IMG/VR virus record: IMGVR_UViG_3300044797_000185 | Location: 53,837 to 117,836 of that record | Length of the DNA stretch: 64,000 nt | Source: a virus | Strand: one strand, 5' to 3' | Notes under the pieces: generated by a model | What the model was told of the DNA's origin: nothing | Databases searched by the model: none | What the model saw: only the letters and a program-made list of their open reading frames with translations | Shown here: positions 1-64,000 of the stretch, piece after piece | Numbering within the stretch: the stretch's first letter is position 1 | Layout of the letters: each line of letters opens with the position of its first letter | Program-made: the position numbers and the translations under genes

Positions 1-1
1 A

Positions 2-1570
2 AATTTTGGTGTTCAGTTTAATTTTCCTAAACCAAATAGTATGCAGTACGTAGATTATCGGTGGATTTTGATGAATTTGTATCTAGCTTCTTTAGTAGGC
101 AGTACAAATGAAGCTATCATACTAACAGTTCAATCTTTTACGGGTGTTCCTCCTGCAATTACAAATATTCGTGATATCAATAACTTTATTTTAACCACAA
201 CTCAAGATGCTCCTATTACACAAGTTCTTAATACGGCCACTATCGTATCTGTTATAGACGGTACACATTTATTAGTCAACAGCACAGTAGGATGGGTTTC
301 TGGGGTTGCTTCAGATACAACAGCTTCTATTCCTTTTACAGTAGTCGAAGTAGAGGATGGTGTTCACCTAGTAGTTAATAGTACAGCTGGTATGACCGCA
401 GGTGATACAATCGTTGAATCTGTTTTTTATACTTCTTCTCCATTCATTGATTCCACCCTAGTTGTTCAAGATGTTACTCCTAGTTCCCCTGTTTCTCCTC
501 TTTTGACAGCTTCTACCTATGCTGTTTTGGGTGCTTCCACTGTTACAAATACTGGTAATAGTGTCCTTACGGGAAATTTAGGACTTTATCCAGGTACATC
601 TGTCACTGGTTTTCCTCCTGGTACATTCACTGGTACAGAGAACATAAATAACGCAGCAGCCCATACCGCTCAAAATGATGCTATAGCAGCTTACACTACG
701 TTTGCATCTATGGGAGGCGCAACTGTTCTAACTGGAGATTTGGGAGGAAAAACTCTTCTACCTGGACTTTATAAATATAGTAGTTCAGCAGGACTTACAG
801 GAACTCTTACTTTAGATGCCGCTGGTAATGCTGGAGCTAAATGGATTTTTCAAATTGGTAGCACACTTACTACAGCTAGTAGTTCATCAATTGTTGTTAT
901 TAATGGTGGAAGTGCTGGTAACGTTTATTGGCAAGTTGGTAGCTCCGCTACCCTTGGAACAACAACAGCATTTAAAGGAACTATCATTGCTCAAGCAAGT
1001 ATTACGGCTACAACAAGTGCAGTTATTAATGGTGGACTTATTGCCCTTACTGGAGCAGTAACATTAGACACAAATACAGTAACAGTTGTTCCTGGAACAT
1101 CTTCATCAGGTCTTATAGTTCCTCCTAGTGCTTATGTGACAGATGGAGCATTGGGATATTGGACTATGAGAGTTCCTACTACAGATACTTTACAAGCTAC
1201 CTTTGATACAGGTAGTCCAATTAAAGTATTTGATGCTTTGCAGGGGGCTACAGTGTTATCTGGACTTGTAACTTTTACTAATGGAAATAGTGTTATTTCT
1301 GGCTCAGGAACATTATTTTTATCTCAACTTTCTATTGGGCAAGAAGTTACAGATCCAAATGGAATTTATCTAGGGACAATAGCCCAAATAACTGATAATA
1401 CACATGCTACGTTGTTAGAGCCATGGCCAGGTCCTACCGAGGTCGTTACAGCTTACAGATTACTTTATACTGATACACAACTTCCCGTTCCTGTTCTATG
1501 GGATATACATACATTAGCTTTTGGAGTATTGATTACAATTTTTAATCCAGGAAACTTCCCACTTTTTTAA
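2..1570 (+). CDS. Virion/tail-fibre protein with ice-binding-like (DUF3494) domain, 5' partial
   Basis: The frame is open to the left edge of the window, so the gene starts upstream and only its C-terminal part is present; the ATG at 41 is probably internal. From roughly 517 to 1090 the protein has the Gly/Thr/Ala-rich beta-solenoid pattern of the DUF3494 ice-binding-like family (LGASTVTNTG, LTGNLGLYPG, GNVYWQVG, GTIIAQASIT). Earlier and later parts have beta-rich repeats of the kind seen in phage fibre and baseplate proteins. It is followed by three more structural genes in the same direction. In bacteria this domain binds ice or acts as an adhesin; here a surface-binding role on the virion is inferred. 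The domain call is fairly sure, the role less so. Confidence 0.7.
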   Translation, partial: NFGVQFNFPKPNSMQYVDYRWILMNLYLASLVGSTNEAIILTVQSFTGVPPAITNIRDINNFILTTTQDAPITQVLNTATIVSVIDGTHLLVNSTVGWVSGVASDTTASIPFTVVEVEDGVHLVVNSTAGMTAGDTIVESVFYTSSPFIDSTLVVQDVTPSSPVSPLLTASTYAVLGASTVTNTGNSVLTGNLGLYPGTSVTGFPPGTFTGTENINNAAAHTAQNDAIAAYTTFASMGGATVLTGDLGGKTLLPGLYKYSSSAGLTGTLTLDAAGNAGAKWIFQIGSTLTTASSSSIVVINGGSAGNVYWQVGSSATLGTTTAFKGTIIAQASITATTSAVINGGLIALTGAVTLDTNTVTVVPGTSSSGLIVPPSAYVTDGALGYWTMRVPTTDTLQATFDTGSPIKVFDALQGATVLSGLVTFTNGNSVISGSGTLFLSQLSIGQEVTDPNGIYLGTIAQITDNTHATLLEPWPGPTEVVTAYRLLYTDTQLPVPVLWDIHTLAFGVLITIFNPGNFPLF

Positions 1571-1588
1571 ATAACTAGGAGAATTACT

Positions 1589-2047
1589 ATGGCAGAATTA
1601 AATGATTCAATTAAATTAAAAGGTTCAGTGAGAAAGCAATTATTTGATGAAAATGGTATTTGTATTTATGACCATACAGATTCTAATTTAATTGTTACCG
1701 TGGGGCTTAATTATTTAGCCACTTGGCTTGCTGCTTCTTCTCAAGGTGGTCCATTTATGTCTTATATGGGACTTGGAACTGGTACAGCTACTCCTGTCAT
1801 AGGTAATACTGCTTTACAAACACCTCTTCCAACTTATGTTCAAGGTGTGTTGTCAAGCCCTTCAGCTTCTGTATGGCAAAATGTTACTACTTTTCCCGCA
1901 GGTACAAATACTAATTCGGCTATTACTGAGGCAGGATTATTTAGTACAGCTGGTCCAGGAACAATGTTTGCTCGTCAAGTTTTTTCTCCAATTAATAAAG
2001 GATCAGGAAATGCTTTGGTTGTTACATGGCAAGTGACTTACAGTTAA
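1589..2047 (+). CDS. Phage structural protein, probable tail fibre/baseplate component
   Basis: A 152-residue protein preceded by a good ribosome site (AGGAG) 18 bp after the previous stop. It has the N-terminal pattern of a conserved phage structural family: a short polar start, a VGLNYLATWLAA helix, and a GLGTGTATP turn followed by a beta-rich C-terminus. It sits between two larger fibre-like genes and is likely co-transcribed with them. No enzymatic motif is visible. Assignment as a virion protein is by family resemblance and position. Confidence 0.6.
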   Translation: MAELNDSIKLKGSVRKQLFDENGICIYDHTDSNLIVTVGLNYLATWLAASSQGGPFMSYMGLGTGTATPVIGNTALQTPLPTYVQGVLSSPSASVWQNVTTFPAGTNTNSAITEAGLFSTAGPGTMFARQVFSPINKGSGNALVVTWQVTYS

Positions 2048-2064
2048 TAAAATAAAGGTAATTT

Positions 2065-2931
2065 ATGGCAATCACACGAATCCAAGATGCTTCTTCAAGT
2101 GGAGCAGCTTCTACTAAAACTGTAACTATTTCTGCTTCTGGTAGTGGAAATTTACTTGTGGCTATTTTTGTAAATAGGGATCAAAATACGACAGTAACGA
2201 GTATTACGGATAATGCTGGTAATACTTATGCTCAAGCTTCTGGAGCATATGCTACTAATTTTCAAACTACAACAGATATCTGGTATGCAAAAAATTCAGT
2301 TGCGGGAGCAACGACTGTAACCTTTAATTCTACTCCAGCCCCTAGTTTTAATGAGGGTGTTTGTACTATTGTAGAATATTCAGGAGTCGACACTATAACT
2401 CCTATAGATGCTATCGGTTCTACCATAAATGGTGGAGCTTTTACTACACCCGCCTTTACAGCACCAATTATAAATAATAATTCCAATTCAGTTATCCTTT
2501 CAGCAGTTGATGTTTCGGACAATACAATAACTGGTGTAGCCAATGGTTCTTGGGTTGAATTGCCCTCTGTAACTCCTATTGTAGATCATGTCATTGTTGA
2601 ATTTTTCCCAGGAGCTACAGGTACATTTTCAACCAATTGTACACCAAGTGTATCTAATCGTTTTTCATCATCTTCTATAGCTTTTCAACCAGCATCTTCA
2701 ACTTTAACTCTTTCTCTTTCTGATTCCATATCTCTTTCAGATTCACCCGTAATTCCATCTTTTGATATTAGTCAAAGTTTATCCGATAGTGTAGTTGTTT
2801 CAGATTCATTTCCACAATCTTTTTCAGCTCAAAGTGACTTTTTAGCTCCAGTTACTGCCCCAGTAGTTGAGATGTTAGTAAATCAGTTAGTTCCTGCTCA
2901 TGTTAAAACATATTTTAAGATAGTGGAATAA
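2065..2931 (+). CDS. Beta-sandwich virion protein with Ser/Asp-rich LSLSDS repeats
   Basis: A 288-residue protein. Residues 1-205 are a Ser/Thr/Asn-rich beta-sandwich of the kind found in phage adhesin domains (TITDNAGNTY-like stretch near residue 50). Residues about 212-255 carry repeats of L-S-L-S-D-S type, probably a stalk. No catalytic motif is seen. The gene lies in the fibre cluster 17 bp after the previous stop. A receptor-binding or fibre-decoration role is inferred from composition and location. Confidence 0.55.
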   Translation: MAITRIQDASSSGAASTKTVTISASGSGNLLVAIFVNRDQNTTVTSITDNAGNTYAQASGAYATNFQTTTDIWYAKNSVAGATTVTFNSTPAPSFNEGVCTIVEYSGVDTITPIDAIGSTINGGAFTTPAFTAPIINNNSNSVILSAVDVSDNTITGVANGSWVELPSVTPIVDHVIVEFFPGATGTFSTNCTPSVSNRFSSSSIAFQPASSTLTLSLSDSISLSDSPVIPSFDISQSLSDSVVVSDSFPQSFSAQSDFLAPVTAPVVEMLVNQLVPAHVKTYFKIVE

Positions 2932-2942
2932 AGGAGAAGTTT

Positions 2943-4805
2943 ATGGCATCAGCAATTTTTACAAACGCACAGCGCATAATTGCACAAATTTTTCAATGGT
3001 TGCAGACTAGCGGTCAAACCCGCACCGCAAATCTTATTACAGATACTTTTTCAGCTGGAATAGATAATGCAACAATTTCAGGCGAAGGATTTTTAGTTGT
3101 TCCTGGTACTAATAATACCTCGGCAAATCCTTCTGTTAATGTTACATTAGGAGGTATAGCTTATGATCCTCTAGGGAATAGAATTTTCATAAGTCCATCA
3201 GATACATCTCTTTATAATCCTGCAAATGTTACGGCAACTACTAATGATGGCCTTGGTAATTTCCTTAGTACTCCTCAATCTTCTGGTGTAGTAAATATCC
3301 CTGTTACCCAAACTTCTTTAAACTATCTTTGGATAAATTACTTAGCTACTATTGATACGACTGCCTTTACACTAAATGAAGAAACGAATGCTAAGATTTT
3401 TTATAAACAAACAGATGGGTATAATATTACTGTTACTACAACAAATACTCCTCCTAATGCAAATTCTCTTTTCTTAGCAAGCATAGATATGACAGGAGGT
3501 GGTGCAGTCGCCCCCTCAAATATTTCCCAAGTAGGAAGAACTTATTATGAAATTCTTCCTAACGTTGTTCCCATAACGACTCCATTTAATAATGGGTCAA
3601 ATCGTACTCCTCAATATAATCAAAATACTCGTTATACTTTAGACGCTCATATAAAGTCAATTGGAACTGGGACAGGTATTTCGCCTTTTAACCCACATAA
3701 TATGTCGTTAGCAGATTTGGGTGTATCTACTTTAGATACCGTAGTTGGTCGTAGCCAAATTGAAGGTAATAACAATGTTATTTTAGCAGGAACTGTTGGA
3801 AATCCCTTTCCTACCGCTTCTGCCATGGCACCTAGTATCGCCATTGTAGATCCTGGAAGTGACTTCATCATCATTCAACAGCTTCTTTCATCTGAATTTG
3901 CAATCGTTAATGGAGCCGCTTATAATGTGACTGATATTTTCGGAGCTATTCCAACAAATGCTAATATATTCTTTCCACCCGTATCTGGATTTTATTATGT
4001 TTATTGGGATTCAGTTACAAAAGCTTTTGCAGTATCCACAACAAATATCTCAGCAGATGTTACGAAGCTTTTACTTGCAACTGTTACATACACTGTAAAT
4101 TTTACTCCTGGGTATAATCATCTTTCTGGTTTAACAGATCTTAGACTTATTGGAGGTACAGTTAATCTATTGCAACGTTGGACTACCGCAGGAAGACCTA
4201 CGAATCCATTAGTAGGAGAGTTTGGTTTTAACATTACTTTGGGTACATTTGAATATTGGGATGGAACTGCATGGCAACAAGTCGTTACTGCCTCTTCCAA
4301 TAGTACTGTTCCAACTGGATCATTGTTACCTTTTGCAGGTACTTCTGCCCCCGCTGGGTTCTTATTGGCTAATGGAGCTTCTGTTTCGACAGTTACTTAT
4401 TCAAATTTATTCGCAGTAATTGGATATATTTATGGGGGAGCTGGAGCAAGTTTTAATCTTCCTAATATGGTGAATAATGTTCCTGTTGGTGCAGGTAGTA
4501 TCGCTTCATTAGGAACAACCGTTGGAGCAACAACAGGAGCTGATACAGTTACACCAACACAAGTTCCTCATCAACATGCTACAACCATGGGTCATATAGG
4601 TTCAACTGGATATATAGATAATACAGATCCCTATGGTACTACAAGTCGTAATACAACTATTCAAGAGTTTGCTATGGCTGGATCTGGACCAACAACAGAA
4701 CCTTTTGATTTAACTAGCTCAGTAACACCTGCAATTAACCCTATAACAGTGAATGTACCTATTGTACAACCTTCATTGGGTCTAAATTATATTATTAAAT
4801 ATTAA
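2943..4805 (+). CDS. Tail fibre with C-terminal phage tail collar domain
   Basis: A 620-residue protein. The N-terminal half is a beta-rich fibre body that starts with an ASAIFTNAQRIIAQIFQWLQ helix. Residues about 455-520 match the phage tail collar domain: GSLLPFAGTSAPAGFLLANG, then YSNLFAVIGYIYGG and FNLPNM. After this comes a receptor-binding tip region with PHQH, and the protein ends in LGLNYIIKY, the usual terminus of collar-domain fibres. It is the last of four fibre-type genes and probably forms a host-recognition fibre. The family call is secure; the receptor is unknown. Confidence 0.8.
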   Translation: MASAIFTNAQRIIAQIFQWLQTSGQTRTANLITDTFSAGIDNATISGEGFLVVPGTNNTSANPSVNVTLGGIAYDPLGNRIFISPSDTSLYNPANVTATTNDGLGNFLSTPQSSGVVNIPVTQTSLNYLWINYLATIDTTAFTLNEETNAKIFYKQTDGYNITVTTTNTPPNANSLFLASIDMTGGGAVAPSNISQVGRTYYEILPNVVPITTPFNNGSNRTPQYNQNTRYTLDAHIKSIGTGTGISPFNPHNMSLADLGVSTLDTVVGRSQIEGNNNVILAGTVGNPFPTASAMAPSIAIVDPGSDFIIIQQLLSSEFAIVNGAAYNVTDIFGAIPTNANIFFPPVSGFYYVYWDSVTKAFAVSTTNISADVTKLLLATVTYTVNFTPGYNHLSGLTDLRLIGGTVNLLQRWTTAGRPTNPLVGEFGFNITLGTFEYWDGTAWQQVVTASSNSTVPTGSLLPFAGTSAPAGFLLANGASVSTVTYSNLFAVIGYIYGGAGASFNLPNMVNNVPVGAGSIASLGTTVGATTGADTVTPTQVPHQHATTMGHIGSTGYIDNTDPYGTTSRNTTIQEFAMAGSGPTTEPFDLTSSVTPAINPITVNVPIVQPSLGLNYIIKY

Positions 4806-4844
4806 TAGAATATTTTAATGCATAGATTTAATTGGAGATAGGAT

Positions 4845-5429
4845 ATGAAAAAGATTTGTATAAAGTGTAATATTGAAAAAGATATAGATGAATTTGGTAT
4901 TAGAAAAAATTCTAAAGATGGTCGTCATTATTATTGTAAAGATTGTGCTAATGCTGCAATAGAAAAACATTATGAAGAACATCCAGAAATGCTGGAAGTA
5001 AAGAAACAAAGACGTATAGAATATGTAATTAATAATCCTGAAAAAGTTGCTGAACAAAAATATCGATCTAGGGAGAAACATAGAGTTAAAGAAAATGCAC
5101 AAGCTTTGATTAATAGGCGAACCCTTAGAGGTAGATTTAATACAGGAAGAAATAACAATAAAAGACGTGGAATTCCAAGTAATATAACTTTTGAAGAGTG
5201 GTGTATTTTTGTAGTAAATCCCTGTCATTATTGCACTGGATCATTAGCTGAAACTGGTTTTGGTGTTGATCGAATTGACAGCAATCTTGGGTATGAGCAA
5301 GATAATTTAGTACCTTGTTGTTATATTTGTAATATTATGAAATCCACTCTTTCTACCGAAGAATTTTTTAGACATATAGAGAAAATTAGAAATTGTGTTC
5401 CCTATCAAAAATGGTTACAAAGAAAATAA
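4845..5429 (+). CDS. HNH homing-type endonuclease, inserted between virion and protease genes
   Basis: A 194-residue protein. The N-terminus has a zinc knuckle (CIKCNIEKD, then YYCKDC). The C-terminal HNH core has PCHYCTG, GVDRIDSN, LVPCCYICN and an MKSTLS tail, the usual layout of freestanding phage HNH nucleases. It probably makes a DNA break at a site in related phages lacking the gene. The middle is Lys/Arg/Glu-rich. It ends 2 bp before the downstream protease start, which suggests insertion upstream of that gene. One of six HNH genes in the window. Confidence 0.85.
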   Translation: MKKICIKCNIEKDIDEFGIRKNSKDGRHYYCKDCANAAIEKHYEEHPEMLEVKKQRRIEYVINNPEKVAEQKYRSREKHRVKENAQALINRRTLRGRFNTGRNNNKRRGIPSNITFEEWCIFVVNPCHYCTGSLAETGFGVDRIDSNLGYEQDNLVPCCYICNIMKSTLSTEEFFRHIEKIRNCVPYQKWLQRK

Positions 5430-5431
5430 AT

Positions 5432-6223
5432 ATGATACATCGTTATTCATGGCATCCAGACCTTCCTGATTTCAGAGATTTTAAGTATGCTTTGCATAGA
5501 CTTAAAGTATCTCCTATTCCTGTTGTTCTTCCTATAAAGATTGATCTTCGTTCTTTTTGCTCACCAGTTTTTGATCAAGGTCAGTATGGTTCATGTACTA
5601 GCCAATCTCTTGCGGGGCATTTGGAATTTTTAGAGCTTAAAGAGATTCGAGAGAAAACTGTTGCTCCTGAAGAGTTTGACCCAAATGCATTCACTCTGTT
5701 TAGTCGCTTGTTCATTTACTATAATGAAAGGCTAATAGAAAATACAGTAAATCAGGATAGTGGAGCACAAATCAGGGATGGTATAAAATCTTTGGCACAA
5801 TGGGGAGATTGCAAAGAAGGCAATTGGAGTTATATGCCAGGGAATGTATTTGCTAAACCTTCTGATGTTGCTTATCAAGAAGCTTCAAATCATAAAATCA
5901 GTACTTATATGCGTTTGGAGAGCTTAGAAGATATAAAAAATTGTCTTAACGAAGGCTATCCCGTTTCATTTGGTTTTACCGTATTTGAATCTTTTGAGGG
6001 ACCAACAGTAGCTAATACAGGAATTGTTCCCGTTCCTTCTTTGAATGAAGATATTGAGGGGGGTCATGCAGTTCTAGCTGTTGGATACGATGATGAACAT
6101 AATTGGTTAATAGTGCGTAATTCATGGGGTCCAATATGGGGAGATCGTGGTTATTTCTACCTTCCTTACGAATTTATTAATGATAGAAATCTTAGTGATG
6201 ACTACTGGACTATAAGGCGTTAA
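5432..6223 (+). CDS. Papain-family (C1A-like) cysteine protease
   Basis: The protein carries the C1 peptidase signature: FDQGQYGSCTSQS with the catalytic Cys, then GGHAVLAVGYDD with the catalytic His, then NSWGPIWGDRGYF with the Asn. The N-terminus HPDLPDFRDF matches phage and bacterial C1 peptidases. There is no signal peptide. In-frame upstream starts at 5393 and 5411 would overlap the HNH gene; 5432 is chosen because it follows the HNH stop, although no strong ribosome site is visible for any of them. Possible roles are virion maturation, host-protein cleavage or an entry function. The fold is sure, the role is not. Confidence 0.8.
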   Translation: MIHRYSWHPDLPDFRDFKYALHRLKVSPIPVVLPIKIDLRSFCSPVFDQGQYGSCTSQSLAGHLEFLELKEIREKTVAPEEFDPNAFTLFSRLFIYYNERLIENTVNQDSGAQIRDGIKSLAQWGDCKEGNWSYMPGNVFAKPSDVAYQEASNHKISTYMRLESLEDIKNCLNEGYPVSFGFTVFESFEGPTVANTGIVPVPSLNEDIEGGHAVLAVGYDDEHNWLIVRNSWGPIWGDRGYFYLPYEFINDRNLSDDYWTIRR

Positions 6224-6226
6224 ATT

Positions 6227-6682
6227 ATGAACTTACAAGATATTTTAAATTTAATTTTAGGTTTTTTTACTTCTACAGGAAGTGCTCCTTCACCTGTTGC
6301 CCCCCTACAAAAAATGATTACAATAAAAAGAAATGATACTTCCCCCGCTGGTATTTTTGGAAGTATTTCTTTAAGTTGGGATTCATGGACTGGGGTATCA
6401 CTTGAAAATATTTCCTTAGCTATTCCTACAGGAATTTATTCTCTTGTGTGGCATGTAAGTCCACATCTTGGCAATGCTACTGTTCCTATGCTCGTCGATG
6501 TTGTTGGTCGTACAGAAATTCTTCTTCATTGGGGGAATGTTGAAAGTTGCTCAGAGGGTTGTATTCTCTGTGGTACTATTCGTGACGGAGATGCTATTGA
6601 TACCACACAAGCAGCTTGTAAAATACTTTTTGCAAAAATTGATGCTGTTGGAATAGAAAACGTAAAAATTACCGTCGAATAG
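6227..6682 (+). CDS. DUF5675 family protein
   Basis: A 151-residue protein with the DUF5675 pattern: a beta-strand core, IPTGIYSLVWH, a VVGRTEILLHWGN motif, then EGCILCGTIRDGD. These features (ILLHWGN followed by a GCI-G turn) define this phage-associated family, whose biochemical role is not established. The N-terminus MNLQDILNLILGFF is hydrophobic and may be a membrane anchor. It starts 3 bp after the protease stop, so the two are co-transcribed. A cell-envelope role is only a guess from location and the hydrophobic start. Confidence 0.6.
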   Translation: MNLQDILNLILGFFTSTGSAPSPVAPLQKMITIKRNDTSPAGIFGSISLSWDSWTGVSLENISLAIPTGIYSLVWHVSPHLGNATVPMLVDVVGRTEILLHWGNVESCSEGCILCGTIRDGDAIDTTQAACKILFAKIDAVGIENVKITVE

Positions 6683-6705
6683 ATACTTACCTACCTTAAT
6701 AAACC

Positions 6706-6734
6706 TTGACAAAGTAATTTCTTTCTGCTATACT
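6706..6734 (+). promoter_or_regulatory. Sigma70-type promoter, leaderless arrangement
   Basis: TTGACA at 6706-6711 and TATACT at 6729-6734 with a 17-bp spacer. The ATG of the next gene is at 6741, where the transcript is expected to start, so the mRNA should have essentially no 5' leader. Confidence 0.85.
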
Positions 6735-6740
6735 CTTCCT

Positions 6741-7097
6741 ATGAATCCTCCAAATCTTTTATGTATATCGTGTGAAAATCAACTTTTTCAAGTTGGTCTG
6801 TTGCTTACTACACAAATTGGACCCTTTGTTTGCTGTGATGTATGCAGAGCACTTTACTATATTGATGTTGTTGTAAAACCTGATAATACCTCTTTGATTG
6901 TAATTCAACCAACAAGAATGCCTCCTGAAGAAGAGTTTGATATTATTCGTCATTCAATTTCTAGTACTCCATTAAAAGAATGTTTATTACCTCCAAAAGA
7001 AAGATCTACACCAGTTCAACCACAGGATTTAAAATCAGTAATTACTTCTTCAGTTACTCCCTCAGATCTGATTAGGCGGTTACATGATTCTAAATAA
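6741..7097 (+). CDS. Small zinc-ribbon-like protein, unknown function
   Basis: A 118-residue protein with an N-terminal CISC...CCDVC double-cysteine pair (residues about 8-35), which suggests a zinc ribbon, followed by an acidic and Pro/Ser-rich tail. It begins right at the predicted transcription start of its promoter and lacks a ribosome site. It overlaps the next small Cys-rich gene by 14 bp. No family is recognised. Confidence 0.65.
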   Translation: MNPPNLLCISCENQLFQVGLLLTTQIGPFVCCDVCRALYYIDVVVKPDNTSLIVIQPTRMPPEEEFDIIRHSISSTPLKECLLPPKERSTPVQPQDLKSVITSSVTPSDLIRRLHDSK

Positions 7098-7404
7098 TCT
7101 CAAATGCCATGTTTGCGAAACAAAGAAAGATCATAAATTTTCTCAATGCTTGAGTTCTGATTGCCAGTGTCAATGCGTGAAAGAAATTTATACAATGAGT
7201 CCGAATGCACAGGAAGATAAAATTACACAAGAGCATCCTTTGTTTTTGAATGTCTCCCCTCCTGAAGTAATAAAGTTGCGAAATAGGGATGGAGAGATTG
7301 CTAAATTTAACAAGATTGATAAGACAAGATGGATAGACGAAACAAAAGAAGATAAACGAAAAAAGAAAAGTAACGGTTTAGATTATTGGGGCGATAAGAT
7401 ATAA
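7084..7404 (+). CDS. Cys-rich small protein, paralogue of the gene at 17110
   Basis: A 106-residue protein. The N-terminus has CHVC, HKFSQC and DCQCQC, probably one or two zinc sites. The same order of C-x2-C, H-x-F, C and C-x-C-x-C occurs in the protein at 17110-17430, so the two are likely paralogues. The C-terminus is Lys/Glu/Asp-rich. It overlaps its upstream neighbour by 14 bp and ends 3 bp before methionine aminopeptidase. Function unknown. Confidence 0.65.
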   Translation: MILNNLKCHVCETKKDHKFSQCLSSDCQCQCVKEIYTMSPNAQEDKITQEHPLFLNVSPPEVIKLRNRDGEIAKFNKIDKTRWIDETKEDKRKKKSNGLDYWGDKI

Positions 7405-7407
7405 AGA

Positions 7408-8184
7408 ATGATTTTTTTAAAAAATTCGGAGCATATAGAGTCAATTAAGAAAGCTGGAACAATCTTATCGGATTGTCTCAGCTTTTTGTCATTACAGGTC
7501 AAACCTGGAGTAACAGGTTTGCAGCTTGATAAGTTGGCTGAAGATTTTATTAGGGCTCAAGGAGGAATTCCTACTTGCCTTAATTATAGAGGTTTTCCCA
7601 ATAGCGTTTGTATTTCTGTTAATTCAGGAGCTGTTCATTGTATTCCTAATAATAAAACTATTAAAGAAGGGGATGTTGTAAAATTGGATTTAGTAGTTAA
7701 CTATAAAGGATGGAATGCTGATAGTGCACTCACAGTTCTTGTGCCCCCTGTCCAATCTGAGGTAAGAAAGCTTGCAGAAACGACTTACACAGCAATGCTA
7801 TTGGGGGTAGGACAGGCGATTGAAGGAAATAGGGTCTCAGATATCTCTAAAGCTATTTATGAGGCTAGAAACGAATTTGGCGTAATTAAGGAGTTTTGTG
7901 GACATGGAATTGGACGAGATATTCATGAAGCTCCACAAATAAGTAATGTTTCTACTAAAAAAGAGAAGGATGATTTACTTGTAGCTGGCATGGTATTATG
8001 CATTGAGCCAATTATGTGTATTGGAGATCCTTCTATATTTTATGATCCTAAGCAATGGGATACCTGGGTATTATCAGGAAATATAGTTTCGCACTGGGAA
8101 CATACCGTTTTAATTAAACCTAATGGAGAATTACCTGAAATTTTAACTTTGAGAAAGGAGGAAAAACAAAATGGCTGTTTATAA
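7408..8184 (+). CDS. map: Methionine aminopeptidase, type I
   Basis: A 258-residue enzyme that removes the initiator Met from nascent proteins. The pita-bread metal site is intact: Asp pair in VKLDLVVNY...NADSALT, His in FCGHGIGRDIHEAP, Glu in LCIEPI, and Glu in HWEHTVLI. The FPNSVCISVN substrate-pocket stretch is also present. The length matches bacterial MetAP-I. It overlaps the following HNH gene by 14 bp. Phage MetAPs are uncommon; with Pth2 and tRNAs it forms a small translation-support set here. Confidence 0.9.
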   Translation: MIFLKNSEHIESIKKAGTILSDCLSFLSLQVKPGVTGLQLDKLAEDFIRAQGGIPTCLNYRGFPNSVCISVNSGAVHCIPNNKTIKEGDVVKLDLVVNYKGWNADSALTVLVPPVQSEVRKLAETTYTAMLLGVGQAIEGNRVSDISKAIYEARNEFGVIKEFCGHGIGRDIHEAPQISNVSTKKEKDDLLVAGMVLCIEPIMCIGDPSIFYDPKQWDTWVLSGNIVSHWEHTVLIKPNGELPEILTLRKEEKQNGCL

Positions 8185-8905
8185 AGCTAGACAATTTTGC
8201 CCACTGGGGCATAATAAAATTATTGAAGGCAAATTTGAGAATGGACATTGTATAGCTTGTTCTAAGCTTCCTAAAAAACAGATTTGCATACATGGGATTG
8301 ATACATTCATTTGTGGAAGAACTGGCAGGGCATGTAATGAATGCAGAAGAATTGCTGATAGAAAAACTAGGCAGTTTTGCCCCAGAGGACATGATACTTT
8401 TGTAACTGGAAGAAATAAGAGAAATAGAAGATGTCTTGCCTGTGCGAATTTTCCAGGTAAACAATTTTGTGTTCATGGGCATAATACTTGGGTAACAGGT
8501 CGTTATGGAAAACATTGTAAAGTTTGTATAGATATAAAGAATAGAAAGTATGAAAGAATTCAAAGAAAAATAAATATTAATTTTAGAGTAGCTTGTGCTT
8601 TGAGAAATCGTCTTTATTCTGCTTTAAGAGGAAATTGGAAAACTGGTTCTGCAATTAAGGATTTAGGCTGCTCTATGGATTTTTTGATCGCTTATTTGCA
8701 GGAGCAATTCTATGCTGATATGACATGGGACAATTGGGGAACTTATTGGGAGATTGATCATATTGGAGAATTAGCTGATTTTGACTTATCTAAACGAAGC
8801 CAATTGTTAAAGGCAGTTAATTATACAAATTTAAGACCCTTAACAAAACCAGATCATTGGAAGAAGTCAGCCCAAGCTAAAAGAGATCGGAAAAATAAGT
8901 CTTGA
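8171..8905 (+). CDS. HNH-type nuclease with four N-terminal zinc-knuckle repeats
   Basis: A 244-residue protein. Residues 1-125 contain repeated modules of C-x2-G-H...G...C-x2-C type (FCPLGH, ICIHGI, FCPRGH, FCVHGH, each followed by a CxxC). The C-terminal part has YWEIDHIGELADF and NYTNLRPLTKPDHWKKS, the His-His-Asn core of phage HNH nucleases. It has a very strong ribosome site (AAAGGAGG) inside the end of the map gene. The same zinc module opens the HNH protein at 17814. Its stop codon overlaps the -35 box of the next promoter. Confidence 0.75.
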   Translation: MAVYKARQFCPLGHNKIIEGKFENGHCIACSKLPKKQICIHGIDTFICGRTGRACNECRRIADRKTRQFCPRGHDTFVTGRNKRNRRCLACANFPGKQFCVHGHNTWVTGRYGKHCKVCIDIKNRKYERIQRKININFRVACALRNRLYSALRGNWKTGSAIKDLGCSMDFLIAYLQEQFYADMTWDNWGTYWEIDHIGELADFDLSKRSQLLKAVNYTNLRPLTKPDHWKKSAQAKRDRKNKS

Positions 8906-8930
8906 CAAAGTTATCTACTTGTGTTATAAT
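8902..8930 (+). promoter_or_regulatory. Sigma70-type promoter
   Basis: TTGACA at 8902-8907, 17-bp spacer, TATAAT at 8925-8930. A leader of roughly 25-30 nt precedes the ATG at 8965, which has an AGGGAG ribosome site. Confidence 0.85.
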
Positions 8931-8964
8931 AATAGTGTAGCAAATGAAATTAAGGGAGATTATA

Positions 8965-9615
8965 ATGGAACTTTCAAGATTTTACTTTCGCTGTACTTGG
9001 TGTGAACGTGTAGTATCTGTAAATTGTTCTTCTGAAGAAGTTAACGCAGTTATTAAGGCTCCTTGTCCTCTTTGCAATGAAGTGGCATTACGAGTAATGG
9101 GTCGTGTTGAGAAATCTAATATTGTTCGAACATCTGTTAAATCTGCATGTGACGAGAGGTGTACAAACGCTCAGGGACCGCATTGTTCCTGCGAGTGCAG
9201 CCAAGTCAACCACGGAACAAAAAAGCTTATTTCGTTTGACAAAATTGTAGGTAAGCTTTCAGTTGTGAATGCTGAAATGCTTAATAATAACGAGGCATAT
9301 CTTCAGAGGATTAAGAGAATGGCTGAAGCTAAAAATAAAATTAAAGTTAATGTCATTGCCTTTTTGACTTGGAAAAATAAGAAGATTTTAGATTGGTTAA
9401 AACAACCTGGAAATTCTTCTTGGCGACTTGCTTATGAAGAATATCATGCATATCAGGTGTATAAGAAAACTCTTGAAAGAATAGATAAAATTGAAGATTT
9501 AAAAAGTATTCAAAAGAAGATTAATTCCCTTACAGGTCTTATTAAAAAAATTGGGTCCAATCTGGAATATTTAGAAGCTATTTTTGATAAGAAACAGGAA
9601 CAGGTAAAAGTATAA
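8965..9615 (+). CDS. Zinc-binding protein with C-terminal NLEYLE motif
   Basis: A 216-residue protein (start chosen at 8965 for its GGGAG site; an in-frame ATG at 8944 lacks one). The N-terminus has FRCTWC...CPLC (zinc ribbon, residues about 8-41), then a second Cys cluster CDERC...HCSCECSQVNHG (about 66-90). A long Lys-rich helical region follows, ending in GSNLEYLEAIF near the C-terminus. That last motif is shared with about 13 other proteins in the window. Function unknown; nucleic-acid binding is plausible from composition. Confidence 0.65.
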   Translation: MELSRFYFRCTWCERVVSVNCSSEEVNAVIKAPCPLCNEVALRVMGRVEKSNIVRTSVKSACDERCTNAQGPHCSCECSQVNHGTKKLISFDKIVGKLSVVNAEMLNNNEAYLQRIKRMAEAKNKIKVNVIAFLTWKNKKILDWLKQPGNSSWRLAYEEYHAYQVYKKTLERIDKIEDLKSIQKKINSLTGLIKKIGSNLEYLEAIFDKKQEQVKV

Positions 9616-9630
9616 TAAAAATTGGTTCTA

Positions 9631-9690
9631 TTGAAAGTACTCTTACAGCCTATTTATAAAGTAGATAAGTATAAATAAAATAAATAGGCT
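9631..9690 (+). promoter_or_regulatory. Possible promoter with overlapping hairpin
   Basis: TTGAAA at 9631-9636 and TATAAA at 9655-9660 (18-bp spacer) could form a promoter for the HNH gene at 9720. An 11-bp inverted repeat overlaps it: 9647-9657 pairs with 9680-9690 around a 22-nt loop. The hairpin has no following T-run, so it is not a clear terminator. Confidence 0.35.
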
Positions 9691-9719
9691 TAAAAAGCAT
9701 AATTTCAAGGAGAATTAAA

Positions 9720-10556
9720 ATGAAAATAGATTTTATGGAAATACCTTTAAAAAATAATAAAAAAGCAATTGTAGATGCAGAAGATTATCCACGTCTTATT
9801 AAATTTAGATGGTGGTTATTTAAAAATAACTGTATTGCTACAGGTATTGGTAGTAAAAAATTAAAAACAAGAAAAAATGTTCCTCTATCTCATATGGTAT
9901 TGAATCTTGTTGGAGGATCAAAAAAAGATGTTTCTTACATTGATGGAAATTTCCTAAATAATAGAAAATCAAATTTAATTGTAAAAAGTTCTCGAACAAA
10001 GCTTATTGGAAAAAAATTTGGCAGATTATTGGTTATTTCATTTCATCATTATGATTCAAAATATAGAGTTCTTCATTGGGAATGTAAATGTGATTGTGGA
10101 AATACAACAGTAGTTCCTACTACAAGTCTTCAACGTAAGGAAAGACCAAGTATCTCTTGTGGGTGTTGGAGATATGATAGAGTAACTGGTCAACCAGCTT
10201 CAAATAGATTACTTAAAGGAAGAGCAAATTTTAATTCATTATTTTATACTTATAAAAAAGCAGCAAGACAACGAGATATAGATTTTTTTCTTGTTAAAGA
10301 AGAATTTCAACAATTAACAAAAGATAATTGTTACTATTGTGATAGTAAACCTATACAAATCCATGGGAAACAGGGTACATATGGAACGTATTTTTACAAT
10401 GGCATAGATCGTTTGGATTCTAATAAGCCTTATGTATTGGGTAATTGTGTTCCATGTTGTAAAACTTGTAATTATGCGAAAAGAGAAATGTCTGTTACAG
10501 AATTTAAGACTTGGATTACTCAAGTGTATAATTATTTTGGAAAGCGAGGAGAATAA
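9720..10556 (+). CDS. Composite HNH/AP2-like homing endonuclease
   Basis: A 278-residue protein with three parts. Residues 1-95 resemble a degenerate homing HNH/AP2-associated domain (EIPLKNNKKAIVDAEDYP, then DGNFLNNRKSNLIV). Residues about 95-155 form a zinc module (GKKFGRLLVI, CKCDCGNTT, SCGCW). Residues about 170-275 are an HNH domain (CYYCDS, GIDRLDSN, CVPCCKTCNYAKR). It sits alone behind a 104-bp intergenic stretch and ahead of a small membrane protein and two tRNAs. Probably a mobile freestanding nuclease. Confidence 0.8.
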   Translation: MKIDFMEIPLKNNKKAIVDAEDYPRLIKFRWWLFKNNCIATGIGSKKLKTRKNVPLSHMVLNLVGGSKKDVSYIDGNFLNNRKSNLIVKSSRTKLIGKKFGRLLVISFHHYDSKYRVLHWECKCDCGNTTVVPTTSLQRKERPSISCGCWRYDRVTGQPASNRLLKGRANFNSLFYTYKKAARQRDIDFFLVKEEFQQLTKDNCYYCDSKPIQIHGKQGTYGTYFYNGIDRLDSNKPYVLGNCVPCCKTCNYAKREMSVTEFKTWITQVYNYFGKRGE

Positions 10557-10559
10557 TTT

Positions 10560-10760
10560 ATGAAACAATATATCCATAAAGATGCATTTTATAATCTTCT
10601 TAATTTAGTAATTGGAGCAGGACTTTTCTTTTATAGCTTTCATGTTGGTGAAGGTACATTGATTGGTGGGGCAATGCATTTATCGGGCTGTGCTTTTTTT
10701 TGCTGCGGCGTACACAAGAAATGGTGCAAAGATTCTTGTGAAGAAAAGGAATGTTGCTAA
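10560..10760 (+). CDS. Small Cys-rich membrane protein
   Basis: A 66-residue protein with two hydrophobic stretches (about residues 13-27 and 33-50) and a Cys-rich tail (CCGVHKKWCKDSCEEKECC). It starts 3 bp after the HNH stop. No family recognised; a membrane-anchored metal-binding peptide is possible. Confidence 0.55.
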   Translation: MKQYIHKDAFYNLLNLVIGAGLFFYSFHVGEGTLIGGAMHLSGCAFFCCGVHKKWCKDSCEEKECC

Positions 10761-10774
10761 TTAGGAAATTTAGT

Positions 10775-10863
10775 ACACCCTTAGCATAATGGTAGTGCAG
10801 CGAGTTTATACCTCGTAAGTCCTAGATTGGGGCGTGATGTAGGTTCGACTCCTACAGGGTGTA
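10775..10863 (+). tRNA. tRNA-like gene, anticodon UAU (Ile, codon AUA), enlarged variable region
   Basis: The cloverleaf can be drawn by hand: acceptor ACACCCT/AGGGTGT (7 bp, extendable to 10), D-stem GCAT/GTGC with loop AATGGTA, anticodon stem GCGAG/CTCGT with loop TTTATAC, T-arm GTAGG-TTCGACT-CCTAC. The variable region (10817-10838) is 22 nt and may form a GTCC/GGGC stem, as in class II tRNAs, yet UAU is not a class II anticodon. No encoded CCA. AUA is common in A+T-rich phage genes, so an AUA decoder makes sense. Tool verification of the isotype would be useful. Confidence 0.75.
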
Positions 10864-10885
10864 CTAAGTTTCTTGAAAAATTAGT

Positions 10886-10988
10886 GCTGAGGTAGCTCAA
10901 TGGTAGAGCAGTTGTTTTGTGAGCCTAAAATTGCGAGTGGGCTCATATAAACAACAGGTTGCAAGTTCGAGTCTTGTCCTCAGCTCCA
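10886..10988 (+). tRNA. tRNA-Thr(UGU) with a 28-nt insertion in the anticodon loop
   Basis: Acceptor GCTGAGG/CCTCAGC with encoded CCA (10986-10988), D-arm GCTC-AATGGTA-GAGC, anticodon stem GTTGT (10911-10915)/ACAAC (10951-10955), variable AGGTT, T-arm GCAAG-TTCGAGT-CTTGT. The loop between the anticodon strands is 35 nt instead of 7. Removing 10921-10948 (or the same segment shifted by one) leaves TTTGTAA, a proper loop with anticodon UGU. The GCTGA start agrees with bacterial tRNA-Thr. The insertion folds into a hairpin, TGAGCC (10920-10925) with GGCTCA (10940-10945). A functional tRNA would need this segment removed. Confidence 0.8.
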
Positions 10989-10995
10989 ATTTCTT

Positions 10996-11178
10996 ATGGA
11001 TCATGACATCTTTTCTGATTATTTTTGTATTTGTGGATGTCTTTACGAAGATCATGCTGATCACGAGGATGGTTGGTGTATGGGATGCTTTGTTCCACCA
11101 GACATGATACGATGTGAAGCATTTAAGTTAGACAACTTAAAGTATTTAGAACAACAATATGAACGAAGAACAAAATAA
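10996..11178 (+). CDS. Small zinc protein of the NLxYLE family
   Basis: A 60-residue protein: FCICGCLYEDHADH, then CMGC and CEAF, then the C-terminal DNLKYLEQQY motif. It is the first of three tandem related genes. The ATG of the next gene lies inside the codons for the final QYE. No strong ribosome site is seen in front of it, only the tRNA 3' end 7 bp upstream. Function unknown; likely one zinc ion bound by Cys/His. Confidence 0.6.
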   Translation: MDHDIFSDYFCICGCLYEDHADHEDGWCMGCFVPPDMIRCEAFKLDNLKYLEQQYERRTK

Positions 11179-11404
11179 TTTCCCTTGTAAGTGTGGTCAT
11201 GAAGAAGTTCGTCATGGTATTGAAGAAGAACTTTACGGTGGGTATGTTTGGCTTGATGATTTAAATAAAGAAGTTTGGCAGGAGGATTCACAACCTATAC
11301 CCATTTGTTATGATTGCAATGGTTTTTGTGTATTTGGATCAATGAATAATTTAGAATACTTGGAATGGAAACATGCTCAATCACAATCATCCAGCAAAGA
11401 CTGA
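11159..11404 (+). CDS. Small zinc protein of the NLxYLE family
   Basis: An 81-residue protein with the family core PCKCGHEEVRHG, a middle acidic insert, ICYDCNGFCVFG, then NNLEYLEWKHA near the C-terminus. It overlaps both neighbours: its start lies in the previous gene's QYE codons, and the following gene's ATG lies in its KHA codons. Tandem duplication of the family is evident here. Confidence 0.65.
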   Translation: MNEEQNNFPCKCGHEEVRHGIEEELYGGYVWLDDLNKEVWQEDSQPIPICYDCNGFCVFGSMNNLEYLEWKHAQSQSSSKD

Positions 11405-11552
11405 TATTCCATGTACCTGTGGACATCCAAGTGATGTTCATAGAGGATATGATCCTTATCATTGTTGGAGCTTTGGATGTTTTTGTGATGCATATGTTCC
11501 AGATAAATTAAAGTATTTAGAAAAACAATATGATATACGAAATTCAAATTAA
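11373..11552 (+). CDS. Small zinc protein of the NLxYLE family
   Basis: A 59-residue protein: IPCTCGHPSDVHRGY, CWSFGCFCDAYVP, then DKLKYLEKQYD. Pattern C-x-C-G-H...H...C...C-x-C is complete. It overlaps the preceding member by 32 bp, and the helicase start (11530) lies within its QYD codons, which suggests translational coupling to the helicase. Confidence 0.65.
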   Translation: MLNHNHPAKTDIPCTCGHPSDVHRGYDPYHCWSFGCFCDAYVPDKLKYLEKQYDIRNSN

Positions 11553-12984
11553 TAATGTTAAATCTCAAATAATGCAGCCTCTTCCAGAGGTTGTAAGTAA
11601 GGCTTTACGTTCTAAGCTATCCGCAGAGATGGTTGGGGCCTTATTTGCACGTCGGGCTAATCCTTATGCTGGGGTGAAATATTTTTTTACTCCAAAGACT
11701 CAGATGTTTCCTACTGGCATGATTCATTTGGTACGGGATGTACTTGATAAATTTCATCTTGAGTATGAACACATTGATTGTCGTCCTTCCGTACAGTTGG
11801 GGCAGGAATTGCCTTTATTTGATGTACAGCTAAGAGATTATCAATTAGGGGCAGTGAATTTGGCTGTACAGAAGCAACGAGGAATTATCAGAGCTGGTAC
11901 AGGTGCGGGAAAGACAAGCATTTTGTCAGGTGTTATCGCCAAACTTAATGTTAAGACGCTCATCCTTATTCATAAGACTGATATTTTTTATCAGTTAATT
12001 AAAAATTTTGAACGAACTCTGAAAGTTCCAATTGGACGAATAGGTGATGGAGAATGTGACTTTCAAAATGTGACTGTTGCAATGGTTCAAACTGTCGCAC
12101 ATGTGTTTGATCCTAAAGTAAAGGTGTTAGCTAAGGATAACAAGATATTGGCAGAAAAGAGTGAAGCAATTAAACAGTTTCTTTCAGAAGTAGAATGTGT
12201 ATTAGTAGATGAAGCTCACCATATAGCAGCTGATACATTCTGGGATGTGATGCAAGGAATTCCAAAAGCCTTATATAGAATAGGGGTAACAGCAACGGCC
12301 TTTCGTGAAGATAATATGGATATTATGCTAGAAGGAGCTTTAGCTCAAAAGTTTGTGGATATTTCTTCATCTGATTTGATTGACCGAGGTTTTTTAGTGC
12401 CACCCACAATTTATTTATATCCTGTTGATCATCCGAGAAGGCAGAAAGGTGATCCTTATAGCCTTGTATACAGTGAAGAAATTGTTCAGAATGTAGACCG
12501 TAATCATACCATATGTAATCTAGCTCTTAAAGCAAAACAGGCAGGAAAAGCTGTATTGATAGCTGTAACACAGATTGAACATGGAGAGATATTAGAAAAA
12601 ATGCTGCAATCTGTTGATCCCTCTGCTATATTCGTAAATGGGCAGTCTAAGTCTGAAATGAGACAAAAGACATTGAAAGAACTTGGTAATGGAGTCAATA
12701 GAATTGTCATTGCTACAAATATTTATAGTGAAGGTGTTGATATGCCAGCTTTATCGGTGCTTGTTAACGCAGCAGGGGCAGCATCTGGTATTCATTCATT
12801 GCAATTACTGGGTCGTGTGCTCAGAAAAGCTCCAAATAAAGCTAAAGCTTGGGTAGTAGATTTGCAGGATACTGGTAAATTTTTAAATAACCATTCTAAG
12901 GAAAGAGTTAATATCTATTCGACAGAACCACGATATCAATTAGTTCCTGTTAAGACTATACAAGAGGTGGATTTTAATGGTTAA
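11530..12984 (+). CDS. SF2 DNA/RNA helicase, UvsW-like
   Basis: A 484-residue ATP-dependent helicase. Motifs in order: Q-like LRDYQLGAV (about residue 99), Walker A RAGTGAGKT, Ia LILIHKT, DEAH-box VLVDEAHHI, motif III GVTATAFR, motif V IVIATNIYSEGVDMP and motif VI QLLGRVLRKAPNK. The layout matches T4 UvsW/XPB-type helicases that unwind branched DNA and clear R-loops during recombination-dependent replication. The N-terminal 90 residues may be a DNA-binding domain. It overlaps the phosphoesterase gene by 8 bp. Confidence 0.85.
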   Translation: MIYEIQINNVKSQIMQPLPEVVSKALRSKLSAEMVGALFARRANPYAGVKYFFTPKTQMFPTGMIHLVRDVLDKFHLEYEHIDCRPSVQLGQELPLFDVQLRDYQLGAVNLAVQKQRGIIRAGTGAGKTSILSGVIAKLNVKTLILIHKTDIFYQLIKNFERTLKVPIGRIGDGECDFQNVTVAMVQTVAHVFDPKVKVLAKDNKILAEKSEAIKQFLSEVECVLVDEAHHIAADTFWDVMQGIPKALYRIGVTATAFREDNMDIMLEGALAQKFVDISSSDLIDRGFLVPPTIYLYPVDHPRRQKGDPYSLVYSEEIVQNVDRNHTICNLALKAKQAGKAVLIAVTQIEHGEILEKMLQSVDPSAIFVNGQSKSEMRQKTLKELGNGVNRIVIATNIYSEGVDMPALSVLVNAAGAASGIHSLQLLGRVLRKAPNKAKAWVVDLQDTGKFLNNHSKERVNIYSTEPRYQLVPVKTIQEVDFNG

Positions 12985-13621
12985 GATAATTTGTATTAGT
13001 GATACACATACTTACGAAAATTTTGAAGTACCTGACGGGGATATTCTTATTCATTCTGGAGATATTTCATTTAGAGGTACTTTTGCAGAAATGAATAGAG
13101 GCATGAGATGGCTTAGTAAGTTTCCCCATAAGCACAAGGTATTCGTTTGTGGAAACCATGACTGGCTGGGTGAGACAGATCCTTTATTGATGCGAGAGTT
13201 GGCAGAGGAGAATGGGGTCATTTATTTGGATGATAGTGGCATTGAATTAATGGAACTTCGAGTTTGGGGAAGTCCTGTTCAACCAGCGTTTTGTAATTGG
13301 GCTTTTAATAAACAACGTGGTGAAGAGATTGCTAGACATTGGGCAAAAATTCCTGATGACACGCAAGTACTTGTTACTCATGGTCCTCCAATGAGTATTC
13401 TTGATTTAGTAGATAAAGGAACTTCCCAGGAAGCACATGTTGGTTGTGAAGAACTTCTAAAACGAGTAAATCAATTGAAGGATCTTCGTTTGCATATTTT
13501 TGGGCATTTGCATGATAATAATGGTCAATTTAAGGATTCTTTTGGTAAACTTTTTGTTAATGCTGCTATTTGTTCAGAAGAATACAAACCTATTCAATCC
13601 CCCCGCATAATTACCCTCTAA
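12977..13621 (+). CDS. Calcineurin-like metallophosphoesterase (MPPED-like)
   Basis: A 214-residue protein with the dinuclear metal signature: ISDTHTY (D-x-H), ILIHSGDIS (GD), VFVCGNHDW (GNHD), VLVTHGPP (H) and FGHLHDNN (GHLH). Spacing and length resemble the MPPED1/2-type phosphodiesterases. Substrate unknown; cyclic nucleotides, RNA ends or nucleotides are all possible. It is translated from a start overlapping the helicase stop. Confidence 0.8.
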   Translation: MVKIICISDTHTYENFEVPDGDILIHSGDISFRGTFAEMNRGMRWLSKFPHKHKVFVCGNHDWLGETDPLLMRELAEENGVIYLDDSGIELMELRVWGSPVQPAFCNWAFNKQRGEEIARHWAKIPDDTQVLVTHGPPMSILDLVDKGTSQEAHVGCEELLKRVNQLKDLRLHIFGHLHDNNGQFKDSFGKLFVNAAICSEEYKPIQSPRIITL

Positions 13622-13630
13622 AAATATCCC

Positions 13631-13659
13631 TTGACAGATTGTTATTTACCTGCTATACT
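13631..13659 (+). promoter_or_regulatory. Sigma70-type promoter for the permuted tRNA-like RNA and polysaccharide operon
   Basis: TTGACA at 13631-13636, 17-bp spacer, TATACT at 13654-13659. The expected start (about 13666) coincides with the first base of GAGGAG, which forms the first helix of the structured RNA downstream. Confidence 0.85.
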
Positions 13660-13665
13660 TATTTT

Positions 13666-13760
13666 GAGGAGTCAATGTGGGTTCGAATCCCACTTTTGCC
13701 ATTTGGCGAAATAGCTTAATTGGATACTGAAAAGGGAACCATAAGGCAAAGCAGCTCCTC
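13666..13760 (+). ncRNA. Circularly permuted tRNA-like RNA (3' half precedes 5' half)
   Basis: Order along the RNA: anticodon-stem 3' strand GGAGT (13668-13672), short variable loop CAAT, perfect T-arm GTGGG-TTCGAAT-CCCAC (13677-13693), acceptor 3' strand TTTTGCC (13694-13700), ATTT linker, acceptor 5' strand GGCGAAA (13705-13711; 7 pairs, one G-U), TA, D-stem GCTT (13714-13717) with TTGG in the loop, a ~22-nt D-loop insertion, D-stem AAGC (13749-13752), A, anticodon-stem 5' strand GCTCC (13754-13758). The whole cloverleaf is present but permuted at the anticodon loop. GAGGAG/CTCCTC gives an alternative 6-bp end helix. No acceptable anticodon loop with U33 is seen, so a decoding role is doubtful. 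A two-piece tRNA-like or tmRNA-like RNA, or a structured mRNA leader, are the alternatives. Confidence 0.65.
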
Positions 13761-13874
13761 ACAAATTTTGTTTCTCCTCTAGGTAGTTAGGATTAAGTTC
13801 TTAACATAGCGTTCAGGGAGAGGAGCTAACGTGGGTAGAGTGAACGTAGCCCACATAATATAAAGGGAGATACC
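13761..13874 (+). promoter_or_regulatory. Structured leader between tRNA-like RNA and deacetylase gene
   Basis: CTCCTCT (13774-13780) pairs with AGAGGAG (13819-13825); GTGGG (13831-13835) pairs with CCCAC (13850-13854); CGTTCA (13810-13815) could alternatively pair with TGAACG (13841-13846). The GAGGAG, 5 nt, GTGGG, loop, CCCAC order repeats the start of the tRNA-like RNA, so competing pairings are possible. The ribosome site AAAGGGAG precedes ATG 13875. Confidence 0.45.
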
Positions 13875-14597
13875 ATGAAAAAGTTACTTATGTTGTTGGT
13901 GTTGGCTGTTCCACTTCATGCTGAAGTTACCTTTACGTTTGACGATGGCTCACGGACTCAGATTGATCATGGGTATCCAGTTCTCTTCAAATATCATTAC
14001 CCTGCGACAATCTATCTTGTTACTAAGCCATTAGGACATGATGATTGGTATATGAATTGGGGAGATGTGAAGACATTGGAACTAGCGGGTTGGGATATTG
14101 AAGCCCATACTCGAACACATCCTCATCTAGATAAGCTTACTCATAAACAACTTGTGGCTGAGCTTGATGGGTGCAGAGCAGATCTTAAGTGGCATGGTTA
14201 TCCTGCTAGGCATTTTGCTACACCATATGGTGAGACAGATCCTGCAGTTCAACGTGAACTTAAGAAAAGATTCGTTAGTGTTCGTGCTGGAGAGGTCATT
14301 GGTAATGAACTTAATTGGGAAAATAAATTAAATCGTTATAATCTCTCTATCTTTCCTTTGACGGAAAGTACAGACTTGGAATTGGTGAAACGTCTCATTG
14401 AACATGGAACTTTTGAGAAACGTTGGTTGATTCTTATGGTTCACAAAGTACTTCCAGATGGTGATCCTCATTTGAAGACTGATAGATGGAGTGTCAGTGT
14501 GAGTAAGCTTCAGGCAGCTGCAGCTTATTGCAACATTCAAGGCACCAAGGTTGTAACAGTGGATCAATACTTTAAATCTCATGGTCTGGAGAAATAA
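13875..14597 (+). CDS. Secreted polysaccharide deacetylase (CE4/NodB family)
   Basis: A 240-residue protein with a clear signal peptide (MKKLLMLLVLAVPLHA). NodB motifs: TFTFDDG (catalytic Asp and metal Asp), HTRTHPHL (metal His pair), FATPYGE. The length is that of a minimal NodB domain. CE4 enzymes remove N-acetyl groups from GlcNAc polymers such as chitin oligomers, PNAG or peptidoglycan. It lies in a cluster with a secreted protein and a processive GlcNAc-type glycosyltransferase, which points to making or modifying an extracellular polysaccharide. This stretch reads as less A+T-rich than its neighbours, so recent acquisition is possible. Confidence 0.85.
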   Translation: MKKLLMLLVLAVPLHAEVTFTFDDGSRTQIDHGYPVLFKYHYPATIYLVTKPLGHDDWYMNWGDVKTLELAGWDIEAHTRTHPHLDKLTHKQLVAELDGCRADLKWHGYPARHFATPYGETDPAVQRELKKRFVSVRAGEVIGNELNWENKLNRYNLSIFPLTESTDLELVKRLIEHGTFEKRWLILMVHKVLPDGDPHLKTDRWSVSVSKLQAAAAYCNIQGTKVVTVDQYFKSHGLEK

Positions 14598-14598
14598 T

Positions 14599-15012
14599 AT
14601 GAAAAAGCTACTCATAGTTCTATTGCTACTGTCATCGGCGGGAGTAGCCCATGCAGGTCCATTAGATTTGATCTTTGATGCTCCAGGTAGCGTCTGGGGT
14701 CGTGTAGATAGTAGTGTAAATCCCTGGGGGAACATGACACATACCCAAGCTAACATAGAACAGGGTATTAGATTCTATGACGTAAGATGGCTTACATTTT
14801 ACGGTGGTTTTACTTGGTGGCAAGAAGTTAATAGTTCTAAAGTTGGGTATTGGCAAGCGGGGGTTAAAAACACTACTTGGATTCCTAATTGGATAGTGGG
14901 TATCGAAGAAGAGGATTACGTGGTCGCTGCTCCTTCTCTTGCCAGTGGTGGGCAGCATTACGTGGTCGCATATGTCTCTACCAGTTATAGTTGGAATTTA
15001 CGGAAATATTAA
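14599..15012 (+). CDS. Secreted protein, possible beta-barrel/envelope protein, perhaps frameshifted
   Basis: A 137-residue protein with signal peptide MKKLLIVLLLLSSAGVAHA; an upstream in-frame ATG at 14581 is rejected because GGAG lies just before 14599. The mature part is aromatic-rich with alternating strands (FYGGFTWWQEV, GYWQAGVKN), as in small outer-membrane barrels. After the stop, another frame continues from about 14994 to 15173 with similar composition (RSDSLFSPNYPFGKE), so the gene may be split by a frameshift. Between the deacetylase and the glycosyltransferase it may help export or anchor the polymer; this is inference. Confidence 0.6.
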   Translation: MKKLLIVLLLLSSAGVAHAGPLDLIFDAPGSVWGRVDSSVNPWGNMTHTQANIEQGIRFYDVRWLTFYGGFTWWQEVNSSKVGYWQAGVKNTTWIPNWIVGIEEEDYVVAAPSLASGGQHYVVAYVSTSYSWNLRKY

Positions 15013-15131
15013 ATGCTCAATTTACCTGGAGGTCTGACTCTTTGTTTTCACCTAACTATCCTTTTGGCAAGGAATGTATGGCGGGGTTTTTTGTATCTAC
15101 TTTCAGGAATAAATTTGATCTTTTAAATCTC

Positions 15132-15160
15132 TTGACATTGTTGTTTACTCATGGTATACT
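15132..15160 (+). promoter_or_regulatory. Sigma70-type promoter, leaderless arrangement
   Basis: TTGACA at 15132-15137, 17-bp spacer, TATACT at 15155-15160. The ATG of the glycosyltransferase is at 15166, at the predicted start site, and no ribosome site is present. Confidence 0.85.
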
Positions 15161-15165
15161 AAAGT

Positions 15166-16248
15166 ATGGCTAAACGACTTCACGCTTTTCTATTTCCACT
15201 TCATAACGAAGAACTGGTTATCTATAAGACGCTATATAGTCTTAGGAAAGCTGGGGTTGCATGGGAAGACATGTACTTTGTAGATGATGGCTCTACAGAT
15301 AAGACAGTTGATATTTTGACCAAAGCTACATTCCCTCATCTATCCATGTTCAATGTCCTTTGCTTAACTCCGAACGTTGGTAAGACCCAGGCTCTTGTGG
15401 TAGCCTTCAAACATTTCAATCTGGCAGAGAAATATGAATGGGTCAATACTTGCGACGGTGATACTTTATTGTCTCCCGATTATTTGCAGAAGTTGATCCC
15501 AATTTTGAATGATGCTTCTACTAGTACAGCAGCGATTGCTTCACGAGTCTGTTCAATCAAAAATAGTTGGAATGCCTACACGAGCTATCGGACATGGGAA
15601 TATTGGTTAATGCAGGTTACGTATAAGAGGGCGCAAGGGTACATTAATTGCATCACTGTTCTTCCAGGTTGTGGAACCACTTTTCGTACAAGCGTGTTTG
15701 AGAAACTGAGCCAGGACCTAAAGCCAGAGATTTTGACTGAGGATATGCTGTGGACCATCCGTATTCATTTGGAAGGTCTTGGTAGGACATTATATGCCCA
15801 CTCTCTGCGGGTTTATACTCAAGATCCAGATCGTATTAAATCCTATTTTAAACAGAATTGCCGTTGGTTCCAGGGTGGTTGGCAAGTTTATAGGGAACTG
15901 AAAATGTGGCAAGTATTCAAAAGCAAAATCAATGCTGAGACTTCTTTCTTGTTCTTGGAAGGTGTCTTTTTCAGTACTCTTTTTACCTTTGCATGGTTGT
16001 GTTTGTTTAAAGGATGGTTTCCTGCATTTACCCATTATTTCTTTTGGGCTGATTGTCTGTTGTTTACAGGATTAACTCTAATAGGTGCATTGTGTGAATT
16101 GGATAATCGCTTAATTCTTTGGATGCCTTTCTTCTATCTTTTACGCATACTAAAATGCTTCATATTCTTGCATAGTTTCATTAAGATTATGATTTTTAAG
16201 TCTGATAAAAGGAAAAAACTTCTTTGGAATAAAGTGGCTCGTTATTGA
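15166..16248 (+). CDS. Processive family-2 glycosyltransferase (PgaC/NodC/hyaluronan-synthase type)
   Basis: A 360-residue membrane enzyme. GT-A motifs: FVDDGSTDK (UDP-binding DDG), NTCDGDT (DxD), PGCGTTFR, TEDMLW (catalytic base ED) and QNCRWFQGGW (the QxxRW signature of processive synthases). The C-terminal third (about residues 265-345) has three to four transmembrane segments that form the export channel in this family. It most resembles enzymes making GlcNAc-containing polymers such as PNAG, chitin oligomers or hyaluronan. Together with the CE4 deacetylase it gives a NodB/NodC or IcaB/IcaA-like pair. It has its own promoter. Confidence 0.85.
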   Translation: MAKRLHAFLFPLHNEELVIYKTLYSLRKAGVAWEDMYFVDDGSTDKTVDILTKATFPHLSMFNVLCLTPNVGKTQALVVAFKHFNLAEKYEWVNTCDGDTLLSPDYLQKLIPILNDASTSTAAIASRVCSIKNSWNAYTSYRTWEYWLMQVTYKRAQGYINCITVLPGCGTTFRTSVFEKLSQDLKPEILTEDMLWTIRIHLEGLGRTLYAHSLRVYTQDPDRIKSYFKQNCRWFQGGWQVYRELKMWQVFKSKINAETSFLFLEGVFFSTLFTFAWLCLFKGWFPAFTHYFFWADCLLFTGLTLIGALCELDNRLILWMPFFYLLRILKCFIFLHSFIKIMIFKSDKRKKLLWNKVARY

Positions 16249-16257
16249 AAATAACCC

Positions 16258-16286
16258 TTGACTTTAGTAGATAAGTATGATAGACT
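16258..16286 (+). promoter_or_regulatory. Sigma70-like promoter, leaderless arrangement
   Basis: TTGACT at 16258-16263, 17-bp spacer, TAGACT at 16281-16286. ATG 16292 is 5 nt beyond the -10 box, so the transcript should start at or near it. The in-frame ATG at 16277 lies inside the promoter and is rejected. Confidence 0.65.
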
Positions 16287-16291
16287 TAATT

Positions 16292-16480
16292 ATGAATACT
16301 TTAAATCGAAATGACAATACGTGTACATGTGGGCATGAATGGTCGCTTCATTTGGCAAATGGGAAGTTGGCTGCTTGTACCTTGAATCAAAAAATGTGTG
16401 ACTGTTGGGCATATGCAGCTAAAAAAATAGAGAGACATGAGATTTTTAACTTACAAATTAACTTAACTCAGGGGAGATAA
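16292..16480 (+). CDS. Small CxCGH zinc protein
   Basis: A 62-residue protein with TCTCGHEWSLH, then C and CDCWAY: the Cys/His core of the small zinc family seen elsewhere in this window, but with a different C-terminus lacking the NLxYLE motif. Start 16292 is set by the promoter position. It ends 1 bp before the next gene. Function unknown. Confidence 0.55.
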   Translation: MNTLNRNDNTCTCGHEWSLHLANGKLAACTLNQKMCDCWAYAAKKIERHEIFNLQINLTQGR

Positions 16481-16481
16481 A

Positions 16482-16718
16482 ATGCACCTGCTAAAACGTG
16501 AATATGTGAAGATGAATCCAGTAGAAAAAGCCGTTATTGTTGCACGAGTTGAGGCTAAATTGTATAAGTTTATTATTGGACCTTCAATGGGATGTCTCGA
16601 AGGATGTCGTTGTGAAGCGTGTTTTCAAAAAGCATTGGATTTATTGGTAACTAAAACAGAAACTATTACAGTAAATTTACAATCAAACGATTCCGAAATC
16701 TTGGAATGGCTTTCATAA
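16482..16718 (+). CDS. Small protein with a Cys cluster
   Basis: A 78-residue protein with CLEGCRCEACF in the middle and an acidic end. A ribosome site (GGGGAG) precedes ATG 16482; ATG 16512 in the same frame is an alternative. The C-CxC-xxC cluster could bind zinc. No family recognised. Confidence 0.5.
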   Translation: MHLLKREYVKMNPVEKAVIVARVEAKLYKFIIGPSMGCLEGCRCEACFQKALDLLVTKTETITVNLQSNDSEILEWLS

Positions 16719-16722
16719 GGGC

Positions 16723-16751
16723 TTGACAAGTAGGGCATAATCTGCTATACT
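16723..16751 (+). promoter_or_regulatory. Sigma70-type promoter
   Basis: TTGACA at 16723-16728, 17-bp spacer, TATACT at 16746-16751. The leader to ATG 16768 would be only about 10 nt, with the GGGAG ribosome site at or just before its 5' end. Confidence 0.85.
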
Positions 16752-16767
16752 TATAGGGAGAAATAAT

Positions 16768-17109
16768 ATGAAGAAAATTGGCTGGACAAAATTGTTGGTT
16801 CTCATATTTCTTTTAGGAACGCTCGTTCCTCTTCATGCAGAAGATTCCTATACAGAACAATTACGTCAATATAAATTGGTTTATATCGAATTGCTGGAAA
16901 AGAAATTAGAAAAAATTCCAACTAATACAACGGTAGAAGTATCTTTAAAAGATGGGACAAGCAACAAAGTAATTTTTAAAAGTTATTCAAAATATGATGA
17001 TGCTTTATGGTTTCATCCTATTGATAGCAGATGGGGTTTTCTTTCAGATGACGCATATGATATTCGAGAAATCGAAGACGTTCAAGTCATAGTCCAGCAC
17101 AGGATATGA
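16768..17109 (+). CDS. Secreted small protein
   Basis: A 113-residue protein with a signal peptide (hydrophobic core LLVLIFLLGTLVPLHA, cleavage after HA). The mature part is about 90 residues, charged, probably alpha then beta, with no recognised family. It has its own promoter and is followed directly by a Cys-rich gene. Probably exported by the Sec pathway to the periplasm or cell surface. Confidence 0.6.
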   Translation: MKKIGWTKLLVLIFLLGTLVPLHAEDSYTEQLRQYKLVYIELLEKKLEKIPTNTTVEVSLKDGTSNKVIFKSYSKYDDALWFHPIDSRWGFLSDDAYDIREIEDVQVIVQHRI

Positions 17110-17430
17110 ATGAAATGCATTCTTTGCCGATTATTGCCTAAAGAACATTCTTTTAAGGTGTGCCAGTCTAACACCTGTGATTGCAGCTGTATAATGAACT
17201 ATGTAGATCGGCCAAAGAATAAACATCAAAGTGTAATGAGACAGGATACTCCTGATTGGCTGAATATAGGTGTTGCAGAATTGAAAACTATAAAGATTCC
17301 GAAAGTTTACTCCGATTATATGTACATGTTATGGAATACGAGTCGTGGGATTCCTTTTAGTAAGTGGCATATCCCTGCATATGAAAGAGATTTAAAAAAG
17401 AAGAAGCTGGAAATGAGGAATAAAATATGA
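17110..17430 (+). CDS. Cys-rich small protein, paralogue of the gene at 7084
   Basis: A 106-residue protein with CILC, HSFKVCQ and TCDCSCIM at the N-terminus, in the same order and spacing as the gene at 7084. It is the same length, 106 residues. The C-terminus is Lys-rich. It abuts the previous stop and overlaps the next start by 4 bp (ATGA). Function unknown; likely zinc-binding. Confidence 0.6.
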   Translation: MKCILCRLLPKEHSFKVCQSNTCDCSCIMNYVDRPKNKHQSVMRQDTPDWLNIGVAELKTIKIPKVYSDYMYMLWNTSRGIPFSKWHIPAYERDLKKKKLEMRNKI

Positions 17431-17579
17431 TAGATAAAGATCATTGGTTAGTGATTATTTTTTTGATTTTGACTGTCATAAGTTCTGTCATCATAATTCA
17501 TGCACTCTCAAAAGTTGTTGTTTCTGCTTCTAGCAGCGTTGGTTATAATTATGATGCTGGGGTTACAATAATTCCATAA
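17427..17579 (+). CDS. Small single-pass membrane protein
   Basis: A 50-residue protein, ATGA-overlapped with the previous gene. Residues about 8-25 form one hydrophobic helix (WLVIIFLILTVISSVIII). No family recognised. Confidence 0.5.
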   Translation: MIDKDHWLVIIFLILTVISSVIIIHALSKVVVSASSSVGYNYDAGVTIIP

Positions 17580-17588
17580 GGAGAAAAA

Positions 17589-17807
17589 ATGGCTAAAGAT
17601 GGTGATGTCTTTGTTGCAGTTAGTTTGGTTCCAGGTGTTTCGAATCAAAAAGTTATTTTTAGACACGTACAACCTGGATTTGAGGAATTGCCTTCTATTT
17701 CGATGTACGATTTGACGGAGGATATTTCAGGGCATCCCAAAGATTCTACAGTGTCAAGAAATACACTTGAGGAGAGCGGATATGTTCTTCCTCAAGAGGC
17801 TCCCTGA
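17589..17807 (+). CDS. Small hypothetical protein
   Basis: A 72-residue soluble protein with AAGGAG ribosome site 5 nt before the ATG. Beta-rich N-terminus (VFVAVSLVPG, KVIFRHV). No motif recognised. Confidence 0.5.
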   Translation: MAKDGDVFVAVSLVPGVSNQKVIFRHVQPGFEELPSISMYDLTEDISGHPKDSTVSRNTLEESGYVLPQEAP

Positions 17808-17813
17808 TTAAAT

Positions 17814-18398
17814 ATGACCATGAGAAAAAAAGTAAAAAAGAAACAATTTTGTATTCATGGGCACGATGTATTTATCTGTGGTAGAACTAATGGTGGAAAA
17901 GGAAATTGTAAAATATGTGATCAAATTTACAGTGATTCTGATCATAAAAGATCTTATCGTAATTTTTTAAGGCGGTTAGCACAAAAATTTGTAAATTGTA
18001 TTAAGGATAAACCATGCATGGATTGTGGTATTAAATATCCTTCCTATGTAATGCAATTTGATCATAGACCTGGAGAGAAAAAATTATTTTCAATAAGTTC
18101 TAGTTCTTTAAATTATAATATAGAAAAAATAAAATTAGAAATAACTAAGTGTGATGTTGTTTGTGCTAATTGTCATTGGCAACGAACCCATGATAGAAAA
18201 TTTATTATAAAAAGGAAAAATAAGGGTATGAAAAAATTACTAAAAAGAGTATTAAAAAGAAAAATTTTTACACAAACTGATGTGAGTTTGCTTATTCAAA
18301 AGCTTGCTGATCCTAAAAGTGATTCTTTTGATCCTGAATTTGCTGCTGCGATGCAGGAAGAATATGATAAACGTATTGCTAAAGGAAAAAATAAATGA
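17814..18398 (+). CDS. HNH-type endonuclease with zinc-knuckle module
   Basis: A 194-residue protein. The N-terminus FCIHGHDVFICGRT...CKIC is the same zinc module repeated four times in the protein at 8171. The HNH-like core follows: PCMDCG, MQFDHRPGEK and VVCANCHWQRTHDR. The C-terminal 60 residues are Lys-rich and then acidic. ATG 17814 or 17820 may be the start; neither has a strong ribosome site. Probably a mobile freestanding nuclease. Confidence 0.75.
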   Translation: MTMRKKVKKKQFCIHGHDVFICGRTNGGKGNCKICDQIYSDSDHKRSYRNFLRRLAQKFVNCIKDKPCMDCGIKYPSYVMQFDHRPGEKKLFSISSSSLNYNIEKIKLEITKCDVVCANCHWQRTHDRKFIIKRKNKGMKKLLKRVLKRKIFTQTDVSLLIQKLADPKSDSFDPEFAAAMQEEYDKRIAKGKNK

Positions 18399-18607
18399 AA
18401 TTTACTTTTTTGTTCCATGATGGTAGTAGGATAGTTTTTTCAGCGGATGAAGTAAAACATTACACTGGACATGCTGCTCTTACGAATGCTACAGTATTAG
18501 AAAATACTAAAAATTATGCCGTTAAGGTCGGAGATCATTTTGATCGATTTAATATCGCACTGAATGACAATTTATTTGGTATGTTTCCATCTGATGAGGT
18601 AAAATAG
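18395..18607 (+). CDS. Small hypothetical protein
   Basis: A 70-residue protein beginning KFTFLFHDGSRIVFSADE, probably a small beta-rich fold. ATGA overlap with the HNH gene. No family recognised. Confidence 0.5.
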   Translation: MKFTFLFHDGSRIVFSADEVKHYTGHAALTNATVLENTKNYAVKVGDHFDRFNIALNDNLFGMFPSDEVK

Positions 18608-18637
18608 ATCCTTCGGAGGCGATGTCATATCCGTCGA

Positions 18638-18669
18638 GTTAGCTCCTCTCGTAAAAAGGAGCACAATTT
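18638..18669 (+). promoter_or_regulatory. Hairpin that hides the ribosome site of the repeat protein
   Basis: GCTCCT (18642-18647) pairs with AGGAGC (18657-18662) around a 9-nt loop, so the AAGGAG ribosome site before ATG 18670 is inside the stem. 18638-18649 is also an exact reverse complement of 13819-13830 in the deacetylase leader. A translational switch is possible. Confidence 0.45.
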
Positions 18670-19521
18670 ATGATTAACAAATTAACATCTGAACAAGAAC
18701 AGCAAATAAAAGAATATTTTAATACCTACCTATCTAAAGGTTTATCTACCACACCCTCAAATAAATCCGTTGCAGAAATAGCTATTAAACGAATGTCTAA
18801 GTTATTAAATGAAAAAGAACCTGAAATAAGATGGGTTAAAAGCCCTATGGAGTTAATTAAATTGTGGAAAGCTAAATCTCTTTATTCATCTCTTTATTCA
18901 TCTCTTTATCCATCTCTTTATTCATCTCTTTATCCATCTCTTTATTCATCTCTTTATTCATCTCTTGATTCATCTCTTCGTTCATCTCTTTATTCATCTC
19001 TTGATTCATCTCTTGATTCATCTCTTTATTCATCTCTTCGTTCATCTCTTTATTCATCTCTTTATTCATCTCTTCGTTCATCTCTTTATTCATCTCTTGA
19101 TTCATCTCTTTATTCATCTCTTGATTCATCTCTTCGTTCATCTCTTTTATGGGGACAAGGAAATGCCAATTGGATTCCCTTTTTTAAATATTGCACTGAA
19201 GTATTAAAGATTAAATATGATGCCCAAGATGTTGAAAAATTAAATCTTTGGGTTAGCATGATGGAATGTTCTTATTTCCTTATATTTAAGAAGCTTGTTG
19301 TTTTAATGGAACATCCAAAAGAAATTCATGTAGATAATAAAGGATTAAACCACAATCTTGAGGATTATGCAATTAAATGGTATGATAATACGGGTATTTA
19401 CGTTGTGCATGGTGAAGTAGTTGATGCTTTAGATATTGAACAATTATTTAAGGGTAAAAAGATAACTAATTTAGAATATTTGGGTAGCAAGTACAAGGAA
19501 TCGAGTGAAAGTATATTGTAG
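18670..19521 (+). CDS. DUF6745-type protein with 22 four-residue SL[YDR]S repeats
   Basis: A 283-residue protein. Residues 1-69 are a helical N-terminus; residues 70-157 are 22 units of S-L-x-S, where x is Tyr, Asp or Arg. The C-terminal part resembles DUF6745: an IPFFKY helix, a KLVVLMEHPKEIHVDNKG strand pair and IKWYDNTGIYVVHGEVV. The very end has TNLEYLGSKY, the motif shared by many small proteins here. The repeat tract stays in frame because the unit is 12 bp, so gain or loss of units would change length without breaking the gene. Function unknown. Confidence 0.7.
   Translation: MINKLTSEQEQQIKEYFNTYLSKGLSTTPSNKSVAEIAIKRMSKLLNEKEPEIRWVKSPMELIKLWKAKSLYSSLYSSLYPSLYSSLYPSLYSSLYSSLDSSLRSSLYSSLDSSLDSSLYSSLRSSLYSSLYSSLRSSLYSSLDSSLYSSLDSSLRSSLLWGQGNANWIPFFKYCTEVLKIKYDAQDVEKLNLWVSMMECSYFLIFKKLVVLMEHPKEIHVDNKGLNHNLEDYAIKWYDNTGIYVVHGEVVDALDIEQLFKGKKITNLEYLGSKYKESSESIL
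18877..19140 (+). repeat. 12-bp tandem repeat, 22 units
   Basis: Twenty-two consecutive copies of a 12-bp unit with consensus TCTCTTTATTCA, exactly in the reading frame. Variation is confined mostly to codon 3 (TAT, GAT or CGT) and twice to codon 4 (CCA for TCA). Confidence 0.95.
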
Positions 19522-19849
19522 TCATTCCATTAAAGATTTTAATAAAGCTTCCAATTATAGTGCCTGTAAGTTATGTTTACAAGGGTGGTATGGTATTGAT
19601 CCTATTCCCGTTGTAGTGGTTGGGTATACAGAACCCTATGAGGTTGACGAAAATTACATGGATCGGTTTAAAGAGAAGGATTTATCAGCAAAGAAATTTA
19701 CTCGCTGCTTGATATGTAAAGATTTACTTGAAAAGAGAAAACATATTACCTGTAATATTCAAGCATGGTGGCGTTCTGTTGGTAAAAGACATAAAGAAAC
19801 TATTAACAGAATGCTCAGCGTGGTTATTGGATTGAGAAAAGATAAATGA
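19505..19849 (+). CDS. Cys-rich small protein, GTG start
   Basis: A 114-residue protein beginning at GTG 19505, overlapping the end of the repeat protein by 17 bp. It has YCSHS, CKLC, then CLICKD and a later C, which suggests zinc binding. The C-terminus is basic. ATGA overlap with the transporter gene. No family recognised. Confidence 0.55.
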   Translation: MKVYCSHSIKDFNKASNYSACKLCLQGWYGIDPIPVVVVGYTEPYEVDENYMDRFKEKDLSAKKFTRCLICKDLLEKRKHITCNIQAWWRSVGKRHKETINRMLSVVIGLRKDK

Positions 19850-21012
19850 ATTTCCTTTACTTTCTTGCAATGTTGTCTCATTTTTCTCAAGGTATAGCTG
19901 GTCTTGTTGGTCAACCTCTCTATTATTATCTTAGGGAAACTCTCCATTTGAGTGTATCACAGATAATGTATCTCTCCTCCCTTACTACAATTCCCTGGAT
20001 GCTAAAGCCAGTCTTTGGCTTTTTCAGTGATCTACTCCCCATCAAAAATTATCATCGAAAACCCTATATCATTCTAAGTGCTATTATTTGTAGTGTTATG
20101 GCATTTGTGATTGGATTTTCACCTACCCTAGCATTGCCATGGCTCATAGCTTTTCTTTTTGTCTATTCAATTGGTCAAGCAGGAGATAATGTAGCAATTA
20201 ATGGATTTGTTGTAGAAGAAGGCAATAGAGCAAACACTGTTGGACGATTGCAAAGCTGTCAATGGGGTTCCTTGGCTGTTGCTGAAGTGCTTACTGGAGT
20301 ATTAGGTGGTTATCTTTCTACTAAATATACTTACCATACAGCCTATGTTTTAATCGCCATTTTCCCCGCCATCATAGCAGGATCGGCATTTTATCTTAAA
20401 GAAGATAAAGCTATTCCTTTTGTTGGAAGTAAATTGCAGCCTATAAAAGATTTTTTTAAGCAACTGAAAAATAAACAGCTTCTTTTTTCTTCTTTATTTC
20501 TTTTTCTATTCTGGTTTAGTCCTTCAATTGGTACTCCTCTTATGGATAGAATGCGAACCATTGGTCTTTCTAAAATGTTTATTGGGTGGATTGGAACAAT
20601 TGGTTCAATCTTTAGTATTATAGGGGCAGCTATCTATTTCCATGTAAGTAAAACGATTGATATGAAGAAATGGTTATATTATAGCGTTATTGTTAGTACC
20701 ATAGCTACCTTTGCTTATTTGTACACTACAAAAGAGTCTTTATTGGCATATGATGTGATATTTAGCATATCAGGGCAGTTTGTGCAGCTTTTGATGCTTG
20801 GGTTGATGGCAAGGACTTGTCCAAAGGGTACGGAAGCCACTACATTTGCCCTATTAACGTCAATTGTTAATTTTGGAGGCTCCATGTCAAATGTAGTAGG
20901 GGCGAAGCTATTTGGGCTGTTTGGTTATAATGGATTGGTTATTATAAGTGGGATTGCAACATTTGCTTGTTTGCCATTTATTCCTTATTTAACCATTGAA
21001 AAAAAGGATTGA
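19846..21012 (+). CDS. MFS-type transporter resembling folate-biopterin (BT1) carriers
   Basis: A 388-residue integral membrane protein with about 11-12 hydrophobic segments. The N-terminal part matches the BT1 pattern: QPLYYYLRETL, then IPWMLKPVFGFFSDLLPI and RKPYIILSA, where the KP-x-GF-SD loop between helices 2 and 3 is characteristic. The middle has a charged cytoplasmic loop, as in two 6-helix bundles. BT1 carriers move folates or pterins, but substrate cannot be told from sequence; other MFS substrates are possible. Transporters of this size are very unusual in phages. Confidence 0.75.
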   Translation: MNFLYFLAMLSHFSQGIAGLVGQPLYYYLRETLHLSVSQIMYLSSLTTIPWMLKPVFGFFSDLLPIKNYHRKPYIILSAIICSVMAFVIGFSPTLALPWLIAFLFVYSIGQAGDNVAINGFVVEEGNRANTVGRLQSCQWGSLAVAEVLTGVLGGYLSTKYTYHTAYVLIAIFPAIIAGSAFYLKEDKAIPFVGSKLQPIKDFFKQLKNKQLLFSSLFLFLFWFSPSIGTPLMDRMRTIGLSKMFIGWIGTIGSIFSIIGAAIYFHVSKTIDMKKWLYYSVIVSTIATFAYLYTTKESLLAYDVIFSISGQFVQLLMLGLMARTCPKGTEATTFALLTSIVNFGGSMSNVVGAKLFGLFGYNGLVIISGIATFACLPFIPYLTIEKKD

Positions 21013-21037
21013 CAGTAGACAAGATATATGGTATACT
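21009..21037 (+). promoter_or_regulatory. Sigma70-type promoter
   Basis: TTGACA at 21009-21014, 17-bp spacer, TATACT at 21032-21037. A leader of about 68 nt precedes the lipoprotein ATG at 21112 with an AAGGAG ribosome site. Confidence 0.85.
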
Positions 21038-21111
21038 TATTTAGTCATAAGTAGATTAGGCAATGGGAAATTGGTTATGGCTCTGGATAAATAAAGATAA
21101 GGAGATTTAAA

Positions 21112-21600
21112 ATGAAAAGACTAGTAATGTTTGTTGTTTGTGGTTTGATGACAATTGGTTGTAGTAAGCATGATTCTTCAGTTCCAAATGCACCTACACT
21201 ACCAGCTAATTTAAATATTACTGGTTCGTATACTGCTTATGGGGTTGTTTATACATTAATTCCTCCATGTCCAAATAATGTTTGTTCATATGATGTGAAT
21301 GTTACTGTTGTAGTTACACAATCAGGAGATGAACTTACTGGAAGTTATAGTGATTCAAATGGTATTTCTGGAACACTTGTTGGAAATGTTTCCACAGATA
21401 CCCCAAGTTCTGAAAGTGGGACATTTAATCTTCTGCGGTCTGGGTATAGTGGATCACAGGCTGTTTTTTCATACACTGCAACACCTGGATTGTTATCATT
21501 TGTAGTTCAATCGGGGGGACAAAATCCATTTGTACAACATGCAAGTGCTTCTAAAAATTCAAGTTCATCTTCTGTTAGCTTTTCTGGGCTTGGATTATAA
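21112..21600 (+). CDS. Lipoprotein, unknown function
   Basis: A 162-residue protein with a lipoprotein signal (MKRLVMFVVCGLMTIGCSK; lipobox TIGC). The mature part is Ser/Thr/Gly-rich beta structure (VVVTQSGDELTGSYSD, GTLVGNVS), resembling small lipocalin-like lipoproteins. It is the only gene of its transcription unit, with its own promoter and a hairpin after the stop. Superinfection exclusion is a common role of phage lipoproteins but is only an inference. Confidence 0.7.
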   Translation: MKRLVMFVVCGLMTIGCSKHDSSVPNAPTLPANLNITGSYTAYGVVYTLIPPCPNNVCSYDVNVTVVVTQSGDELTGSYSDSNGISGTLVGNVSTDTPSSESGTFNLLRSGYSGSQAVFSYTATPGLLSFVVQSGGQNPFVQHASASKNSSSSSVSFSGLGL

Positions 21601-21610
21601 ATATTAAAAT

Positions 21611-21639
21611 TCCCTCTGTGCTCATAGTGGGCAGAGGGA
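21611..21639 (+). terminator. Possible hairpin terminator after the lipoprotein
   Basis: TCCCTCTG (21611-21618) pairs with CAGAGGGA (21632-21639). There is no good T-run after it, so termination may be weak or the hairpin may protect the mRNA 3' end. Confidence 0.45.
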
Positions 21640-21649
21640 TAAATATTAC

Positions 21650-21678
21650 TTGCTAATTAAGAATTAATATGGTATACT
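21650..21678 (+). promoter_or_regulatory. Sigma70-like promoter, leaderless arrangement
   Basis: TTGCTA at 21650-21655, 17-bp spacer, TATACT at 21673-21678. ATG 21686 begins 7 nt after the -10 box. Confidence 0.65.
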
Positions 21679-21685
21679 TAAGCAA

Positions 21686-22456
21686 ATGATAACACTAAAT
21701 GGACATCCAGTTTCAACTACCTTTTTCCCTGATCAATCTTCTCAGGTTTGGAAGATTGATCCTAAATTTTTTCTTACTAATAATAACGTCATCCGATGGG
21801 AATTCCAGGGTGAGGCAGAATTCATGCATCTTGCTCAGCTTAAAACTCTTTTGGATCTGAACTATGGGCTTGATACTACTTTGGATCTGCCTTATTTACC
21901 TTATGCTCGTCAAGATAAAGAAATTACCAATGAATCCACATTTGCTTTGTATACATTCGCTCTCTTATTGAATAGCTTGGGTTTCACCAAAGTATTTATA
22001 TTTGATCCACATAATTTGGAGCTTACACAGCGATTGATTGATAGGGTTGAGATTACAATGCCTGATGTGAAGTCATTGCTTAAAGAATTGAAAGCACTAC
22101 CTGTTTATCCTGATGCGGGAGCAGCTAAGAGATACAATGCTCCAAAGAATACACTTCGTTGTGAAAAGGTACGGGAACCACTTACTGGGGAGATCACTGG
22201 CATTAAAGTTATTGGGAAGGTGAGGCACACGAATTATCTGATCCAGGACGATCTTATAGATGGGGGAAGAACCTTCATTGAAGTAGCTAAGAAGTTATAT
22301 AAGAAGGGAGCTAAAAATGTTTATTTATATGGCTCTCATGGGATTTTTTCAAAGGGCTTGCCCCCTTTGTTTGATGCGGGGATACGAAGGATATTTACTT
22401 ACAAAGGTGAAGCTTTTTGGAGTTCTAAGTGCGAGATTTTTTATAAAACTATATGA
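21686..22456 (+). CDS. PRPP-synthetase-like enzyme (Prs or NARP1 ADPR-PP synthetase)
   Basis: A 256-residue protein of the ribose-phosphate pyrophosphokinase fold: YLPYARQDKE (ATP-binding loop of Prs), FDPHN and LIQDDLIDGGRT (PRPP-binding loop). It is shorter than cellular Prs (about 310-320 residues). Next comes an HNH gene and then a Nampt homologue. Phages carry this pair either for PRPP/NMN synthesis or, as the NARP1 pathway, to rebuild NAD+ from ADP-ribose and nicotinamide after host NADase defence. Sequence alone does not decide between the two. Confidence 0.8.
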   Translation: MITLNGHPVSTTFFPDQSSQVWKIDPKFFLTNNNVIRWEFQGEAEFMHLAQLKTLLDLNYGLDTTLDLPYLPYARQDKEITNESTFALYTFALLLNSLGFTKVFIFDPHNLELTQRLIDRVEITMPDVKSLLKELKALPVYPDAGAAKRYNAPKNTLRCEKVREPLTGEITGIKVIGKVRHTNYLIQDDLIDGGRTFIEVAKKLYKKGAKNVYLYGSHGIFSKGLPPLFDAGIRRIFTYKGEAFWSSKCEIFYKTI

Positions 22457-22953
22457 GTGGAAAACTTGTAGATCCAGTAAAACGATTTTGGGTAAAAGTA
22501 GATAAATCTATTGGTCTTGGTCCTAAAGGAGATTGTTGGGAATGGATTGCAGGAAGATTTACAAATGGATATGGGCAATTTTCTACTGGGAAAGCTAAAA
22601 TTTGTGCCCATAGGTTTTCTTACATTTTAGAACATGGGGATATTGACAACCAATTGAAAGTTTGCCATACTTGTGATAATAGAAAGTGTGTACGTCCGAG
22701 GCATTTGTTTTTAGGTACTCAATTGGATAATATACATGATATGATAAATAAAGGACGAAAAGTTAATGGGGATAATTCTCATTCCAAAAATGGAAGAGCA
22801 AGACTTAACGAGATGGAAGTTGGTGAAATTAAAGAATTACATATGAGAAAAACATCTATTGCTCAGTTAGCACGTACATATGGTGTTGGTGAGTCTACAG
22901 TACGCCATATTGTTCAAGGTCATACCTGGAAAAACAAAGGAGAAATAAAATGA
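22453..22953 (+). CDS. HNH_3-type homing endonuclease with C-terminal HTH
   Basis: A 166-residue protein: CWEWIAGRFTNGYGQF start, HRFSYILEHG, VCHTCDNRKCVRPRHLFLGT (the zinc/HNH core of HNH_3) and ENIHDM-like DNIHDMINKGR. Residues about 115-160 hold a resolvase-like HTH (SIAQLARTYGVGESTVRHIVQG) that probably recognises DNA. It overlaps both prs-like and Nampt genes by 4 bp, so it has invaded a functional pair without disrupting coupling. Confidence 0.85.
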   Translation: MSGKLVDPVKRFWVKVDKSIGLGPKGDCWEWIAGRFTNGYGQFSTGKAKICAHRFSYILEHGDIDNQLKVCHTCDNRKCVRPRHLFLGTQLDNIHDMINKGRKVNGDNSHSKNGRARLNEMEVGEIKELHMRKTSIAQLARTYGVGESTVRHIVQGHTWKNKGEIK

Positions 22954-24422
22954 TAAATCCAATGCTATTATGTGACGGTTATAAAACAGGACATAGAATT
23001 CAATTTCCAAAGGGAACTGAATTAGTTTATTCCAATTTTACAGCAAGAGGAAGTCGTATGCCAGGAGTAGATCATGTGGTAATATTTGGGGTTCAATATT
23101 TCTTAATGGAATATTTGGTTAAACAATTTAATGAAGAATTCTTCAAGAAACCAAAGACAGAAGTAGTAGCTTCATATAAACGAAGAATGGATACTTATCT
23201 AGGGCCAGGAGCAGTTCCTGTTGAGCATATTGCAGCTTTGCATGACTTGGGTTATTTGCCAGTAAGAATTAAAGCATTGCCCGAAGGTACGCTTTGCCCC
23301 ATTCGGGTTCCTTTTTTAACGATTGTAAATACTTTAGCTGAATTTTATTGGGTGACAAATTATTTAGAAACTCTGATGTCTAGTATTTGTTGGTTTCCTA
23401 TTACGTCAGCAACAATAGCTCACCAATACCGTAAACTTTTGGATCAGTATGCTGCTGATACTTCAGATATGCCTGATTTTGTTGGTTGGACAGGCCATGA
23501 TTTTAGTTTCAGGGGGCAAACAAGTGTGGAATCCGCTGTAATTAGTGGTGCTGCCCATTTGCTTAGTTTTACTGGGACAGATACTATTCCTGCTATTGAC
23601 TTTTTGGAACAGTATTATGGGGCTAATGCAGAGATTGAATTGATTGGTGGAAGTGTTCCAGCAACCGAGCATTCTGTTGCTTGTATGGGTGGGCAATTTA
23701 ATGAAGCAGAAACATATCGAAGACTTATTACAGAAGTGTATCCTAAAGGTATTGTCAGTATAGTTAGTGATACATGGGATTTTTATAAAGTTTTGAATGA
23801 GGTCATAAGAGATCTTAAAGATGTTATTTTAGCTCGTGATGGCAAAGTGGTTATTCGCCCTGATAGTGGTAATCCTACAAAGATCATTTGTGGTGATCCA
23901 GGTGCTCCTGTGGGTAGTTTAGAATATAAAGGCACTATTGAGATTCTATGGGAGATCTTTGGTGGTACAATCAATTCTAAGGGCTTTAAACAGCTAGATC
24001 CTCATATTGGGGCAATCTATGGTGATTCTATCACTTTGGAGCGTTGTACAGCCATTTGTGAGGGTTTAAAGGCTAAAGGATTTGCTTCAACTAACATGGT
24101 TTTCGGAATTGGATCATATACATACCAATATGTAACCAGAGATACTTTTGGCTTTGCCATTAAAGCAACTTACGGCATTATTAATGGTCAACCTATTGAA
24201 TTGTTTAAACAGCCCAAAACAGACAATGGAGTTAAAAATAGTGCTAAAGGATTACTTCGAGTTAATGAAGATTTAACATTATCCGAAGGTGTTACCTGGG
24301 AAGAGGAAGGTCAGGGCTTGCTTCAAATAGTATTTGAGAATAGTAAAATTGTTAAGGTTCAGACTTTGAGTGAGATTCGTAACAGATTAGCAGCATCTAG
24401 CAAAGTCCTGGTTACGAAGTAA
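22950..24422 (+). CDS. Nicotinamide phosphoribosyltransferase homologue (Nampt/Namat)
   Basis: A 490-residue protein of the Nampt family: DGYKTGHRIQFPKGTELVYSN-type start (read in pieces DGYKTGH and YSNFTARGSR), FWVTNYLETLMSS-type helix, GWTGHDFSFRGQ, VPATEHSV, SDTWDFYKV, VVIRPDSGNP and IYGDSITLER. Substrate-binding Asp/Arg residues of the type II PRTase pocket appear intact. It converts nicotinamide and PRPP to NMN, or in NARP1 condenses nicotinamide with ADPR-pyrophosphate to NAD+. The product pyrophosphate could be removed by the phage PPase at 26123. Length matches the family. Confidence 0.9.
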   Translation: MINPMLLCDGYKTGHRIQFPKGTELVYSNFTARGSRMPGVDHVVIFGVQYFLMEYLVKQFNEEFFKKPKTEVVASYKRRMDTYLGPGAVPVEHIAALHDLGYLPVRIKALPEGTLCPIRVPFLTIVNTLAEFYWVTNYLETLMSSICWFPITSATIAHQYRKLLDQYAADTSDMPDFVGWTGHDFSFRGQTSVESAVISGAAHLLSFTGTDTIPAIDFLEQYYGANAEIELIGGSVPATEHSVACMGGQFNEAETYRRLITEVYPKGIVSIVSDTWDFYKVLNEVIRDLKDVILARDGKVVIRPDSGNPTKIICGDPGAPVGSLEYKGTIEILWEIFGGTINSKGFKQLDPHIGAIYGDSITLERCTAICEGLKAKGFASTNMVFGIGSYTYQYVTRDTFGFAIKATYGIINGQPIELFKQPKTDNGVKNSAKGLLRVNEDLTLSEGVTWEEEGQGLLQIVFENSKIVKVQTLSEIRNRLAASSKVLVTK

Positions 24423-24583
24423 TGAAGCCAAATTCAGTTATCAACCATACCACTAAGAAAGCCTATCCTACCAAACAGGCAGCAGAAAAGGTAGCTGCTT
24501 TCTTATTGACTAAGTTTGTTCATGTTAGAACGTATAAGTGTTTTTGTGGTCAATTTCATTTAACGAGTCAGAAGGGTAAATAA
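24422..24583 (+). CDS. Small basic protein with C-terminal Cys/His
   Basis: A 53-residue protein starting on TAATG overlap with Nampt and ending on TAATG overlap with the helicase. It has AYPTKQAAEKVAAFL and YKCFCGQFHLTSQ; the short CFCGxxHLT end is typical of small phage zinc peptides. Function unknown. Confidence 0.55.
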   Translation: MKPNSVINHTTKKAYPTKQAAEKVAAFLLTKFVHVRTYKCFCGQFHLTSQKGK

Positions 24584-25953
24584 TGGATCAAAAATTAGAG
24601 CGTAAGTTTCTTGTTCATGTTGTTAAGGATATAAATATAGCTCAACTTGCTATTCAGAGAAAAATAGATGAGGGTTTTTTTCAATGGAAGACAGCTGGAA
24701 AACTTTTTGGTATAAACAATTGGTTCATAAACCAATATGGGACTTCTTTGACTGCTGTAGAACTTGTTGGATTGCTACAACAAAGCAGTACACTCGATGA
24801 GGATCTTCAGAAGTCAATTACAGTTTTGTTTAATGAGTTACAATTTGAAGTTCCAGACACAGATGCAAATTTTTTGATGGATCAGTTTTTTCAATACCAT
24901 AAACAAGCTCTTGTGGAACATGCTTTACGTCGAAGTGTAGAAACACTTGCTGATAAGAAAATAGATACAGCGGTTAATGTTCTTAAAAGTGACTTAGCTA
25001 ATATTGATCAGAAATTTCAAGTTGAGGAATCTAGATCAGGACAACTTGATGTCTTTGCTCCTCGTATCCATTGGGAATATGATGATCGTAAGATTAACCC
25101 CAAAAAATATGAGGGATTGAAATTAGGGTTTAGCGTAATGGATCAGATTACTGGTGGTCTAGTTCCCCCCAGTGTTTCTATTATTATGGCTCCCCCCAAA
25201 GAATTTAAATCAGCTCTTGCTATGAATATTTGCTACAATGCAGCTAAACGAGGAATTTATTCTTATTATCATGCAAATGAGGGAAGTGTGGAATTGTTCT
25301 ACATGCGTTTTGCTGCTATGGAATTGAGTATTCCCTTATCTCACATCAAAGATAATAGAATGAATCCTTTAGAAGAGGCTCGATGGCTTGCTTTTATCAC
25401 CTCAGTAGAACAAGGACAACACCAAATTCTGAATAAGATTTATTTTGATGAAGTCCCAATGGCTATAAGTAGTCCAGCATTCATTGCTAACAAGATTAAG
25501 AAACTTAAAGAAGAAGGAAAACAGGTTGGACTTGTAGTTGTAGATCACTTTGGTCGAATGACAAGTACAGATAAATCTCAAATGCAGGATTGGCAGCGTA
25601 AGGGAGTTATTGCCCAGGAATTATGTGCCTTAGCATTACAAGAACGTACTCCCTTCATTCTTCTTACTCATGTTAAATCGAGCAGTGCAAAAGATTCTCA
25701 AGAGGATAACAAGGATTTTGATGCATATGATATTGAAAGAAGTGGTCAACCTTTAAAAGATGTTGATTATGTATTTTCCTGGAGAATTGAGAATAAAGAA
25801 ACCTTTGACAGGAATGGGAAAGTAGGATGGGCAAAGCTTTCTTTGATGCTTTCTCGTCATTCTGAAACAGGAAGTACCACATTAGATATTGATGGGAAGT
25901 ATATGCAGATACGAGAAATTGCAGTAGGTGGCTCTGGGAATACAACACCATGA
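24583..25953 (+). CDS. DnaB-like replicative helicase with altered P-loop
   Basis: A 456-residue protein. The N-terminal about 150 residues are helical, as in DnaB N-domains. The RecA-type core has GFSVMDQITGG, then IIMAPPKEFKSALA in place of a canonical GxxxxGK[ST] loop, SYYHANEG, GLVVVDHFGRM (Walker B) and ILLTHVKSS (sensor-like strand) with a DIERSG-x-LKDVDYVF end. Order and length fit the SF4 family. The first and sixth P-loop glycines are Ala and Phe, but the Lys-Ser pair is kept, so ATP use is plausible yet unproven. A KaiC/RadA-like role is an alternative. Confidence 0.7.
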   Translation: MDQKLERKFLVHVVKDINIAQLAIQRKIDEGFFQWKTAGKLFGINNWFINQYGTSLTAVELVGLLQQSSTLDEDLQKSITVLFNELQFEVPDTDANFLMDQFFQYHKQALVEHALRRSVETLADKKIDTAVNVLKSDLANIDQKFQVEESRSGQLDVFAPRIHWEYDDRKINPKKYEGLKLGFSVMDQITGGLVPPSVSIIMAPPKEFKSALAMNICYNAAKRGIYSYYHANEGSVELFYMRFAAMELSIPLSHIKDNRMNPLEEARWLAFITSVEQGQHQILNKIYFDEVPMAISSPAFIANKIKKLKEEGKQVGLVVVDHFGRMTSTDKSQMQDWQRKGVIAQELCALALQERTPFILLTHVKSSSAKDSQEDNKDFDAYDIERSGQPLKDVDYVFSWRIENKETFDRNGKVGWAKLSLMLSRHSETGSTTLDIDGKYMQIREIAVGGSGNTTP

Positions 25954-26126
25954 AGACTCCTTTGCATCTTTATTTTCAACTAGAGAATCAAATTTTAGCT
26001 GATTTTCATAGTGGTAAAATTGATGTTCAAACAACGATTCATGATTTAATGATTGAACGTGAACAGATTGATTGGGACCCCGATTCTTTTTTACCTTTAG
26101 GTTTTATGGGAGAAGGAATTTCATGA
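25950..26126 (+). CDS. Small hypothetical acidic protein
   Basis: A 58-residue protein overlapping the helicase stop (ATGA) and the pyrophosphatase start (ATGA). Sequence KTPLHLYFQLENQILADFH, then an acidic tail. No family recognised; translational coupling is obvious. Confidence 0.55.
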   Translation: MKTPLHLYFQLENQILADFHSGKIDVQTTIHDLMIEREQIDWDPDSFLPLGFMGEGIS

Positions 26127-26611
26127 AAAAAACATTTGATGCTATTATTGAGATTTCTTCTCAAACACGTAATAAGTATGAATGGGATTTTAAAGCAGGT
26201 AGATTTCGCTTTAATAGAACTTTATCTACCTCGGTCAAATACCCCGTTTCGTATGGATTTTTTCCTAATAGTTTAGCAGCTGATGGTGATCCCGCAGATT
26301 GTTTAGTTCCTTCAATTGAACCCATTGAGCAAGGCTGTATAGTAGAAGTAAGACCTATCGGAATGCTTAAAATGGTTGATCAGGGTATTGAGGATTTCAA
26401 AGTACTTGCTATACCCGTAACAGATTTTCATTGGAAGCATATTAAAAAGCTTTCTCAAGTTACACCACATTTATTGGATGAGATAGAACATTTTTTTGGG
26501 TGTTACAAAGATCTTGAAGATAAAGTGGTTAAAATTAATGGCTGGGGTAAAAGAGTTGAAGCACTTAGTTATTTGAAAAAAGCATTTAAGAAATATGAAA
26601 AAAACCATTAA
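26123..26611 (+). CDS. ppa: Inorganic pyrophosphatase, family I
   Basis: A 162-residue enzyme that hydrolyses PPi. Family signature is clear: IEISSQTRNKYEWD, YPVSYGFFPN, DGDPADCLVPS (metal-binding Asp residues), VRPIGMLKMVDQG and the HFFGCYKDLE end. Length matches bacterial PPases. The start at 26123 has a GGAGAAGGA site; the longer frame from 26072 is rejected. It could pull DNA synthesis and the Nampt reaction forward by removing PPi. Phage-encoded soluble PPases are rare. Confidence 0.9.
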   Translation: MKKTFDAIIEISSQTRNKYEWDFKAGRFRFNRTLSTSVKYPVSYGFFPNSLAADGDPADCLVPSIEPIEQGCIVEVRPIGMLKMVDQGIEDFKVLAIPVTDFHWKHIKKLSQVTPHLLDEIEHFFGCYKDLEDKVVKINGWGKRVEALSYLKKAFKKYEKNH

Positions 26612-27086
26612 AGAAGTTGTAGAATCTTACGGAGTAAAACTTTGGTCTATTAGTGACGGGGTTCTTCGTGGTTCATGTCCCATGCATACTAATGTGAATA
26701 CTCCTTCATTTACCGTCTATGTAAATACAGATTCTTATTTTTGTTTTGGAGAAAGCATTGGTGGTGATACAGCTAATTTTATCTCCAGGATGGAAGGGAT
26801 TTCTTATGCAGAGGCAAAGGATCGAATCAAAGGGGATACAAATCTTCTTGAAGAAATTACTGAAACTTTAGATGGGCTTTCTGTAAAAGATGAAATAAAC
26901 TATGCTGATGAATTAAATTTCTCTATTAGCAAGTATTGTCGGGATCTTATGTATCGACGAGCGGATAAAGTAGATAACATTCTGAAATTTTTACAAAAAT
27001 TAGACAAAGAGTATTTGACAAAGAGTATTTCTTATGATATACTTAATCGAGTAACAGAAGAATCAAAACAATTGGAGAACTTATGA
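26595..27086 (+). CDS. DnaG-type CHC2 zinc-domain protein (primase N-terminal part)
   Basis: A 163-residue protein. Residues about 8-80 match the DnaG zinc-binding domain: ESYGVKLW, GSCPMHTNVNTPSF, YFCFGESIGGDTANFI and GISYAEA. The second CxxC is CFGE here, so one zinc ligand is replaced by Glu. The rest is helical. The TOPRIM part of a primase is encoded separately at 45004. Likely a split primase whose zinc part recognises template; the missing ligand may be compensated or the site lost. Confidence 0.75.
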   Translation: MKKTIKEVVESYGVKLWSISDGVLRGSCPMHTNVNTPSFTVYVNTDSYFCFGESIGGDTANFISRMEGISYAEAKDRIKGDTNLLEEITETLDGLSVKDEINYADELNFSISKYCRDLMYRRADKVDNILKFLQKLDKEYLTKSISYDILNRVTEESKQLENL

Positions 27087-27298
27087 CTGAGGGCGTGAAA
27101 CAAAAATTCAAAATTTCAAAACGATATAATAGAAGCATAAAAACTTCCGATGGTGGAGTTGTTAGTTTTGCTACCGAATTAGAAACTGAGGTTGAAGTTG
27201 ACTCAGGTGAAAAATTAGTTGCGGAATGTGATAAGCTGATTGAACAAGTTAAGTGGCTTACTGAAGCGGATATTGATAAAGCATTCGGAAAAGTTTAG
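27083..27298 (+). CDS. Small hypothetical protein
   Basis: A 71-residue protein with ATGA overlap to the CHC2 gene. Beta-rich N-terminus (KFKISKRYNRSIKTSDGGVV) followed by an acidic helix. Its place in the replication block suggests an accessory role. No family recognised. Confidence 0.55.
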   Translation: MTEGVKQKFKISKRYNRSIKTSDGGVVSFATELETEVEVDSGEKLVAECDKLIEQVKWLTEADIDKAFGKV

Positions 27299-27307
27299 GA
27301 GAGTAAT

Positions 27308-27838
27308 ATGGCAAAACTTACAGAAGAACAACTTAGTGAACGATTGGAAGAACTTAAAAATATAAAGTTTGACCTTGACGTAGATCCAGTAGCTAAAGGG
27401 TTGAACTCTCTTAATGGTAAGATTGCAGAAGTGCAAGCAAACAAGAGTCGTGTATCTTATCTTGTGGGGGAAGCAATGCAAAATGTTGCTGCTCATGAGA
27501 TTGAGAAAGAAAGTGTTCAAGGAGAGTATGATAGAAATTTGGAAATGCTCCTTGCAACAGATGCAACAGTGGCAGCTCAAAAATCAGCAGAAATGCGTAA
27601 TACTCATGCTAAGATGAAGATGACTGATTTAGTACTTAAACTTCATCATGCTGAAATAGCAAGTATTAGGGCAGGATGGTATATGAAAATTCTACAAAAT
27701 GTTCATTCCAATCTTGAATCTGCTAATAATAACTTGAGTCGCCAAATTACCGTGATACAAATGGATCAAAATTTGCAAGGTGGCAATAATGGTAATAATA
27801 ATTTTCAACGTGGAACGCTGAAGAACATAAATATCTAA
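27308..27838 (+). CDS. Coiled-coil protein upstream of the SSB-like gene
   Basis: A 176-residue, mostly helical protein rich in Glu, Lys, Ala and Gln, with an Asn/Gly-rich tail (GGNNGNNN). Good ribosome site (AGGAG). No enzymatic motif. It sits between primase-type and SSB/RecA genes; a recombination or replication accessory is possible. Confidence 0.55.
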   Translation: MAKLTEEQLSERLEELKNIKFDLDVDPVAKGLNSLNGKIAEVQANKSRVSYLVGEAMQNVAAHEIEKESVQGEYDRNLEMLLATDATVAAQKSAEMRNTHAKMKMTDLVLKLHHAEIASIRAGWYMKILQNVHSNLESANNNLSRQITVIQMDQNLQGGNNGNNNFQRGTLKNINI

Positions 27839-27856
27839 AAATTAAGGAGAAATAAA

Positions 27857-28471
27857 ATGGCAAAGCTCGATAAATTCGTCTTCAATAGGGTTGAATTGCA
27901 GGATAATATCTATTTCGCACGAATTAAGGATATTAAATTAAAGGTTTGGGAAAAAGATGATAGTAAGAGTTTGAATTGGTCTTTTGAATTGGTTCAACCT
28001 CCCCATCTTGGCAAAAAAGTCATAGTGTTTGGTAGCACAACAAATGTCCCTACTCCAAAGAATCGTTTGACGCAGTATGGATCAGCTCTTGGCTATACGA
28101 AAGAACAATTAGCATCCGATTCTTTTGATACGGATATTTTAATTGGCTCTTATGTGAAGGTGTTCTTGGAAACAACTCTTAAAGAAGATGGTACACCAAA
28201 ACAACATGTCACGAAGCTTTTGCCACTTACAGAATTGGATACTCAGCAACTTCAGCTTTGGCTTCAGCAAGCTCAGGTTACAGGTCCAGCTAAAGTAGCA
28301 ACAATGCAGCAAGCTCCTTTGACAGCATTCCCCACTCAACCAGCAGCTATTACAGCGACTCCTGTTGCAGCTCCAGCTGCTCAACCAGTTGTGACAGTTC
28401 CAGTCGTTACAGCACAACCTGTTGCAACTACTTCTGGTCCATTGAAAAGAGCAAATCCTTTTCCTTTCTAA
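27857..28471 (+). CDS. Probable single-strand DNA-binding protein
   Basis: A 204-residue protein. Residues 1-125 are beta-rich (IKDIKLKVWEKDD, LNWSFELVQPPHLGKKVIVFG, LIGSYVKVFLE), consistent with an OB-type fold of DUF669-like phage proteins. Residues about 140-195 are a Pro/Ala/Val/Thr linker, and the last residues are RANPFPF. A flexible linker and short aromatic tip are the layout of SSB proteins, though the tip is not acidic. It lies 30 bp before RecA. Assignment is by layout and context. Confidence 0.55.
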   Translation: MAKLDKFVFNRVELQDNIYFARIKDIKLKVWEKDDSKSLNWSFELVQPPHLGKKVIVFGSTTNVPTPKNRLTQYGSALGYTKEQLASDSFDTDILIGSYVKVFLETTLKEDGTPKQHVTKLLPLTELDTQQLQLWLQQAQVTGPAKVATMQQAPLTAFPTQPAAITATPVAAPAAQPVVTVPVVTAQPVATTSGPLKRANPFPF

Positions 28472-28501
28472 CGAAACATATCAATGAAACGAGGAGATAA
28501 T

Positions 28502-29494
28502 ATGGTAGAAGATACAAAAGAAGAAGGCAAGGAAAGTTTAAAGAAAGCCCTTGAGCGTATTAGTAAAGTTCATGAAATTATGGTATCTCAGATTAAAAAT
28601 ATAGAGAGACCTACCATCGATGTTATTCCCAGTGGAAGTTATGCACTTGATCATGCTCTTGGTGTAGGGGGATATCCTCGTGGTCGTATTATTGAGATGT
28701 TTGGTCAACCTTCAGGCGGTAAATCAACTCTTTCCCTCCTCGCAATTGCTTCTGTTCAAAAGAACGGAGGTGTTGCTGCCCTTATTGATACAGAACATGC
28801 TTTTTCTGCTGATTGGGCTGAAAAGCTTGGGGTTAATGTGGATGATCTTATTTTCGTTCAACCTGATTCAGGGGAACAAGCTCTTCAAATCGTAGAAGAA
28901 CTTGTTAAAACAGATAAAGTTGACTTACTTATTATTGATTCTGTAGCTGGTCTTGTGCCTAAGAGCGTTTTAGAAGCAGAACTTGGGGCTCAGACTATGG
29001 GTGTTCAAGCTAGGATGCTTAGTAGTTGTCTTAGCAGATTGACAGGTGTTATTGGCAAATCGAAGGCTGTAGTTATTTTTATTAATCAACTTAGGGCTAA
29101 ATTGGGAACATATGTACCCACTCAGATTACTCCTGGTGGAGAAGCCCTTAAGTTTTATTCTTCAGTTCGACTTGACGTTAAGAAAATGTCTCAATCGGAG
29201 ATTAAGGATGGAGAAGATATTCTTGGGCATCGTGTTGAAGTGAAACTTGTTAAAAATAAAGTCGCTCCTCCTTTTAGGAAAGCAGAATTCACATTACGAT
29301 TCCTTGAAGGTGTAGATCGTGTTGATGAACTTATTACTCTTGGGCTTAAGCTTGAAATTATTGCTCAAGCGGGACCCATGTATACCTTTGGTGATATTAC
29401 AGCTAAAGGTAGAGAGAAACTTGATGAAGCTGTTAACGCTGATAAGAAAGTTCAAGATACTCTTTGGAAAGCAATTCAGGAATATAAGAAATGA
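28502..29494 (+). CDS. recA: RecA/UvsX-type recombinase
   Basis: A 330-residue strand-exchange protein. RecA motifs: IPSGSYALDHALGVGGYPRG, Walker A GQPSGGKST, IDTEHAF, Walker B DLLIIDSVAGLVP, loop L1/L2 region with AQTMGVQARMLS and VIFINQLRAKLG, and TPGGEALKFYSSVR. It resembles bacterial RecA more than T4 UvsX. Start 28502 is chosen for its GAGGAG site. Works with the SbcCD, UvsW-like helicase and SSB-like protein in recombination-dependent replication and repair. Confidence 0.92.
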   Translation: MVEDTKEEGKESLKKALERISKVHEIMVSQIKNIERPTIDVIPSGSYALDHALGVGGYPRGRIIEMFGQPSGGKSTLSLLAIASVQKNGGVAALIDTEHAFSADWAEKLGVNVDDLIFVQPDSGEQALQIVEELVKTDKVDLLIIDSVAGLVPKSVLEAELGAQTMGVQARMLSSCLSRLTGVIGKSKAVVIFINQLRAKLGTYVPTQITPGGEALKFYSSVRLDVKKMSQSEIKDGEDILGHRVEVKLVKNKVAPPFRKAEFTLRFLEGVDRVDELITLGLKLEIIAQAGPMYTFGDITAKGREKLDEAVNADKKVQDTLWKAIQEYKK

Positions 29495-29616
29495 TCTTGC
29501 TTGGACTTTTTATTTGGTCCTTAATTAGTGGACATACAGGAATAGCTTTTATTTTATTTCTGGATTTTATATTAGAAGTTCCCCATAAATGTAGGAAATG
29601 TAAATTATGTCTATAG
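29491..29616 (+). CDS. Small membrane protein with CxxCxxC tail
   Basis: A 41-residue protein, ATGA overlap with recA. A hydrophobic helix (ILLGLFIWSLISG then IAFILFLDFIL) is followed by KCRKCKLCL. Overlaps the macro-domain gene by 10 bp. Function unknown. Confidence 0.5.
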   Translation: MILLGLFIWSLISGHTGIAFILFLDFILEVPHKCRKCKLCL

Positions 29617-30068
29617 TATATAAAAAAGGTAGTTTATTTGATGCCCCCAAAGATTCTATCCTTGTGCATAGTTGTAATGCCCAAGGAGTGTGGGGAAGCG
29701 GGATTGCAAAAGAATTTAAAATACGCTTTCCAGAGTCCTATGAAATGTATCATCTTGGTTGTTTGGATGAAGATGCTACAGGATTAGGCATTCTTCTTCC
29801 TGAAGAGAATGGTTATAGAGTTGGATGTCTCATCACTTCGAAAAATTACGCAAATAAGAAAGATTCTATAGATGTTATTTTAAATAACACTGAAGCTGCT
29901 TTACAGATGTTTTTTACAACCCAGTTACTCGGATCAAAGGATGAGATTCATTCCTGTAAGTTTAATTCGGGATTATTTGGAGTTCCTTGGGAAAAGACAG
30001 AAAAAATACTACTAGATATTATGAAAGAAATAGGATATACTAAAGAGTGGACAGTATGGGAGTTATAA
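29607..30068 (+). CDS. Macro-domain protein (ADP-ribose-binding/hydrolase)
   Basis: A 153-residue protein. Macro fold signatures: YKKGSLFDAPKDSILVHSCNAQGVWGSGIA is the ADP-ribose loop (LVHSCNAQG and WGSGIA), then CLITSKNY and FNSGLFGVPWEKTE. It resembles Appr-1''-P phosphatases of the Poa1 type, with the GSGIA loop and C-terminal GxFGVPWE. Possible roles are removing ADP-ribose from targets, processing ADP-ribose 1''-phosphate from RNA repair, or feeding ADP-ribose to NAD+ rebuilding. Substrate unproven. Confidence 0.85.
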   Translation: MSIVYKKGSLFDAPKDSILVHSCNAQGVWGSGIAKEFKIRFPESYEMYHLGCLDEDATGLGILLPEENGYRVGCLITSKNYANKKDSIDVILNNTEAALQMFFTTQLLGSKDEIHSCKFNSGLFGVPWEKTEKILLDIMKEIGYTKEWTVWEL

Positions 30069-30193
30069 TGAAATGTGTATTGTGTGGTGAGGAAACATCT
30101 GGAACATATAATCGTTACCCTATTTGTTGTTTTCATTATGAAAATGGAGAAGATTTGAGCATGTTAGATACTAAGGAGATTACAAATGGCTGA
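30068..30193 (+). CDS. Small Cys-rich protein
   Basis: A 41-residue protein with CVLCGEE...CCFHYE, a probable zinc knuckle. It starts on the last base of the macro-domain stop and overlaps the next start by 8 bp. Function unknown. Confidence 0.45.
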   Translation: MKCVLCGEETSGTYNRYPICCFHYENGEDLSMLDTKEITNG

Positions 30194-31496
30194 TTCGAAA
30201 TTAGTAAAAGATATTGTTAAACATATTGAAAGTATTGCCGAGAGATTACAACTTGAACCTTATCAATTAGGTAAAGCACAATTTAAAGAATTTTCAAAAA
30301 TTTCGGAATGGGATCTTCGTAAGGTTGGTGGGTATGCCACATTAATTCAAACATATTTTCCTGTGCCAGATAAAGCACTTAAGGATATTGAACTGAATAA
30401 GCAACGTAAATCTTATTTAAATAAATTAGAGAAGCAATATGGCTCATGGGAGATGTTTTCTGAAAATCTTACTAATTCATTGGTTAAAAATTTAGAAAAA
30501 CTTAAAGTAGAACCTAAGATTCTTAATGAAAAGGCTACTAAAGAATATATTAAAAGTGTAGCAAAGACTGAGCTTCATGATTCTTCTCCACATTCTATTT
30601 GTGTTGCACTCACAGATCTGCACTTTGGAACTAATGTAGATGCAAGAGAATTAGGTGGAAAAAATGAATTCAATTGGATTATTGCAGCCCGTCGATTTGG
30701 ATTTATTATTGAACAACTAGAGACATATAAGATGGAGTCACGTCAACGTCATGAAGAAGTTGTGTTTCTTCTTGGTGGGGATTTAATTGGTGGTATTATC
30801 CATAACCAAGAAGGTCCAGACTATGATTTGATCACCTTTCAGGTTAATGGAGCTTTGAGTTATTTTATTCAAGCATTTGAGCATATTAAAGCATTTTATC
30901 CTAAGATTCGTGTAGTTTGTCAACCTGGAAACCATGGTCGAATGATGCATAAGCAATCAAAGGATCGTGCATTGTCCCAAAAATATGATTCATTTGAGAA
31001 TATTATTTTTTACGCTCTTTCACGATATTTTCATACTGATCCAAAAGTTGAGATTATTGTACCTAAGACTCCATATGCAGAAGTCACCGTTCAGGGGCAT
31101 AGAATTTTTATGACTCATGGTGATGGAGTATTTGTAACTGGTAATCCTGGTAAGAGTATCAATACTGATAATATTGATAAACAAGTTCAACGGGTTAATG
31201 CGGAAGAACGTAATAAGAATCGTAAGCCTTTCGAGTTGTTCGTATTTGGTCATGTGCACCAACCTGCACATTTCCAGGTAAGCAGCGGAGCACATATCAT
31301 TATTAATGGCAGCATGATCGGCACAGATTCATTTGCTCAAGGTGTTGGCATCATGAGTAGTAATCCAGTTCAGGTTGTGTGGGAAATGAATTCAAAGTTT
31401 GCGGTAGGTGATAGTCGTTGGTTGTTTGTCTCAGATGCGGATAAAGAAAAACGTTTAGAAAGCATCATCGCCCCATACAATTACGAGTTAGCATAA
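30186..31496 (+). CDS. Metallophosphoesterase with N-terminal helical domain
   Basis: A 436-residue protein. Residues 1-130 are helical, charged and may bind DNA. The catalytic core has ALTDLHFGTNVD, LLGGDLIGGIIH, CQPGNHGRM, MTHGDG and FVFGHVHQP, the five-part calcineurin-like metal site. The core is longer than SbcD or MPPED types. Similar proteins in large phages lie near replication genes, as here between a macro-domain gene and an AAA+ ATPase. Nuclease activity is plausible; substrate unknown. Confidence 0.75.
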   Translation: MADSKLVKDIVKHIESIAERLQLEPYQLGKAQFKEFSKISEWDLRKVGGYATLIQTYFPVPDKALKDIELNKQRKSYLNKLEKQYGSWEMFSENLTNSLVKNLEKLKVEPKILNEKATKEYIKSVAKTELHDSSPHSICVALTDLHFGTNVDARELGGKNEFNWIIAARRFGFIIEQLETYKMESRQRHEEVVFLLGGDLIGGIIHNQEGPDYDLITFQVNGALSYFIQAFEHIKAFYPKIRVVCQPGNHGRMMHKQSKDRALSQKYDSFENIIFYALSRYFHTDPKVEIIVPKTPYAEVTVQGHRIFMTHGDGVFVTGNPGKSINTDNIDKQVQRVNAEERNKNRKPFELFVFGHVHQPAHFQVSSGAHIIINGSMIGTDSFAQGVGIMSSNPVQVVWEMNSKFAVGDSRWLFVSDADKEKRLESIIAPYNYELA

Positions 31497-31505
31497 AGGA
31501 GATTT

Positions 31506-32918
31506 ATGTCAAATAGTGAACATAGACCAAAACCAAAGAATTTAATGGCTTCAGCATTTGATGCAATGCCCCCGCTTCTCGCTCAGAATATGAGTGCAAA
31601 AGACCATGTGACAGCTCTTAAAGAATCACGTTGGAATAATGATTATCAGACAGAATATCAAAAGAACTTCTTAGCAGTAAATTCGATTGATGATATTGTG
31701 TATTCTGATCATCGATGTTCTATTGCTAATGCGCTTGTTATAAGATATGTGCTGCCAGATTTTATCAAAAATAAAGGTTTGAATATTGATAAGATTGTGA
31801 CCTTGGAAAATGATGGTGAATATGCGGGTGTGTTTGCTTCAATTGAGATAGCTCCTGGTAAAAAAGAAAGCCGACTTATTTATGGAAATTATCTTGTTTC
31901 CAATGATACCCAAAAATACATTATTCATACAGAAGAGGGTTATCAGGGAGATCATAAATTCCGTATAGCTAGTACAAAAGATGCTACTCCAGATGCCCAT
32001 TTATTTATGGAAGAACTTCTTAAATATGCTAGTGAAAATAACTTTTTAAAGGGTAAGAAGATCGATCCCAAATGTAATTTCATCAACTTTGATAAAAAAT
32101 ATGATTGGAATGACATTGTTCTTCCTGAGAAAATTAAAGATGATGTTCGAAGAAATCTTTTGAACCTCATTGAATCTCACGATATTTATAAGAAAAATGG
32201 TTTACAGGTTAAACGTGGGTTAATTTTATCTAGTGATCCTGGTACAGGTAAAAGTACTCTTGTGAAAATCTTGTGTAATCAGATTTCATGGAGTTTGGTT
32301 TGGGCTACACCAAAGCATCTTGGTGATGCAAAACAAGTAGCACAAATCATTGAACTTTGTAAAGAGCTTTCTCCTACTGTTCTTGTCCTAGAAGACATTG
32401 ACTTGTATGGTGGATCACGAGAGATGAATCATAATCCTGCTCTCTTGGGGGAAATGATGAATCAACTTGATGGTGTTCAAGATAATACAGACATTATCAC
32501 GATTGCTACAACTAACAATAAAGAAGTACTTGATAAAGCTCTTCTTAATCGTCCAGGACGATTCGATAAAGTCATTGATGTTCCGTTGCCAGATGTTGCT
32601 GAACGTTTGAAAATGATAAAAGTCTTCAGCAATGGATTAGTTGATGAGAATATGCCTTATCTGCTTCAAATTGCTAAGGAAGATTCTAATAAGTTTACTG
32701 GTGCAAAAGTACGTGAGTTAGTAAACATGGCAATTTTGTTTGCTGTGGATGAAAAATCTTATGATGCAAATCAGAAAATTATTGTAACAGAAATGCATTT
32801 TAAAAAAGCAGCTGCTACAGTAAATAATAAGGATTTCTCTAAGATTACAGGGTTTAATCCTACTGGAGCTTCTTCTTCATTGGGAAGTCGCTTTGATGAC
32901 ATGTGCCTTGATGACTAA
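31506..32918 (+). CDS. AAA+ ATPase (FtsH/Bcs1-type core)
   Basis: A 470-residue protein. The N-terminal 200 residues are unrelated to known proteases. The AAA core has Walker A LSSDPGTGKST, Walker B VLVLEDIDL, sensor-1 ITIATTNN, an arginine-finger stretch LLNRPGRFDKVIDVPLP and a sensor-2-like helix GAKVRELV. No protease domain follows, so it is likely a remodelling ATPase. It may act on replication or host complexes. It follows the phosphoesterase by 9 bp. Confidence 0.8.
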   Translation: MSNSEHRPKPKNLMASAFDAMPPLLAQNMSAKDHVTALKESRWNNDYQTEYQKNFLAVNSIDDIVYSDHRCSIANALVIRYVLPDFIKNKGLNIDKIVTLENDGEYAGVFASIEIAPGKKESRLIYGNYLVSNDTQKYIIHTEEGYQGDHKFRIASTKDATPDAHLFMEELLKYASENNFLKGKKIDPKCNFINFDKKYDWNDIVLPEKIKDDVRRNLLNLIESHDIYKKNGLQVKRGLILSSDPGTGKSTLVKILCNQISWSLVWATPKHLGDAKQVAQIIELCKELSPTVLVLEDIDLYGGSREMNHNPALLGEMMNQLDGVQDNTDIITIATTNNKEVLDKALLNRPGRFDKVIDVPLPDVAERLKMIKVFSNGLVDENMPYLLQIAKEDSNKFTGAKVRELVNMAILFAVDEKSYDANQKIIVTEMHFKKAAATVNNKDFSKITGFNPTGASSSLGSRFDDMCLDD

Positions 32919-32930
32919 GGAATAAATAAA

Positions 32931-33086
32931 ATGCGTTACGAGGATGGTTCTGAAGCAAAAGAAATTGTAGATAGCTTGTATTGTGATTTTGATTGGTATT
33001 ATCTTGAAAAATGGACAAAGAAAGATATTAACCAATTCAAAAATTTAGTACGAGAGCTTAACGACTTATCACGAAAAATTAAATAG
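32931..33086 (+). CDS. Small hypothetical protein
   Basis: A 51-residue charged, helical protein (DFDWYYLEKWTKKDINQFK). It lies between the AAA+ ATPase and a degenerate metallopeptidase. A ribosome site AAGGAA precedes it. No family recognised. Confidence 0.5.
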   Translation: MRYEDGSEAKEIVDSLYCDFDWYYLEKWTKKDINQFKNLVRELNDLSRKIK

Positions 33087-33096
33087 GAGCTATAAA

Positions 33097-33522
33097 ATGG
33101 CAAAGACAAAATATTCGGATGTAGATTCTTCTGTTTCCGACATGGTTATTAGGGTTATGAATGCTTGGCCTGATAGATTTATTCATATCAATCGTCCTGA
33201 TCTTCATTTAATCTTCAAGGATGCCCCAAAGAGTATATGGGGAGCAAAAACTAATGTGACCAATGGTTTATATCGTGCATTGACAAAAAAGAAACTTATT
33301 ATCCAGATTTGGAAACAAGGTTGGGCTTTGGATAAAGAAGTTGATCGTGCATTGATTATTTTCCGTGAACTTTCAAGAATTGATCTTAACGATAAAGATA
33401 AATCTGAGTATCGTTTGATTAAGCCAGATCTCAATGACTTTAAGTTTCTTTTAGAGAAAATTGGATTGAACCATGAAAATAAGGATGCCTTTTTTTCCAA
33501 AATCTTATCTGTAGCAAAATAA
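33097..33522 (+). CDS. Degenerate phage metallopeptidase-like protein
   Basis: A 141-residue protein with the layout of the putative phage metallopeptidase family: LIIQIWKQGW, a helix that would normally hold HELxH, and a later HDxxxF helix. Here those positions read FRELSRI and KPDLNDFKFLLEKIG, so the zinc-binding His residues are replaced. If the match is right, the protein is catalytically dead and may keep only a binding role. Family assignment is tentative. Confidence 0.5.
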   Translation: MAKTKYSDVDSSVSDMVIRVMNAWPDRFIHINRPDLHLIFKDAPKSIWGAKTNVTNGLYRALTKKKLIIQIWKQGWALDKEVDRALIIFRELSRIDLNDKDKSEYRLIKPDLNDFKFLLEKIGLNHENKDAFFSKILSVAK

Positions 33523-33523
33523 G

Positions 33524-33865
33524 ATGGTCAAGCAAGTCATAGTAATGAGAAAAGATCTAAATATGCGGAAGGGTAAGATGGTTGCCCAAGGTTGTCACGC
33601 TGCTATTGGATCGTTAAAAGAAGCTTCTTCCAAAGATATTAAGATGTGGGAAGAAGATGGTTGTACGAAAATATGTGTCTCGGTAGATAGCGAGTTGGCA
33701 TTGAAGAGTATTTATGCACATGCAGTAGAAGCAGTTCTTCCTTGTTACTTAGTTCTTGACGCTGGACGTACAGAATTTAAACAACCTACTTATACTTGTT
33801 GCAGTATCGGGCCAGCATCTACTGAATTGATAGATAAAATCACAGGTACTTTAACTTTACTATAA
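33524..33865 (+). CDS. pth2: Peptidyl-tRNA hydrolase, Pth2 type
   Basis: A 113-residue protein matching Pth2 along its length: QVIVMRKDLNMRKGKMVAQGCHAA at the N-terminus (catalytic His/Lys/Asp region read as VMRKDL and GKMVAQGCHAA), then CVSVDSELAL, LVLDAGRTEF and CCSIGPAS. It releases tRNA from stalled peptidyl-tRNA. Pth2 is the archaeal/eukaryotic form, not the usual bacterial Pth1, so transfer or an independent phage lineage is likely. It adjoins the SbcC-like gene. Confidence 0.9.
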   Translation: MVKQVIVMRKDLNMRKGKMVAQGCHAAIGSLKEASSKDIKMWEEDGCTKICVSVDSELALKSIYAHAVEAVLPCYLVLDAGRTEFKQPTYTCCSIGPASTELIDKITGTLTLL

Positions 33866-34986
33866 TGTATTTGTCTAAAATAATACTAGAAAATTTCCAG
33901 TCATTTGAAAAAGGGGAATTTGTTTTATCCCCGAATCTCAATATTTTGGTTGGTGTTTCGAATGTAGGAAAGAGTAGCGTTGCAAGGGCTCTTTCCCTTG
34001 TGCTATTTAATAAATGGGATAAATCTTGGGTACGGTTTGGAGCAAAATACTGCAAAGTTACAATTCAAACAAGTACAGGTATATCAGTAATTAGAGAGAA
34101 GGGTGAAAAAGTTAATAGGTACATTCTTTTTTTTGATGGAGCTGCTGCTCAAGTGTATGAATCCTTTGGTACAGGAGTTCCTGAGCCAGTTCAACAAGCT
34201 TTAAGAATTCACGAAGTTCAAATTGATACAACTGATACTCTTAATTTAAACTTGGCTGGACAAATGGATGCTTTGTTTTTGTTGTCCCAAACAGGTAGTT
34301 ATAGGGCTAAGGTGCTTGGTAAACTTTCAGGTGCAACGTATCTAGATCATGCTATTAGAGAATTGAATAAGGATAAAAGGCAAGTTACTGCTGAGAAAGG
34401 TTCTAAAGAATTAGAGTTAGTAGAATTGCAGGAGCAAATAGACAAACTCTCATCAGTTGAAATATACAAAGAGCACATTAGCGAAATTGAGACAAAATTG
34501 AATACCTTAAGCACTCAGGAAGCCCGATTAGAGCGAATCCGTGAGCTTTCTAGGCGTGTAAAAGCTTTTAAGGTGTCTTGGGGAAGAGAAACACAAATTG
34601 AGTCCCTTATTGAACAACTTGACCTCAGCATACTTAACAGTTTAACTCTAAAAGTAGATAAGATTAAACAAATTGGTTCACTTTTGGATAAAATTGGGAA
34701 TACTGTGTTATCTATTGAGAAGCAAAATAAACTTCAATTTATACTTGATCAAGTTAATTTACCTAGTATATCAGAATTTACAGAACGAATAGTCCGAATA
34801 AATAAAATTACTAACTTATCTAATAGACTTAATAAGAATCAAAAGGAACTTGTAAGTAAAACTGATGAGTTGGCTCAGGTAGAGCAAAAATATCATGAGA
34901 CAAAAACACAATATTCTGATATGCTTAAGCAGAATGGTACTTGTCCTCTATGTGGTGTTAGCACAGGTGATGTATGCGTGTCATAA
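33865..34986 (+). CDS. SbcC/Rad50 N-terminal half with zinc hook
   Basis: A 373-residue protein. The N-terminus has the SMC-family start LSKIILENFQSFEKGE and Walker A GVSNVGKSS. Then a coiled coil runs from about residue 160 to 355, ending in NGTCPLCGVSTGDVC, the CxxC zinc hook where Rad50 dimers join. The protein stops there: Walker B and the signature motif are absent and found in a separate gene at 36768. Works with the SbcD-like nuclease at 35327. ORF overlaps the next gene by 13 bp. Confidence 0.85.
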   Translation: MYLSKIILENFQSFEKGEFVLSPNLNILVGVSNVGKSSVARALSLVLFNKWDKSWVRFGAKYCKVTIQTSTGISVIREKGEKVNRYILFFDGAAAQVYESFGTGVPEPVQQALRIHEVQIDTTDTLNLNLAGQMDALFLLSQTGSYRAKVLGKLSGATYLDHAIRELNKDKRQVTAEKGSKELELVELQEQIDKLSSVEIYKEHISEIETKLNTLSTQEARLERIRELSRRVKAFKVSWGRETQIESLIEQLDLSILNSLTLKVDKIKQIGSLLDKIGNTVLSIEKQNKLQFILDQVNLPSISEFTERIVRINKITNLSNRLNKNQKELVSKTDELAQVEQKYHETKTQYSDMLKQNGTCPLCGVSTGDVCVS

Positions 34987-35330
34987 TTGCTGGTAGCAGA
35001 ACAATTACAGATGCTATAGAAGTTGAGAAGGCTATTAAATTGAGTGGATTTCAAATAACTGAAGTGATTTCTGGTGGTGCTCAGGGTGTAGATTCTCTTG
35101 GGGCATCTTGGGCAAATACAAATAAGATTCCTTGTAGTTTTTTTATGGCTGATTGGAAACAACATGGGAAAGCAGCAGGACCAATACGTAATAGCTTAAT
35201 GGCCTCAGAAGCAGAAGCATTGATCTTAGTTTGGGATGGGCAATCGCGTGGGTCTAATGATATGTTGAATAAAGCAAATGCAAAAGGATTAAAAGTATTT
35301 ACACATTTAGTACTTGGGGAAAAGAAATGA
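34974..35330 (+). CDS. SLOG/YspA-like nucleotide-binding protein (DUF2493 type)
   Basis: A 118-residue Rossmann-like protein: MRVIIAGSRTITDA, VISGGAQGVDSLG, AGPIRNSLM and ALILVWDGQSRGSNDM. These are the SLOG-family motifs of the YspA/DprA-related group, which bind nucleotides or ADP-ribose-like ligands. It sits inside the split SbcC-SbcD cluster, which might suggest a DNA-repair link. Ligand unknown. Confidence 0.8.
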   Translation: MRVIIAGSRTITDAIEVEKAIKLSGFQITEVISGGAQGVDSLGASWANTNKIPCSFFMADWKQHGKAAGPIRNSLMASEAEALILVWDGQSRGSNDMLNKANAKGLKVFTHLVLGEKK

Positions 35331-36250
35331 AGTTTCTCTTATTTAGTGATCAGCATCTTCGTAGTCAGTCAGATCGTCCTAAGTGGCGACTTGATGATCA
35401 TTACAAAACACAATTTGAAGAGCTAGAAGAAGTATCCACTCTAGCTAAGATTCATAAGATTGATATGGTTATTGGTCTTGGTGACTTCATTCATCATCCC
35501 GATATATCACATACCTTGGTATCAGATATTATGAATTGGTGCAAAACATTACCATGTGCTTTTTATACAATTGTAGGTAATCATTGTTGCTATGCTTATC
35601 GCACTAATGATTTAAAAAGTAGTGCTTTAGGTGTGTTGTTTGAAAGTGGAGCAATAAATCGATTGGATGAATTGATATTTGAAAAAGAAAAAGTAATTAT
35701 TCGTGGTGTTCATGCTAATCTAGATCCTAAGATTGGTAATTATATGTTTGATGAGAAATATGATACCTATTATAAATTAATAGCGAGTCATAATTTTATA
35801 ATTCCCCATGTTGTTCCTTTCGATGCTGTCTTGCCCAGTCAAGTAAATACAAATGCAAATTTGATTGCTTTGGGACATTATCATCAGAGTTTCGGAGTTA
35901 TTGAAGGTAAAACTCAATTTGTGAATCCAGGGTCACTAAGTAGATGGGCTATTAATGAGCAGCATCAACCACAAGTATTAATTATAGATACTATAACAGG
36001 AATTATTAGTTCTGTGTTGCTTCAAAGTTCACTTCCAGCAAATGAGATTTTTGATCTTACCGCAGCAGCAGAACTTAAATCAACAGAAATGAATTTGCAA
36101 AGTTTTATTGAGTCTTTAGAAGGAACAAGTTTTGAAAACGTGGATCTTGAACAAGTTTTGTTAGCTGAAGGGAAAAATCAACAAATTGGTCAGGCAATCC
36201 TAGATATGGCATTAACAAAAGTACAACAGGCAAAGGAGGAGTTGAAATGA
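35327..36250 (+). CDS. SbcD/Mre11-like nuclease
   Basis: A 307-residue metallophosphoesterase: LFSDQHLR (D-x-H), VIGLGDFIHHP (GD), TIVGNHCC (GNH, with Cys in place of Asp), IASHNFI and ALGHYHQS (GHYH), then VNPGSLSRW. The H-N-P-G-S end matches SbcD/Mre11. It lies between the two SbcC halves and probably forms an SbcCD (T4 gp46/47-like) complex for end processing and host DNA breakdown. ATGA overlaps at both ends. Confidence 0.85.
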   Translation: MKFLLFSDQHLRSQSDRPKWRLDDHYKTQFEELEEVSTLAKIHKIDMVIGLGDFIHHPDISHTLVSDIMNWCKTLPCAFYTIVGNHCCYAYRTNDLKSSALGVLFESGAINRLDELIFEKEKVIIRGVHANLDPKIGNYMFDEKYDTYYKLIASHNFIIPHVVPFDAVLPSQVNTNANLIALGHYHQSFGVIEGKTQFVNPGSLSRWAINEQHQPQVLIIDTITGIISSVLLQSSLPANEIFDLTAAAELKSTEMNLQSFIESLEGTSFENVDLEQVLLAEGKNQQIGQAILDMALTKVQQAKEELK

Positions 36251-36501
36251 GTGTTGAACAAGATCTTTTAACTTTAAAAGCTAAAGGTGAGAAATTAGGA
36301 AGTTTGAAGATTGAGAATGCTACGAAACTTCAAATGTTGGAACAAGATAAAGAAAAGCTTTTGGCTGAGGCTAAAGAATTAGGCATAGATCCTCAAAAAA
36401 TTGAGGAGATATTGCAAGCTGAAGAAACAGCTCTTCAACAAGAAGTTACAAAATTGGGTGATGAAGTAAATAGGATTTTGGATGAAATCAGTCGAGTATA
36501 A
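36247..36501 (+). CDS. Small coiled-coil protein in the SbcCD cluster
   Basis: An 84-residue, almost entirely helical, Leu/Glu/Lys-rich protein. Between SbcD and the second SbcC half, it could be a coiled-coil fragment once joined to Rad50. No zinc hook or Walker motif. Function inferred only from position. Confidence 0.55.
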   Translation: MSVEQDLLTLKAKGEKLGSLKIENATKLQMLEQDKEKLLAEAKELGIDPQKIEEILQAEETALQQEVTKLGDEVNRILDEISRV

Positions 36502-36784
36502 GAGCCCTTGTAAAGCTTGTTTTCATACCCATAGTGATTCTGTTTGCAATTGGCAAGTAGAAAAACAGGGTATTATTAGATTAAAACCTTATAATAATAA
36601 CTTATGGAATTCTCCACATTCTCATATGCATGGACAAAATATAGAAGATGTATACCCAGTACCTTATGTAAATTCAGCTGAAGAATCTTTTATTTATAAA
36701 CAAGAACTAGATTGTGGTTGTATGTTTTACGTTCCCAGTGCAAATTTGGAATTTCTTGAATGGAAATATGATGAATCTAAATAA
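36482..36784 (+). CDS. Zinc protein of the NLxYLE family
   Basis: A 100-residue protein: PCKACFHTHSDSVC, a long insert, LDCGCMFYVPS, then ANLEFLEWKYDESK. It overlaps the SbcC C-half start, which lies in its KYD codons. Overlap at the 5' end with the coiled-coil gene is 20 bp. Confidence 0.6.
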   Translation: MKSVEYKSPCKACFHTHSDSVCNWQVEKQGIIRLKPYNNNLWNSPHSHMHGQNIEDVYPVPYVNSAEESFIYKQELDCGCMFYVPSANLEFLEWKYDESK

Positions 36785-37409
36785 TCAATTTGATCAACTA
36801 AAAAATGCTTACAATAGAAAATTGGGACAACTTCAGGCATTAAGAGATAGAGCTTCTTCTTGCCAGGAGAAAGTCATACAGTTAACCCTTAAGGAAGAAA
36901 CTACTATAAAGGCATCTCTCTTTTTACAATCTCTTTCTGATCAGACTCGTCTTCAAGTACTTGATAAAATTTCAGGCATAGTAACTGATGCGCTTCAAAC
37001 TGTTAAAGATAAAAATCTTGTATTTCAGATGAATCTAGTGACGAAGAATAATCAACCTACCTTGGAAATGGGAATCCTAGATAAATTATCAGGTCAGACT
37101 TATGATATCCTTAATTCATTTGGTGGTGGAGTTGCGGATATAATTTCTCTATCTTTACGGGTAGCACTTCTTTGCAAATGGCAACCTAGCCTTTCAAGAG
37201 TTCTTATTTTAGATGAAACTGCTAAATTTGTGGCCGTTAAAGATCAACAATTATTGTCTGTATTTGTTAGAAAGCTTTCTGAGGCTTTAAATTGTCAGTT
37301 TATATGGATTAGTCATAGTGATGTTCTGCAACAAGCAGCACACAAAACTTTCGAGGTAACTAAACATGCGGGAATCTCAACCGTTGAAGAAAAAATTAAC
37401 TTGGAATGA
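36768..37409 (+). CDS. SbcC/Rad50 C-terminal half
   Basis: A 213-residue protein: a coiled coil (residues about 1-55), then LNSFGGGVADIISLSLRVALL (ABC signature region; key motif FGGG), Walker B RVLILDETAKFV, and FIWISHSDV (H-loop). These are the Rad50 features missing from 33865-34986. Together the two proteins make one split SbcC ATPase. Start at ATG 36768 or 36771. Overlaps the HNH gene by 44 bp. Confidence 0.8.
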   Translation: MMNLNNQFDQLKNAYNRKLGQLQALRDRASSCQEKVIQLTLKEETTIKASLFLQSLSDQTRLQVLDKISGIVTDALQTVKDKNLVFQMNLVTKNNQPTLEMGILDKLSGQTYDILNSFGGGVADIISLSLRVALLCKWQPSLSRVLILDETAKFVAVKDQQLLSVFVRKLSEALNCQFIWISHSDVLQQAAHKTFEVTKHAGISTVEEKINLE

Positions 37410-37944
37410 AGATAGCGCATTAAGAAGTGCTTGGCGTAGGATCTTTTCCAGAAGTCCTATAGTAAGAGAAGTACTTAATTCTGGGCGTAGAACTGTTCCT
37501 CGTTTTAATAAAGATGGTTCAAGACATAAAGTAGATTCTGTGCAATTTTCTTGTCAGGTGTGTCAAAAATGGACTCCTGCCAAAATGATTGCTGTAGATC
37601 ATATAACGCCTGTGATAGATGTTGAAAATGTGTCTGGAAGGATTCAAGATTGGAATGAGTTTAAACGTAGACTTTTTTGTTCTATTCAGAATTTACAACG
37701 AATTTGTGATGAATGCCACAATATTAAGACTCAAAAAGAACGCAGCATACGACAAATACTTAAAGATAAAACAGTTCTTGACTTAATTGAAATTAATTTA
37801 AAAACAGTTGCTACAATTGAAGGGGAAAAAGAACTTAAGAAACAAGTTTCTAAGTTTTTAAGTAAAACAAAATCACCTGAAACGCGAGAACGAGCTTTAC
37901 GATTAAAACAGATTCTTGTGGACAAAATAACAAGGGAAGACTGA
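37366..37944 (+). CDS. HNH endonuclease next to the recombination cluster
   Basis: A 192-residue protein. Core motifs: SCQVCQKW, AVDHITPVIDV (DH), LFCSIQNLQRICDECHNIKTQKE (QNLQRIC...CHNIKT). The 37-residue basic N-terminus and Lys-rich tail suggest DNA binding. It overlaps the SbcC half by 44 bp and joins the PQ-loop gene on a shared base. It could be a homing nuclease or a phage recombination nuclease. Confidence 0.75.
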   Translation: MRESQPLKKKLTWNEDSALRSAWRRIFSRSPIVREVLNSGRRTVPRFNKDGSRHKVDSVQFSCQVCQKWTPAKMIAVDHITPVIDVENVSGRIQDWNEFKRRLFCSIQNLQRICDECHNIKTQKERSIRQILKDKTVLDLIEINLKTVATIEGEKELKKQVSKFLSKTKSPETRERALRLKQILVDKITRED

Positions 37945-38210
37945 TGGAATTATTGGGTTGGCTTTGTACAACAGCTTTTGGAGTATGCTACTGGCCTCAG
38001 CTATGGCACAGTTATAAAACAAAGAGCGTTGGAGATATATCCCCGTTAGCATGGGTTATTCAGCTTTCTGGATATACAATGGGTTTATTTTATGGCATTG
38101 GATTGCATGAATGGCCTTTAATCGTTGGATATGTTCATGGTTTTCTTTGTACTGGTGTTTTTTTGGTTATGTATTTTAAATATCGAGGAAATAATAATGT
38201 ATCGCATTAG
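37944..38210 (+). CDS. PQ-loop/SemiSWEET-type membrane transporter
   Basis: An 88-residue protein with three transmembrane helices and the PQ-loop motif in helix 1 (CYWPQLWHSYKTKSVGDIS), then SPLAWVIQLSG and GYVHGFLCTGVFLVM. Size and pattern match bacterial SemiSWEETs, which dimerise to carry sugars. A three-helix PQ-loop protein in a phage is very unusual. It overlaps the next start by 14 bp. Substrate unknown. Confidence 0.75.
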   Translation: MELLGWLCTTAFGVCYWPQLWHSYKTKSVGDISPLAWVIQLSGYTMGLFYGIGLHEWPLIVGYVHGFLCTGVFLVMYFKYRGNNNVSH

Positions 38211-38646
38211 TGAAGAATTAGCAAAATTACTGCTGGCAAAAATGAAACCACCTGTCATAGAATCTTCTGGCATGAATGCCTTCTTACCTAGAGATTTTAA
38301 TTGCATTGGGATTTTAGATCCTGTTTGTTGTTTTGGCAGTGACTTTTTCTATATACTAGAAAGTCCAGTTCCTGTGCTCTATCCCGAATTACCATTCACA
38401 CCCGTTTTAAATGGTTACTTTCTTTACCGTAAGGAAGAACTTGCAAAACCTACAGAATCTTTTCCTATTACAGAAGGACTTGTAAATCCCTTAACTACGG
38501 ATTATGAAAGGCAAGTTGATGTTGGAGATTGTGCTGTAATTATACCCTCAGATACAGAAAAACTTACAGCTAAGACAATTTCAACCATCGAAAGACTTAT
38601 AGAACTTGAACCTTTGATATTGGATTGTTTGAGACTAGATAAGTAA
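38197..38646 (+). CDS. Hypothetical protein
   Basis: A 149-residue protein starting at 38197 with a GAGGA site (the longer frame from 38125 lies in the transporter gene). Pro-rich middle (LESPVPVLYPELPFTPVL), then VDVGDCAVIIPSDTEKLTAKT. No family recognised. Confidence 0.55.
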   Translation: MYRISEELAKLLLAKMKPPVIESSGMNAFLPRDFNCIGILDPVCCFGSDFFYILESPVPVLYPELPFTPVLNGYFLYRKEELAKPTESFPITEGLVNPLTTDYERQVDVGDCAVIIPSDTEKLTAKTISTIERLIELEPLILDCLRLDK

Positions 38647-38656
38647 AAGGAAAAAT

Positions 38657-39046
38657 ATGGAAAATCAAAAACCCAATAATTTTAAAGAGGCAGCTCTTAG
38701 CCATATTCCACAAGAGTTTATTCAAAGTATGCTTAAAGAAACGAAGGTTGAGACGGATGGTATGGGATTTTTGGAAGCGATTGCAAAGAATACAAGTAGT
38801 ACAGCAATTACTCAAAAAGCTGAAATTCCCCAACAAGAGCAATTTACTACTATAGTAATTAATAATGTTGCTCTCAAAGTTTCCATAGATCCCTATAAGG
38901 GAGCTATGGCTATGCTTCTATACTTAGCAGCTATGGCAGGAGCTAAGGATAAAAAAGTAGCTAAAGTGTTGAAAGCTTTTAATTTTAACTTACAAGATGC
39001 AAATGGTGTTATCATCTATCCCAAACAAAAAGGTAAAAAGAAATGA
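38657..39046 (+). CDS. Hypothetical protein upstream of DNA polymerase
   Basis: A 129-residue protein: helical acidic start, a beta strand FTTIVINNVALKVSID and a helix AMAMLLYLAAMAG, with basic end QKGKKK. ATGA overlap with the next small zinc gene. Function unknown. Confidence 0.55.
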   Translation: MENQKPNNFKEAALSHIPQEFIQSMLKETKVETDGMGFLEAIAKNTSSTAITQKAEIPQQEQFTTIVINNVALKVSIDPYKGAMAMLLYLAAMAGAKDKKVAKVLKAFNFNLQDANGVIIYPKQKGKKK

Positions 39047-39222
39047 CAGCTATAAATTACCCATGTAAGTGTAAACATTCTAAGATTAATCATACTGGAT
39101 TATACATTGATAATGGAATTCATAACTATATATGTTCAGTTTTCGGTTGTCATTGTGATAATTTTATAGCTGATAACTTAGGGTATTTGGAAAAACAATA
39201 TGAATCAAAGTCTACAGATTAA
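39043..39222 (+). CDS. Small zinc protein of the NLxYLE family, coupled to DNA polymerase
   Basis: A 59-residue protein: YPCKCKHSKINHTGL, ICSVFGCHCDNFI, then ADNLGYLEKQYE. The DNA polymerase ATG (39200) lies inside its QYE codons. Function unknown; translation of the polymerase is probably coupled to it. Confidence 0.65.
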   Translation: MTAINYPCKCKHSKINHTGLYIDNGIHNYICSVFGCHCDNFIADNLGYLEKQYESKSTD

Positions 39223-41791
39223 TAAATTGGATCTTCAAAATAACACTTGTAGTAAGTGTCCTTTGAGCGAGTTAAGAACATGCGTTCTTAATGGAGTTGG
39301 GAATGTTCAATCTAAAATTGTTTTTGTGATGGATTCTCCTTCAGTGGAGGATGATGCTCTTGGTACAACTTTTACGGGTTCAGTGGGGCATAAACTAGAA
39401 GCTATACTTTCTATTTTTAGAATCCATCGAAATCAAGTATTTATAACCTATGCAACACGTTGTCGAGCTAATTTAAAAACTGCTGAAGGTGTTCGCCCAG
39501 CCCATTTTGATGAAATTCAGATTTGTAATGAGTATCTTGTGAAGGAGATTGAATCTATTAAACCTAATGTCATTGTTCCTATGGGTGCAGAGGCTATCAC
39601 AGCTATTTTGGGCATCAAAAAGCCTAAAGTTGAGGGGATGAGAGGTTTAGAGTTATGGAGTGATAAATTCCAATGCAAAGTTACACCTACCTTGGCAATT
39701 GGGGCTATTTTAAGAAATCCAAATAAGGAAGAAACTGTAATTCAAGATCTTCGTCGTGCTATTGAATCTTCCAAGTATCCTGAATTGACTAAAAGAACTG
39801 AAGGAAACTATATCACTTTGGAAACAATCGAACAGTTTGATGCTTTCTACGATAGAATTATGGAACAAAAAGAAGTAGCATGGGATATTGAAACTTCTGG
39901 GTTTAATTGGCAAAAAGATCAATTAATTTGTGTAAGTTTTAGTTGGAAAAAAGGAACAGCCGTGGTATTGCCAATTACAAAATGGGTTGGTATTGAAAAA
40001 GAAAAAATAGAAATTAAAGATAAGAAAGTTCGTCGTAAAGGAATAGTAGAAGTAAGACAGGTGGAAGTGATTACCAAATATACAGAAGATTCTTATCAAC
40101 ATTGGTGGGGTGATAGGCAAGAATATGTAATGAGTAAACTTCGTTCTATTATGGAGAGTAATATTGAATTTATTCTTCAAAATGGTAAGTTTGACTATAA
40201 ATTCTTTTTACAAAAGGGATGGAATTTGAAACCTGCTGTGCATGATCCCATGCTTATGCATTATTTATTGCATGAAACAGCAAAAGGTCAACATGGTCTT
40301 AAGGATATGGCATTACAATATACTGATATGGGTGCTTATGACCAGGAACTTGAATCTTGGTTTGCAACTAATGGTATGAAAACAGATGATAGTAGAAATT
40401 ATGCGCGAGTTCCAACAGAATTATTATTTAAGTATGCAGCTGCTGATGCAGATGTTACGTTGCAGTTGAAAGATATTTTTTTACCCTTGTTGGAACAAGA
40501 AGATATGCTAGATCTTTATTATAAATTAATTTTACCCTTAAGCTATAATCTTACAGTTATGGAATTTGAAGGTTTCAAAATTAATAAAAATCTCCTGTTA
40601 CAGACAAAAAAAGAACTTCAAGATGAAATTGTTAGTATTGAAAATGAGATACAAAAAGAAATATTAAAAGTTACTACAGAACAATTTGATCTTGCTTCTC
40701 CTAAACAACTTTCTAAGCTTTTGTTTGAGGTATTAAAACTTCCTGTAATTAAACAAACTAAAACTGGTTATTCTACAGATGAAAGTGTTTTAAATGCTTT
40801 GAAAGAAAAACACACTATTCCTTCTCAACTTGTTAAGCATCGAGGATTATCTAAACTTCTTAATACCTATATAGAATCGGTAGAAGAAAAACTTGATGAT
40901 GACAATAAACTTCATGCGAGTTGGAATATTCCAGGAACTGAAAGTGGTAGACTTTCTTCTAGTAACCCAAATTTGCAGAATATTCCTAAAGATGATAAAC
41001 GAATTAAAAATATGTATACTGTAGAAGCAGGAAATGTCTTAGTTGAGGCTGACGAAGCTCAGGGTGAATTTAGATTGTGGGGAGCTTATTCATTAGATCC
41101 ACAATTGATAAAAGATTTAACTGATGGTCTGGATATTCATAGATTTATCGCAGCATTAGCTAATAAAATTGATGTAAGTCAGGTTACACCTGAACAAAGG
41201 CAAACGGCTAAATCTATTGTGTTTGGTTTGATGTTTGGAGAAGGTATAGACGATCTTTCTAAAAAGCATAATGTTACTACTGAATATGCTCAGACAATTA
41301 AGGATACTTTTTTTAGCCGTTACCCAATAGCTAAGAAATGGCGTTATGATAATGTTAAGCGTGGAAAACGCGATGGTTTTGTAAGAAGTTTTTTTGGTCG
41401 TGTTAGGCATCTACCTGGCATCAATAGTACTGATAATAGTGTATCTTTTCCAGATCAACAAGCTGCTGTAAATTCACCGATTCAAGGATGTCTTTCTGAT
41501 TATACAGCTAATGCCGCCAATAGGATCATTTTAAAATTTAAAGAACTTGGATACCATGGGAAACTTAGAAACTTAGTCCATGATGCTATTTATATGGAAA
41601 TTCCTAAGATTGAGCTTGAAGAATCTGTAAAAATTATGAAAGAAGAAATGGAAAGAAAAATCCTAGGTATTCAAGTTCCTATGATCGCAGAATTTAAAAT
41701 TGCGGAAACATGGGGAAGCTTAAAAGAAGTTAAAAGTATTAATCCTATTGTTTACAAAGAAGAAAAAATTAAAGTAGTTAACAATGTATAA
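39200..41791 (+). CDS. Family A DNA polymerase with N-terminal uracil-DNA-glycosylase-like domain
   Basis: An 863-residue protein. Residues 1-200 match the UDG superfamily (CSKCPLSELRT, FVMDSPSVEDDALG, FITYATRCRANL, PNVIVPMGAEAI). A 3'-5' exonuclease follows (VAWDIETSGFNW, LQNGKFDYKF, YAAADADVTLQL). The polymerase core has motif A EADEAQGEFRLWG, motif B RQTAKSIVFGLMFGEG and motif C LVHDAIYMEIP (HDA instead of the usual HDE). UDG-PolA fusions are known in SPO1-like phages. It is the likely replicative polymerase. Confidence 0.92.
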   Translation: MNQSLQINKLDLQNNTCSKCPLSELRTCVLNGVGNVQSKIVFVMDSPSVEDDALGTTFTGSVGHKLEAILSIFRIHRNQVFITYATRCRANLKTAEGVRPAHFDEIQICNEYLVKEIESIKPNVIVPMGAEAITAILGIKKPKVEGMRGLELWSDKFQCKVTPTLAIGAILRNPNKEETVIQDLRRAIESSKYPELTKRTEGNYITLETIEQFDAFYDRIMEQKEVAWDIETSGFNWQKDQLICVSFSWKKGTAVVLPITKWVGIEKEKIEIKDKKVRRKGIVEVRQVEVITKYTEDSYQHWWGDRQEYVMSKLRSIMESNIEFILQNGKFDYKFFLQKGWNLKPAVHDPMLMHYLLHETAKGQHGLKDMALQYTDMGAYDQELESWFATNGMKTDDSRNYARVPTELLFKYAAADADVTLQLKDIFLPLLEQEDMLDLYYKLILPLSYNLTVMEFEGFKINKNLLLQTKKELQDEIVSIENEIQKEILKVTTEQFDLASPKQLSKLLFEVLKLPVIKQTKTGYSTDESVLNALKEKHTIPSQLVKHRGLSKLLNTYIESVEEKLDDDNKLHASWNIPGTESGRLSSSNPNLQNIPKDDKRIKNMYTVEAGNVLVEADEAQGEFRLWGAYSLDPQLIKDLTDGLDIHRFIAALANKIDVSQVTPEQRQTAKSIVFGLMFGEGIDDLSKKHNVTTEYAQTIKDTFFSRYPIAKKWRYDNVKRGKRDGFVRSFFGRVRHLPGINSTDNSVSFPDQQAAVNSPIQGCLSDYTANAANRIILKFKELGYHGKLRNLVHDAIYMEIPKIELEESVKIMKEEMERKILGIQVPMIAEFKIAETWGSLKEVKSINPIVYKEEKIKVVNNV

Positions 41792-41847
41792 AAACATATG
41801 TAGTTTTAGAGTAAATTATGATATGCTAATAGTAGAGGTGAAATAAT

Positions 41848-42024
41848 ATGTGGTGGATAACAACCTATTTGATTTTAAACAGCTATATAAAGATAGTTGA
41901 AAGAGATTTGCTTTGTGAATGCCTTGGACAAGGTGATTGGTATCGATGCAATAATCACTATGAGACAATGCAACTAGCTTGTATGGCAGAACAGATTTGG
42001 GCTGAAAAGGAGAAGTTAGCATGA
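41848..42024 (+). CDS. Small hypothetical protein
   Basis: A 58-residue protein with hydrophobic start MWWITTYLILNSYIKI, then CECLGQGDWYRC. Promoter-like sequence upstream (TATGCT near 41821) is weak. ATGA overlap with MazG. No family recognised. Confidence 0.5.
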   Translation: MWWITTYLILNSYIKIVERDLLCECLGQGDWYRCNNHYETMQLACMAEQIWAEKEKLA

Positions 42025-42347
42025 AAGCATCTGATTATCAACTTTGGTCTGATCGTACTGCTCTTTATCCTAAAGACGCAGGAGTTATTTATACTACTAT
42101 CGGTCTTGCTAATGAGGCAGGAGAAGTTCTTGGAGTTGTTAAAAAAATGATGCGGGATGATGGAAATGTATTGACGGAAGAAAAACGAACAAAACTTATC
42201 GCTGAGGTTGGAGATGTATGTTGGTATCTTGCGCGAGTATGTACAGAGCTTGGTGTTTCAATGGAAGACGTGTTCGATCTAAATGTAGCAAAGCTTGAAG
42301 ATCGAATGAAACGAAATGTAATTCAAGGCAGTGGGGATAACCGATAA
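42021..42347 (+). CDS. MazG-like nucleotide pyrophosphohydrolase
   Basis: A 108-residue all-alpha protein with LANEAGEVLGVVKK (ExxE metal site) and LIAEVGDVCWYLARVC (second ExxD metal site), the MazG signature. It hydrolyses (d)NTPs or ppGpp-like molecules, which may clean the nucleotide pool or blunt the stringent response. Start and stop overlap both neighbours. Confidence 0.85.
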   Translation: MKASDYQLWSDRTALYPKDAGVIYTTIGLANEAGEVLGVVKKMMRDDGNVLTEEKRTKLIAEVGDVCWYLARVCTELGVSMEDVFDLNVAKLEDRMKRNVIQGSGDNR

Positions 42348-42511
42348 TGGAAACTACTAATTTAAGTTTATCTGGCACTCCTGGTTTTTGGGCTTTCCTA
42401 TTTGTTCATCCTTACATATCTTTTTTTGCATTTTGTTGTTTATGTATTTGTGTGTTTGGAACGTTGACCGATGTGTTAGTGGCTTTCGCTAAAAGGCATC
42501 GTAATGGTTGA
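42347..42511 (+). CDS. Small membrane protein
   Basis: A 54-residue protein that shares a base with the MazG stop. One long hydrophobic stretch (FWAFLFVHPYISFFAFCCLC) suggests one or two membrane helices. Overlaps the next gene by 8 bp. Unknown. Confidence 0.45.
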   Translation: METTNLSLSGTPGFWAFLFVHPYISFFAFCCLCICVFGTLTDVLVAFAKRHRNG

Positions 42512-43031
42512 TGTTTGTATTTATTTAGCATGTCGTATGTCTGGAAGATCTAAGATAGCTATGATTAAAGAGGCTAAAGAGGCCGTTGACATACTAAGTA
42601 AATATGGAATTAAGTGTATTTCTCCTGTTCTAGAAGAAAAAATTGAAAATACAACAGGAGTATTAGAAGTATTCTCAGAAGAAGACTTACGTAAAGAATG
42701 GGTTAAGGATAAGGAATTTATTAAGCAATGTCATGTTGTCTTCGATTTGTCTGCTGCTTCCCCCATTAGATCAGAAGGGGCAACCCATGAATTTTTATAC
42801 GCTAGATATGCTCTTTTCAAACCTGTCATTCGTTTATTCCCAAAGGGATTAGGACCTTCGATTACAAGACTTGAGAATGCTGTAATTGTTCAAACATTAG
42901 ATGAAGCAGGAATAGAAATAGTTACAAGATGGGGGACTCGAACACAACGTATTTTATGGAGAATAAAGGAACGTATTTTCTGGAAATGGTTAAAGCTTTT
43001 AAAATTACAATTTCTGGGATTTTTTAGATGA
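42504..43031 (+). CDS. Nucleoside 2-deoxyribosyltransferase-like protein
   Basis: A 175-residue protein: CIYLACRMSGRSK, VDILSKYGIKCISPV, FIKQCHVVFDLSAASPIRSEGATHEFLYARY. The pattern (start loop, aspartate strand, E-G-x-x-x-E helix) is that of NDT/DUF4406 proteins, related to the protein at 62672. The C-terminal 30 residues are aromatic-basic and may touch a membrane. It may rearrange nucleosides, but activity is unproven. Confidence 0.65.
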   Translation: MVDVCIYLACRMSGRSKIAMIKEAKEAVDILSKYGIKCISPVLEEKIENTTGVLEVFSEEDLRKEWVKDKEFIKQCHVVFDLSAASPIRSEGATHEFLYARYALFKPVIRLFPKGLGPSITRLENAVIVQTLDEAGIEIVTRWGTRTQRILWRIKERIFWKWLKLLKLQFLGFFR

Positions 43032-43231
43032 TAGATTGGGTTGAAGCTGCTGAGAATAATTTTAAATCTGATGGAAAATCTTACATAGATTCTGAAGATT
43101 TTATTAGAATCTATGAGAATTGGCTGCATACTCGAATGAATGAAGGAAGACTTACAAATCTTCAGTACCTCGATGGTCTGTATAAAGTTAAAGAAGCAAG
43201 AAGTGGCAAGAAAATGTCTGACCTCCTATAG
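43028..43231 (+). CDS. Small protein with NLxYL motif
   Basis: A 67-residue helical protein, ATGA-coupled to the previous gene. No zinc ligands, but it has LTNLQYLDGLYKV, a variant of the shared motif, about 20 residues from the end. Function unknown. Confidence 0.5.
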   Translation: MIDWVEAAENNFKSDGKSYIDSEDFIRIYENWLHTRMNEGRLTNLQYLDGLYKVKEARSGKKMSDLL

Positions 43232-43242
43232 AAAGGGTCACA

Positions 43243-43455
43243 ATGAATAAGAAAAAATATGGACTGTATGATGTATGTGATTGTAATCACGAGTATCTGC
43301 AACATGGTAATAAATGCTCTGCTGTTGTTCCTGTTGGAAAAGAATCCTATAGAGGATACGTTGCACCTGAAATAGTTCGTAAAACATGTAGTTGCACTAA
43401 ATTTAAACTAAATATAATAAATTCTGGGAGAATTTCAAGTCATGAGCAATTATAA
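43243..43455 (+). CDS. Small zinc protein (CDCNH type)
   Basis: A 70-residue protein: VCDCNHEYLQHGNKC, then TCSCTKFKLN. It has the Cys/His core of the small zinc family but no NLxYLE end. It overlaps the next gene by 14 bp. Function unknown. Confidence 0.55.
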   Translation: MNKKKYGLYDVCDCNHEYLQHGNKCSAVVPVGKESYRGYVAPEIVRKTCSCTKFKLNIINSGRISSHEQL

Positions 43456-43750
43456 AAATTATAGTTTGAAAGAATTTGAACGAGAAGTTAGGAAATTGAT
43501 GGATGACGCAATCACTCTTTTAGTTAATAAGAGGCGTGATTATGGATCTAATGCTCTCCGAGGCGGTGTTCATGGTATAGCCATTCGTCTTTCAGATAAA
43601 CAGGCACGTTTAGAAAATTTGCTTGGCATTTCTGATGGTTCTTTTAAATCTAAAGAGGCTATTGTCGGAGATGAGAAGATTGAAGATACTGTGAAAGATA
43701 TTATAAATTATGGAATTTTGTTCTTACTTGAAGAGAAGAAAAAGAAATGA
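43442..43750 (+). CDS. DUF1599-like nucleotide-modification-associated protein
   Basis: A 102-residue helical protein: LVNKRRDYGSNALRGG, GIAIRLSDKQARLENLLG, and DEKIEDTVKDIINYGILFLL. This is the DUF1599 (nucleotide modification associated domain 1) pattern. Its role is likely in the nucleotide pool. It lies between NDT-like and IMPDH/GMPR genes. Confidence 0.7.
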   Translation: MSNYKNYSLKEFEREVRKLMDDAITLLVNKRRDYGSNALRGGVHGIAIRLSDKQARLENLLGISDGSFKSKEAIVGDEKIEDTVKDIINYGILFLLEEKKKK

Positions 43751-43854
43751 CAACTCATGAATTTGCATTTCTAACATTTGGCTGGTTAGTTGGATTTTTA
43801 ATTGGCGTTGCATGGACATTAATTGGGTTAGAGAAACATGGGAGACTCAAATGA
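43747..43854 (+). CDS. Tiny membrane protein
   Basis: A 35-residue protein, ATGA-coupled on both sides, with one hydrophobic helix (LTFGWLVGFLIGVAWTLIG). Unknown function. Confidence 0.45.
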   Translation: MTTHEFAFLTFGWLVGFLIGVAWTLIGLEKHGRLK

Positions 43855-44861
43855 ACGATTATATTTATACACAAACAACTTATAATGATAAGCTATTAAA
43901 TTTTTCCGATATATTAATTGAACCCATTTTTTCAAATGTTAGATCCAGAAAAGATGTAGATGTTTCTACAGATTTCTTAGGGATGCATCTTTCACTGCCT
44001 ATTGTGAATAGTAACATGGATACTATAGCTTCTCCAGCCCTTTGTAGAACATTAACTGAGTATGGAACAATAGGAACATTACATAGATTTTGGTCTATCG
44101 AAGAAAATGTTCAAGCATTTAAAGATAGTATATTACATGGTAAAGGTCCTATTGTTTCTATTGGTCTAGGAGATATTGAACTTCAAAGAGCAAAAGCATT
44201 ATATAATGCAGGGGCTGAGATTTTTATGCTTGATGTGGCTCATTCAGCTAATGTAGCTGTTGTGGAAATGTATAATCTTTTGTGCAAAACAATTCCTAAT
44301 AATGTGAAATATATTATTGGGGATTTCGGGGTGGGAAAAGAAATAAGCGAATTTATGATGCGGGTAGACAGAAAACCTGATGCGGTAAAAGTAGGAATAG
44401 GTATAGGTAGCCAATGCATTACACGTTTAGTTACAGGAGTTGGAAATACAGCTGTGAGTTGTTTACTGGATTGTGCTCCTGTCACAGAAGATTACGATAT
44501 TAAACTTGTTTTAGATGGTGGTGTAAAAGAAATTGGAGATATTACGAAAGCATTAGTAGCTGGAGCAGATTTAATTATAAGTGGCTCAATGTTTGCTGGT
44601 ACTGATGAAGCAGCTGGTATTAATCGTGATGGTTTTCATAAAGAATATCGAGGAAGTGCTTCATTGGAATCTTATGAAGTTCAGGGTAAAATTTCTACTT
44701 GGAGGGCACCTGAAGGTACTTCTACTTTAGTTTCTCTCAAAGGTCCCGCTATTAATATTTTAAATAATATTTCAGGCGGTTTACGATCTAGTTGTTCTTA
44801 TGTCAATGCTTTTAATTTGAAAGAACTGAAGGCTAATGCGAAGTTTACATTTTTAAAATGA
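43851..44861 (+). CDS. IMP dehydrogenase/GMP reductase family enzyme
   Basis: A 336-residue TIM-barrel enzyme. Motifs: PIVNSNMDTIASP, VSIGLGD, MLDVAHSA, KVGIGIGSQCITRLVTGVG (catalytic Cys loop, TGVG as in GMP reductase), LDGGVKEIGDI, GSMFAGTDEA and an EYRGSAS flap. There is no CBS insert. It probably interconverts GMP and IMP and tunes purine supply. Start 43851 has a GGGAG site; 43812 is in another gene. GMPR versus IMPDH is undecided, leaning to GMPR. Confidence 0.85.
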   Translation: MNDYIYTQTTYNDKLLNFSDILIEPIFSNVRSRKDVDVSTDFLGMHLSLPIVNSNMDTIASPALCRTLTEYGTIGTLHRFWSIEENVQAFKDSILHGKGPIVSIGLGDIELQRAKALYNAGAEIFMLDVAHSANVAVVEMYNLLCKTIPNNVKYIIGDFGVGKEISEFMMRVDRKPDAVKVGIGIGSQCITRLVTGVGNTAVSCLLDCAPVTEDYDIKLVLDGGVKEIGDITKALVAGADLIISGSMFAGTDEAAGINRDGFHKEYRGSASLESYEVQGKISTWRAPEGTSTLVSLKGPAINILNNISGGLRSSCSYVNAFNLKELKANAKFTFLK

Positions 44862-45007
44862 GTATAGTTATTTATTTTCCTTGTTGTATTTGCGGCCATA
44901 GTGAAGTTTACCACAAAGGATTAAAACATAAATATCAGTTAACTAATCTATCCTATTTAGAAAAGATATATTTGGAACAACAATATTATAAGGAAACTTG
45001 CAAGTGA
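44858..45007 (+). CDS. Small zinc protein of the NLxYLE family
   Basis: A 49-residue protein: CCICGHSEVYHKG, then TNLSYLEKIYLEQQYY at the C-terminus. Only one CxCGH core is visible, the second Cys pair is lost. It overlaps the GMPR stop and the primase GTG. Confidence 0.55.
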   Translation: MSIVIYFPCCICGHSEVYHKGLKHKYQLTNLSYLEKIYLEQQYYKETCK

Positions 45008-45663
45008 TCTCAACGGTTTTACCAGCTTATAAATACTTAATAGAAGAGCGTAAGCTCACAGAAGACACCATAAATGCCTTCAATCTAGGGTATTGTTCTA
45101 CCAATGGGGAAATCTATGAGGGTGCTAATTTTCAAGGAATGTTGCCAATACTAGATCCTCGATTTTATCATTCAACATTATTTCCTATAGCGGATATGCA
45201 TGGGACAATAGTTGGTGTATCAGCACGTCCTTTGGGGCCAACTCAAACCAAATACATTAATACATCTTATGAGAAATCAGATCATTTGTATGGGCTCAAT
45301 GTAACTTGGAAAGATTGTTTGCTTAAACAAAGTGTTTATGTGGTTGAAGGTAATATTAGCTTGCTAATCCCTTGGCAGCATGGCATTAAAAATATTGTAG
45401 CAATGCTTGGTAAGACATTTAGTTTCAAACAGATATGCTTATTAAGTAGATTTGTGAAAAAAATAGTGTTTGTTCCTGATGGTGATCTTTCAGGTCAAAA
45501 ACTATTAGAAAAATTACAAAAGACAATTCCAAATCAATTTTATGATGCTGATGTAGAATTTACTTATCTATCATTGCCAGATGGAAAAGATCCAGATGAT
45601 TTTATTAAAGTATTTGGAAAAGATGCATTTTTGAAATTAGAAGAAAGGAAATTAGTTTTGTGA
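45004..45663 (+). CDS. DnaG-type primase catalytic (TOPRIM) part
   Basis: A 219-residue protein starting at GTG 45004 (ribosome site AAGGAAA; overlap GTGA with the previous stop). It has the DnaG core pattern: YKYLIEERKLTEDTINAFNLGY, LFPIADMHGTIVGVSARPLG, TOPRIM YVVEGNISLLIPWQHG and VFVPDGDLSGQKLLEKL (DGD). The N-terminal zinc domain is elsewhere (26595), and there is no helicase-binding C-domain. It makes RNA primers; a split primase is implied. Confidence 0.8.
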   Translation: MISTVLPAYKYLIEERKLTEDTINAFNLGYCSTNGEIYEGANFQGMLPILDPRFYHSTLFPIADMHGTIVGVSARPLGPTQTKYINTSYEKSDHLYGLNVTWKDCLLKQSVYVVEGNISLLIPWQHGIKNIVAMLGKTFSFKQICLLSRFVKKIVFVPDGDLSGQKLLEKLQKTIPNQFYDADVEFTYLSLPDGKDPDDFIKVFGKDAFLKLEERKLVL

Positions 45664-45863
45664 CAGGACTTTGCCGATGTGGGGATTTAAAACCAAGTCA
45701 TATTACATGGCAATGGAATGTTGCAACGATTTATGATAGAACAAACTGTATGGGCTTTACTTTTGATGATTGTTGTTCATGCTCAGATTATGTACCCAAA
45801 GATAATTTAGAATATTTGGAACTAATTTATACTAAAAAAGTAGGAGTATCTAATGATAAATAA
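45660..45863 (+). CDS. Small zinc protein of the NLxYLE family, GTG start
   Basis: A 67-residue protein: LCRCGDLKPSH, CMGF, CCSCSDYVPK, then DNLEYLELIYTKK. GTG start overlaps the primase stop. The following NusG gene overlaps its end by 11 bp. Confidence 0.6.
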   Translation: MTGLCRCGDLKPSHITWQWNVATIYDRTNCMGFTFDDCCSCSDYVPKDNLEYLELIYTKKVGVSNDK

Positions 45864-46413
45864 AGAATGGTATGTTATTTCAACTCAGGGAATTGGTTCC
45901 AGAGGAGCATTACAGATTCAATCTTTACTGGATCGTCTTGAATATGAAGGACTTATTTGGACACCTGCTGTAAAAGTGCCCATTGTTCGTTATGGTAAGC
46001 AGCAGAATAATGATAAACCACTTTTTCCAAGTTATGTGTTTATTCAAACAATTATTCAGGATAGTAAATTAGAACAAGCTTTAATTGAAGCAAAGATAGG
46101 ACGATTCCTTAAGCTTCCAGGTGAAGTAATGCCTACTCCAATATCAGAAAAAGATATTGAGCATGTTAAAAGTCTTGAAGAAGCTAATGTTGAGCCTGTG
46201 CCAGAAGAGATTATTTCTGTTGAAGTTGGAAATCTTGTTGAAGTATGCGTTGGTCCTTTTATGGGCATTAAAGGTATTGTGACCAAAATTACTGGTCATA
46301 CTGTTTCTGTAGATACTTTGGTGTTTGGTCGATCTGCACCTGTAAGTTTTAATATTGCTCATTTGTCAAAATTGACGGAGAATGGTAATGAAGAAAAAGC
46401 AACAGAAGTCTAA
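45853..46413 (+). CDS. NusG-like transcription elongation factor
   Basis: A 186-residue protein: NGN domain start EWYVISTQGIGSRGALQIQ, then PLFPSYVFIQT, and a KOW motif VGNLVEVCVGPFMGIKGIVTKITG. Length is typical of NusG. It probably binds RNA polymerase to aid elongation through long phage operons or to favour phage transcripts. Phage-encoded NusG homologues are uncommon. It is followed by a sigma-like gene. Confidence 0.85.
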   Translation: MINKEWYVISTQGIGSRGALQIQSLLDRLEYEGLIWTPAVKVPIVRYGKQQNNDKPLFPSYVFIQTIIQDSKLEQALIEAKIGRFLKLPGEVMPTPISEKDIEHVKSLEEANVEPVPEEIISVEVGNLVEVCVGPFMGIKGIVTKITGHTVSVDTLVFGRSAPVSFNIAHLSKLTENGNEEKATEV

Positions 46414-46825
46414 AGAAATAGAAAAAGCAAATTCTGAGATAGAAACACCAAAAAATATTGATTTCGTTGAGATCAGTATGACCCATGAAGGTCTCGAAAA
46501 AATTGCTCAAAAGAACGCTCAGCTTCTTAGTCAACGAAATGATCCAGTTTTAAGAAAGAAGACTGTTCGAAGACAGGAAAAACTTTTAAGAAAAGTGCTA
46601 AAAGCTGCATCTCAAGTTCTAACGGATGATCAGCATCAAGTTTTTGTAATGCGATTTATATATGGATTAGGGAATCAAGAAATTGCAGATCAGTTAGGGA
46701 AAAATGTTTCATATCCTCCACGTTTGTTGAAAGCATCTGTGAAAAAAATACAAAAGAGATTGCGAGTAGAAGAAAACTTAAGTTGGTTTTCTGGTAACTA
46801 TTTGCATGAGGATAGTTGGGATTAG
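46388..46825 (+). CDS. Sigma-factor region-4-like protein
   Basis: A 145-residue protein. Basic N-terminus; residues about 75-135 show the sigma region-4 HTH: VLTDDQHQVFVMRFIYGLGNQEIADQLGKN, then a recognition helix and Lys-rich end. No region 2 is seen. Start 46388 has GGAG at 7 nt. It could be a late or middle transcription regulator together with NusG and the protein downstream. Confidence 0.7.
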   Translation: MKKKQQKSKEIEKANSEIETPKNIDFVEISMTHEGLEKIAQKNAQLLSQRNDPVLRKKTVRRQEKLLRKVLKAASQVLTDDQHQVFVMRFIYGLGNQEIADQLGKNVSYPPRLLKASVKKIQKRLRVEENLSWFSGNYLHEDSWD

Positions 46826-46833
46826 TTTTTCTT

Positions 46834-47406
46834 ATGAAAAATAACAAAATATTTATAATCAATAAACTATCGGAGTATGAGTTTAGCTTATTAAAGAAAG
46901 ATTTGATTGATCATTCTGTCCAAGTAGCTCTTAAAATTAAGAATTTAAATTGTACAAAAGAGTATGTTCAAAGCATCGCTACTGATTCAATTGAGCGTGT
47001 ATTAGCTACCTATCAGTTTGGCAAAGGCAGCAGTTTGGGTAATTTAGTAAAAAGACAAGTTATGGCTGATTTGAGGGTCGAATTCGAGAAAACCTATCCA
47101 GATATGGCAAATAAGATTTTATGGCCCGATTTGGAAGAGAAAAAGCCCTTTGATAGGCTTACAGAGGCTCTTCAAAAGATGAGGTTACAGCCAAAAGCTA
47201 TAGTTGATAGCATTTTTAATGAAACTAGTCAAGAATTAAAGGGAAGGCAACAGAAATTATTATCTACTATGTATGACACTCCTTTTATACCATATACTGA
47301 AATTTCTAAGCAATTTGGAACTCGTGGTGTTATGACCTACAGAGAAATTAAGATAATTTATGCCCAGTTACTCCAAGTGTTAAAAAGATTAGAAATTGTT
47401 TTATGA
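46834..47406 (+). CDS. Possible sigma-like protein
   Basis: A 190-residue helical protein. FGKGSSLGNLVKRQVMADLRVEF resembles part of sigma region 2, and PYTEISKQFGTRGVMTYREIKII resembles a small HTH near the C-terminus. It is coupled to the sigma region-4-like gene. The TTG at 46816 is a less likely start. Family assignment is tentative. Confidence 0.45.
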   Translation: MKNNKIFIINKLSEYEFSLLKKDLIDHSVQVALKIKNLNCTKEYVQSIATDSIERVLATYQFGKGSSLGNLVKRQVMADLRVEFEKTYPDMANKILWPDLEEKKPFDRLTEALQKMRLQPKAIVDSIFNETSQELKGRQQKLLSTMYDTPFIPYTEISKQFGTRGVMTYREIKIIYAQLLQVLKRLEIVL

Positions 47407-47573
47407 TTTCAGTAGCTTACCCCTGTGATGGATGTGGCCACGTCAAAAATAATCATAATACTTTTACTAATACCGATAAAGAAATTTGTTGGTGTGGATG
47501 CCAAAAGTTTAGAATAGATAATTTAAAATACTTGGAACAAATTTATATTACGAGGTTACAAACAAATGGATGA
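47403..47573 (+). CDS. Small zinc protein of the NLxYLE family
   Basis: A 56-residue protein: YPCDGCGHVKNNH, CWCGCQKF, then DNLKYLEQIY. Overlaps both neighbours; the next ATG is within its last codons. Function unknown. Confidence 0.6.
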   Translation: MISVAYPCDGCGHVKNNHNTFTNTDKEICWCGCQKFRIDNLKYLEQIYITRLQTNG

Positions 47574-48297
47574 ACAAATTCCTCAACAACCAATAGATCT
47601 TTCTCCTAAAGAAAGTCATAAAATTAGGTCTAATCGTCTTAAAGGATCTTTAGAAAAACTTCCTACTGATGTAAAAGTAGATATGGAAAATTTTATGTGT
47701 AAAGTGAATCCTAATAAAGCAAAAAAATACATGGTTGAGAAGTATAGTAAAGATTATCCCATATTGACAGAACTTAGTACTCATGCTTTTCATAATTATT
47801 TTAAACGTCATAAAGCACAAATAACAAGTGAAGTTGCGCTGCAACAATTGGCGGTTGCTCCTACTCCAGAAATTCTTGGGGTTATTGATGCAATTGCAGA
47901 TGCTAACACCAGCCTAAGTGATAAAAAAGCAGCTTTAACAGCCTTGTATAATGCTTCTGAAGCACGTCTTAAACTTATGTTAGCAAGGCAGACGAATTTT
48001 ATTGACCCATACTTAGAAAAACTTATTTTGGATAACCGAAAAGAGCAACACGCTATTCTTAAAACTGTATCTACATTAAATGAGCAGCTTTCTAAAGATA
48101 CTGATAAAGAATTCTTAGAAGAGTTAAGAATTTTTACTACCGTCCTTCTTTCTTCCGTTGTTAATACCTACAAATTAGTACACCAACCAAACTTAACCAA
48201 ATTCTCTGAATTTAGTTCGGCATTAGATGAATCCCTTACTGCTACTTTTAAGGCGTATCGTCAATCAAAAGAACAAGTTAGATTAGAGAAGAAATAA
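47566..48297 (+). CDS. Hypothetical helical protein
   Basis: A 243-residue, largely helical, Lys/Leu/Ala-rich protein. Middle part DYPILTELSTHAFHNYFKRHKAQ could be DNA-binding. Nothing recognised, though a terminase-small-subunit-like or DNA-packaging role cannot be excluded. It ends the transcription unit before a new promoter. Confidence 0.55.
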   Translation: MDEQIPQQPIDLSPKESHKIRSNRLKGSLEKLPTDVKVDMENFMCKVNPNKAKKYMVEKYSKDYPILTELSTHAFHNYFKRHKAQITSEVALQQLAVAPTPEILGVIDAIADANTSLSDKKAALTALYNASEARLKLMLARQTNFIDPYLEKLILDNRKEQHAILKTVSTLNEQLSKDTDKEFLEELRIFTTVLLSSVVNTYKLVHQPNLTKFSEFSSALDESLTATFKAYRQSKEQVRLEKK

Positions 48298-48309
48298 ACA
48301 TTTCTTAAC

Positions 48310-48361
48310 ATCAAAATAACCCTTGCAATTGTTACTTACTCCTGTTATACTGGAGTATGGA
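48310..48361 (+). repeat. 52-bp promoter repeat, copy 1
   Basis: A perfect direct repeat of 53337-53388 that spans promoter, start codon and two further bases. Both copies drive a small gene. Confidence 0.95.
48323..48351 (+). promoter_or_regulatory. Sigma70-like promoter, leaderless arrangement
   Basis: TTGCAA at 48323-48328, 17-bp spacer, TATACT at 48346-48351. ATG 48357 begins 5 nt after the -10 box. Part of a duplicated 52-bp segment. Confidence 0.75.
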
Positions 48362-48740
48362 AATTAAAATAACCGATGCAGGTAGACAAGCCGAAGGCTA
48401 CACAGATGAGAAACTTGACTGTGTTGTGAGAGCTTATGCCTCAGCAGCCGATGTTCCTTATTACCAATCCCATGCCATTTGTGAGGAGCATGGTCGTAAA
48501 CGTCGGCACAAATCTTATAACACCATTAATACAATCGTATCCCAGGGCCATAAATGGGTTTTTACTCGTATGTCTTTGGCTACTTTTGTAAAAGAACATC
48601 CGATAGGGAATTTCTTTGTTACTAAAAGAGGTCATGCTTTTGCTGTAAAGAATGGCATTGTGTTTGATACAGTAGCTTTATGTGGTCGTGTGCGAGTAAT
48701 AGGGTATGCAGAAATTGTAAAACAGCCCTTGACAAAGTAA
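48357..48740 (+). CDS. Conserved phage protein with possible Cys/His peptidase-like pattern
   Basis: A 127-residue protein: KLDCVVRAYASAADVPY, then a basic HGRKRRHKSYNT stretch, and NFFVTKRGHAFAVKNGIVFD. A Cys near the N-terminus, followed by a GHAFA His and a later Asp, is a papain-like catalytic layout, but this is only a pattern match. The start lies at the transcription start of its promoter. Confidence 0.6.
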   Translation: MEIKITDAGRQAEGYTDEKLDCVVRAYASAADVPYYQSHAICEEHGRKRRHKSYNTINTIVSQGHKWVFTRMSLATFVKEHPIGNFFVTKRGHAFAVKNGIVFDTVALCGRVRVIGYAEIVKQPLTK

Positions 48741-48757
48741 CAATGATCTGTTATACT
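48729..48757 (+). promoter_or_regulatory. Sigma70-type promoter, leaderless arrangement
   Basis: TTGACA at 48729-48734, 17-bp spacer, TATACT at 48752-48757; ATG 48764 is 6 nt after the -10 box. Confidence 0.85.
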
Positions 48758-48763
48758 AAATTT

Positions 48764-48928
48764 ATGAAACTTATGGCTAATAAAAAGCATTACCACCCAT
48801 GTTATGAATGTCGAGGGAAAACCTCCTGTTGGTACATTCATAATAAAGATGGCTCCGATGTTGTTGGTACTCTTTGTGATGCTTGCATAAGAAAAATACT
48901 TAAACAAATGGAGGATCTAAATGTCTGA
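48764..48928 (+). CDS. Small zinc-ribbon protein
   Basis: A 54-residue protein: CYECRGKTSCWYIH, then TLCDACIRKIL, i.e. two CxxC pairs. Start 48764 is set by the promoter (48773 is an alternative). Overlaps the next gene by 8 bp. Confidence 0.55.
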   Translation: MKLMANKKHYHPCYECRGKTSCWYIHNKDGSDVVGTLCDACIRKILKQMEDLNV

Positions 48929-49073
48929 AACTGCTGTTGTAATTTTTTGCGAATGTCAGGAAGGAGAATACCCACAGGCTCAGTTTAAAAATTTTAGCCA
49001 TGGGGAAACAATTTGGGATTGTCAAAAATGTGGCGGGACAATACTCCAGTATAATGATTGCTTGGGGGGCTAA
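48921..49073 (+). CDS. Small Cys-rich protein
   Basis: A 50-residue protein with CEC, WDCQKCGGT and a late C; probable zinc ribbon. Ribosome site GGAGG just upstream. Function unknown. Confidence 0.5.
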   Translation: MSETAVVIFCECQEGEYPQAQFKNFSHGETIWDCQKCGGTILQYNDCLGG

Positions 49074-49074
49074 T

Positions 49075-49290
49075 ATGAAAAGAATTTTGCCACGAAAACG
49101 TTTGTCTTTTACTCAAGCTTGCAAAGTATGGGATAAAGAACGAAAAGCATTTCGAGAACGAAAGTTCGAAATTGTTGATGGAGTAGAGTATCCCTATCCT
49201 TGTGCAAAAAGGGGTCATACTCATAATATTGATTGCGTTACGCCTGAGATGTGGGACGCTGCTTGTGATATTGCCTATGCCCATGCCTAG
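49075..49290 (+). CDS. Small hypothetical protein
   Basis: A 71-residue basic protein (RILPRKRLSFTQACKVW) with a Cys/His end CAKRGHTHNIDC. Start 49075 lies directly after the previous stop. Function unknown. Confidence 0.5.
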   Translation: MKRILPRKRLSFTQACKVWDKERKAFRERKFEIVDGVEYPYPCAKRGHTHNIDCVTPEMWDAACDIAYAHA

Positions 49291-49301
49291 TAATTTAGCT
49301 C

Positions 49302-49330
49302 TTGACAAGAATCTTTTTTTCTACTATACT
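49302..49330 (+). promoter_or_regulatory. Sigma70-type promoter
   Basis: TTGACA at 49302-49307, 17-bp spacer, TATACT at 49325-49330. A leader of about 45 nt precedes ATG 49383 with a GAGG site. Confidence 0.85.
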
Positions 49331-49382
49331 GAACGGGTAGAAGAAGAGGAAGAAATTTATCCTGAAGAGGACGAGGAATAAT

Positions 49383-50633
49383 ATGAGCCTTCTAAGTGTG
49401 ATGGAAAAAGTAGCAATTCGATTAATTCAAACGAGTCCTTTCTATGCCAGCCTTCTTGCCCAGATGCGTAAGATTGAAGTGACGGGGGATTTGGCTAAAC
49501 AAATTCCTACAGAAGCTGTAAGTGTGGAAAATGGACGAGTCAATTTTTATTACAACCCCCAATTTTTAGAAACTCTTACTGTTGATGAAGCTGTAGGTGT
49601 TCTTACGCATGAGTGCAATCACCTTATCTATGGTCATTGTACTCGTATGAAAGAAGAGTTTAAAGAAAATGCTCAATTAGCTAACATTGCAGCAGATCTT
49701 AATGCAAACCGTAATATCCAGAAATTACCAAAGGGTGCTTGCACTGTTGATTCTATTAACAAAGAATTAAATTTGAAATTGAAAGAAGATGATACTTCAG
49801 AAAATTATTATCAAGAACTTTTAAAGAATGCTCCTAAGATGGAAGTTCAGGATAATGGGGATGGTTCCTTCACTATTACTATGAAAGATAAAAATGGTAA
49901 TACGACAGGAACGATGAAAGTAGTTCCTGTTGATAGCCATGATAAATGGAATAAAGAAGGTCAGGGTAGCGGAGATATTCCTGAACTGGCTAAAGAAGTT
50001 ATCCGTCAAGCTATTAAACAAGCGGCTGAAGCGACAATGAAACAACAAGGACATTTGCCTTCTGGTATGGAACAGGTTATTAATGAATGGCTTAAACCTC
50101 CTGTCGTATCCTGGAGAACCCTTTTGAAGAGATTCATCGCTGCTTCCATTAAATCAGGGCATAAGATGAGTTGGAAACGTCCTAATCGACGTTTTGTGGA
50201 ACAGCAAAAGGGTAAGCTTTCAGATCGGATGATCAGTATTACAATTGCCATTGACACCAGCGGTAGTATTGGTGATGAGGATTTTCAAGCATTTATGGCT
50301 GAAATGAGAGCTATTCAATCGTGCTATAAAGGCACTATGACGGTATTAGAATGTGATGCAGCAGTTCATAAAGAATACAAATTAAGCAAATACAATAAGA
50401 TTGATACAAATTTTAAAGGACGTGGGGGAACGTCTTTTAAACCAATTTTTGAATATGTGAAGGATAAGAAGCTAAAAACTGACTTGTTGATTTACTTTAC
50501 AGATTTGTATGGGGATTTCCCAGACAAGAAGCCAGCATACCCTGTCATTTGGGTATCAACAACCGCAGAGACAAAAGCCCCTTGGGGTCATGTGATTTCG
50601 ATAGTGAACAATCCAGATGGGAAAAAGAAATAA
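49383..50633 (+). CDS. VWA-domain protein with N-terminal HExxH metallopeptidase-like domain
   Basis: A 416-residue protein. Residues 70-110 hold GVLTHECNHLIYGH (HExxH zinc motif with a further His), as in the DUF2201 metallopeptidase-like domain. A charged linker follows. The C-terminal VWA-like domain has IAIDTSGSIGDEDF (MIDAS DxSxS), GRGGTSFKPIF and DLLIYFTDLYGD. The downstream gene is a MoxR AAA+ ATPase, the usual partner of VWA proteins. Together they may remodel or cleave a target; substrate unknown. Confidence 0.8.
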   Translation: MSLLSVMEKVAIRLIQTSPFYASLLAQMRKIEVTGDLAKQIPTEAVSVENGRVNFYYNPQFLETLTVDEAVGVLTHECNHLIYGHCTRMKEEFKENAQLANIAADLNANRNIQKLPKGACTVDSINKELNLKLKEDDTSENYYQELLKNAPKMEVQDNGDGSFTITMKDKNGNTTGTMKVVPVDSHDKWNKEGQGSGDIPELAKEVIRQAIKQAAEATMKQQGHLPSGMEQVINEWLKPPVVSWRTLLKRFIAASIKSGHKMSWKRPNRRFVEQQKGKLSDRMISITIAIDTSGSIGDEDFQAFMAEMRAIQSCYKGTMTVLECDAAVHKEYKLSKYNKIDTNFKGRGGTSFKPIFEYVKDKKLKTDLLIYFTDLYGDFPDKKPAYPVIWVSTTAETKAPWGHVISIVNNPDGKKK

Positions 50634-50637
50634 GGAC

Positions 50638-50666
50638 TTGACAAAACTAAATAAGTATGCTAAACT
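50638..50666 (+). promoter_or_regulatory. Sigma70-like promoter
   Basis: TTGACA at 50638-50643, 17-bp spacer, TAAACT at 50661-50666. A leader of about 29 nt has the ribosome site GGGAGG before ATG 50702. Confidence 0.75.
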
Positions 50667-50701
50667 TAAATTGCAGCAATAATAAAATAGGGAGGTAGTG
50701 T

Positions 50702-51742
50702 ATGCACATTCCAGACGCAAAACGTTGGCTTAAGATTCTAATCGAAACTCAGGTTCCTGTGGCCCCTTTGTTTGTTGGTCCAATGGGTTGTGGTAAATCA
50801 GAAATTGTAAAACAAGTTGCCAATGAACTTGGTATTCAATTAGTTGATTTACGCCTTGCCCAAATGGAACCAGGAGATTTAATCGGCATCCCATATCGAA
50901 ATGGCGATAGAACTGATTGGGCTCTTCCTGGCTGGTTCCCCAAAGAAGGAACACGAGGCATTATTTTTCTTGATGAATTGAATCGTGCTCCTAACGATGT
51001 TCGTCAAGCGGTATTCCAATTGATTTGGGATAAGAAGATGCATATGCACTCCCTTCCTAAAGGTTGGGCAGTCGTTGCAGCCATCAATCCTGATAACTCA
51101 GATTATCAAGTTGAAGTATTGGATAAAGCCATGATTCGACGTTTTTGTGTAGTTGTCACGGAACCTCATGTTGATAGTTGGAGTGATTGGGCTAACAAAG
51201 ATGGAAAAGTATCTTCTGATATCACAGGTTTTATTGGTACTCACAAGAATATGTTATTTGAACCTGAGAATGTAACCCTCGAAGTAAAACGCAACAATGC
51301 TGCTTGGAGCAGCGTCGATGCCTTACGAAAAGGAAATGCTGTCCCACAAGATTTAGAATTCGAAATCTATGCGGGTCTTGTTGGCAAAGAAGCAGCAGTT
51401 GCTTTCATCAGCTACTTGGACAAGAACTATGAACGTCCTGTGAATGGTGAAGAAGTTCTTAAGGATTATGCTTCTGTCAAAGATAAGATTGCAAAGCAGA
51501 AAAAGAAAAGCGATGAAATGCATGTCACTATTAAGCAGATCGTTGGGATCACTGAGTCCTCAAAAAAACTTGGAAAGAAGCAAATGGAAAATCTCAAGGA
51601 ATTCTTCTTGGATCTTCCAGCAGACTTTCAGGCTATGTTTGCTCATCTCTTACCAGCTGAGATCGTGAGTGAGTTGGGCAATGATGACAGGATCACAACA
51701 GCCATTGGAACAGCCCTTAAGCAAGCCAAACAGGGGAAATAA
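50702..51742 (+). CDS. MoxR-type AAA+ ATPase
   Basis: A 346-residue protein: Walker A FVGPMGCGKSE, GDLIGIPYR, Walker B IIFLDELNRAP, sensor-1 VVAAINPDN and sensor-2/arginine finger MIRRFCVV. The C-terminal region is Lys-rich and helical. MoxR ATPases act as chaperones with VWA proteins, as in RavA-ViaA. Paired with the gene upstream, but with its own promoter. Confidence 0.85.
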   Translation: MHIPDAKRWLKILIETQVPVAPLFVGPMGCGKSEIVKQVANELGIQLVDLRLAQMEPGDLIGIPYRNGDRTDWALPGWFPKEGTRGIIFLDELNRAPNDVRQAVFQLIWDKKMHMHSLPKGWAVVAAINPDNSDYQVEVLDKAMIRRFCVVVTEPHVDSWSDWANKDGKVSSDITGFIGTHKNMLFEPENVTLEVKRNNAAWSSVDALRKGNAVPQDLEFEIYAGLVGKEAAVAFISYLDKNYERPVNGEEVLKDYASVKDKIAKQKKKSDEMHVTIKQIVGITESSKKLGKKQMENLKEFFLDLPADFQAMFAHLLPAEIVSELGNDDRITTAIGTALKQAKQGK

Positions 51743-51937
51743 GTGGATAACAACGAATTGGCAAACATGGAAATGGAATTGCGAAAATTGGGACGAGGAT
51801 TAATAGATAATAAGATAGAATGTATTTTATTAGACTTCGCTACCGAGATTCGTAAGGATTATCCAGATTACAAAGCAGATGCAGCAGCCTATGCACGTAA
51901 AATTGTTGCCTATTGTCGTGAGCACCTGAGTAAGTAA
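51743..51937 (+). CDS. Small helical protein, GTG start
   Basis: A 64-residue helical protein that begins with GTG right after the MoxR stop. Sequence DYPDYKADAAAYARKIVAYC. No family recognised. Confidence 0.5.
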   Translation: MDNNELANMEMELRKLGRGLIDNKIECILLDFATEIRKDYPDYKADAAAYARKIVAYCREHLSK

Positions 51938-51938
51938 G

Positions 51939-52094
51939 ATGCCCTGGGTATTTCATGATAGTTATAAAACAGCTGCGATAGCCAGAAAATACGGGGAAGA
52001 CATTGTTAAGACAGGATTAGCTAAAGGTATTAAAGTTATAAATAAGGGAAAAAAGAGTAAGCCGTTTATGCTGTATATTCTAGCAACTAAATAG
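51939..52094 (+). CDS. Small basic protein
   Basis: A 51-residue basic protein (WVFHDSYKTAAIARKYGED, Lys-rich end). Begins 1 bp after the previous stop. Unknown. Confidence 0.45.
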   Translation: MPWVFHDSYKTAAIARKYGEDIVKTGLAKGIKVINKGKKSKPFMLYILATK

Positions 52095-52107
52095 GGAGGA
52101 ATGTCCA

Positions 52108-52272
52108 ATGCCAAGTTACTTGCCATATCCGAAAGAAGCTGATACGAAGTCTCGCAGAGCCCGTAAGGGAATGCGTACCAAGACCTTTACTACTAATATG
52201 GTAGCTGGAAGAAAGCTTCGTAAAGCTCGTCAAGCAGCCAGAAAAGCAGCACGTCAAGCGGAAGAGGAATAA
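52108..52272 (+). CDS. Very basic small protein
   Basis: A 54-residue protein rich in Arg, Lys and Ala (KLRKARQAARKAARQ) with an acidic last three residues. Ribosome site AGGGAGGA. It might bind nucleic acid, as DNA-condensing phage peptides do. Confidence 0.5.
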   Translation: MPSYLPYPKEADTKSRRARKGMRTKTFTTNMVAGRKLRKARQAARKAARQAEEE

Positions 52273-52273
52273 C

Positions 52274-52708
52274 ATGAATAGATGGGCAGAGCTTACTGAC
52301 TTCTCAATGTTTGATAAGAACATTCCTTGTGTTCTGTGCAAAGAGAAAGCTTTCATTACAGTAACTCAGACCCACTTTAAATGTGAAAAGTGTGACCATT
52401 TATTTAATGAAGATGGTTCTCCTCTTGCAGAAAATGTAACTTGTTATTGTGAGATATGTAATCCTAAAAAGAAAGAAGATACAGCTGGGGCTGAAGTTAA
52501 TGAAAAAGTTGTTAAAGCTGAAAAAGAATTGCGTAAAACATCTAAGCAATTAGCAAAAACTGGTAAAATCACAAATGAAGACGGGACTATTGCTAATGAG
52601 GATGATATATTTAAGCATATAAAAAGTATGGTTGGACTTCCTTCAGAAAAAGTTAAGACAAAAATTAAAAAGATAGTTCCTAACAAGAAAAAAAGTAAGA
52701 AGAAATAA
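52274..52708 (+). CDS. Zinc-ribbon protein with Lys-rich tail
   Basis: A 144-residue protein: CVLCKEK, CEKCDH, then CYCEICNPKKK (two or three CxxC pairs), followed by a charged helical region and a poly-Lys end. It ends just before a clear terminator, so it is the last gene of the MoxR unit. Function unknown. Confidence 0.6.
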   Translation: MNRWAELTDFSMFDKNIPCVLCKEKAFITVTQTHFKCEKCDHLFNEDGSPLAENVTCYCEICNPKKKEDTAGAEVNEKVVKAEKELRKTSKQLAKTGKITNEDGTIANEDDIFKHIKSMVGLPSEKVKTKIKKIVPNKKKSKKK

Positions 52709-52714
52709 ATTTAA

Positions 52715-52755
52715 CCCATGGTCTCTACCTCCCTGGAGACCATGGGTATCTTTTT
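52715..52755 (+). terminator. Rho-independent terminator
   Basis: Stem 52715-52725 (CCCATGGTCTC) pairs perfectly with 52736-52746 and is followed by TATCTTTTT. This ends the transcription unit that starts at 50638. Confidence 0.9.
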
Positions 52756-52771
52756 AAAAAGGAGAACATTT

Positions 52772-53002
52772 ATGCAGCTTGAACTTGTGGAACAGGACAT
52801 TAAACAACGAGAACAAACTCTTAGGAATCTTGAATGTTCTCTTGTTTATTTAAGACAAGAAGAAGCAAAGAATGTAGAAATTATTAGTTTACTTTCTCAT
52901 GAAGTCTTTTATGTAAAAGATCAACTAGGGAATTATAGAATCTTGGTGGATTTGTTAAAAGAAGAAAGGTTAAGTAATGATGAAGTGCCCCAAAAGGTTT
53001 AA
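52772..53002 (+). CDS. Small coiled-coil protein
   Basis: A 76-residue protein with AAGGAG ribosome site. Gln/Glu/Leu-rich helix (LVEQDIKQREQTLRNLE), likely coiled coil. The longer frame from 52718 starts inside the terminator and is rejected. Confidence 0.5.
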   Translation: MQLELVEQDIKQREQTLRNLECSLVYLRQEEAKNVEIISLLSHEVFYVKDQLGNYRILVDLLKEERLSNDEVPQKV

Positions 53003-53228
53003 AATAATACTCGGTATATTGAAAATAAAGGATAAACACCTGTTTTCAATTACGAATGCTTTCTATACCTTAGATAATCCATGGAAAATAGACGTTGTTA
53101 AGAAATGTCAATTTTGTGGTGTAGCTTCAGCATTTGATACGGATAAAGAAACTTTAAAAGAAATTGTCAATAGGTTTCCAAATGCCTTTGAAAAGCCGAT
53201 TAGAGATTTCTTGCCAACAATTTTGTAA
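52977..53228 (+). CDS. Small protein with CxxC
   Basis: An 83-residue protein: basic start PKRFKIILGILKIKDK, then VVKKCQFCGVASAFD. Overlaps the previous gene by 26 bp. Function unknown. Confidence 0.5.
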   Translation: MMKCPKRFKIILGILKIKDKHLFSITNAFYTLDNPWKIDVVKKCQFCGVASAFDTDKETLKEIVNRFPNAFEKPIRDFLPTIL

Positions 53229-53241
53229 AAAGGAGTTTAGA

Positions 53242-53346
53242 ATGGCTCTTAGAAAAAAAGGTACAACTGAGCGAATTGAGGTAGTCGAAGTAGAAACAGA
53301 TGATTCAGGTAAGATTAAAGTAAAGGGTAAAAAGAAATCAAAATAA
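53242..53346 (+). CDS. Small charged protein
   Basis: A 34-residue protein with AAGGAG site: LRKKGTTERIEVVEVETDDS and a Lys-rich tail. Unknown. Confidence 0.45.
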   Translation: MALRKKGTTERIEVVEVETDDSGKIKVKGKKKSK

Positions 53347-53388
53347 CCCTTGCAATTGTTACTTACTCCTGTTATACTGGAGTATGGA
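53337..53388 (+). repeat. 52-bp promoter repeat, copy 2
   Basis: A perfect direct repeat of 48310-48361. Promoter boxes are TTGCAA 53350-53355 and TATACT 53373-53378 (17-bp spacer); ATG 53384 is in the same position as the start codon of copy 1. Confidence 0.95.
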
Positions 53389-53491
53389 GGTAATTACAAT
53401 GGATGAACTACTTGAATTGAATGAATGTGGCAGCAGTAATTGCTTTTGTGAAGAATGCAGTTTTTGGAATGACGAATATAAAGGCTGGTAG
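53384..53491 (+). CDS. Small Cys-rich protein behind the duplicated promoter
   Basis: A 35-residue protein: NECGSSNCFCEECSFW, a compact Cys cluster. ATG 53384 is at the transcription start as in copy 1; ATG 53399 with a GGAGG site is an alternative. Function unknown. Confidence 0.5.
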   Translation: MEVITMDELLELNECGSSNCFCEECSFWNDEYKGW

Positions 53492-53510
53492 TATCGTAAG
53501 GAGAAATAAT

Positions 53511-53711
53511 ATGGATTTATTTGAATGTCAGGCTTGCGGAAACAAAGATGCTCAATCTCATGAAGAGCTTGTGCAGCATGTTGTTACCACTCACCCAGAA
53601 TACTCGCAGGAAGAAGCTATCCATTATGCTCTTCTTTGGGAAGAGGGAGCTAGAGAACGAGCTGAAGTTGAAGAGATCTATGAAGAAGATGTTGATGAGG
53701 ACCCTCTTTAA
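53511..53711 (+). CDS. C2H2 zinc-finger protein
   Basis: A 66-residue protein: FECQACGNKDAQSHEELVQHVVTTH is one C2H2 finger (CxxC...HxxxxH type, read as CQAC and HVVTTH), followed by an acidic tail (EEIYEEDVDED). Ribosome site GGAG sets start 53511. Function unknown, probably regulation. Confidence 0.65.
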   Translation: MDLFECQACGNKDAQSHEELVQHVVTTHPEYSQEEAIHYALLWEEGARERAEVEEIYEEDVDEDPL

Positions 53712-54067
53712 TGAATGCCAAGTTTTTTGATCTTGCTAGAAAAGTCTCAAAATTATCTAATCATGGTCATTTTAAACTTGGCTCAGTTATTGTTAGAGGT
53801 TCTAAGATTGTAAGTGTTGGAACAAATAACATAAAAACACATCCTAAAAGTACTCATCCTTTTTATAGCCTTCATGCAGAAATGGCAGCTATACTTCTTG
53901 CAAAACAAGATTTAGCAAAATGTGAAATTTATGTGTACCGAGAAACAAAAGCTGGTATGCCTGTGATGGCGCGTCCCTGTGAGTATTGCCTTCCTTTTAT
54001 AAAAGAAGCAGGACTTAAGGAAGTTCATTATAGCAGCAATGGCGGGTATAAATCTGAAAAGATATAA
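53711..54067 (+). CDS. Cytidine/deoxycytidylate deaminase-like protein
   Basis: A 118-residue protein: HFKLGSVIVRGSKIVSVGTN, SLHAEMAAILL (HAE) and ARPCEYCLPFI (PCxxC). These are the zinc-binding motifs of the CDA family. It is likely a nucleotide-pool enzyme, although a tRNA/DNA deaminase cannot be excluded. It is short for a dCMP deaminase. Confidence 0.8.
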   Translation: MNAKFFDLARKVSKLSNHGHFKLGSVIVRGSKIVSVGTNNIKTHPKSTHPFYSLHAEMAAILLAKQDLAKCEIYVYRETKAGMPVMARPCEYCLPFIKEAGLKEVHYSSNGGYKSEKI

Positions 54068-54073
54068 AAATAT

Positions 54074-54289
54074 ATGATATTACTTCTCTTTTGTCTTTTT
54101 TTGTTTACAGGATGCTCAATGAAGCCTTTTATTAAGATTGGATATGCCCCTTATTGTTTAATTGATTATAGATCTAAGATTGTTGATTGTTCTTATCCCA
54201 ATATGAATGCTTGTGCGGATCAGTATCATGTTCATAAAGAAGGTGTTTGCGTTCGAAATAAAGACATTAAATTCAAGGGAGGACGTTAA
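54074..54289 (+). CDS. Small lipoprotein
   Basis: A 71-residue protein with signal MILLLFCLFLFTGCSM (lipobox FTGC). The mature part has Cys pairs (PYCLIDY, VDCSY, NACAD, VCVRN). Unknown; may act at the envelope. Confidence 0.6.
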   Translation: MILLLFCLFLFTGCSMKPFIKIGYAPYCLIDYRSKIVDCSYPNMNACADQYHVHKEGVCVRNKDIKFKGGR

Positions 54290-54290
54290 T

Positions 54291-54446
54291 ATGGCAATGA
54301 CAAATGCAAAAGCTATTAGGAATACGATACGAATTTTTGTGAAAGAAAATGGGCGAGAACCTACATTCGAAGAATCCAGAGAACTGCTTGCTGGTAGATC
54401 TTTGTCAAAGAAAAATATACAGGATAAGCAAGAGGAAGTCAAATGA
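54291..54446 (+). CDS. Small hypothetical helical protein
   Basis: A 51-residue protein with GGAGG site. Helical, basic start (TNAKAIRNTIRIFVKENG) and PTFEESREL. Unknown. Confidence 0.5.
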   Translation: MAMTNAKAIRNTIRIFVKENGREPTFEESRELLAGRSLSKKNIQDKQEEVK

Positions 54447-54721
54447 AATATCTAATTTTTCTTCTTCCTGTTTTGTTACTATCTTCCTGTAGCAGTATCC
54501 GATGGGTTACAGTAGAAAAAGGACAAATAGTTAATGAGAATAGACAACCTTTAACTATTGTAGGTAATCCTCCGATAGCTTGCTTTGACTCTGCTAATAA
54601 GTTGATTGCAGAGGGATATTTTGTTAGGCAGAATGATGATGGGTCATTTCTTGTTGATGAGTTTGGTAAAGATTATATTACAGTAAAAAATCCTAATTGC
54701 AGATTGGGATTAAGTGAGTAA
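54443..54721 (+). CDS. Small lipoprotein
   Basis: A 92-residue protein with a lipoprotein signal MKYLIFLLPVLLLSSCSS (lipobox LSSC). The mature part is beta-rich. ATGA overlap with the previous gene. Function unknown. Confidence 0.65.
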   Translation: MKYLIFLLPVLLLSSCSSIRWVTVEKGQIVNENRQPLTIVGNPPIACFDSANKLIAEGYFVRQNDDGSFLVDEFGKDYITVKNPNCRLGLSE

Positions 54722-54911
54722 GCAAGAAGGTTGGCAAGTATCAGCAGAAGCTGGGGTTAAGGTTATATTTTGTAAAAACAATAGCACTTGCTATATTCGT
54801 AATAGAGAAGATTTTAAGAGTCATTTGTTTAGCAGATGCCTTACTTCATTAGAATATTTTGAAGGGATTGAATTTTGGAATAGTAATAAAAAGGAGATTC
54901 AACATGCGTAA
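54714..54911 (+). CDS. Small protein with LEYFE motif, GTG start
   Basis: A 65-residue protein: FCKNNSTC, RCLTSLEYFEGIEF near the end. It resembles the NLxYLE group only at the C-terminus. Overlaps both neighbours by 8 bp. Confidence 0.5.
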   Translation: MSKQEGWQVSAEAGVKVIFCKNNSTCYIRNREDFKSHLFSRCLTSLEYFEGIEFWNSNKKEIQHA

Positions 54912-55131
54912 AGGAACACAGCATTCAGAAGAGACAAAAGCAAAGATTGCAGCAGCAAAGCTTGGTAAGACATTTACAGATGAGCATTCTCAGGCCATTA
55001 GTGCCGCTTTAAAAGGTCGAAAGAAGACTACTGCTCACAAGTTAGCCATTTCTGAAGGAATCAAAGCTGCCCATGCTAATAAGCAAGTAACAGCTTTGGA
55101 TGCCGAAGGTCAAGGAACGACAGTAGCATGA
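54904..55131 (+). CDS. NUMOD3-like DNA-binding motif protein
   Basis: A 75-residue protein starting at 54904 (AAGGAG site). Sequence GTQHSEETKAKIAAAKLGK, then DEHSQAISAALKGRK and HKLAISEGIK, three units of the NUMOD3 motif that homing nucleases use to bind DNA. No nuclease domain is attached, so it may be a remnant or a regulator. Confidence 0.65.
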   Translation: MRKGTQHSEETKAKIAAAKLGKTFTDEHSQAISAALKGRKKTTAHKLAISEGIKAAHANKQVTALDAEGQGTTVA

Positions 55132-55331
55132 AAGTAAAAAATGCCATATTCTTACTCGCAGGTGTGATTATCGGCTGGGTCACAGTACCTTTTCTAAGAG
55201 CTGATTCAGAAGGTAATACATATAAGGATCTACTTCATAAGATGATTGGTATTGTGACGCAGATCCAAATAACAAGCGCAGAAACTGCTGCTAACACACA
55301 AGCCATAAAAGAGAAATTAGGAGCCAAATGA
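55128..55331 (+). CDS. Small membrane-anchored protein
   Basis: A 67-residue protein with N-terminal hydrophobic helix (AIFLLAGVIIGWVTVPFL) and a soluble helical tail. Coupled by ATGA on both sides. Unknown. Confidence 0.5.
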   Translation: MKVKNAIFLLAGVIIGWVTVPFLRADSEGNTYKDLLHKMIGIVTQIQITSAETAANTQAIKEKLGAK

Positions 55332-55582
55332 GTATGAATAGCAAGCAAACTTATGAAGTTATGTTTGATCTGTTGCTTTCGGAAGAGCTTTCATTTAATT
55401 CTTCCTCCGCTACTGAGCATAATATTAAAACATCGATGAAAAGAATACTGGGACGAGCAATTAAACAAGGTCTTCTGAGAAGTTATTCTGGACTTGTACT
55501 TGATGAAGATTTGAATGTTCATTTTAGTATGGTAGATGCCGATAAGACAGAATTTTCCCTTATTCTTTATTACGGAAAATAG
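55328..55582 (+). CDS. Small hypothetical protein
   Basis: An 84-residue protein, helical then beta-rich. Overlaps the previous gene by 4 bp. No family recognised. Confidence 0.5.
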   Translation: MSMNSKQTYEVMFDLLLSEELSFNSSSATEHNIKTSMKRILGRAIKQGLLRSYSGLVLDEDLNVHFSMVDADKTEFSLILYYGK

Positions 55583-55629
55583 TTTCGTACAATTGCTGGG
55601 CAGAGAACGTTGATAAAATGGGAGTATTG

Positions 55630-55974
55630 ATGTATCTATTGAAATGGTTATTGGTTGGGTTTACTTCTCCATTTTGGTTTCCATTAGTTTTATTATGTGT
55701 AGGATTTTGTGTGCTTATTTTAGGATCTGTTGTATTGGTTGCTTTACTTCTAAGTTTCTTTTTAATAGTGTGGGTTTTAAAACTTTTTCACACGACATAT
55801 TACGGTCTTATAAATGCTCGTAAAGAAGTATTACAAGAAATTGGAAACGGTTTAAATAAGAATGTTCCCTGGTGGAGACTTTTACGTTTGATTGTTAATA
55901 GACATTTAAAGCAGCTCAAAGATTTTAAACAGTATGATGATTATGCCACAGGAGAGGAAGAGATTGATGAGTAA
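55630..55974 (+). CDS. Small membrane protein with charged C-terminus
   Basis: A 114-residue protein: two transmembrane helices in residues about 1-60 (FPLVLLCVGFCVLILGS, ALLLSFFLIVW), then a basic helical tail and acidic end. Start 55630 has GGGAG at 5 nt; ATG 55618 is an alternative. Unknown. Confidence 0.55.
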   Translation: MYLLKWLLVGFTSPFWFPLVLLCVGFCVLILGSVVLVALLLSFFLIVWVLKLFHTTYYGLINARKEVLQEIGNGLNKNVPWWRLLRLIVNRHLKQLKDFKQYDDYATGEEEIDE

Positions 55975-56230
55975 TCATGATGCCTTTGGCCCGATAGATG
56001 AAGAAGCTGAGTTATTAGTAAAAGCATTGGCTAAATGTCGAATTTGTAAGCATATAAAAATGGCACATTCTTTTGTAAAGGCTCAAAAAGGACGATGTAT
56101 AGATGCAATGGTGACTAAAGAGGGTAAATACTTTCAATGTCTTTGCAAAGAATATACCCCTTTAGATAATCTTGAGTATTTAGAATGGAGAAATGACCAA
56201 AAGAAGAAGACCAGGAAAAATAATTCATAG
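55967..56230 (+). CDS. Zinc protein of the NLxYLE family
   Basis: An 87-residue protein: KCRICKHIKMAHSF, RCIDAM, FQCLCKEYTP, then LDNLEYLEWRND. Ribosome site GGAGAGGAAG. Overlaps the membrane-protein stop by 8 bp. Confidence 0.6.
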   Translation: MSNHDAFGPIDEEAELLVKALAKCRICKHIKMAHSFVKAQKGRCIDAMVTKEGKYFQCLCKEYTPLDNLEYLEWRNDQKKKTRKNNS

Positions 56231-56239
56231 GGGGATACA

Positions 56240-56359
56240 ATGAAAAAAGTGAAAGCTCAGAAATCAAAAGAATTGAATCAAGAAGCGTATCCAAAAACTT
56301 ATGAATTATTAAAGGATTTGGAAGAATTGATTAATGATAAAGAAGAATATCGATGGTAA
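56240..56359 (+). CDS. Small charged helical protein
   Basis: A 39-residue protein (KKVKAQKSKELNQEAYPKT). Ribosome site GGGGGA. Shares bases with the next gene. Unknown. Confidence 0.45.
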   Translation: MKKVKAQKSKELNQEAYPKTYELLKDLEELINDKEEYRW

Positions 56360-56553
56360 ATAATGATTTACTTCTTCTTTCCGCAGTTCGAAAGTTTATA
56401 GTTGATGTAGCAGCCCTCCCTGTTTGTGATGACAAGGTGAAGGTTATGGAAGCTTTGCTGGATCTTGAATGGAGTTTAAGAAAGCCCGAAGTAAGTTTAG
56501 CAAATGTTGAGGAAGAGTTGTCGGGAGGTCACGAAGAACCATGGAGCGATTAA
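56353..56553 (+). CDS. Small hypothetical protein
   Basis: A 66-residue acidic helical protein. Overlaps its neighbours. No family recognised. Confidence 0.5.
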   Translation: MVNNDLLLLSAVRKFIVDVAALPVCDDKVKVMEALLDLEWSLRKPEVSLANVEEELSGGHEEPWSD

Positions 56554-56741
56554 GACTTTTGATGGTACGCTGTCCAAAATGCAAAGGCTGCAAAGGAATT
56601 AGTGGAAGAAGTGGTACGGGGCACCCTGCTACTCTTCCATGTCCTCGTTGTGATGCAATCGGTGAGGTTTCCCTTAATTCATTAACCGAGGCTGAAAAGA
56701 ATCCACCTATTCCTATTCGCTATGAGCGTGATGATGCCTGA
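56541..56741 (+). CDS. DnaJ-type zinc-ribbon-like protein
   Basis: A 66-residue protein with CPKCKGCKGISG and CPRCDAIGEV, i.e. CxxCxG pairs like one unit of the DnaJ zinc domain. Unknown partner. Confidence 0.55.
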   Translation: MERLRLLMVRCPKCKGCKGISGRSGTGHPATLPCPRCDAIGEVSLNSLTEAEKNPPIPIRYERDDA

Positions 56742-57118
56742 TGGATACCAAAGTATATTTTTCAATTAGAAATGGTAAAACCCATGAGCATATGGGATGG
56801 AAATTGAAATATGGAAATTTGGTAATTTCACCCATTCTTGGAGAGTTGGAAAATTTCATTTTAGAATATAATGCAGTAAATAACTATGATATGGGGAATG
56901 CTGTAGAGCTTTATGATGTCGACAAGCAAGTTGTAGATCATTTTGCAATACTTTATTCTTTTAAATGTAAAGGTTTAACTACACTTAAAGATAATTTTAA
57001 ATATGAAGTTTTAGAGGCAGAAGTAAAGAATCTTGAGATGTTAGAAATTATTGATAAACATAACAAAAAGGAATTTTTAAATGTGGACCCGACTGTTGAC
57101 CTATCTCCAAAACAATAG
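56741..57118 (+). CDS. Hypothetical protein with NLEMLE motif
   Basis: A 125-residue protein; GWKLKYGNLVISPILGELENF start. It contains EVKNLEMLEIID, a loose version of the shared motif. Overlaps the next gene by 38 bp. Confidence 0.5.
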   Translation: MDTKVYFSIRNGKTHEHMGWKLKYGNLVISPILGELENFILEYNAVNNYDMGNAVELYDVDKQVVDHFAILYSFKCKGLTTLKDNFKYEVLEAEVKNLEMLEIIDKHNKKEFLNVDPTVDLSPKQ

Positions 57119-58469
57119 TGTTATAATTTGGCTTTCAAACCCCATTAAAATTGGGGCAATATGGACTACTGATTTCCTTAATTGGATTTATAATCCTTTT
57201 GATGAAATCACTCGTGCTCCAGATCCCAAGTACCAGGAACTTTTATTTGTAAAGGCAAAGAAGTTTGAGAATGATTTAATTCAAAATTTCTTGCTTTACG
57301 GAACTGTGTGGAATTACAGAATTCCTTTCGGGGCACCTACTGATACAGGAGATCAGATTTTAAACCATGGCGTTTCCACAGCTTATTGGGCTATTAAATA
57401 TTCGATGACAAAAGATCCAGATGACTTGGTACAATTAAATAACTCTGTTACAGGGCTTCAACTCCATCAGACTATTCATGGAGAAGCAAAACGCAGGATT
57501 ATCCGTGGATTCCGTCCAATGACTAGTGCTGAACAAGCTCTTTATACACAGCCTACTTCATGGACTTCAGGGGATCAGCTATTTTTTACTCATGGAAATT
57601 GGGTGATTGAAGATAGCCCATCAAACGATAGTGCTTCAGGACATTTGTTTGGCATCTATCATGCATGGAAGTATGGTCCTCCTTCTATTCAGGCTCAATG
57701 CTATGGCTTAATCCGAGGTCTTGCTGATGAACTTGTTGAAAATAATTATTCTTTAATCAATGCTGATGGATCAGATACTGAATTTGGGCAATTGATTCAA
57801 GGTGTTCTAACAGATCCCTTGCGTCTTTCCTTATGTTTAGCTGTATTTAAAGTGGCAGAAGAGATCATTGGTGGAGGTATTTATCAGAAGCATTATTTGA
57901 AGTTGCGTGGTATTTATGGAAGACTTGCACTTTATGCTAAGGTAAAGCTTTGGTGGTGGGACAATGATAATGATACCCCACGAGCAGCAATGCAACTTTT
58001 TATTTTAGCAGAACTTGAAGCCGATTCTGAATGGTTCCATCTTTATGTGAAAGGTCTTGCACGAGTTTGGCGCGTAGTTCATAAAACAGGAAATACCTTT
58101 GTTGCTGTTTTGAATAATAAATATCAAAAAGGGAATTTAATTTCTCCTGAGATTCTTTCATATAAAAATCGTCTTTTAGAATTCACATTGGAAGATAAGC
58201 AATTTGATGTTCAAAAGATAAATAGTACAGATACAAGTTATTTAAGCTCTCAAAATGTTAATGTGTTTAATTGGAATGGTAATGTACGAAGTAGTCAGCC
58301 ACTTCCTATGTGGATGCTTGGTGCTCAAGATAATTTTTGGCAGCGCAATCTTAATTCAGTGGATAATTGGATAGGTCAAACGCAAGCTACGCAGCAGTTT
58401 AATGGTATGGATTTTCTTTCAGCTTATATTATTGGAAGAAAAATTGGAATCATCTCAGATAAGGAGTAG
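57081..58469 (+). CDS. Probable alpha/alpha-toroid protein
   Basis: A 462-residue protein. It has many helices with Trp/Tyr/His-rich turns (STAYWAIKYSMTKDPD, SPSNDSASGHLFGIYHAWKYG, ADELVENNYSLINADGSD), which resembles the (alpha/alpha)6-barrel architecture of glycoside hydrolases and lyases. An AAGGA site sets the start. No catalytic residues can be assigned by eye. It may act on polysaccharide; confidence in function is low. Confidence 0.5.
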   Translation: MWTRLLTYLQNNSVIIWLSNPIKIGAIWTTDFLNWIYNPFDEITRAPDPKYQELLFVKAKKFENDLIQNFLLYGTVWNYRIPFGAPTDTGDQILNHGVSTAYWAIKYSMTKDPDDLVQLNNSVTGLQLHQTIHGEAKRRIIRGFRPMTSAEQALYTQPTSWTSGDQLFFTHGNWVIEDSPSNDSASGHLFGIYHAWKYGPPSIQAQCYGLIRGLADELVENNYSLINADGSDTEFGQLIQGVLTDPLRLSLCLAVFKVAEEIIGGGIYQKHYLKLRGIYGRLALYAKVKLWWWDNDNDTPRAAMQLFILAELEADSEWFHLYVKGLARVWRVVHKTGNTFVAVLNNKYQKGNLISPEILSYKNRLLEFTLEDKQFDVQKINSTDTSYLSSQNVNVFNWNGNVRSSQPLPMWMLGAQDNFWQRNLNSVDNWIGQTQATQQFNGMDFLSAYIIGRKIGIISDKE

Positions 58470-58473
58470 TATA

Positions 58474-58689
58474 ATGGAAGAATTACTAAAATTAGGTTAT
58501 ATTCTATCTTTCTCAGAAGCTTGCCCTATCGTATCATGGGGTAAATGGCATGTTTCTCTTTACATTCCTAATGGCGGTCGTGTAGCTGGATATGGAGATG
58601 ATGAAAAGCAAGCACTAGATCAAGCATTGCAACAGGTGCTCAAAACAGCACGTCTTATAGAGGAAAATAAGGGATTGACAAAGCACTAA
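58474..58689 (+). CDS. Small hypothetical protein
   Basis: A 71-residue protein: SWGKWHVSLYIPNGGRVAGYGDDEKQAL, like a small beta-alpha fold. The end overlaps the next promoter. Unknown. Confidence 0.5.
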   Translation: MEELLKLGYILSFSEACPIVSWGKWHVSLYIPNGGRVAGYGDDEKQALDQALQQVLKTARLIEENKGLTKH

Positions 58690-58703
58690 AAATCTGTTAT
58701 ACT
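58675..58703 (+). promoter_or_regulatory. Sigma70-type promoter, leaderless arrangement
   Basis: TTGACA at 58675-58680, 17-bp spacer, TATACT at 58698-58703. ATG 58709 is 5 nt after the -10 box. Confidence 0.85.
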
Positions 58704-58708
58704 AAGGT

Positions 58709-58888
58709 ATGGCTAATAGAGAATTTACTAAAGCTCAATCGGAACCCGTTCTGACAGCAACAGGTGAGAAATGGTGTCAAAATTGTTTAGTTTGTAATAA
58801 GCAGATTAATTTTTTAAAGTCAACTCCAGGTGTTGAGTATTTAACTGTTGGACAATATGTAAGACATAAACGTTGCTATCCTAACTAG
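58709..58888 (+). CDS. Small zinc-binding protein
   Basis: A 59-residue protein: WCQNCLVCNKQ and a late HKRCYPN. Start set by promoter spacing. Function unknown. Confidence 0.5.
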   Translation: MANREFTKAQSEPVLTATGEKWCQNCLVCNKQINFLKSTPGVEYLTVGQYVRHKRCYPN

Positions 58889-58900
58889 GAGGAGCATAAC

Positions 58901-59488
58901 ATGAAAAATACTCATAAGATTATATTGGCTTTTGTGGGGTCTTTTTTAATATCCGTACCTTTGGATATGAGTATTAATGCAGCATCTTTTCCATATCAAA
59001 AATTACGAGAAACAGAAAAGGAATTGCAATATCATCAAGATGCGGAACGTTTAAATGACCTTCTGTTTAGAGAAGGTACGCCTGTTCATATGCAGGTAGT
59101 TATTGATATGTTAAAGAATATAGATAAGAATTTGGATTTCTATTATCCTAATGGACCTTTTACACGTAATGACTTTATTGCGTTAGCTTGGGTTGAGTCA
59201 GAGTTTAAGCAATATGAGGGGGGCACTCACGGTGAAAAAGGTATATTCCAAATTATGCCAGATGAGTTTAAGGATTTTGATGTCAGGAAGAATTATTACA
59301 ATGTGGATATTAATACAACGATGGCTTTTAGGGTATTAGATGAGAAGTATAGAAAACATAAAGATTACAAGAAAGCAATTATTGCGTACAATGGTTTGGT
59401 ATATCATAAGGGTAAATTGTCTGAGAAGTACTGGAAAGCATTTGAAAAACGTAAAATTGCAATTGATTTACTCTTAGGGCAGAATTAA
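58901..59488 (+). CDS. Lytic transglycosylase (SLT type)
   Basis: A 195-residue protein with a signal/anchor (IILAFVGSFLISVPLDM). Catalytic core: FIALAWVESEFKQ (catalytic Glu in ES), HGEKGIFQIMPDEF and AIIAYNGL. It cleaves peptidoglycan between MurNAc and GlcNAc. Possible endolysin, spanin-like or entry role. GGAGGAG ribosome site. Confidence 0.8.
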   Translation: MKNTHKIILAFVGSFLISVPLDMSINAASFPYQKLRETEKELQYHQDAERLNDLLFREGTPVHMQVVIDMLKNIDKNLDFYYPNGPFTRNDFIALAWVESEFKQYEGGTHGEKGIFQIMPDEFKDFDVRKNYYNVDINTTMAFRVLDEKYRKHKDYKKAIIAYNGLVYHKGKLSEKYWKAFEKRKIAIDLLLGQN

Positions 59489-60009
59489 TGACGACAACAG
59501 AACTTTCACTTGTATTTTTTCTCATTGGATTTATTGAATTCGTTATCGATACTTGGGAACGTTTGGTGTCAGTCAGGTTAAAATTTTGGGCTACTGTTGG
59601 CTATAGTGCCTTGAATCAGTTAATTGATTTCTTTATGTATGTGTTTCTTTTTAGTGTCCTTATTCAGTTTTGGGAAACATGGCATCATGGTGTTCATGAT
59701 TATTATAAACTTATCCCGTATGTTTTGTATACTTTAGGAAAGGTAGGGGGAACAACTTTTGCGACTTGGCTCTATGCCCATAATAAAAAGAAAACAGATA
59801 AAGACAAAGCTGTTAATCTATTAGCCAATTCTAAAGATACAAAGAAGAAAAAAGGGAAGAAAAAAAGTAGAAAAACTACGGCTGTTGAGGTTGAGCATTT
59901 ATTTGATTCTGTTGAGGCTTCAGATGTAAAAGATGAGATTCGTGCTGCTGCCATTGAAAAGAGCAGTGATATCATTGCTGAAAAGATAAATGAAGCTTTA
60001 AGTGAATAA
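59488..60009 (+). CDS. Membrane protein with charged C-terminal domain
   Basis: A 173-residue protein. Residues 1-100 hold three hydrophobic helices (FFLIGFIEFVIDTW, FFMYVFLFSVLIQFW, VLYTLGKVGGTTFATWLY), with a weak likeness to UPF0316/DUF5698. The tail is Lys-rich, then acidic and helical. It adjoins the transglycosylase, so a lysis role (holin-like) is possible. Confidence 0.55.
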   Translation: MTTTELSLVFFLIGFIEFVIDTWERLVSVRLKFWATVGYSALNQLIDFFMYVFLFSVLIQFWETWHHGVHDYYKLIPYVLYTLGKVGGTTFATWLYAHNKKKTDKDKAVNLLANSKDTKKKKGKKKSRKTTAVEVEHLFDSVEASDVKDEIRAAAIEKSSDIIAEKINEALSE

Positions 60010-60018
60010 AAGGAAACT

Positions 60019-60540
60019 ATGCTGAATAGAATTCAAAAACAATTTGTCAAACTTGTTAACACCAATACCAGTAAATGGATGTCTATGCCAAGACGTAGTA
60101 TGTTTCGTAGCCGATATAGAGTAAAGAAATGGGCTCCCTCTTCTACACAAGTTAAAATTATTAACGCTGTGACGGGGGAAGAAACAACAGCGAGAGCTTA
60201 TGACGATAGCCCTACCACTTTGAAGAGATGGCTCAAAATGAGAAACTTAAGGGCACAATTTGCGGATATGGTTATTTTTAAAAATTCTATCTGGGCTCAA
60301 TTGTCCGATGAAGAGATTAAGGATTATCCTGTGATCGTTAAGATGGGAAAGAAACAATATCCCTACTTGATAGATCATATTGGAGATAGACTTACATTTG
60401 GTAAAAAAACTACAGCTACCGTCTTTCTTAAAACAGTAGAGAATATAAACTATCTTAGCGTCATTGCTGAGAAAAGAGCACTTCTTTCTAATATTGCAAA
60501 ACCGATTAAGAAAGTTGTGAAAAAGAAAAGGAAGAAATGA
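60019..60540 (+). CDS. Hypothetical basic protein
   Basis: A 173-residue basic protein (RRSMFRSRYRVKKW; Lys-rich end KKVVKKKRKK). It is ATGA-coupled to the RNA ligase, so it may bind RNA or assist ligation. No family recognised. Confidence 0.5.
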   Translation: MLNRIQKQFVKLVNTNTSKWMSMPRRSMFRSRYRVKKWAPSSTQVKIINAVTGEETTARAYDDSPTTLKRWLKMRNLRAQFADMVIFKNSIWAQLSDEEIKDYPVIVKMGKKQYPYLIDHIGDRLTFGKKTTATVFLKTVENINYLSVIAEKRALLSNIAKPIKKVVKKKRKK

Positions 60541-61667
60541 CTCCAGAGCAATACCTAAAGATGCACGACTTATGGGATCTTGAGCTATTAAAAGCTCATG
60601 CTCAGCATAATAATGTTTATGTCATTCAATCCAATAGAATTCCTGATGTTGTCATGCTTCATTATAAAGATGAAGTTCAGTATGATAATCTATGGACCAC
60701 CTTCAATCGTATGTGTCGTGGGCTAATTCTTGACATGAAGAATAAAAAAGTTCTTGCATATCCTTTTGATAAGTTTTTTAACATGGGACAGATGCCAGAG
60801 ACAACTTACGAGAAGCTTGAAATGATTGGTGGATTTGAAACTAGTGAGAAATTAGATGGCAGCATGATTATTGGATTCATAGATCCAAATACAGACTTGC
60901 TTACCTTCACTACTAAAGGTTCATTCGATTCTGAGCATGGTGAGTATGCTAATTCATTGCAGCTTAATTTCGAATCAGCCAAAGCATTACGCGCTTATGC
61001 AGAAAAGGGTACGCTGATGTTTGAGCTTATTACGAAACGTTTTCAAATCGTTGTAGACTATAAGAAGAAAGGCTATGAAGAAGGTTTATACTTGATCGGT
61101 TATCGGCATGGTATATCGGATAAGCTTGCTTCATTTAATGAGCTTGCTGCTATTGCCTTAGAAGTAAACTTACCTACTTTCAAGATCTATCAGTTTAATG
61201 GTTTGAATCAGCTTATTACGTTGGCGAGAGACTTACCAGTGCTTGAGGAAGGCTTTGTTTTGCGCTTTCCAGGCGACTTAATGGTTAAAGTGAAAGGAAG
61301 TGCTTACCTAGCAGCTCATCGCTTTATAAGTCATTTGAGCGATAGGAATATTTTAGAAGCAGTTGCTGATGGAAGTGCTTCTTCATTGGCTCAGTTAGCT
61401 CCTGAAGAATATAAAGAAGATGTGCTAAATAAAATTTCTTATTTCCAAAAACAAGTTGCAAATATGGAGAATGAATGTTATAATTATTATAAAGAGGCTC
61501 CTAAAGAGGGATCTAGAAAAGAATTTGCTTTTTGGGTTCAAAAGAATACTCCCTCCCATTTGAAAGGGTTTCTTTTTCAATTGTTAGATGGAAAAGAAGT
61601 TAACAGGAAGCAGATGTATAAAGTATTAGGTGAACTAGAACATATTGATGGAAGGACTAGAATATGA
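60537..61667 (+). CDS. T4 Rnl1-type RNA ligase
   Basis: A 376-residue protein. Nucleotidyltransferase motifs: TSEKLDGSMIIGF (motif I KxDGS, adenylated Lys), CRGLILDM (upstream Arg strand), LMFELITKRFQIV (motif III), EGFVLRFPG (motif IV) and DLMVKVKG (motif V KxK). A helical C-terminal domain follows. T4 Rnl1 repairs tRNAs cut in the anticodon loop; no Pnkp is seen in this window. It could also join tRNA halves from the unusual tRNA genes here. Confidence 0.9.
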   Translation: MTPEQYLKMHDLWDLELLKAHAQHNNVYVIQSNRIPDVVMLHYKDEVQYDNLWTTFNRMCRGLILDMKNKKVLAYPFDKFFNMGQMPETTYEKLEMIGGFETSEKLDGSMIIGFIDPNTDLLTFTTKGSFDSEHGEYANSLQLNFESAKALRAYAEKGTLMFELITKRFQIVVDYKKKGYEEGLYLIGYRHGISDKLASFNELAAIALEVNLPTFKIYQFNGLNQLITLARDLPVLEEGFVLRFPGDLMVKVKGSAYLAAHRFISHLSDRNILEAVADGSASSLAQLAPEEYKEDVLNKISYFQKQVANMENECYNYYKEAPKEGSRKEFAFWVQKNTPSHLKGFLFQLLDGKEVNRKQMYKVLGELEHIDGRTRI

Positions 61668-61813
61668 AACTTGCCTTAATTCGTGGTGTGTTATTGCTTG
61701 TTACATTTGTTGTAGCTTTTTTCATTACAACAGTTTTATCCGATGCATTAGATAAACATAATGGTTATTATAATGATGGAATTCAGGAGTCTAAATCATA
61801 TGATGCAAATTAA
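61664..61813 (+). CDS. Small membrane protein
   Basis: A 49-residue protein, ATGA-coupled to the ligase. One transmembrane helix (GVLLLVTFVVAFFITTVL). Unknown. Confidence 0.5.
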   Translation: MKLALIRGVLLLVTFVVAFFITTVLSDALDKHNGYYNDGIQESKSYDAN

Positions 61814-62000
61814 TTCAAAATGGAATTACATGGCTACTGGATTGAATGTTGCTTTTGCCTTTGTAGGAGCAATGTGGCATAGTGTAGCTCTTTTGCTAAT
61901 GAGCGGATTTTTTGCTATTTATAATTACTATGTAGCCGAAAATAATAGGAGATTTGAAGATGAGCAACTTAAGCAGCCAAAAACAGAAGACAAAGAATAG
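61800..62000 (+). CDS. Small membrane protein
   Basis: A 66-residue protein with one or two hydrophobic helices (ATGLNVAFAFVGAMW, ALLLMSGFFAIYNY) and an acidic end. Start 61800. Unknown. Confidence 0.5.
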   Translation: MMQINSKWNYMATGLNVAFAFVGAMWHSVALLLMSGFFAIYNYYVAENNRRFEDEQLKQPKTEDKE

Positions 62001-62187
62001 CCTTTTTGTAATGTCCATTCAAGATGAATATGGACATATTACAAAAGTTTTATATAATTCGGATTATACTCAGCTTTGGCTTACAGGTACTACTGAATCA
62101 AAAGCGATGAGAGGTTTTTGGACCATTCATCGTTATCCAGATGGGCAGTTCGTGGATGGTAATTATCGTTCGAAAGTAAATAAATAG
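61960..62187 (+). CDS. Small hypothetical protein
   Basis: A 75-residue protein: SLFVMSIQDEYGHITKVLYN and FWTIHRYPDGQFVDG, beta-rich. AGGAG site at 61947. Unknown. Confidence 0.5.
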   Translation: MSNLSSQKQKTKNSLFVMSIQDEYGHITKVLYNSDYTQLWLTGTTESKAMRGFWTIHRYPDGQFVDGNYRSKVNK

Positions 62188-62196
62188 GAGAAGGGT

Positions 62197-62376
62197 ATGG
62201 CAAAATATCGTATAAAAAAATCAGCTACGGTCGATGACTTAGAACCAATAGTTAAATGTGATATTAGTCTTATTGAGGAATTTTCTTTTGGGAAGAAATT
62301 AGCAAAAGATTTAAAAGTTATAAAAAGTCTTGCTCGTAAGCGTATTTCCGAATTAAATAAAAAAAATAAAAAGTAA
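62197..62376 (+). CDS. Small basic protein
   Basis: A 59-residue Lys-rich helical protein (KYRIKKSATVDDLEP). Ribosome site AGGAGAAGG. Unknown. Confidence 0.45.
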   Translation: MAKYRIKKSATVDDLEPIVKCDISLIEEFSFGKKLAKDLKVIKSLARKRISELNKKNKK

Positions 62377-62387
62377 AGGAGTCTCAA

Positions 62388-62642
62388 ATGCCCGAAAATC
62401 CATTAACACCAACACCTCTTGATCCTATCGCTCCTTGGGTCCGAGATATGGTTAAAGATAAACCAGTCGTTGCCCCAAAGCTTGGTGTTCCACCAGTTGT
62501 TGAAGAAGTTAAAAAAGAAGAAGTAAAGCCATTGGCTCCCGTTGTTGAAGCACCAGCTCCTACACCAACAGTACCTGTAGTTGCTCCTGTTGCAACAACA
62601 CCAGCAGCCGTTACACCAGCTCCAACTTCACCATTGAAGTAA
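62388..62642 (+). CDS. Pro/Ala/Val-rich low-complexity protein
   Basis: An 84-residue protein; the second half is Pro/Ala/Thr/Val repeats (PAPTPTVPVV). It resembles a linker or fibre-type peptide. AAAGGAG site. Unknown. Confidence 0.45.
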   Translation: MPENPLTPTPLDPIAPWVRDMVKDKPVVAPKLGVPPVVEEVKKEEVKPLAPVVEAPAPTPTVPVVAPVATTPAAVTPAPTSPLK

Positions 62643-62671
62643 GAAAGTTGGCTGTGCAGGAGGTAAATTAA

Positions 62672-63208
62672 ATGATGCGAGTGTATATCGCAGGTAAAAT
62701 GTCTAATCGGTACGTTGAGGACGTGAAGTCAGAACGCAAACGTGCAAAAGATGAATTGGCCAAATACGGTATGTTGGCTGTTGATCCAGCTGCTGCTGAA
62801 CGGTCTTTATGGCCAAAGCATAAAAAAGCTAAAATCTCTGGTAAGTTTGATTATCGTGTTATGAAAGCAATGATGGAACATGATAAATGGCTTATTCGTA
62901 GATCAGACGTTCTTTTAGTTTTGACGGGGGATATCCCTAGTGAAGGAACAAATGCTGAGTTTCTTTATGCTCAGACTATTGGTATTCCAGTTGTAATGAT
63001 TGCACCCGAAAGAGTAAAAGGCAATTGGATGGGCTGGACAAATGTACTTGTTGGTCGTCAAAGTTTGTTTCCTGATCTTAAAAGTGCTGTGAAATTCATT
63101 AACAAAACTTATAAAAAAGAGTATGAAGAAAATAAAGCTTATTTTGATGCATCTATTAAAAATGCATCTGATAAGAAAAGACATAGAAAAGTCTTGACAA
63201 ATAGATAA
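62672..63208 (+). CDS. NDT/DUF4406-like protein
   Basis: A 178-residue protein: VYIAGKMSNR, DELAKYGMLAVDPAAAER, DVLLVLTGDIPSEGTNAEFLYAQTIGIPVVMI. The pattern of G-K-M loop, central strand and E-G-T-x-x-E helix is that of the nucleoside-2-deoxyribosyltransferase superfamily. Related to 42504-43031. Possible nucleoside salvage enzyme. AGGAGG site. Confidence 0.7.
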   Translation: MMRVYIAGKMSNRYVEDVKSERKRAKDELAKYGMLAVDPAAAERSLWPKHKKAKISGKFDYRVMKAMMEHDKWLIRRSDVLLVLTGDIPSEGTNAEFLYAQTIGIPVVMIAPERVKGNWMGWTNVLVGRQSLFPDLKSAVKFINKTYKKEYEENKAYFDASIKNASDKKRHRKVLTNR

Positions 63209-63222
63209 GTATCTGATATATT
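63194..63222 (+). promoter_or_regulatory. Sigma70-like promoter
   Basis: TTGACA at 63194-63199, 17-bp spacer, TATATT at 63217-63222. A short leader with GGAGG precedes ATG 63238. Confidence 0.75.
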
Positions 63223-63237
63223 TAATTGGAGGATACA

Positions 63238-63315
63238 ATGATTACATTACTTAATGGCCTTCTTGTAGTGCTTGGAGTTACAACCATTCTCGCGTTAGCT
63301 TTCTTTATTGATTGA
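63238..63315 (+). CDS. Tiny membrane peptide
   Basis: A 25-residue, almost wholly hydrophobic peptide (ITLLNGLLVVLGVTTILALA). It has a promoter and a strong ribosome site, so translation is likely. Unknown. Confidence 0.5.
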   Translation: MITLLNGLLVVLGVTTILALAFFID

Positions 63316-63316
63316 T

Positions 63317-63760
63317 ATGTCTACAGATCCTAATGATGTGAGAGTGGATTTAATAAAGGTTAAAAGAAAACTCTACATAAGTTATCCTTCAGGTTCCAAA
63401 GAACAGAAGGATTTTCTTGTTGCTTCAAAATTGTCAGAAATAGGCTATCTTTCCAAACTTGTTCCTAGCGATTTGGTTGATATCGTATTTGAGGAATATA
63501 ATAAATTGGTTTATTCCGAAATGGGTTATATTGGTCTTGGTATTGGTGTAGGAGTTTTACTATCAATATTGCTCTACAAACTTACAAACGGATTTCCTTT
63601 TGTATGGTTAGCTCCTTTGTTAGGTGGGTTATCTGTGGCATCATTTCATGGGCAACATTTATATGATGAGTATAAAAGAATGAAACCTTTTCAAAGTGAA
63701 CTACGTATGTTGCAGCAAAAGATTAAGAGACTGAGAGCTGAACTTAAGGATTTAAAGTGA
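63317..63760 (+). CDS. Membrane protein
   Basis: A 147-residue protein with two hydrophobic segments near the middle (IGLGIGVGVLLSILLY, FVWLAPLLGGLSVASF) and a basic coiled C-terminus. Overlaps the HD-domain gene by 4 bp. Unknown. Confidence 0.55.
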   Translation: MSTDPNDVRVDLIKVKRKLYISYPSGSKEQKDFLVASKLSEIGYLSKLVPSDLVDIVFEEYNKLVYSEMGYIGLGIGVGVLLSILLYKLTNGFPFVWLAPLLGGLSVASFHGQHLYDEYKRMKPFQSELRMLQQKIKRLRAELKDLK

Positions 63761-64000
63761 ATGTCCAGACATTTCATGATGCATTGATTAATTTTCAACC
63801 GATTAATCTTCTTGACTACGAAGAGATTGTTCCAGAATTGAAGATTATGTCTTCTTGTGACCAGTCTCCCAAGAGTCATGCTGAAGGGAATGTGTTGATC
63901 CATGCTAATCTTGCTTTGCAGCAAGTTCATCCTTTACTAGAGCAAGTAGAGAATCCCGAAGATAAAGTTGCTCTTTACATTGGTACTATGTGTCATGATT
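63757..64000 (+). CDS. HD-domain protein, 3' truncated by window end
   Basis: GTG start overlapping the previous stop (GTGA). The visible 81 residues include SHAEGNVLIHANLAL and LYIGTMCHD, the H...HD pattern of HD-superfamily phosphohydrolases, as in CCA-adding enzymes and RNA-repair proteins. The gene runs off the window, so the rest of the metal site cannot be checked. Confidence 0.6.
   Translation, partial: MNVQTFHDALINFQPINLLDYEEIVPELKIMSSCDQSPKSHAEGNVLIHANLALQQVHPLLEQVENPEDKVALYIGTMCHD

What the first reader, a model, noticed from the sequence alone, without database searches (positions are those of the whole stretch)
13631..13874. Circularly permuted tRNA-like RNA in a phage, driven by its own promoter
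All cloverleaf parts are present in permuted order: T-arm GTGGG-TTCGAAT-CCCAC and acceptor 3' strand come first, then a 4-nt ATTT linker, then acceptor 5' strand, D-arm and anticodon-stem 5' strand. The predicted transcription start falls at the first base of the first helix. The D-loop carries about 22 extra nt, and the downstream leader repeats the same GAGGAG-5nt-GTGGG...CCCAC order, so alternative pairings could switch structure. Permuted tRNA genes are known in algae and archaea, and permuted (two-piece) tmRNA in some bacteria, but this has neither a tmRNA-like acceptor (no G3-U70) nor a tag ORF. A two-piece tRNA mimic, decoy or regulatory leader is inferred.
Basis: partly seen in the sequence, partly recalled or inferred. 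Interest (0 to 1): 0.92.

Follow-up and report, generated by a model that had tools for sequence, protein, structure and literature searches.

The report
Phage tRNA-mimic Y RNA plus pseudoknot RNA
The "scrambled tRNA" in this phage looks like a Y RNA, a known class of RNA that imitates a tRNA with its parts in permuted order, and right behind it in the same leader lies a second small RNA with a conserved pseudoknot that recurs in the tRNA clusters of unrelated large phages and matches no catalogued RNA family.

Summary
A permuted cloverleaf (T-arm, acceptor hairpin, D-arm, ends closed by an 8-bp helix) lies at 13665-13761, just after a near-consensus promoter; 0 of 200 shuffled windows gave one. 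It is not a permuted tRNA gene or tmRNA. This layout defines the bacterial Y RNA YrlA, and the best Rfam match is YrlA (29.3 bits, below the curated 69). Phage RNAs of this layout beside Ro-protein genes score the same (26.7-37.6), and 16 of 20 phage records retrieved by this layout carry a Ro-like gene, usually just downstream. No Ro-like gene was found in this phage's 117.8-kb record, so it is a Y-RNA-like mimic without a visible partner.

The downstream half (13774-13854) is a separate RNA. It is shared with Streptomyces Samistivirus phages, Myxococcus phage Mx1 and metagenomic phages up to 485 kb, mostly inside tRNA clusters. It has three helices and a pseudoknot: 94% of cells paired, 17 of 25 pairs changed on both sides, and three complementary pseudoknot versions. 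Rfam has nothing like it. The proposed two-piece tRNA and structure switch are not supported. Most likely function: a non-cleavable tRNA decoy or scaffold, followed by a small RNA of the phage tRNA operons.

The parts
13631..13659 (+). sigma-70-type promoter TTGACA-17-TATACT (TG before the -10); predicted start near 13665-13667
   Evidence: 11 of 12 matches, shuffled mean 1.7 sites in the region
13665..13672 (+). closing (basal) helix, 5' strand TGAGGAGT
   Evidence: MFE fold
13677..13693 (+). T-arm GTGGG-TTCGAAT-CCCAC
13694..13711 (+). closed acceptor hairpin TTTTGCC-ATTT-GGCGAAA (7 bp, one G-U)
13712..13752 (+). TA plus D-arm; TTGG present; D-loop about 22 nt longer than usual; 3' strand AAGC 13749-13752 or AGGC 13744-13747
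13754..13761 (+). closing helix, 3' strand GCTCCTCA
13654..13777 (+). extent of the YrlA (RF02553) covariance-model match, 29.3 bits
13774..13780 (+). pseudoknot RNA, P1 5' strand CTCCTCT
13786..13805 (+). pseudoknot RNA, P2 hairpin GTTAGG...CTTAAC
13810..13815 (+). pseudoknot strand a, CGTTCA
   Evidence: complementary to strand b in every real copy; CGTGCA and CGCGCA elsewhere
13816..13825 (+). invariant GGGA and P1 3' strand AGAGGAG (13819-13825)
13831..13854 (+). P3 hairpin GTGGG-TAGAG-TGAACG-TAG-CCCAC; loop holds pseudoknot strand b (13841-13846)
13875..14597 (+). downstream gene, polysaccharide deacetylase (PF01522), ribosome-binding site AAAGGGAG just before it

Best explanation
One promoter drives a leader with two independent non-coding RNAs. 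The first (13665-13761) is a Y-RNA-like (YrlA-type) tRNA mimic: T-arm, a permanently closed acceptor hairpin and a D-arm rebuild the tRNA elbow, while the RNA's own ends form the helix that replaces the anticodon arm. It most likely works as a Y RNA does, or as a stand-alone decoy: the tRNA-like end engages tRNA-binding enzymes (modification enzymes, PNPase, tRNA nucleases) without offering an anticodon loop or a CCA end, and the basal helix can dock a Ro-type ring protein, here from the host or from an unsequenced part of the phage. The second (13774-13854) belongs to an apparently undescribed pseudoknot RNA family of phage tRNA operons, most likely released by tRNA processing as a small trans-acting RNA and here carried in the 5' leader of a polysaccharide deacetylase gene. 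Shown: the structures, the layout shared with YrlA, the Ro linkage in other phages, and the covariation of the second RNA. Inferred: transcription, processing, partners and function of both.
For: The permuted cloverleaf is not chance (0 of 200 shuffles). Best Rfam match is YrlA, E 1.9e-4 in the region and 1.3e-5 in the record. Phage RNAs of this layout next to Ro genes score 26.7-37.6 bits with the same model (L132, Sparky). TROVE or phrog_850 Ro-like genes are in 16 of 20 phage records retrieved by the permuted pattern; in 9 of the 10 TROVE-bearing records the match lies 0.4-1.3 kb downstream on the same strand. Mycobacterium phages Sparky and prophiGD43A-5 and Gordonia phage BearBQ show this with annotated Ro-like proteins, and Alice with an 'RNA-binding protein' that matches TROVE. 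Second RNA: 17 sequences, 94.1% of cells paired against 75.5% shuffled, 17 of 25 pairs changed on both sides, covariation 0.491 against 0.171; pseudoknot versions CGTTCA/TGAACG, CGTGCA/TGCACG and CGCGCA/TGCGCG; next to same-strand tRNAs in most loci.
Against: The YrlA score is below Rfam's gathering cut-off (69), and tandem tRNA pairs also give weak YrlA hits: 19.8 bits in this same record, and sub-threshold hits in 13 of 14 control genomes at E<=1. No Ro-like gene was found with TROVE, phrog_850 or a phage Ro alignment in the 117.8-kb record. The inner 4-bp stem of YrlA is missing and the D-loop is enlarged. No close relative of this exact permuted RNA was found, so covariation of its own pairs could not be tested. 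The relatives were retrieved by their tRNA-like pairing, so their pairing is not independent evidence.
Confidence: 0.72

Rival explanations
1. Real permuted tRNA gene: the transcript is circularised or held as two pieces, cut at the ATTT linker, given CCA and aminoacylated.
For: Acceptor, T- and D-arm consensus are intact; permuted tRNA genes are known in other domains of life.
Against: There is no anticodon arm: only TCAAT separates the closing helix from the T-arm. No CCA is encoded. Relatives close the acceptor with stable tetraloops. No RtcB was found in the record.
Confidence: 0.07
2. Cis-acting 5' leader (riboswitch or attenuator) of the polysaccharide deacetylase gene, switching between alternative GAGGAG/CTCCTC and GTGGG/CCCAC pairings.
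For: Both RNAs lie between a promoter-like site and the gene; the repeated sequences can cross-pair.
Against: The MFE of the whole leader keeps both domains. In relatives the second RNA sits among tRNA genes, not before this gene, and its helices keep pairing with other sequences. No terminator-like site was found.
Confidence: 0.12
3. Permuted (two-piece) tmRNA remnant.
For: Same order of acceptor and D pieces; a pseudoknot follows.
Against: No G3-U70 pair, no ARAGORN tmRNA, no Rfam tmRNA match at E<=10 in the region.
Confidence: 0.02
4. Second RNA as a self-cleaving ribozyme that processes phage tRNA arrays.
For: About 20 invariant positions around a pseudoknot; often flush between tRNAs.
Against: Topology differs from pistol (recalled from memory) and no Rfam ribozyme matches; no conserved nucleotides at the outer borders that could flank a cleavage site.
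Confidence: 0.15

Closest known systems
YrlA, bacterial Y RNA (Rfam RF02553; Chen et al. 2014, cited in PMC7790460)
   Same: Stem formed by the 5' and 3' ends; tRNA-like module with T-arm, closed acceptor hairpin and D-arm in permuted order; found in phages too.
   Different: Lower model score (29.3 against 69), no inner 4-bp stem, D-loop about 22 nt longer, no Ro-like gene found in the record, followed by a second structured RNA.
Phage Y RNAs next to Ro-like proteins (Mycobacterium phages Sparky, Alice, prophiGD43A-5; Gordonia BearBQ; Enterococcus PEf771; proposed for Listeria CKA15, PMC12282133)
   Same: Same permuted layout and similar YrlA scores.
   Different: They keep an anticodon-arm-like hairpin inside the closing helix and sit just upstream of a Ro-like gene; the window element has neither.
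Permuted tRNA genes of algae and archaea; two-piece tmRNA
   Same: Order of the parts.
   Different: Those are processed to aminoacylatable RNAs; this has no anticodon arm, no CCA, no G3-U70 and no tag ORF.
Small pseudoknotted RNAs (type III antitoxins such as ToxI, pistol ribozyme), for the second RNA
   Same: Compact RNA with one pseudoknot.
   Different: No tandem repeats, no toxin gene beside it, different helix order; no Rfam match.

Membership tests
YrlA-type Y RNA | Permuted tRNA-like module: T-arm, closed acceptor hairpin, D-arm | tested here: met
YrlA-type Y RNA | Basal helix formed by the 5' and 3' ends | tested here: met
   8 bp, 13665-13672 with 13754-13761; Ro binding itself not testable
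YrlA-type Y RNA | Score above Rfam's curated YrlA cut-off (69 bits) | tested here: not met
   29.3 bits; Ro-linked phage Y RNAs also fail it (26.7-37.6)
YrlA-type Y RNA | Ro/Rsr protein encoded in the same genome | tested here: inconclusive
   none by PF05731, phrog_850 or a phage Ro alignment, but the record may be a fragment
YrlA-type Y RNA | Modified by tRNA enzymes (DusA, TruB); binds Rsr and PNPase | not testable with these tools
   needs biochemistry; described for YrlA in PMC8394870
permuted tRNA gene | Complete anticodon arm with an anticodon | tested here: not met
   only TCAAT between closing helix and T-arm; no tRNA by ARAGORN or Rfam
tmRNA (permuted) | G3-U70 pair and tag reading frame; tmRNA model match | tested here: not met
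any Rfam family, for the second RNA (13774-13854) | Match to one of 4227 covariance models | tested here: not met
   no plausible match for the window copy and none at E<=1 for the L181 copy
type III antitoxin RNA, for the second RNA | Tandem RNA repeats followed by a ToxN-like toxin gene | tested here: not met
   single copy in the record; neighbours are a polysaccharide deacetylase here and mostly tRNAs elsewhere

The most novel reading that the evidence does not exclude
13774-13854 is a member of an undescribed, phage-specific RNA family: about 85 nt, three helices and a pseudoknot with near-invariant GCG(..)CAGGGA and TAGAGTG(..)CGTA, embedded in the tRNA operons of unrelated large phages (Streptomyces, Myxococcus, jumbo phages to 485 kb). 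It acts in trans on tRNA metabolism or on a host defence that attacks tRNAs, and is here paired with a Y-RNA-like tRNA mimic.
Probability: 0.6. Interest if true: 0.75.

Novelty: new variant of a known kind. Interest (0 to 1): 0.58.

Why it matters
The permuted RNA extends Y-RNA-like tRNA mimics to a phage with no visible Ro protein and no anticodon-like hairpin, a natural test of whether the mimic works as a stand-alone decoy. The second RNA is a strongly covarying family in about 50 sequenced phages, including Streptomyces phages that grow in laboratory hosts, so its expression and deletion phenotype can be tested directly. Many phages carry large tRNA clusters whose purpose is debated; a non-coding RNA conserved inside those clusters is a handle on that question.

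Tried and rejected
Pseudoknot RNA in bacterial genomes: 26 exact-pattern hits in 84,980 species genomes, none with the matching helices or loop on inspection, so chance. Relatives through the flanking phosphoesterase and deacetylase genes: none. Plasmids: none. L179, L180 and L217-L219 pattern hits rejected (L180, L217-L219 not complementary in the pseudoknot; L179 lacks the helices). A TROVE-negative group (L099, L117, L128, L136, L166) first looked Ro-free, but phrog_850 finds a Ro-like gene in each. Group I intron halves around the permuted RNAs: none in Rfam at gathering. Promoter scan alone is weak evidence.

Full report
Observation. T-arm 13677-13693, acceptor 3' strand 13694-13700, ATTT, acceptor 5' strand 13705-13711, TA, and a D-arm beginning at 13714 are enclosed by an 8-bp helix between 13665-13672 and 13754-13761; this is the minimum free energy fold (-32.3 kcal/mol, z -2.8). 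A scan requiring the T-arm, a perfect 7-8 bp acceptor hairpin, a D-stem and a 7-bp closing helix finds only this site on either strand of the 64-kb window and nothing in 200 shuffled windows. ARAGORN and Rfam (gathering) report no tRNA or tmRNA here. A promoter-like site TTGACA-17-TATACT lies so that transcription would start near 13666.

What the permuted RNA is. With relaxed thresholds the best Rfam match in the region is YrlA, the bacterial Y RNA (29.3 bits, E 1.9e-4), aligning T-arm, acceptor hairpin, D-arm and closing helix. YrlA is described as a stem of the 5' and 3' ends plus a tRNA-like domain resembling D, T and acceptor arms; it is modified by DusA and TruB, its stem tethers the Ro-like ring protein Rsr and its tRNA-like end binds PNPase (PMC8394870). 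The score is far below the curated cut-off (69), so I asked what phage RNAs of this layout look like. A degenerate T-arm/D-arm pattern in viral contigs, filtered for a closed acceptor hairpin, gave more than 20 such RNAs, often in arrays. Similarity searching with one array led to Mycobacterium phages Sparky and prophiGD43A-5 and Gordonia phage BearBQ, where the RNA lies just before a gene annotated 'Ro-like RNA binding protein', and to Mycobacterium phage Alice, where the gene is annotated 'RNA-binding protein' and matches TROVE. Of 20 phage records with the layout, 10 have a TROVE domain and six more have a phrog_850 RNA-binding protein, the family that also matches Sparky's Ro protein. In nine of the ten TROVE-bearing records the match lies 0.4-1.3 kb downstream on the same strand. 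These Ro-linked RNAs score 26.7-37.6 bits with YrlA, the same range as the window element. Phage Y RNAs have been reported before (PMC12282133, citing Chen et al. 2014), so the kind is known.

How the window element differs. It has no anticodon-like hairpin or inner stem, only TCAAT between closing helix and T-arm; its D-loop is about 22 nt longer; and no Ro-like gene was found in the 117.8-kb record by TROVE, phrog_850 or a phage Ro alignment, nor RtcB. The record may be a fragment, so absence is not proven. I therefore call it YrlA-like, not a proven Y RNA.

The second RNA. Blast of the region against phage genomes gave matches not to the tRNA-like part but to its downstream neighbour (window about 13776-13858), in Myxococcus phage Mx1 and Streptomyces phages. 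Pattern scans of viral contigs added metagenomic phages of 49-485 kb. Seventeen distinct copies align. Three helices and a pseudoknot account for 25 pairs: 94.1% of cells paired (shuffled 75.5%, slid 35-50%), 17 pairs with changes on both sides, covariation score 0.491 (shuffled 0.171, 0 of 500 shuffles as high). The pseudoknot was left open at four positions on each side in the last scan: every copy with the other helices is complementary (CGTT/AACG, CGTG/CACG, CGCG/CGCG), and the three chance hits are not. A covariance model without the pseudoknot finds one copy in each such phage and one in the window's record (82.5 bits), and none in phages selected only for Y RNAs. No Rfam family matches. 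I found no paper describing it among those searched, which does not exclude one elsewhere.

Setting. In most loci the second RNA lies in a same-strand tRNA cluster, sometimes flush between tRNAs: L025 between two tRNA-Met genes, L012 between tRNA-Ala and tRNA-Val, L018 directly before tRNA-Met, Mx1 and L008 directly after a tRNA. In Samistivirus phages a promoter-like TTGACA-17-TAGAGT precedes it. In the window it follows the tRNA mimic and precedes a polysaccharide deacetylase gene. Four of 11 phages with this RNA also have a TROVE match (one, Mx1, below the cut-off but supported by phrog_850), so it is not strictly tied to Ro.

Mechanism. Shown: structures, layout, linkage of the layout to Ro in other phages, and covariation of the second RNA. 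Inferred: the mimic presents a tRNA elbow and closed acceptor, so it can engage tRNA-binding enzymes without being charged, extended with CCA or cut in an anticodon loop it lacks. Wolin and colleagues noted that YrlA is not cut by the Salmonella anticodon nuclease and might act as a competitive inhibitor (PMC7790460); a phage would profit from that. The second RNA, which in several other phages lies flush between tRNAs and would be excised by tRNA processing, most likely acts in trans; what it binds is unknown. A structure switch between the two is disfavoured because the leader's MFE keeps both domains and relatives change the shared motifs.

Verdict. The more novel object is the pseudoknot RNA that fills the rest of the given coordinates.

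Noticed in passing
window 10886-10986: tRNA (Rfam 60 bits, CCA encoded) whose anticodon loop is replaced by a 35-nt insert that extends the anticodon stem into a 17-bp hairpin; ARAGORN misses it. A second anticodon-less tRNA body about 2.7 kb upstream of the permuted one.
   Followed up: partly
window 10775-10864: tRNA with a UAU anticodon but a long, class-II-like variable arm.
   Followed up: no
L221:1953-2102 (Fusobacterium phage Fnu1) and L178:7681-7828: A permuted tRNA-like body nested inside the anticodon arm of a complete outer tRNA: two tRNA bodies fused through their anticodon stems, in two unrelated phages. Fnu1 has a phrog_850 Ro-like gene elsewhere.
   Followed up: partly
L010:2644-2749 (- strand): tRNA-like RNA with an extended anticodon arm, directly after the pseudoknot RNA.
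   Followed up: partly
L099, L101, L117, L128, L134, L136, L166, L220: Subclass of permuted phage Y-RNA-like RNAs with a shared CAGCAA (CAGCTAA in L166) just after the 5' closing strand; most records have a phrog_850 Ro-like protein with no TROVE hit.
   Followed up: partly
L140:6511-6644 and L167:2432-2565 (coordinates on the reverse strand): tRNAs with related 67-nt inserts in the anticodon loop, in two viral contigs.
   Followed up: no
L014:8153-8517 (363-kb phage): Phage-encoded class A RNase P RNA (299.5 bits) near a tRNA cluster.
   Followed up: no
window 18670-19521: Predicted 283-aa protein with a long SLYSSLYSSL-type repeat.
   Followed up: no

What the first reader, a model, noticed from the sequence alone, without database searches (positions are those of the whole stretch)
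13631..16248. Phage-encoded exopolysaccharide module: CE4 deacetylase, secreted protein and processive glycosyltransferase
A secreted NodB-type deacetylase, a secreted aromatic-rich protein and a processive GT2 with DDG, DxD, ED and QxxRW motifs sit together, resembling NodB/NodC or IcaB/IcaA (PNAG) pairs. The only well-known viral analogues are chlorovirus hyaluronan and chitin synthases. The infected cell might coat itself with a deacetylated GlcNAc polymer, blocking superinfection or aggregating cells. The deacetylase follows the permuted tRNA-like RNA, so expression may be linked to it.
Basis: partly seen in the sequence, partly recalled or inferred. Interest (0 to 1): 0.8.

Follow-up and report, generated by a model that had tools for sequence, protein, structure and literature searches.

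The report
Phage cassette for a surface polysaccharide
A virus of bacteria carries a small inserted block of genes for an enzyme with the fold of hyaluronan-making enzymes, a sugar-trimming enzyme and a secreted partner, which probably lets it recoat its infected host; a second, unrelated phage carries the same enzyme pair, so this is unlikely to be an accident, but no product has been shown.

Summary
The record is a tailed-phage fragment (117,836 bp). Positions 13631-16248 hold a Sec-exported CE4 deacetylase, a small exported aromatic-rich protein (P2), and a membrane GT2 with intact DDG, DxD, TED and QxxRW motifs. The block is a discrete insert: a syntenic relative (L010) has the same flanking genes 54 bp apart, without the enzymes or the RNA. 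An unrelated phage contig (L045, 169,608 bp) has an exported CE4 overlapping a GT2 that is 31% identical end to end, followed by an exported protein faintly like P2. The GT2 model matches chlorovirus hyaluronan synthase (Z 27.3, 333 residues), but both phage GT2s lack the N-terminal transmembrane helices and this one has only 2-3 at the C terminus, so a full export channel is not supported in the monomer. It is not a PgaC/IcaA or NodC member (scores far below cut-offs; separate clade). Best reading: a phage-borne surface-glycan cassette in which the GT2 makes a HexNAc-type glycan and the CE4 N-deacetylates it in the periplasm. Sugar, length and purpose are inferred. The 'permuted tRNA-like RNA' resembles the YrlA Y RNA and has its own promoter; the GT2 has a separate, apparently leaderless promoter.

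The parts
13631..13659 (+). promoter-like site TTGACA-17-TATACT with extended TG; predicted start 13666
   Evidence: one of a recurring set of near-identical + strand sites in this phage
13666..13760 (+). YrlA-like (Y RNA-like) RNA: closing stem GAGGAGU/AGCUCCUC, T-arm GTGGGTTCGAATCCCAC, acceptor-like hairpin TTTTGCC-ATTT-GGCGAAA
   Evidence: Rfam RF02553 29.3 bits, E 2.1e-4, below gathering score 69; fold; predicted transcript start coincides with first base of the stem; absent from relatives L009/L010
13875..14597 (+). exported CE4 polysaccharide deacetylase (NodB homology domain), 240 aa
   Evidence: PF01522 71 bits; motifs; signal peptide MKKLLMLLVLAVPLHA; AAGGGAG ribosome site at 13863-13869
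14599..15012 (+). P2, exported aromatic-rich small protein of predicted beta character, 137 aa
   Evidence: signal peptide; no family match; faint similarity to L045:7096-7977 in the matching cassette
15132..15160 (+). promoter-like site TTGACA-17-TATACT in front of the GT2; ATG follows after 5 nt (apparently leaderless)
15166..16248 (+). membrane GT2 with DDG, DxD, TED, QxxRW; hyaluronan-synthase-like fold with 2-3 C-terminal membrane helices, none N-terminal; 360 aa
13622..16257 (.). extent of the inserted cassette relative to syntenic phage record L010
   Evidence: same flanking genes 54 bp apart in L010

Best explanation
An accessory cassette of a tailed phage, probably of a Gram-negative host, that alters the surface glycan of the infected cell. 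The GT2, in the inner membrane with its catalytic domain in the cytoplasm, builds a glycan from a host nucleotide sugar, most likely UDP-GlcNAc or another HexNAc because a deacetylase is paired with it. The glycan reaches the periplasm, where the exported CE4 removes N-acetyl groups; P2, exported and possibly an outer-membrane barrel, helps retention or export. The resulting cationic aminoglycan would mask receptors against other phages, or alter adhesion, during infection. Shown here: gene content, intact catalytic motifs, fold, discrete insertion, recurrence of CE4+GT2 in another phage. Inferred: sugar, polymer length, export route, role of P2, benefit to the phage.
For: Motifs and families. 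Discrete insertion in an otherwise syntenic region; not found in 19 related or comparison phage records (the CE4 family search had working positive controls, the GT2 search had none). Independent recurrence: L045 has exported CE4 (26% over 178 aa, 22 SD over shuffles), a GT2 (31% over 355 aa) overlapping it by 4 bp, an exported P2-like protein and a galactose-oxidase-like gene; L045 lies on a phage contig with a tail sheath. Model pLDDT 77, pTM 0.80 matches chlorovirus HAS Z 27.3, rmsd 3.1, 333 residues, then chitin and cellulose synthases. A Prevotella protein fuses GH18-CE4-GT2 in one chain, an independent sign that these two enzymes act together.
Against: Both phage GT2s lack the N-terminal TM helices of HAS, PgaC and NodC; the model aligns to chlorovirus HAS residues 81-452 only, so a monomer channel is incomplete and a short or lipid-linked product is possible. 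No PgaD/IcaD-like partner and no large export porin in the cassette. P2 similarity is weak (25 of 1000 shuffles reach it) and its model is unusable (pLDDT 38). Host and expression are unknown.
Confidence: 0.5

Rival explanations
1. Lipid-linked aminosugar pathway: the GT2 loads a single N-acyl sugar onto undecaprenyl phosphate and the CE4 deacylates it for transfer to lipid A or O-antigen, as in ArnC/ArnD.
For: Without N-terminal TM helices the GT2 has the size and C-terminal anchoring of such transferases; single-sequence PDB search hits ArnC first (E 1.6e-4); archaeal mannosyltransferase PcManGT scores Z 23.7.
Against: ArnC similarity covers only residues 9-112, whereas TED and QxxRW are intact and the HMM match to PgaC runs 7-285; hyaluronan, chitin and cellulose synthases rank above ArnC; the CE4 here is exported; no ArnE/F/T-like transferase or flippase in the cassette.
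Confidence: 0.2
2. O-antigen or serotype conversion of the GtrABC type, with the GT2 as GtrB.
For: Best PHROG is GtrB-like phrog_841 (9e-9).
Against: Match covers residues 9-128 only; no GtrA-like flippase or GtrC; an exported deacetylase is not part of gtr clusters (own knowledge); QxxRW present.
Confidence: 0.05
3. Two unrelated accessory functions: the CE4 acts on peptidoglycan or existing host capsule (protection from lysozyme-like enzymes, or lysis help) and the GT2 glycosylates something else.
For: Separate promoters for CE4-P2 and GT2; CE4 domains occur without a GT2 in tail proteins of Gordonia phages and in phage G.
Against: CE4 and GT2 are neighbours in both phages, overlapping by 4 bp in L045, and fused in Prevotella; here they sit in one inserted block.
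Confidence: 0.2
4. Non-functional or transient bacterial passenger DNA.
For: Slightly higher GC (39-44% against about 37% in neighbours).
Against: All catalytic residues intact in both enzymes; phage-type promoters placed in front of each unit.
Confidence: 0.05

Closest known systems
Chlorovirus hyaluronan synthase (Cv-HAS, PDB 7SP6-9, 8SNC/8SNE)
   Same: virus-encoded GT2; catalytic domain, interface helices and first C-terminal helices match (Z 27.3)
   Different: 12-15% identity; phage protein lacks N-terminal TM helices and the last C-terminal part; its virus infects bacteria; paired with CE4
PgaC/IcaA (PNAG synthase) with PgaB/IcaB deacetylase
   Same: GT2 with DxD, ED, QxxRW plus CE4 N-deacetylase in one locus
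   Different: scores far below equivalog cut-offs; no PgaD/IcaD, no N-terminal TMs, separate clade; CE4 lacks the PgaB C-terminal domain
NodC/NodB (chitooligosaccharide synthase and deacetylase)
   Same: GT2+CE4 pairing; small number of C-terminal TM helices
   Different: scores 56 of 550 and 17 of 240; NodB is cytoplasmic (own knowledge), this CE4 is exported
L045 cassette (IMGVR_UViG_3300043788_000023)
   Same: exported CE4, GT2 without N-terminal TM, exported P2-like protein
   Different: different order, extra galactose-oxidase-like and GH16 genes, GC about 57%, no YrlA-like RNA found there
Jumbo and cyanophage capsule/LPS glycosyltransferase clusters (PMC7824862)
   Same: phage-borne host surface glycan change proposed against superinfection
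   Different: those use NDP-sugar enzymes and several glycosyltransferases, not a synthase plus deacetylase pair
NfrA/NfrB exopolysaccharide system of E. coli (PMC8669469, PMC8669472)
   Same: inner-membrane glycan synthase with an outer-membrane partner; surface glycan tied to phage infection
   Different: chromosomal, c-di-GMP controlled; no CE4 known to me; P2 shows no NfrA match

Membership tests
CE4 / NodB homology deacetylase (PF01522) | Pfam score over gathering cut-off | tested here: met
   71.0 bits against 23.1
CE4 / NodB homology deacetylase (PF01522) | Asp/His/His metal triad and catalytic Asp and His | tested here: met
   D23, D24, H78, H82, H190 present and aligned with L045 CE4; FATPYG motif
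GT2 synthase-type (processive) glycosyltransferase | D, DxD, (T)ED, QxxRW motifs | tested here: met
   D41, D97/D99, E192/D193, Q230/R233/W234
GT2 synthase-type (processive) glycosyltransferase | membrane channel for the growing chain | tested here: inconclusive
   no N-terminal TM; 2-3 C-terminal helices; aligned to Cv-HAS 81-452 only
GT2 synthase-type (processive) glycosyltransferase | polymer product | not testable with these tools
   needs biochemistry
PgaC/IcaA (TIGR03937) | equivalog cut-off 422.3 bits | tested here: not met
   80.2 bits
PgaC/IcaA (TIGR03937) | tree placement with PgaC/IcaA | tested here: not met
   PgaC+IcaA 100/99 apart from window+L045+Mesorhizobium 95/97
NodC (TIGR04242) | equivalog cut-off 550 bits | tested here: not met
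   56.2 bits
IcaB / PgaB / NodB / HfsH deacetylase | equivalog cut-offs | tested here: not met
   27.7/248, 25.5/322, 17.4/240, 48.6/400 bits
Hyaluronan synthase | fold of catalytic and interface region | tested here: met
   Z 27.3, rmsd 3.1, 333 aligned
Hyaluronan synthase | N-terminal TM pair | tested here: not met
   catalytic domain begins at residue 4
GtrB O-antigen conversion | gtrA-gtrB-gtrC cluster | tested here: not met
   no GtrA-like gene in the cassette; only partial GtrB match
YrlA Y RNA (RF02553) | Rfam gathering score 69 | tested here: not met
   29.3 bits, full model length 1-114
YrlA Y RNA (RF02553) | tRNA-like module closed by a stem (permuted order) | tested here: met
   fold
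YrlA Y RNA (RF02553) | Ro60 (TROVE) partner | tested here: inconclusive
   none in the 117.8 kb record; record is a fragment and the host may supply it

The most novel reading that the evidence does not exclude
A tailed phage carries a self-contained cassette (synthase, exported deacetylase, exported partner, and a Y RNA-like leader) that makes its infected host secrete a deacetylated aminopolysaccharide, with a shortened hyaluronan-synthase-type enzyme lacking the N-terminal membrane helices; the same kind of cassette has been gained by at least one unrelated phage.
Probability: 0.35. Interest if true: 0.8.

Novelty: new variant of a known kind. Interest (0 to 1): 0.6.

Why it matters
Phages are known to change host O-antigen or capsule, but a two-enzyme module for making and deacetylating a glycan, with a hyaluronan-synthase fold, was not found in any phage paper I could search. 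If real, it would be a tailed-phage counterpart of the hyaluronan and chitin coats made by chlorovirus-infected algae, and a simple system for testing whether phages coat their infected cells. The shortened GT2 would also test how few membrane helices a glycan synthase needs.

Tried and rejected
Single-protein scans of viral contigs for GT2, CE4 and P2 found nothing; the one genome-contig scan gave only a GtrB-like Paenibacillus hit. Several 'phage' records hitting the GT2 look like bacterial chromosome: Acinetobacter MD-2021a carries pgaABCD, Staphylococcus SA 1306 Kay carries icaR/icaA/icaB-like genes, MT836476 carries ribosomal-protein and nusG-like ORFs; I did not use them as phage evidence. 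The annotated Acinetobacter pga locus and the ica-like locus served as a yardstick. P2 structure prediction failed (pLDDT 38). P2 similarity to the L045 protein is only suggestive (z 2.4). PADLOC: no hits. I considered a degraded N-terminal TM upstream of the GT2 start: the frame has stops, and L045 lacks it too. I considered a tmRNA for the RNA: Rfam gives YrlA, not tmRNA. Relatives cannot be drawn for a virus record, nor centred on a plasmid locus, so the cellular source of the cassette was not traced.

Full report
What the record is. The window lies in a 117,836-bp virus record, linear, completeness unknown. It carries tail collar/fibre proteins, a T4-type RNA ligase/tail-fibre attachment protein and a transglycosylase, a family A DNA polymerase related to phage polymerases and a phage DNA helicase: a tailed phage. 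Lipoprotein and signal-peptide ORFs, one faintly spanin-like (0.06), suggest a Gram-negative host (inference).

The module. Three ORFs occupy 13875-16248. The CE4 passes PF01522 at three times its cut-off and keeps its metal and catalytic residues. The GT2 keeps D41, DxD 97-99, TED 191-193 and QxxRW 230-234. P2 is exported, aromatic-rich and matches no family.

A discrete insert. Record L010 (IMGVR_UViG_3300015360_000046) shares with the window the helicase, the metallophosphoesterase (50% identical), a small Cys-rich ORF (58% over 36 aa), a small exported protein (38%), the BT1-type transporter (50%), PRPP synthetase and NAMPT (74%), in the same order. In L010 the phosphoesterase stop and the next start are 54 bp apart; in the window the same two genes are separated by 13622-16276, which holds the RNA, CE4, P2 and GT2. 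The more distant L009 also lacks them and has other genes in that slot, including a collagen-like exported protein. Neither GT2 nor CE4 was found in 19 phage records reached through helicase and NAMPT relatives, L009 and L010 included. The CE4 family search had working positive controls; the GT2 search had none, so its empty answer is weaker.

Recurrence. A profile search found one full-length GT2 relative among viral contigs: L045 on a 169,608-bp contig with a tail sheath and NAMPT. There an exported CE4 (26% over 178 aa) overlaps by 4 bp a GT2 (31% over 355 aa, BLAST E 9e-54), followed by an exported protein and preceded by a galactose-oxidase-like protein. The GT2 and CE4 similarities are 73 and 22 SD above shuffles; P2 is only 2.4 SD, so its homology is a lead. 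Both phage GT2s lack the N-terminal TM that their plasmid relative in Mesorhizobium has. In a 15-row tree these three form one clade (95/97) apart from PgaC/IcaA. A Prevotella protein joins GH18, CE4 and GT2 in one chain.

Structure. The GT2 model (pLDDT 77, pTM 0.80) matches chlorovirus hyaluronan synthase first by Foldseek and by VIA-align (Z 27.3, rmsd 3.1, 333 residues), then vertebrate HAS, an archaeal mannosyltransferase, chitin synthases and cellulose synthases. A three-sequence profile also finds HAS chains over 300 positions in the PDB (E 3e-9). The matched HAS range is 81-452: N-terminal helices are absent. Residues 257-282 and 286-311 look transmembrane, though 256-275 is modelled with low confidence; 320-343 is hydrophobic but carries R327, K330, H336 and K340, and could be a third TM or an interface helix. 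A complete channel in the monomer is therefore not supported, though an oligomer or a short product is possible.

Expression. Near-identical promoters (TTGACA-17-TATACT, TG-extended) stand before the RNA (13631) and the GT2 (15132) and recur across the record on the + strand. The first predicts a transcript starting at 13666, exactly the first base of the RNA's closing stem. The second leaves 5 nt before the GT2 ATG, an apparently leaderless message; 6 of 14 such promoters have ATG 5-7 nt after the -10 box against 10 of 115 control hexamers (Fisher p 0.002). So the RNA may lead the CE4-P2 message, but the GT2 need not depend on it. The RNA matches Rfam YrlA over its full length at E 2e-4, below the curated score, and folds with T-arm and acceptor hairpin inside a closing stem. 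No TROVE/Ro60 gene is in the record.

Literature. Jumbo and cyanophage capsule/LPS glycosyltransferase clusters have been proposed to block superinfection (PMC7824862). Chloroviruses encode hyaluronan or chitin synthases, and 24 of 43 a polysaccharide deacetylase domain (PMC5408694). Viral CE4 and GT2 genes have been listed separately in mangrove soil viromes (PMC6460857). I found no report of the pair in a phage in the held library, which is not proof of absence.

Verdict. Real, intact, present as an inserted block, recurring in a second phage, and probably a host-surface glycan module. Polymer, sugar and benefit are unproven.

Noticed in passing
window 13666-13760: YrlA-like (Y RNA-like) RNA with its own promoter; a second GAGGAGCT near 13820 could pair with AGCTCCTC at 13753 instead of the closing stem, an alternative structure ahead of the CE4 start.
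   Followed up: partly
window 6706, 15132, 16258, 48729, 58675; L034:13822; L010 near 6286: Recurring strong sigma-70-type promoters whose -10 box lies 5-6 nt before an ATG, suggesting systematic leaderless mRNAs in this phage group.
   Followed up: partly
L051:7266-8687: Another phage contig with a methyltransferase-CE4 fusion among glycosyltransferase-like genes next to a portal-like protein.
   Followed up: no
L045:3246-4943 and 2296-3156: Galactose-oxidase-like protein and GH16 enzyme beside the L045 CE4-GT2 pair; recalls CslA-GlxA of Streptomyces (own knowledge).
   Followed up: no
L045:973-1090: 118-nt tmRNA-like match (23.8 bits, below cut-off) between tRNA genes, with two T-arm-like motifs.
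   Followed up: no
window 18670-19521: ORF with a long SSL(Y/D/R) tandem repeat (SLYSSLYSSLDSSLRSSL...).
   Followed up: no
window 19846-24422: BT1-type MFS transporter followed by PRPP synthetase and nicotinamide phosphoribosyltransferase, suggesting NAD salvage with its own transporter.
   Followed up: no
window 10886-10985: Second tRNA found by Rfam (60 bits) but not by ARAGORN.
   Followed up: no
window 5393-6223: Papain-family (C1) protease encoded by the phage.
   Followed up: no
OR844989, CAKLQH020000004, MT836476 in the phage collection: Records labelled phage that appear to be bacterial chromosome (ica, pga, ribosomal genes).
   Followed up: partly
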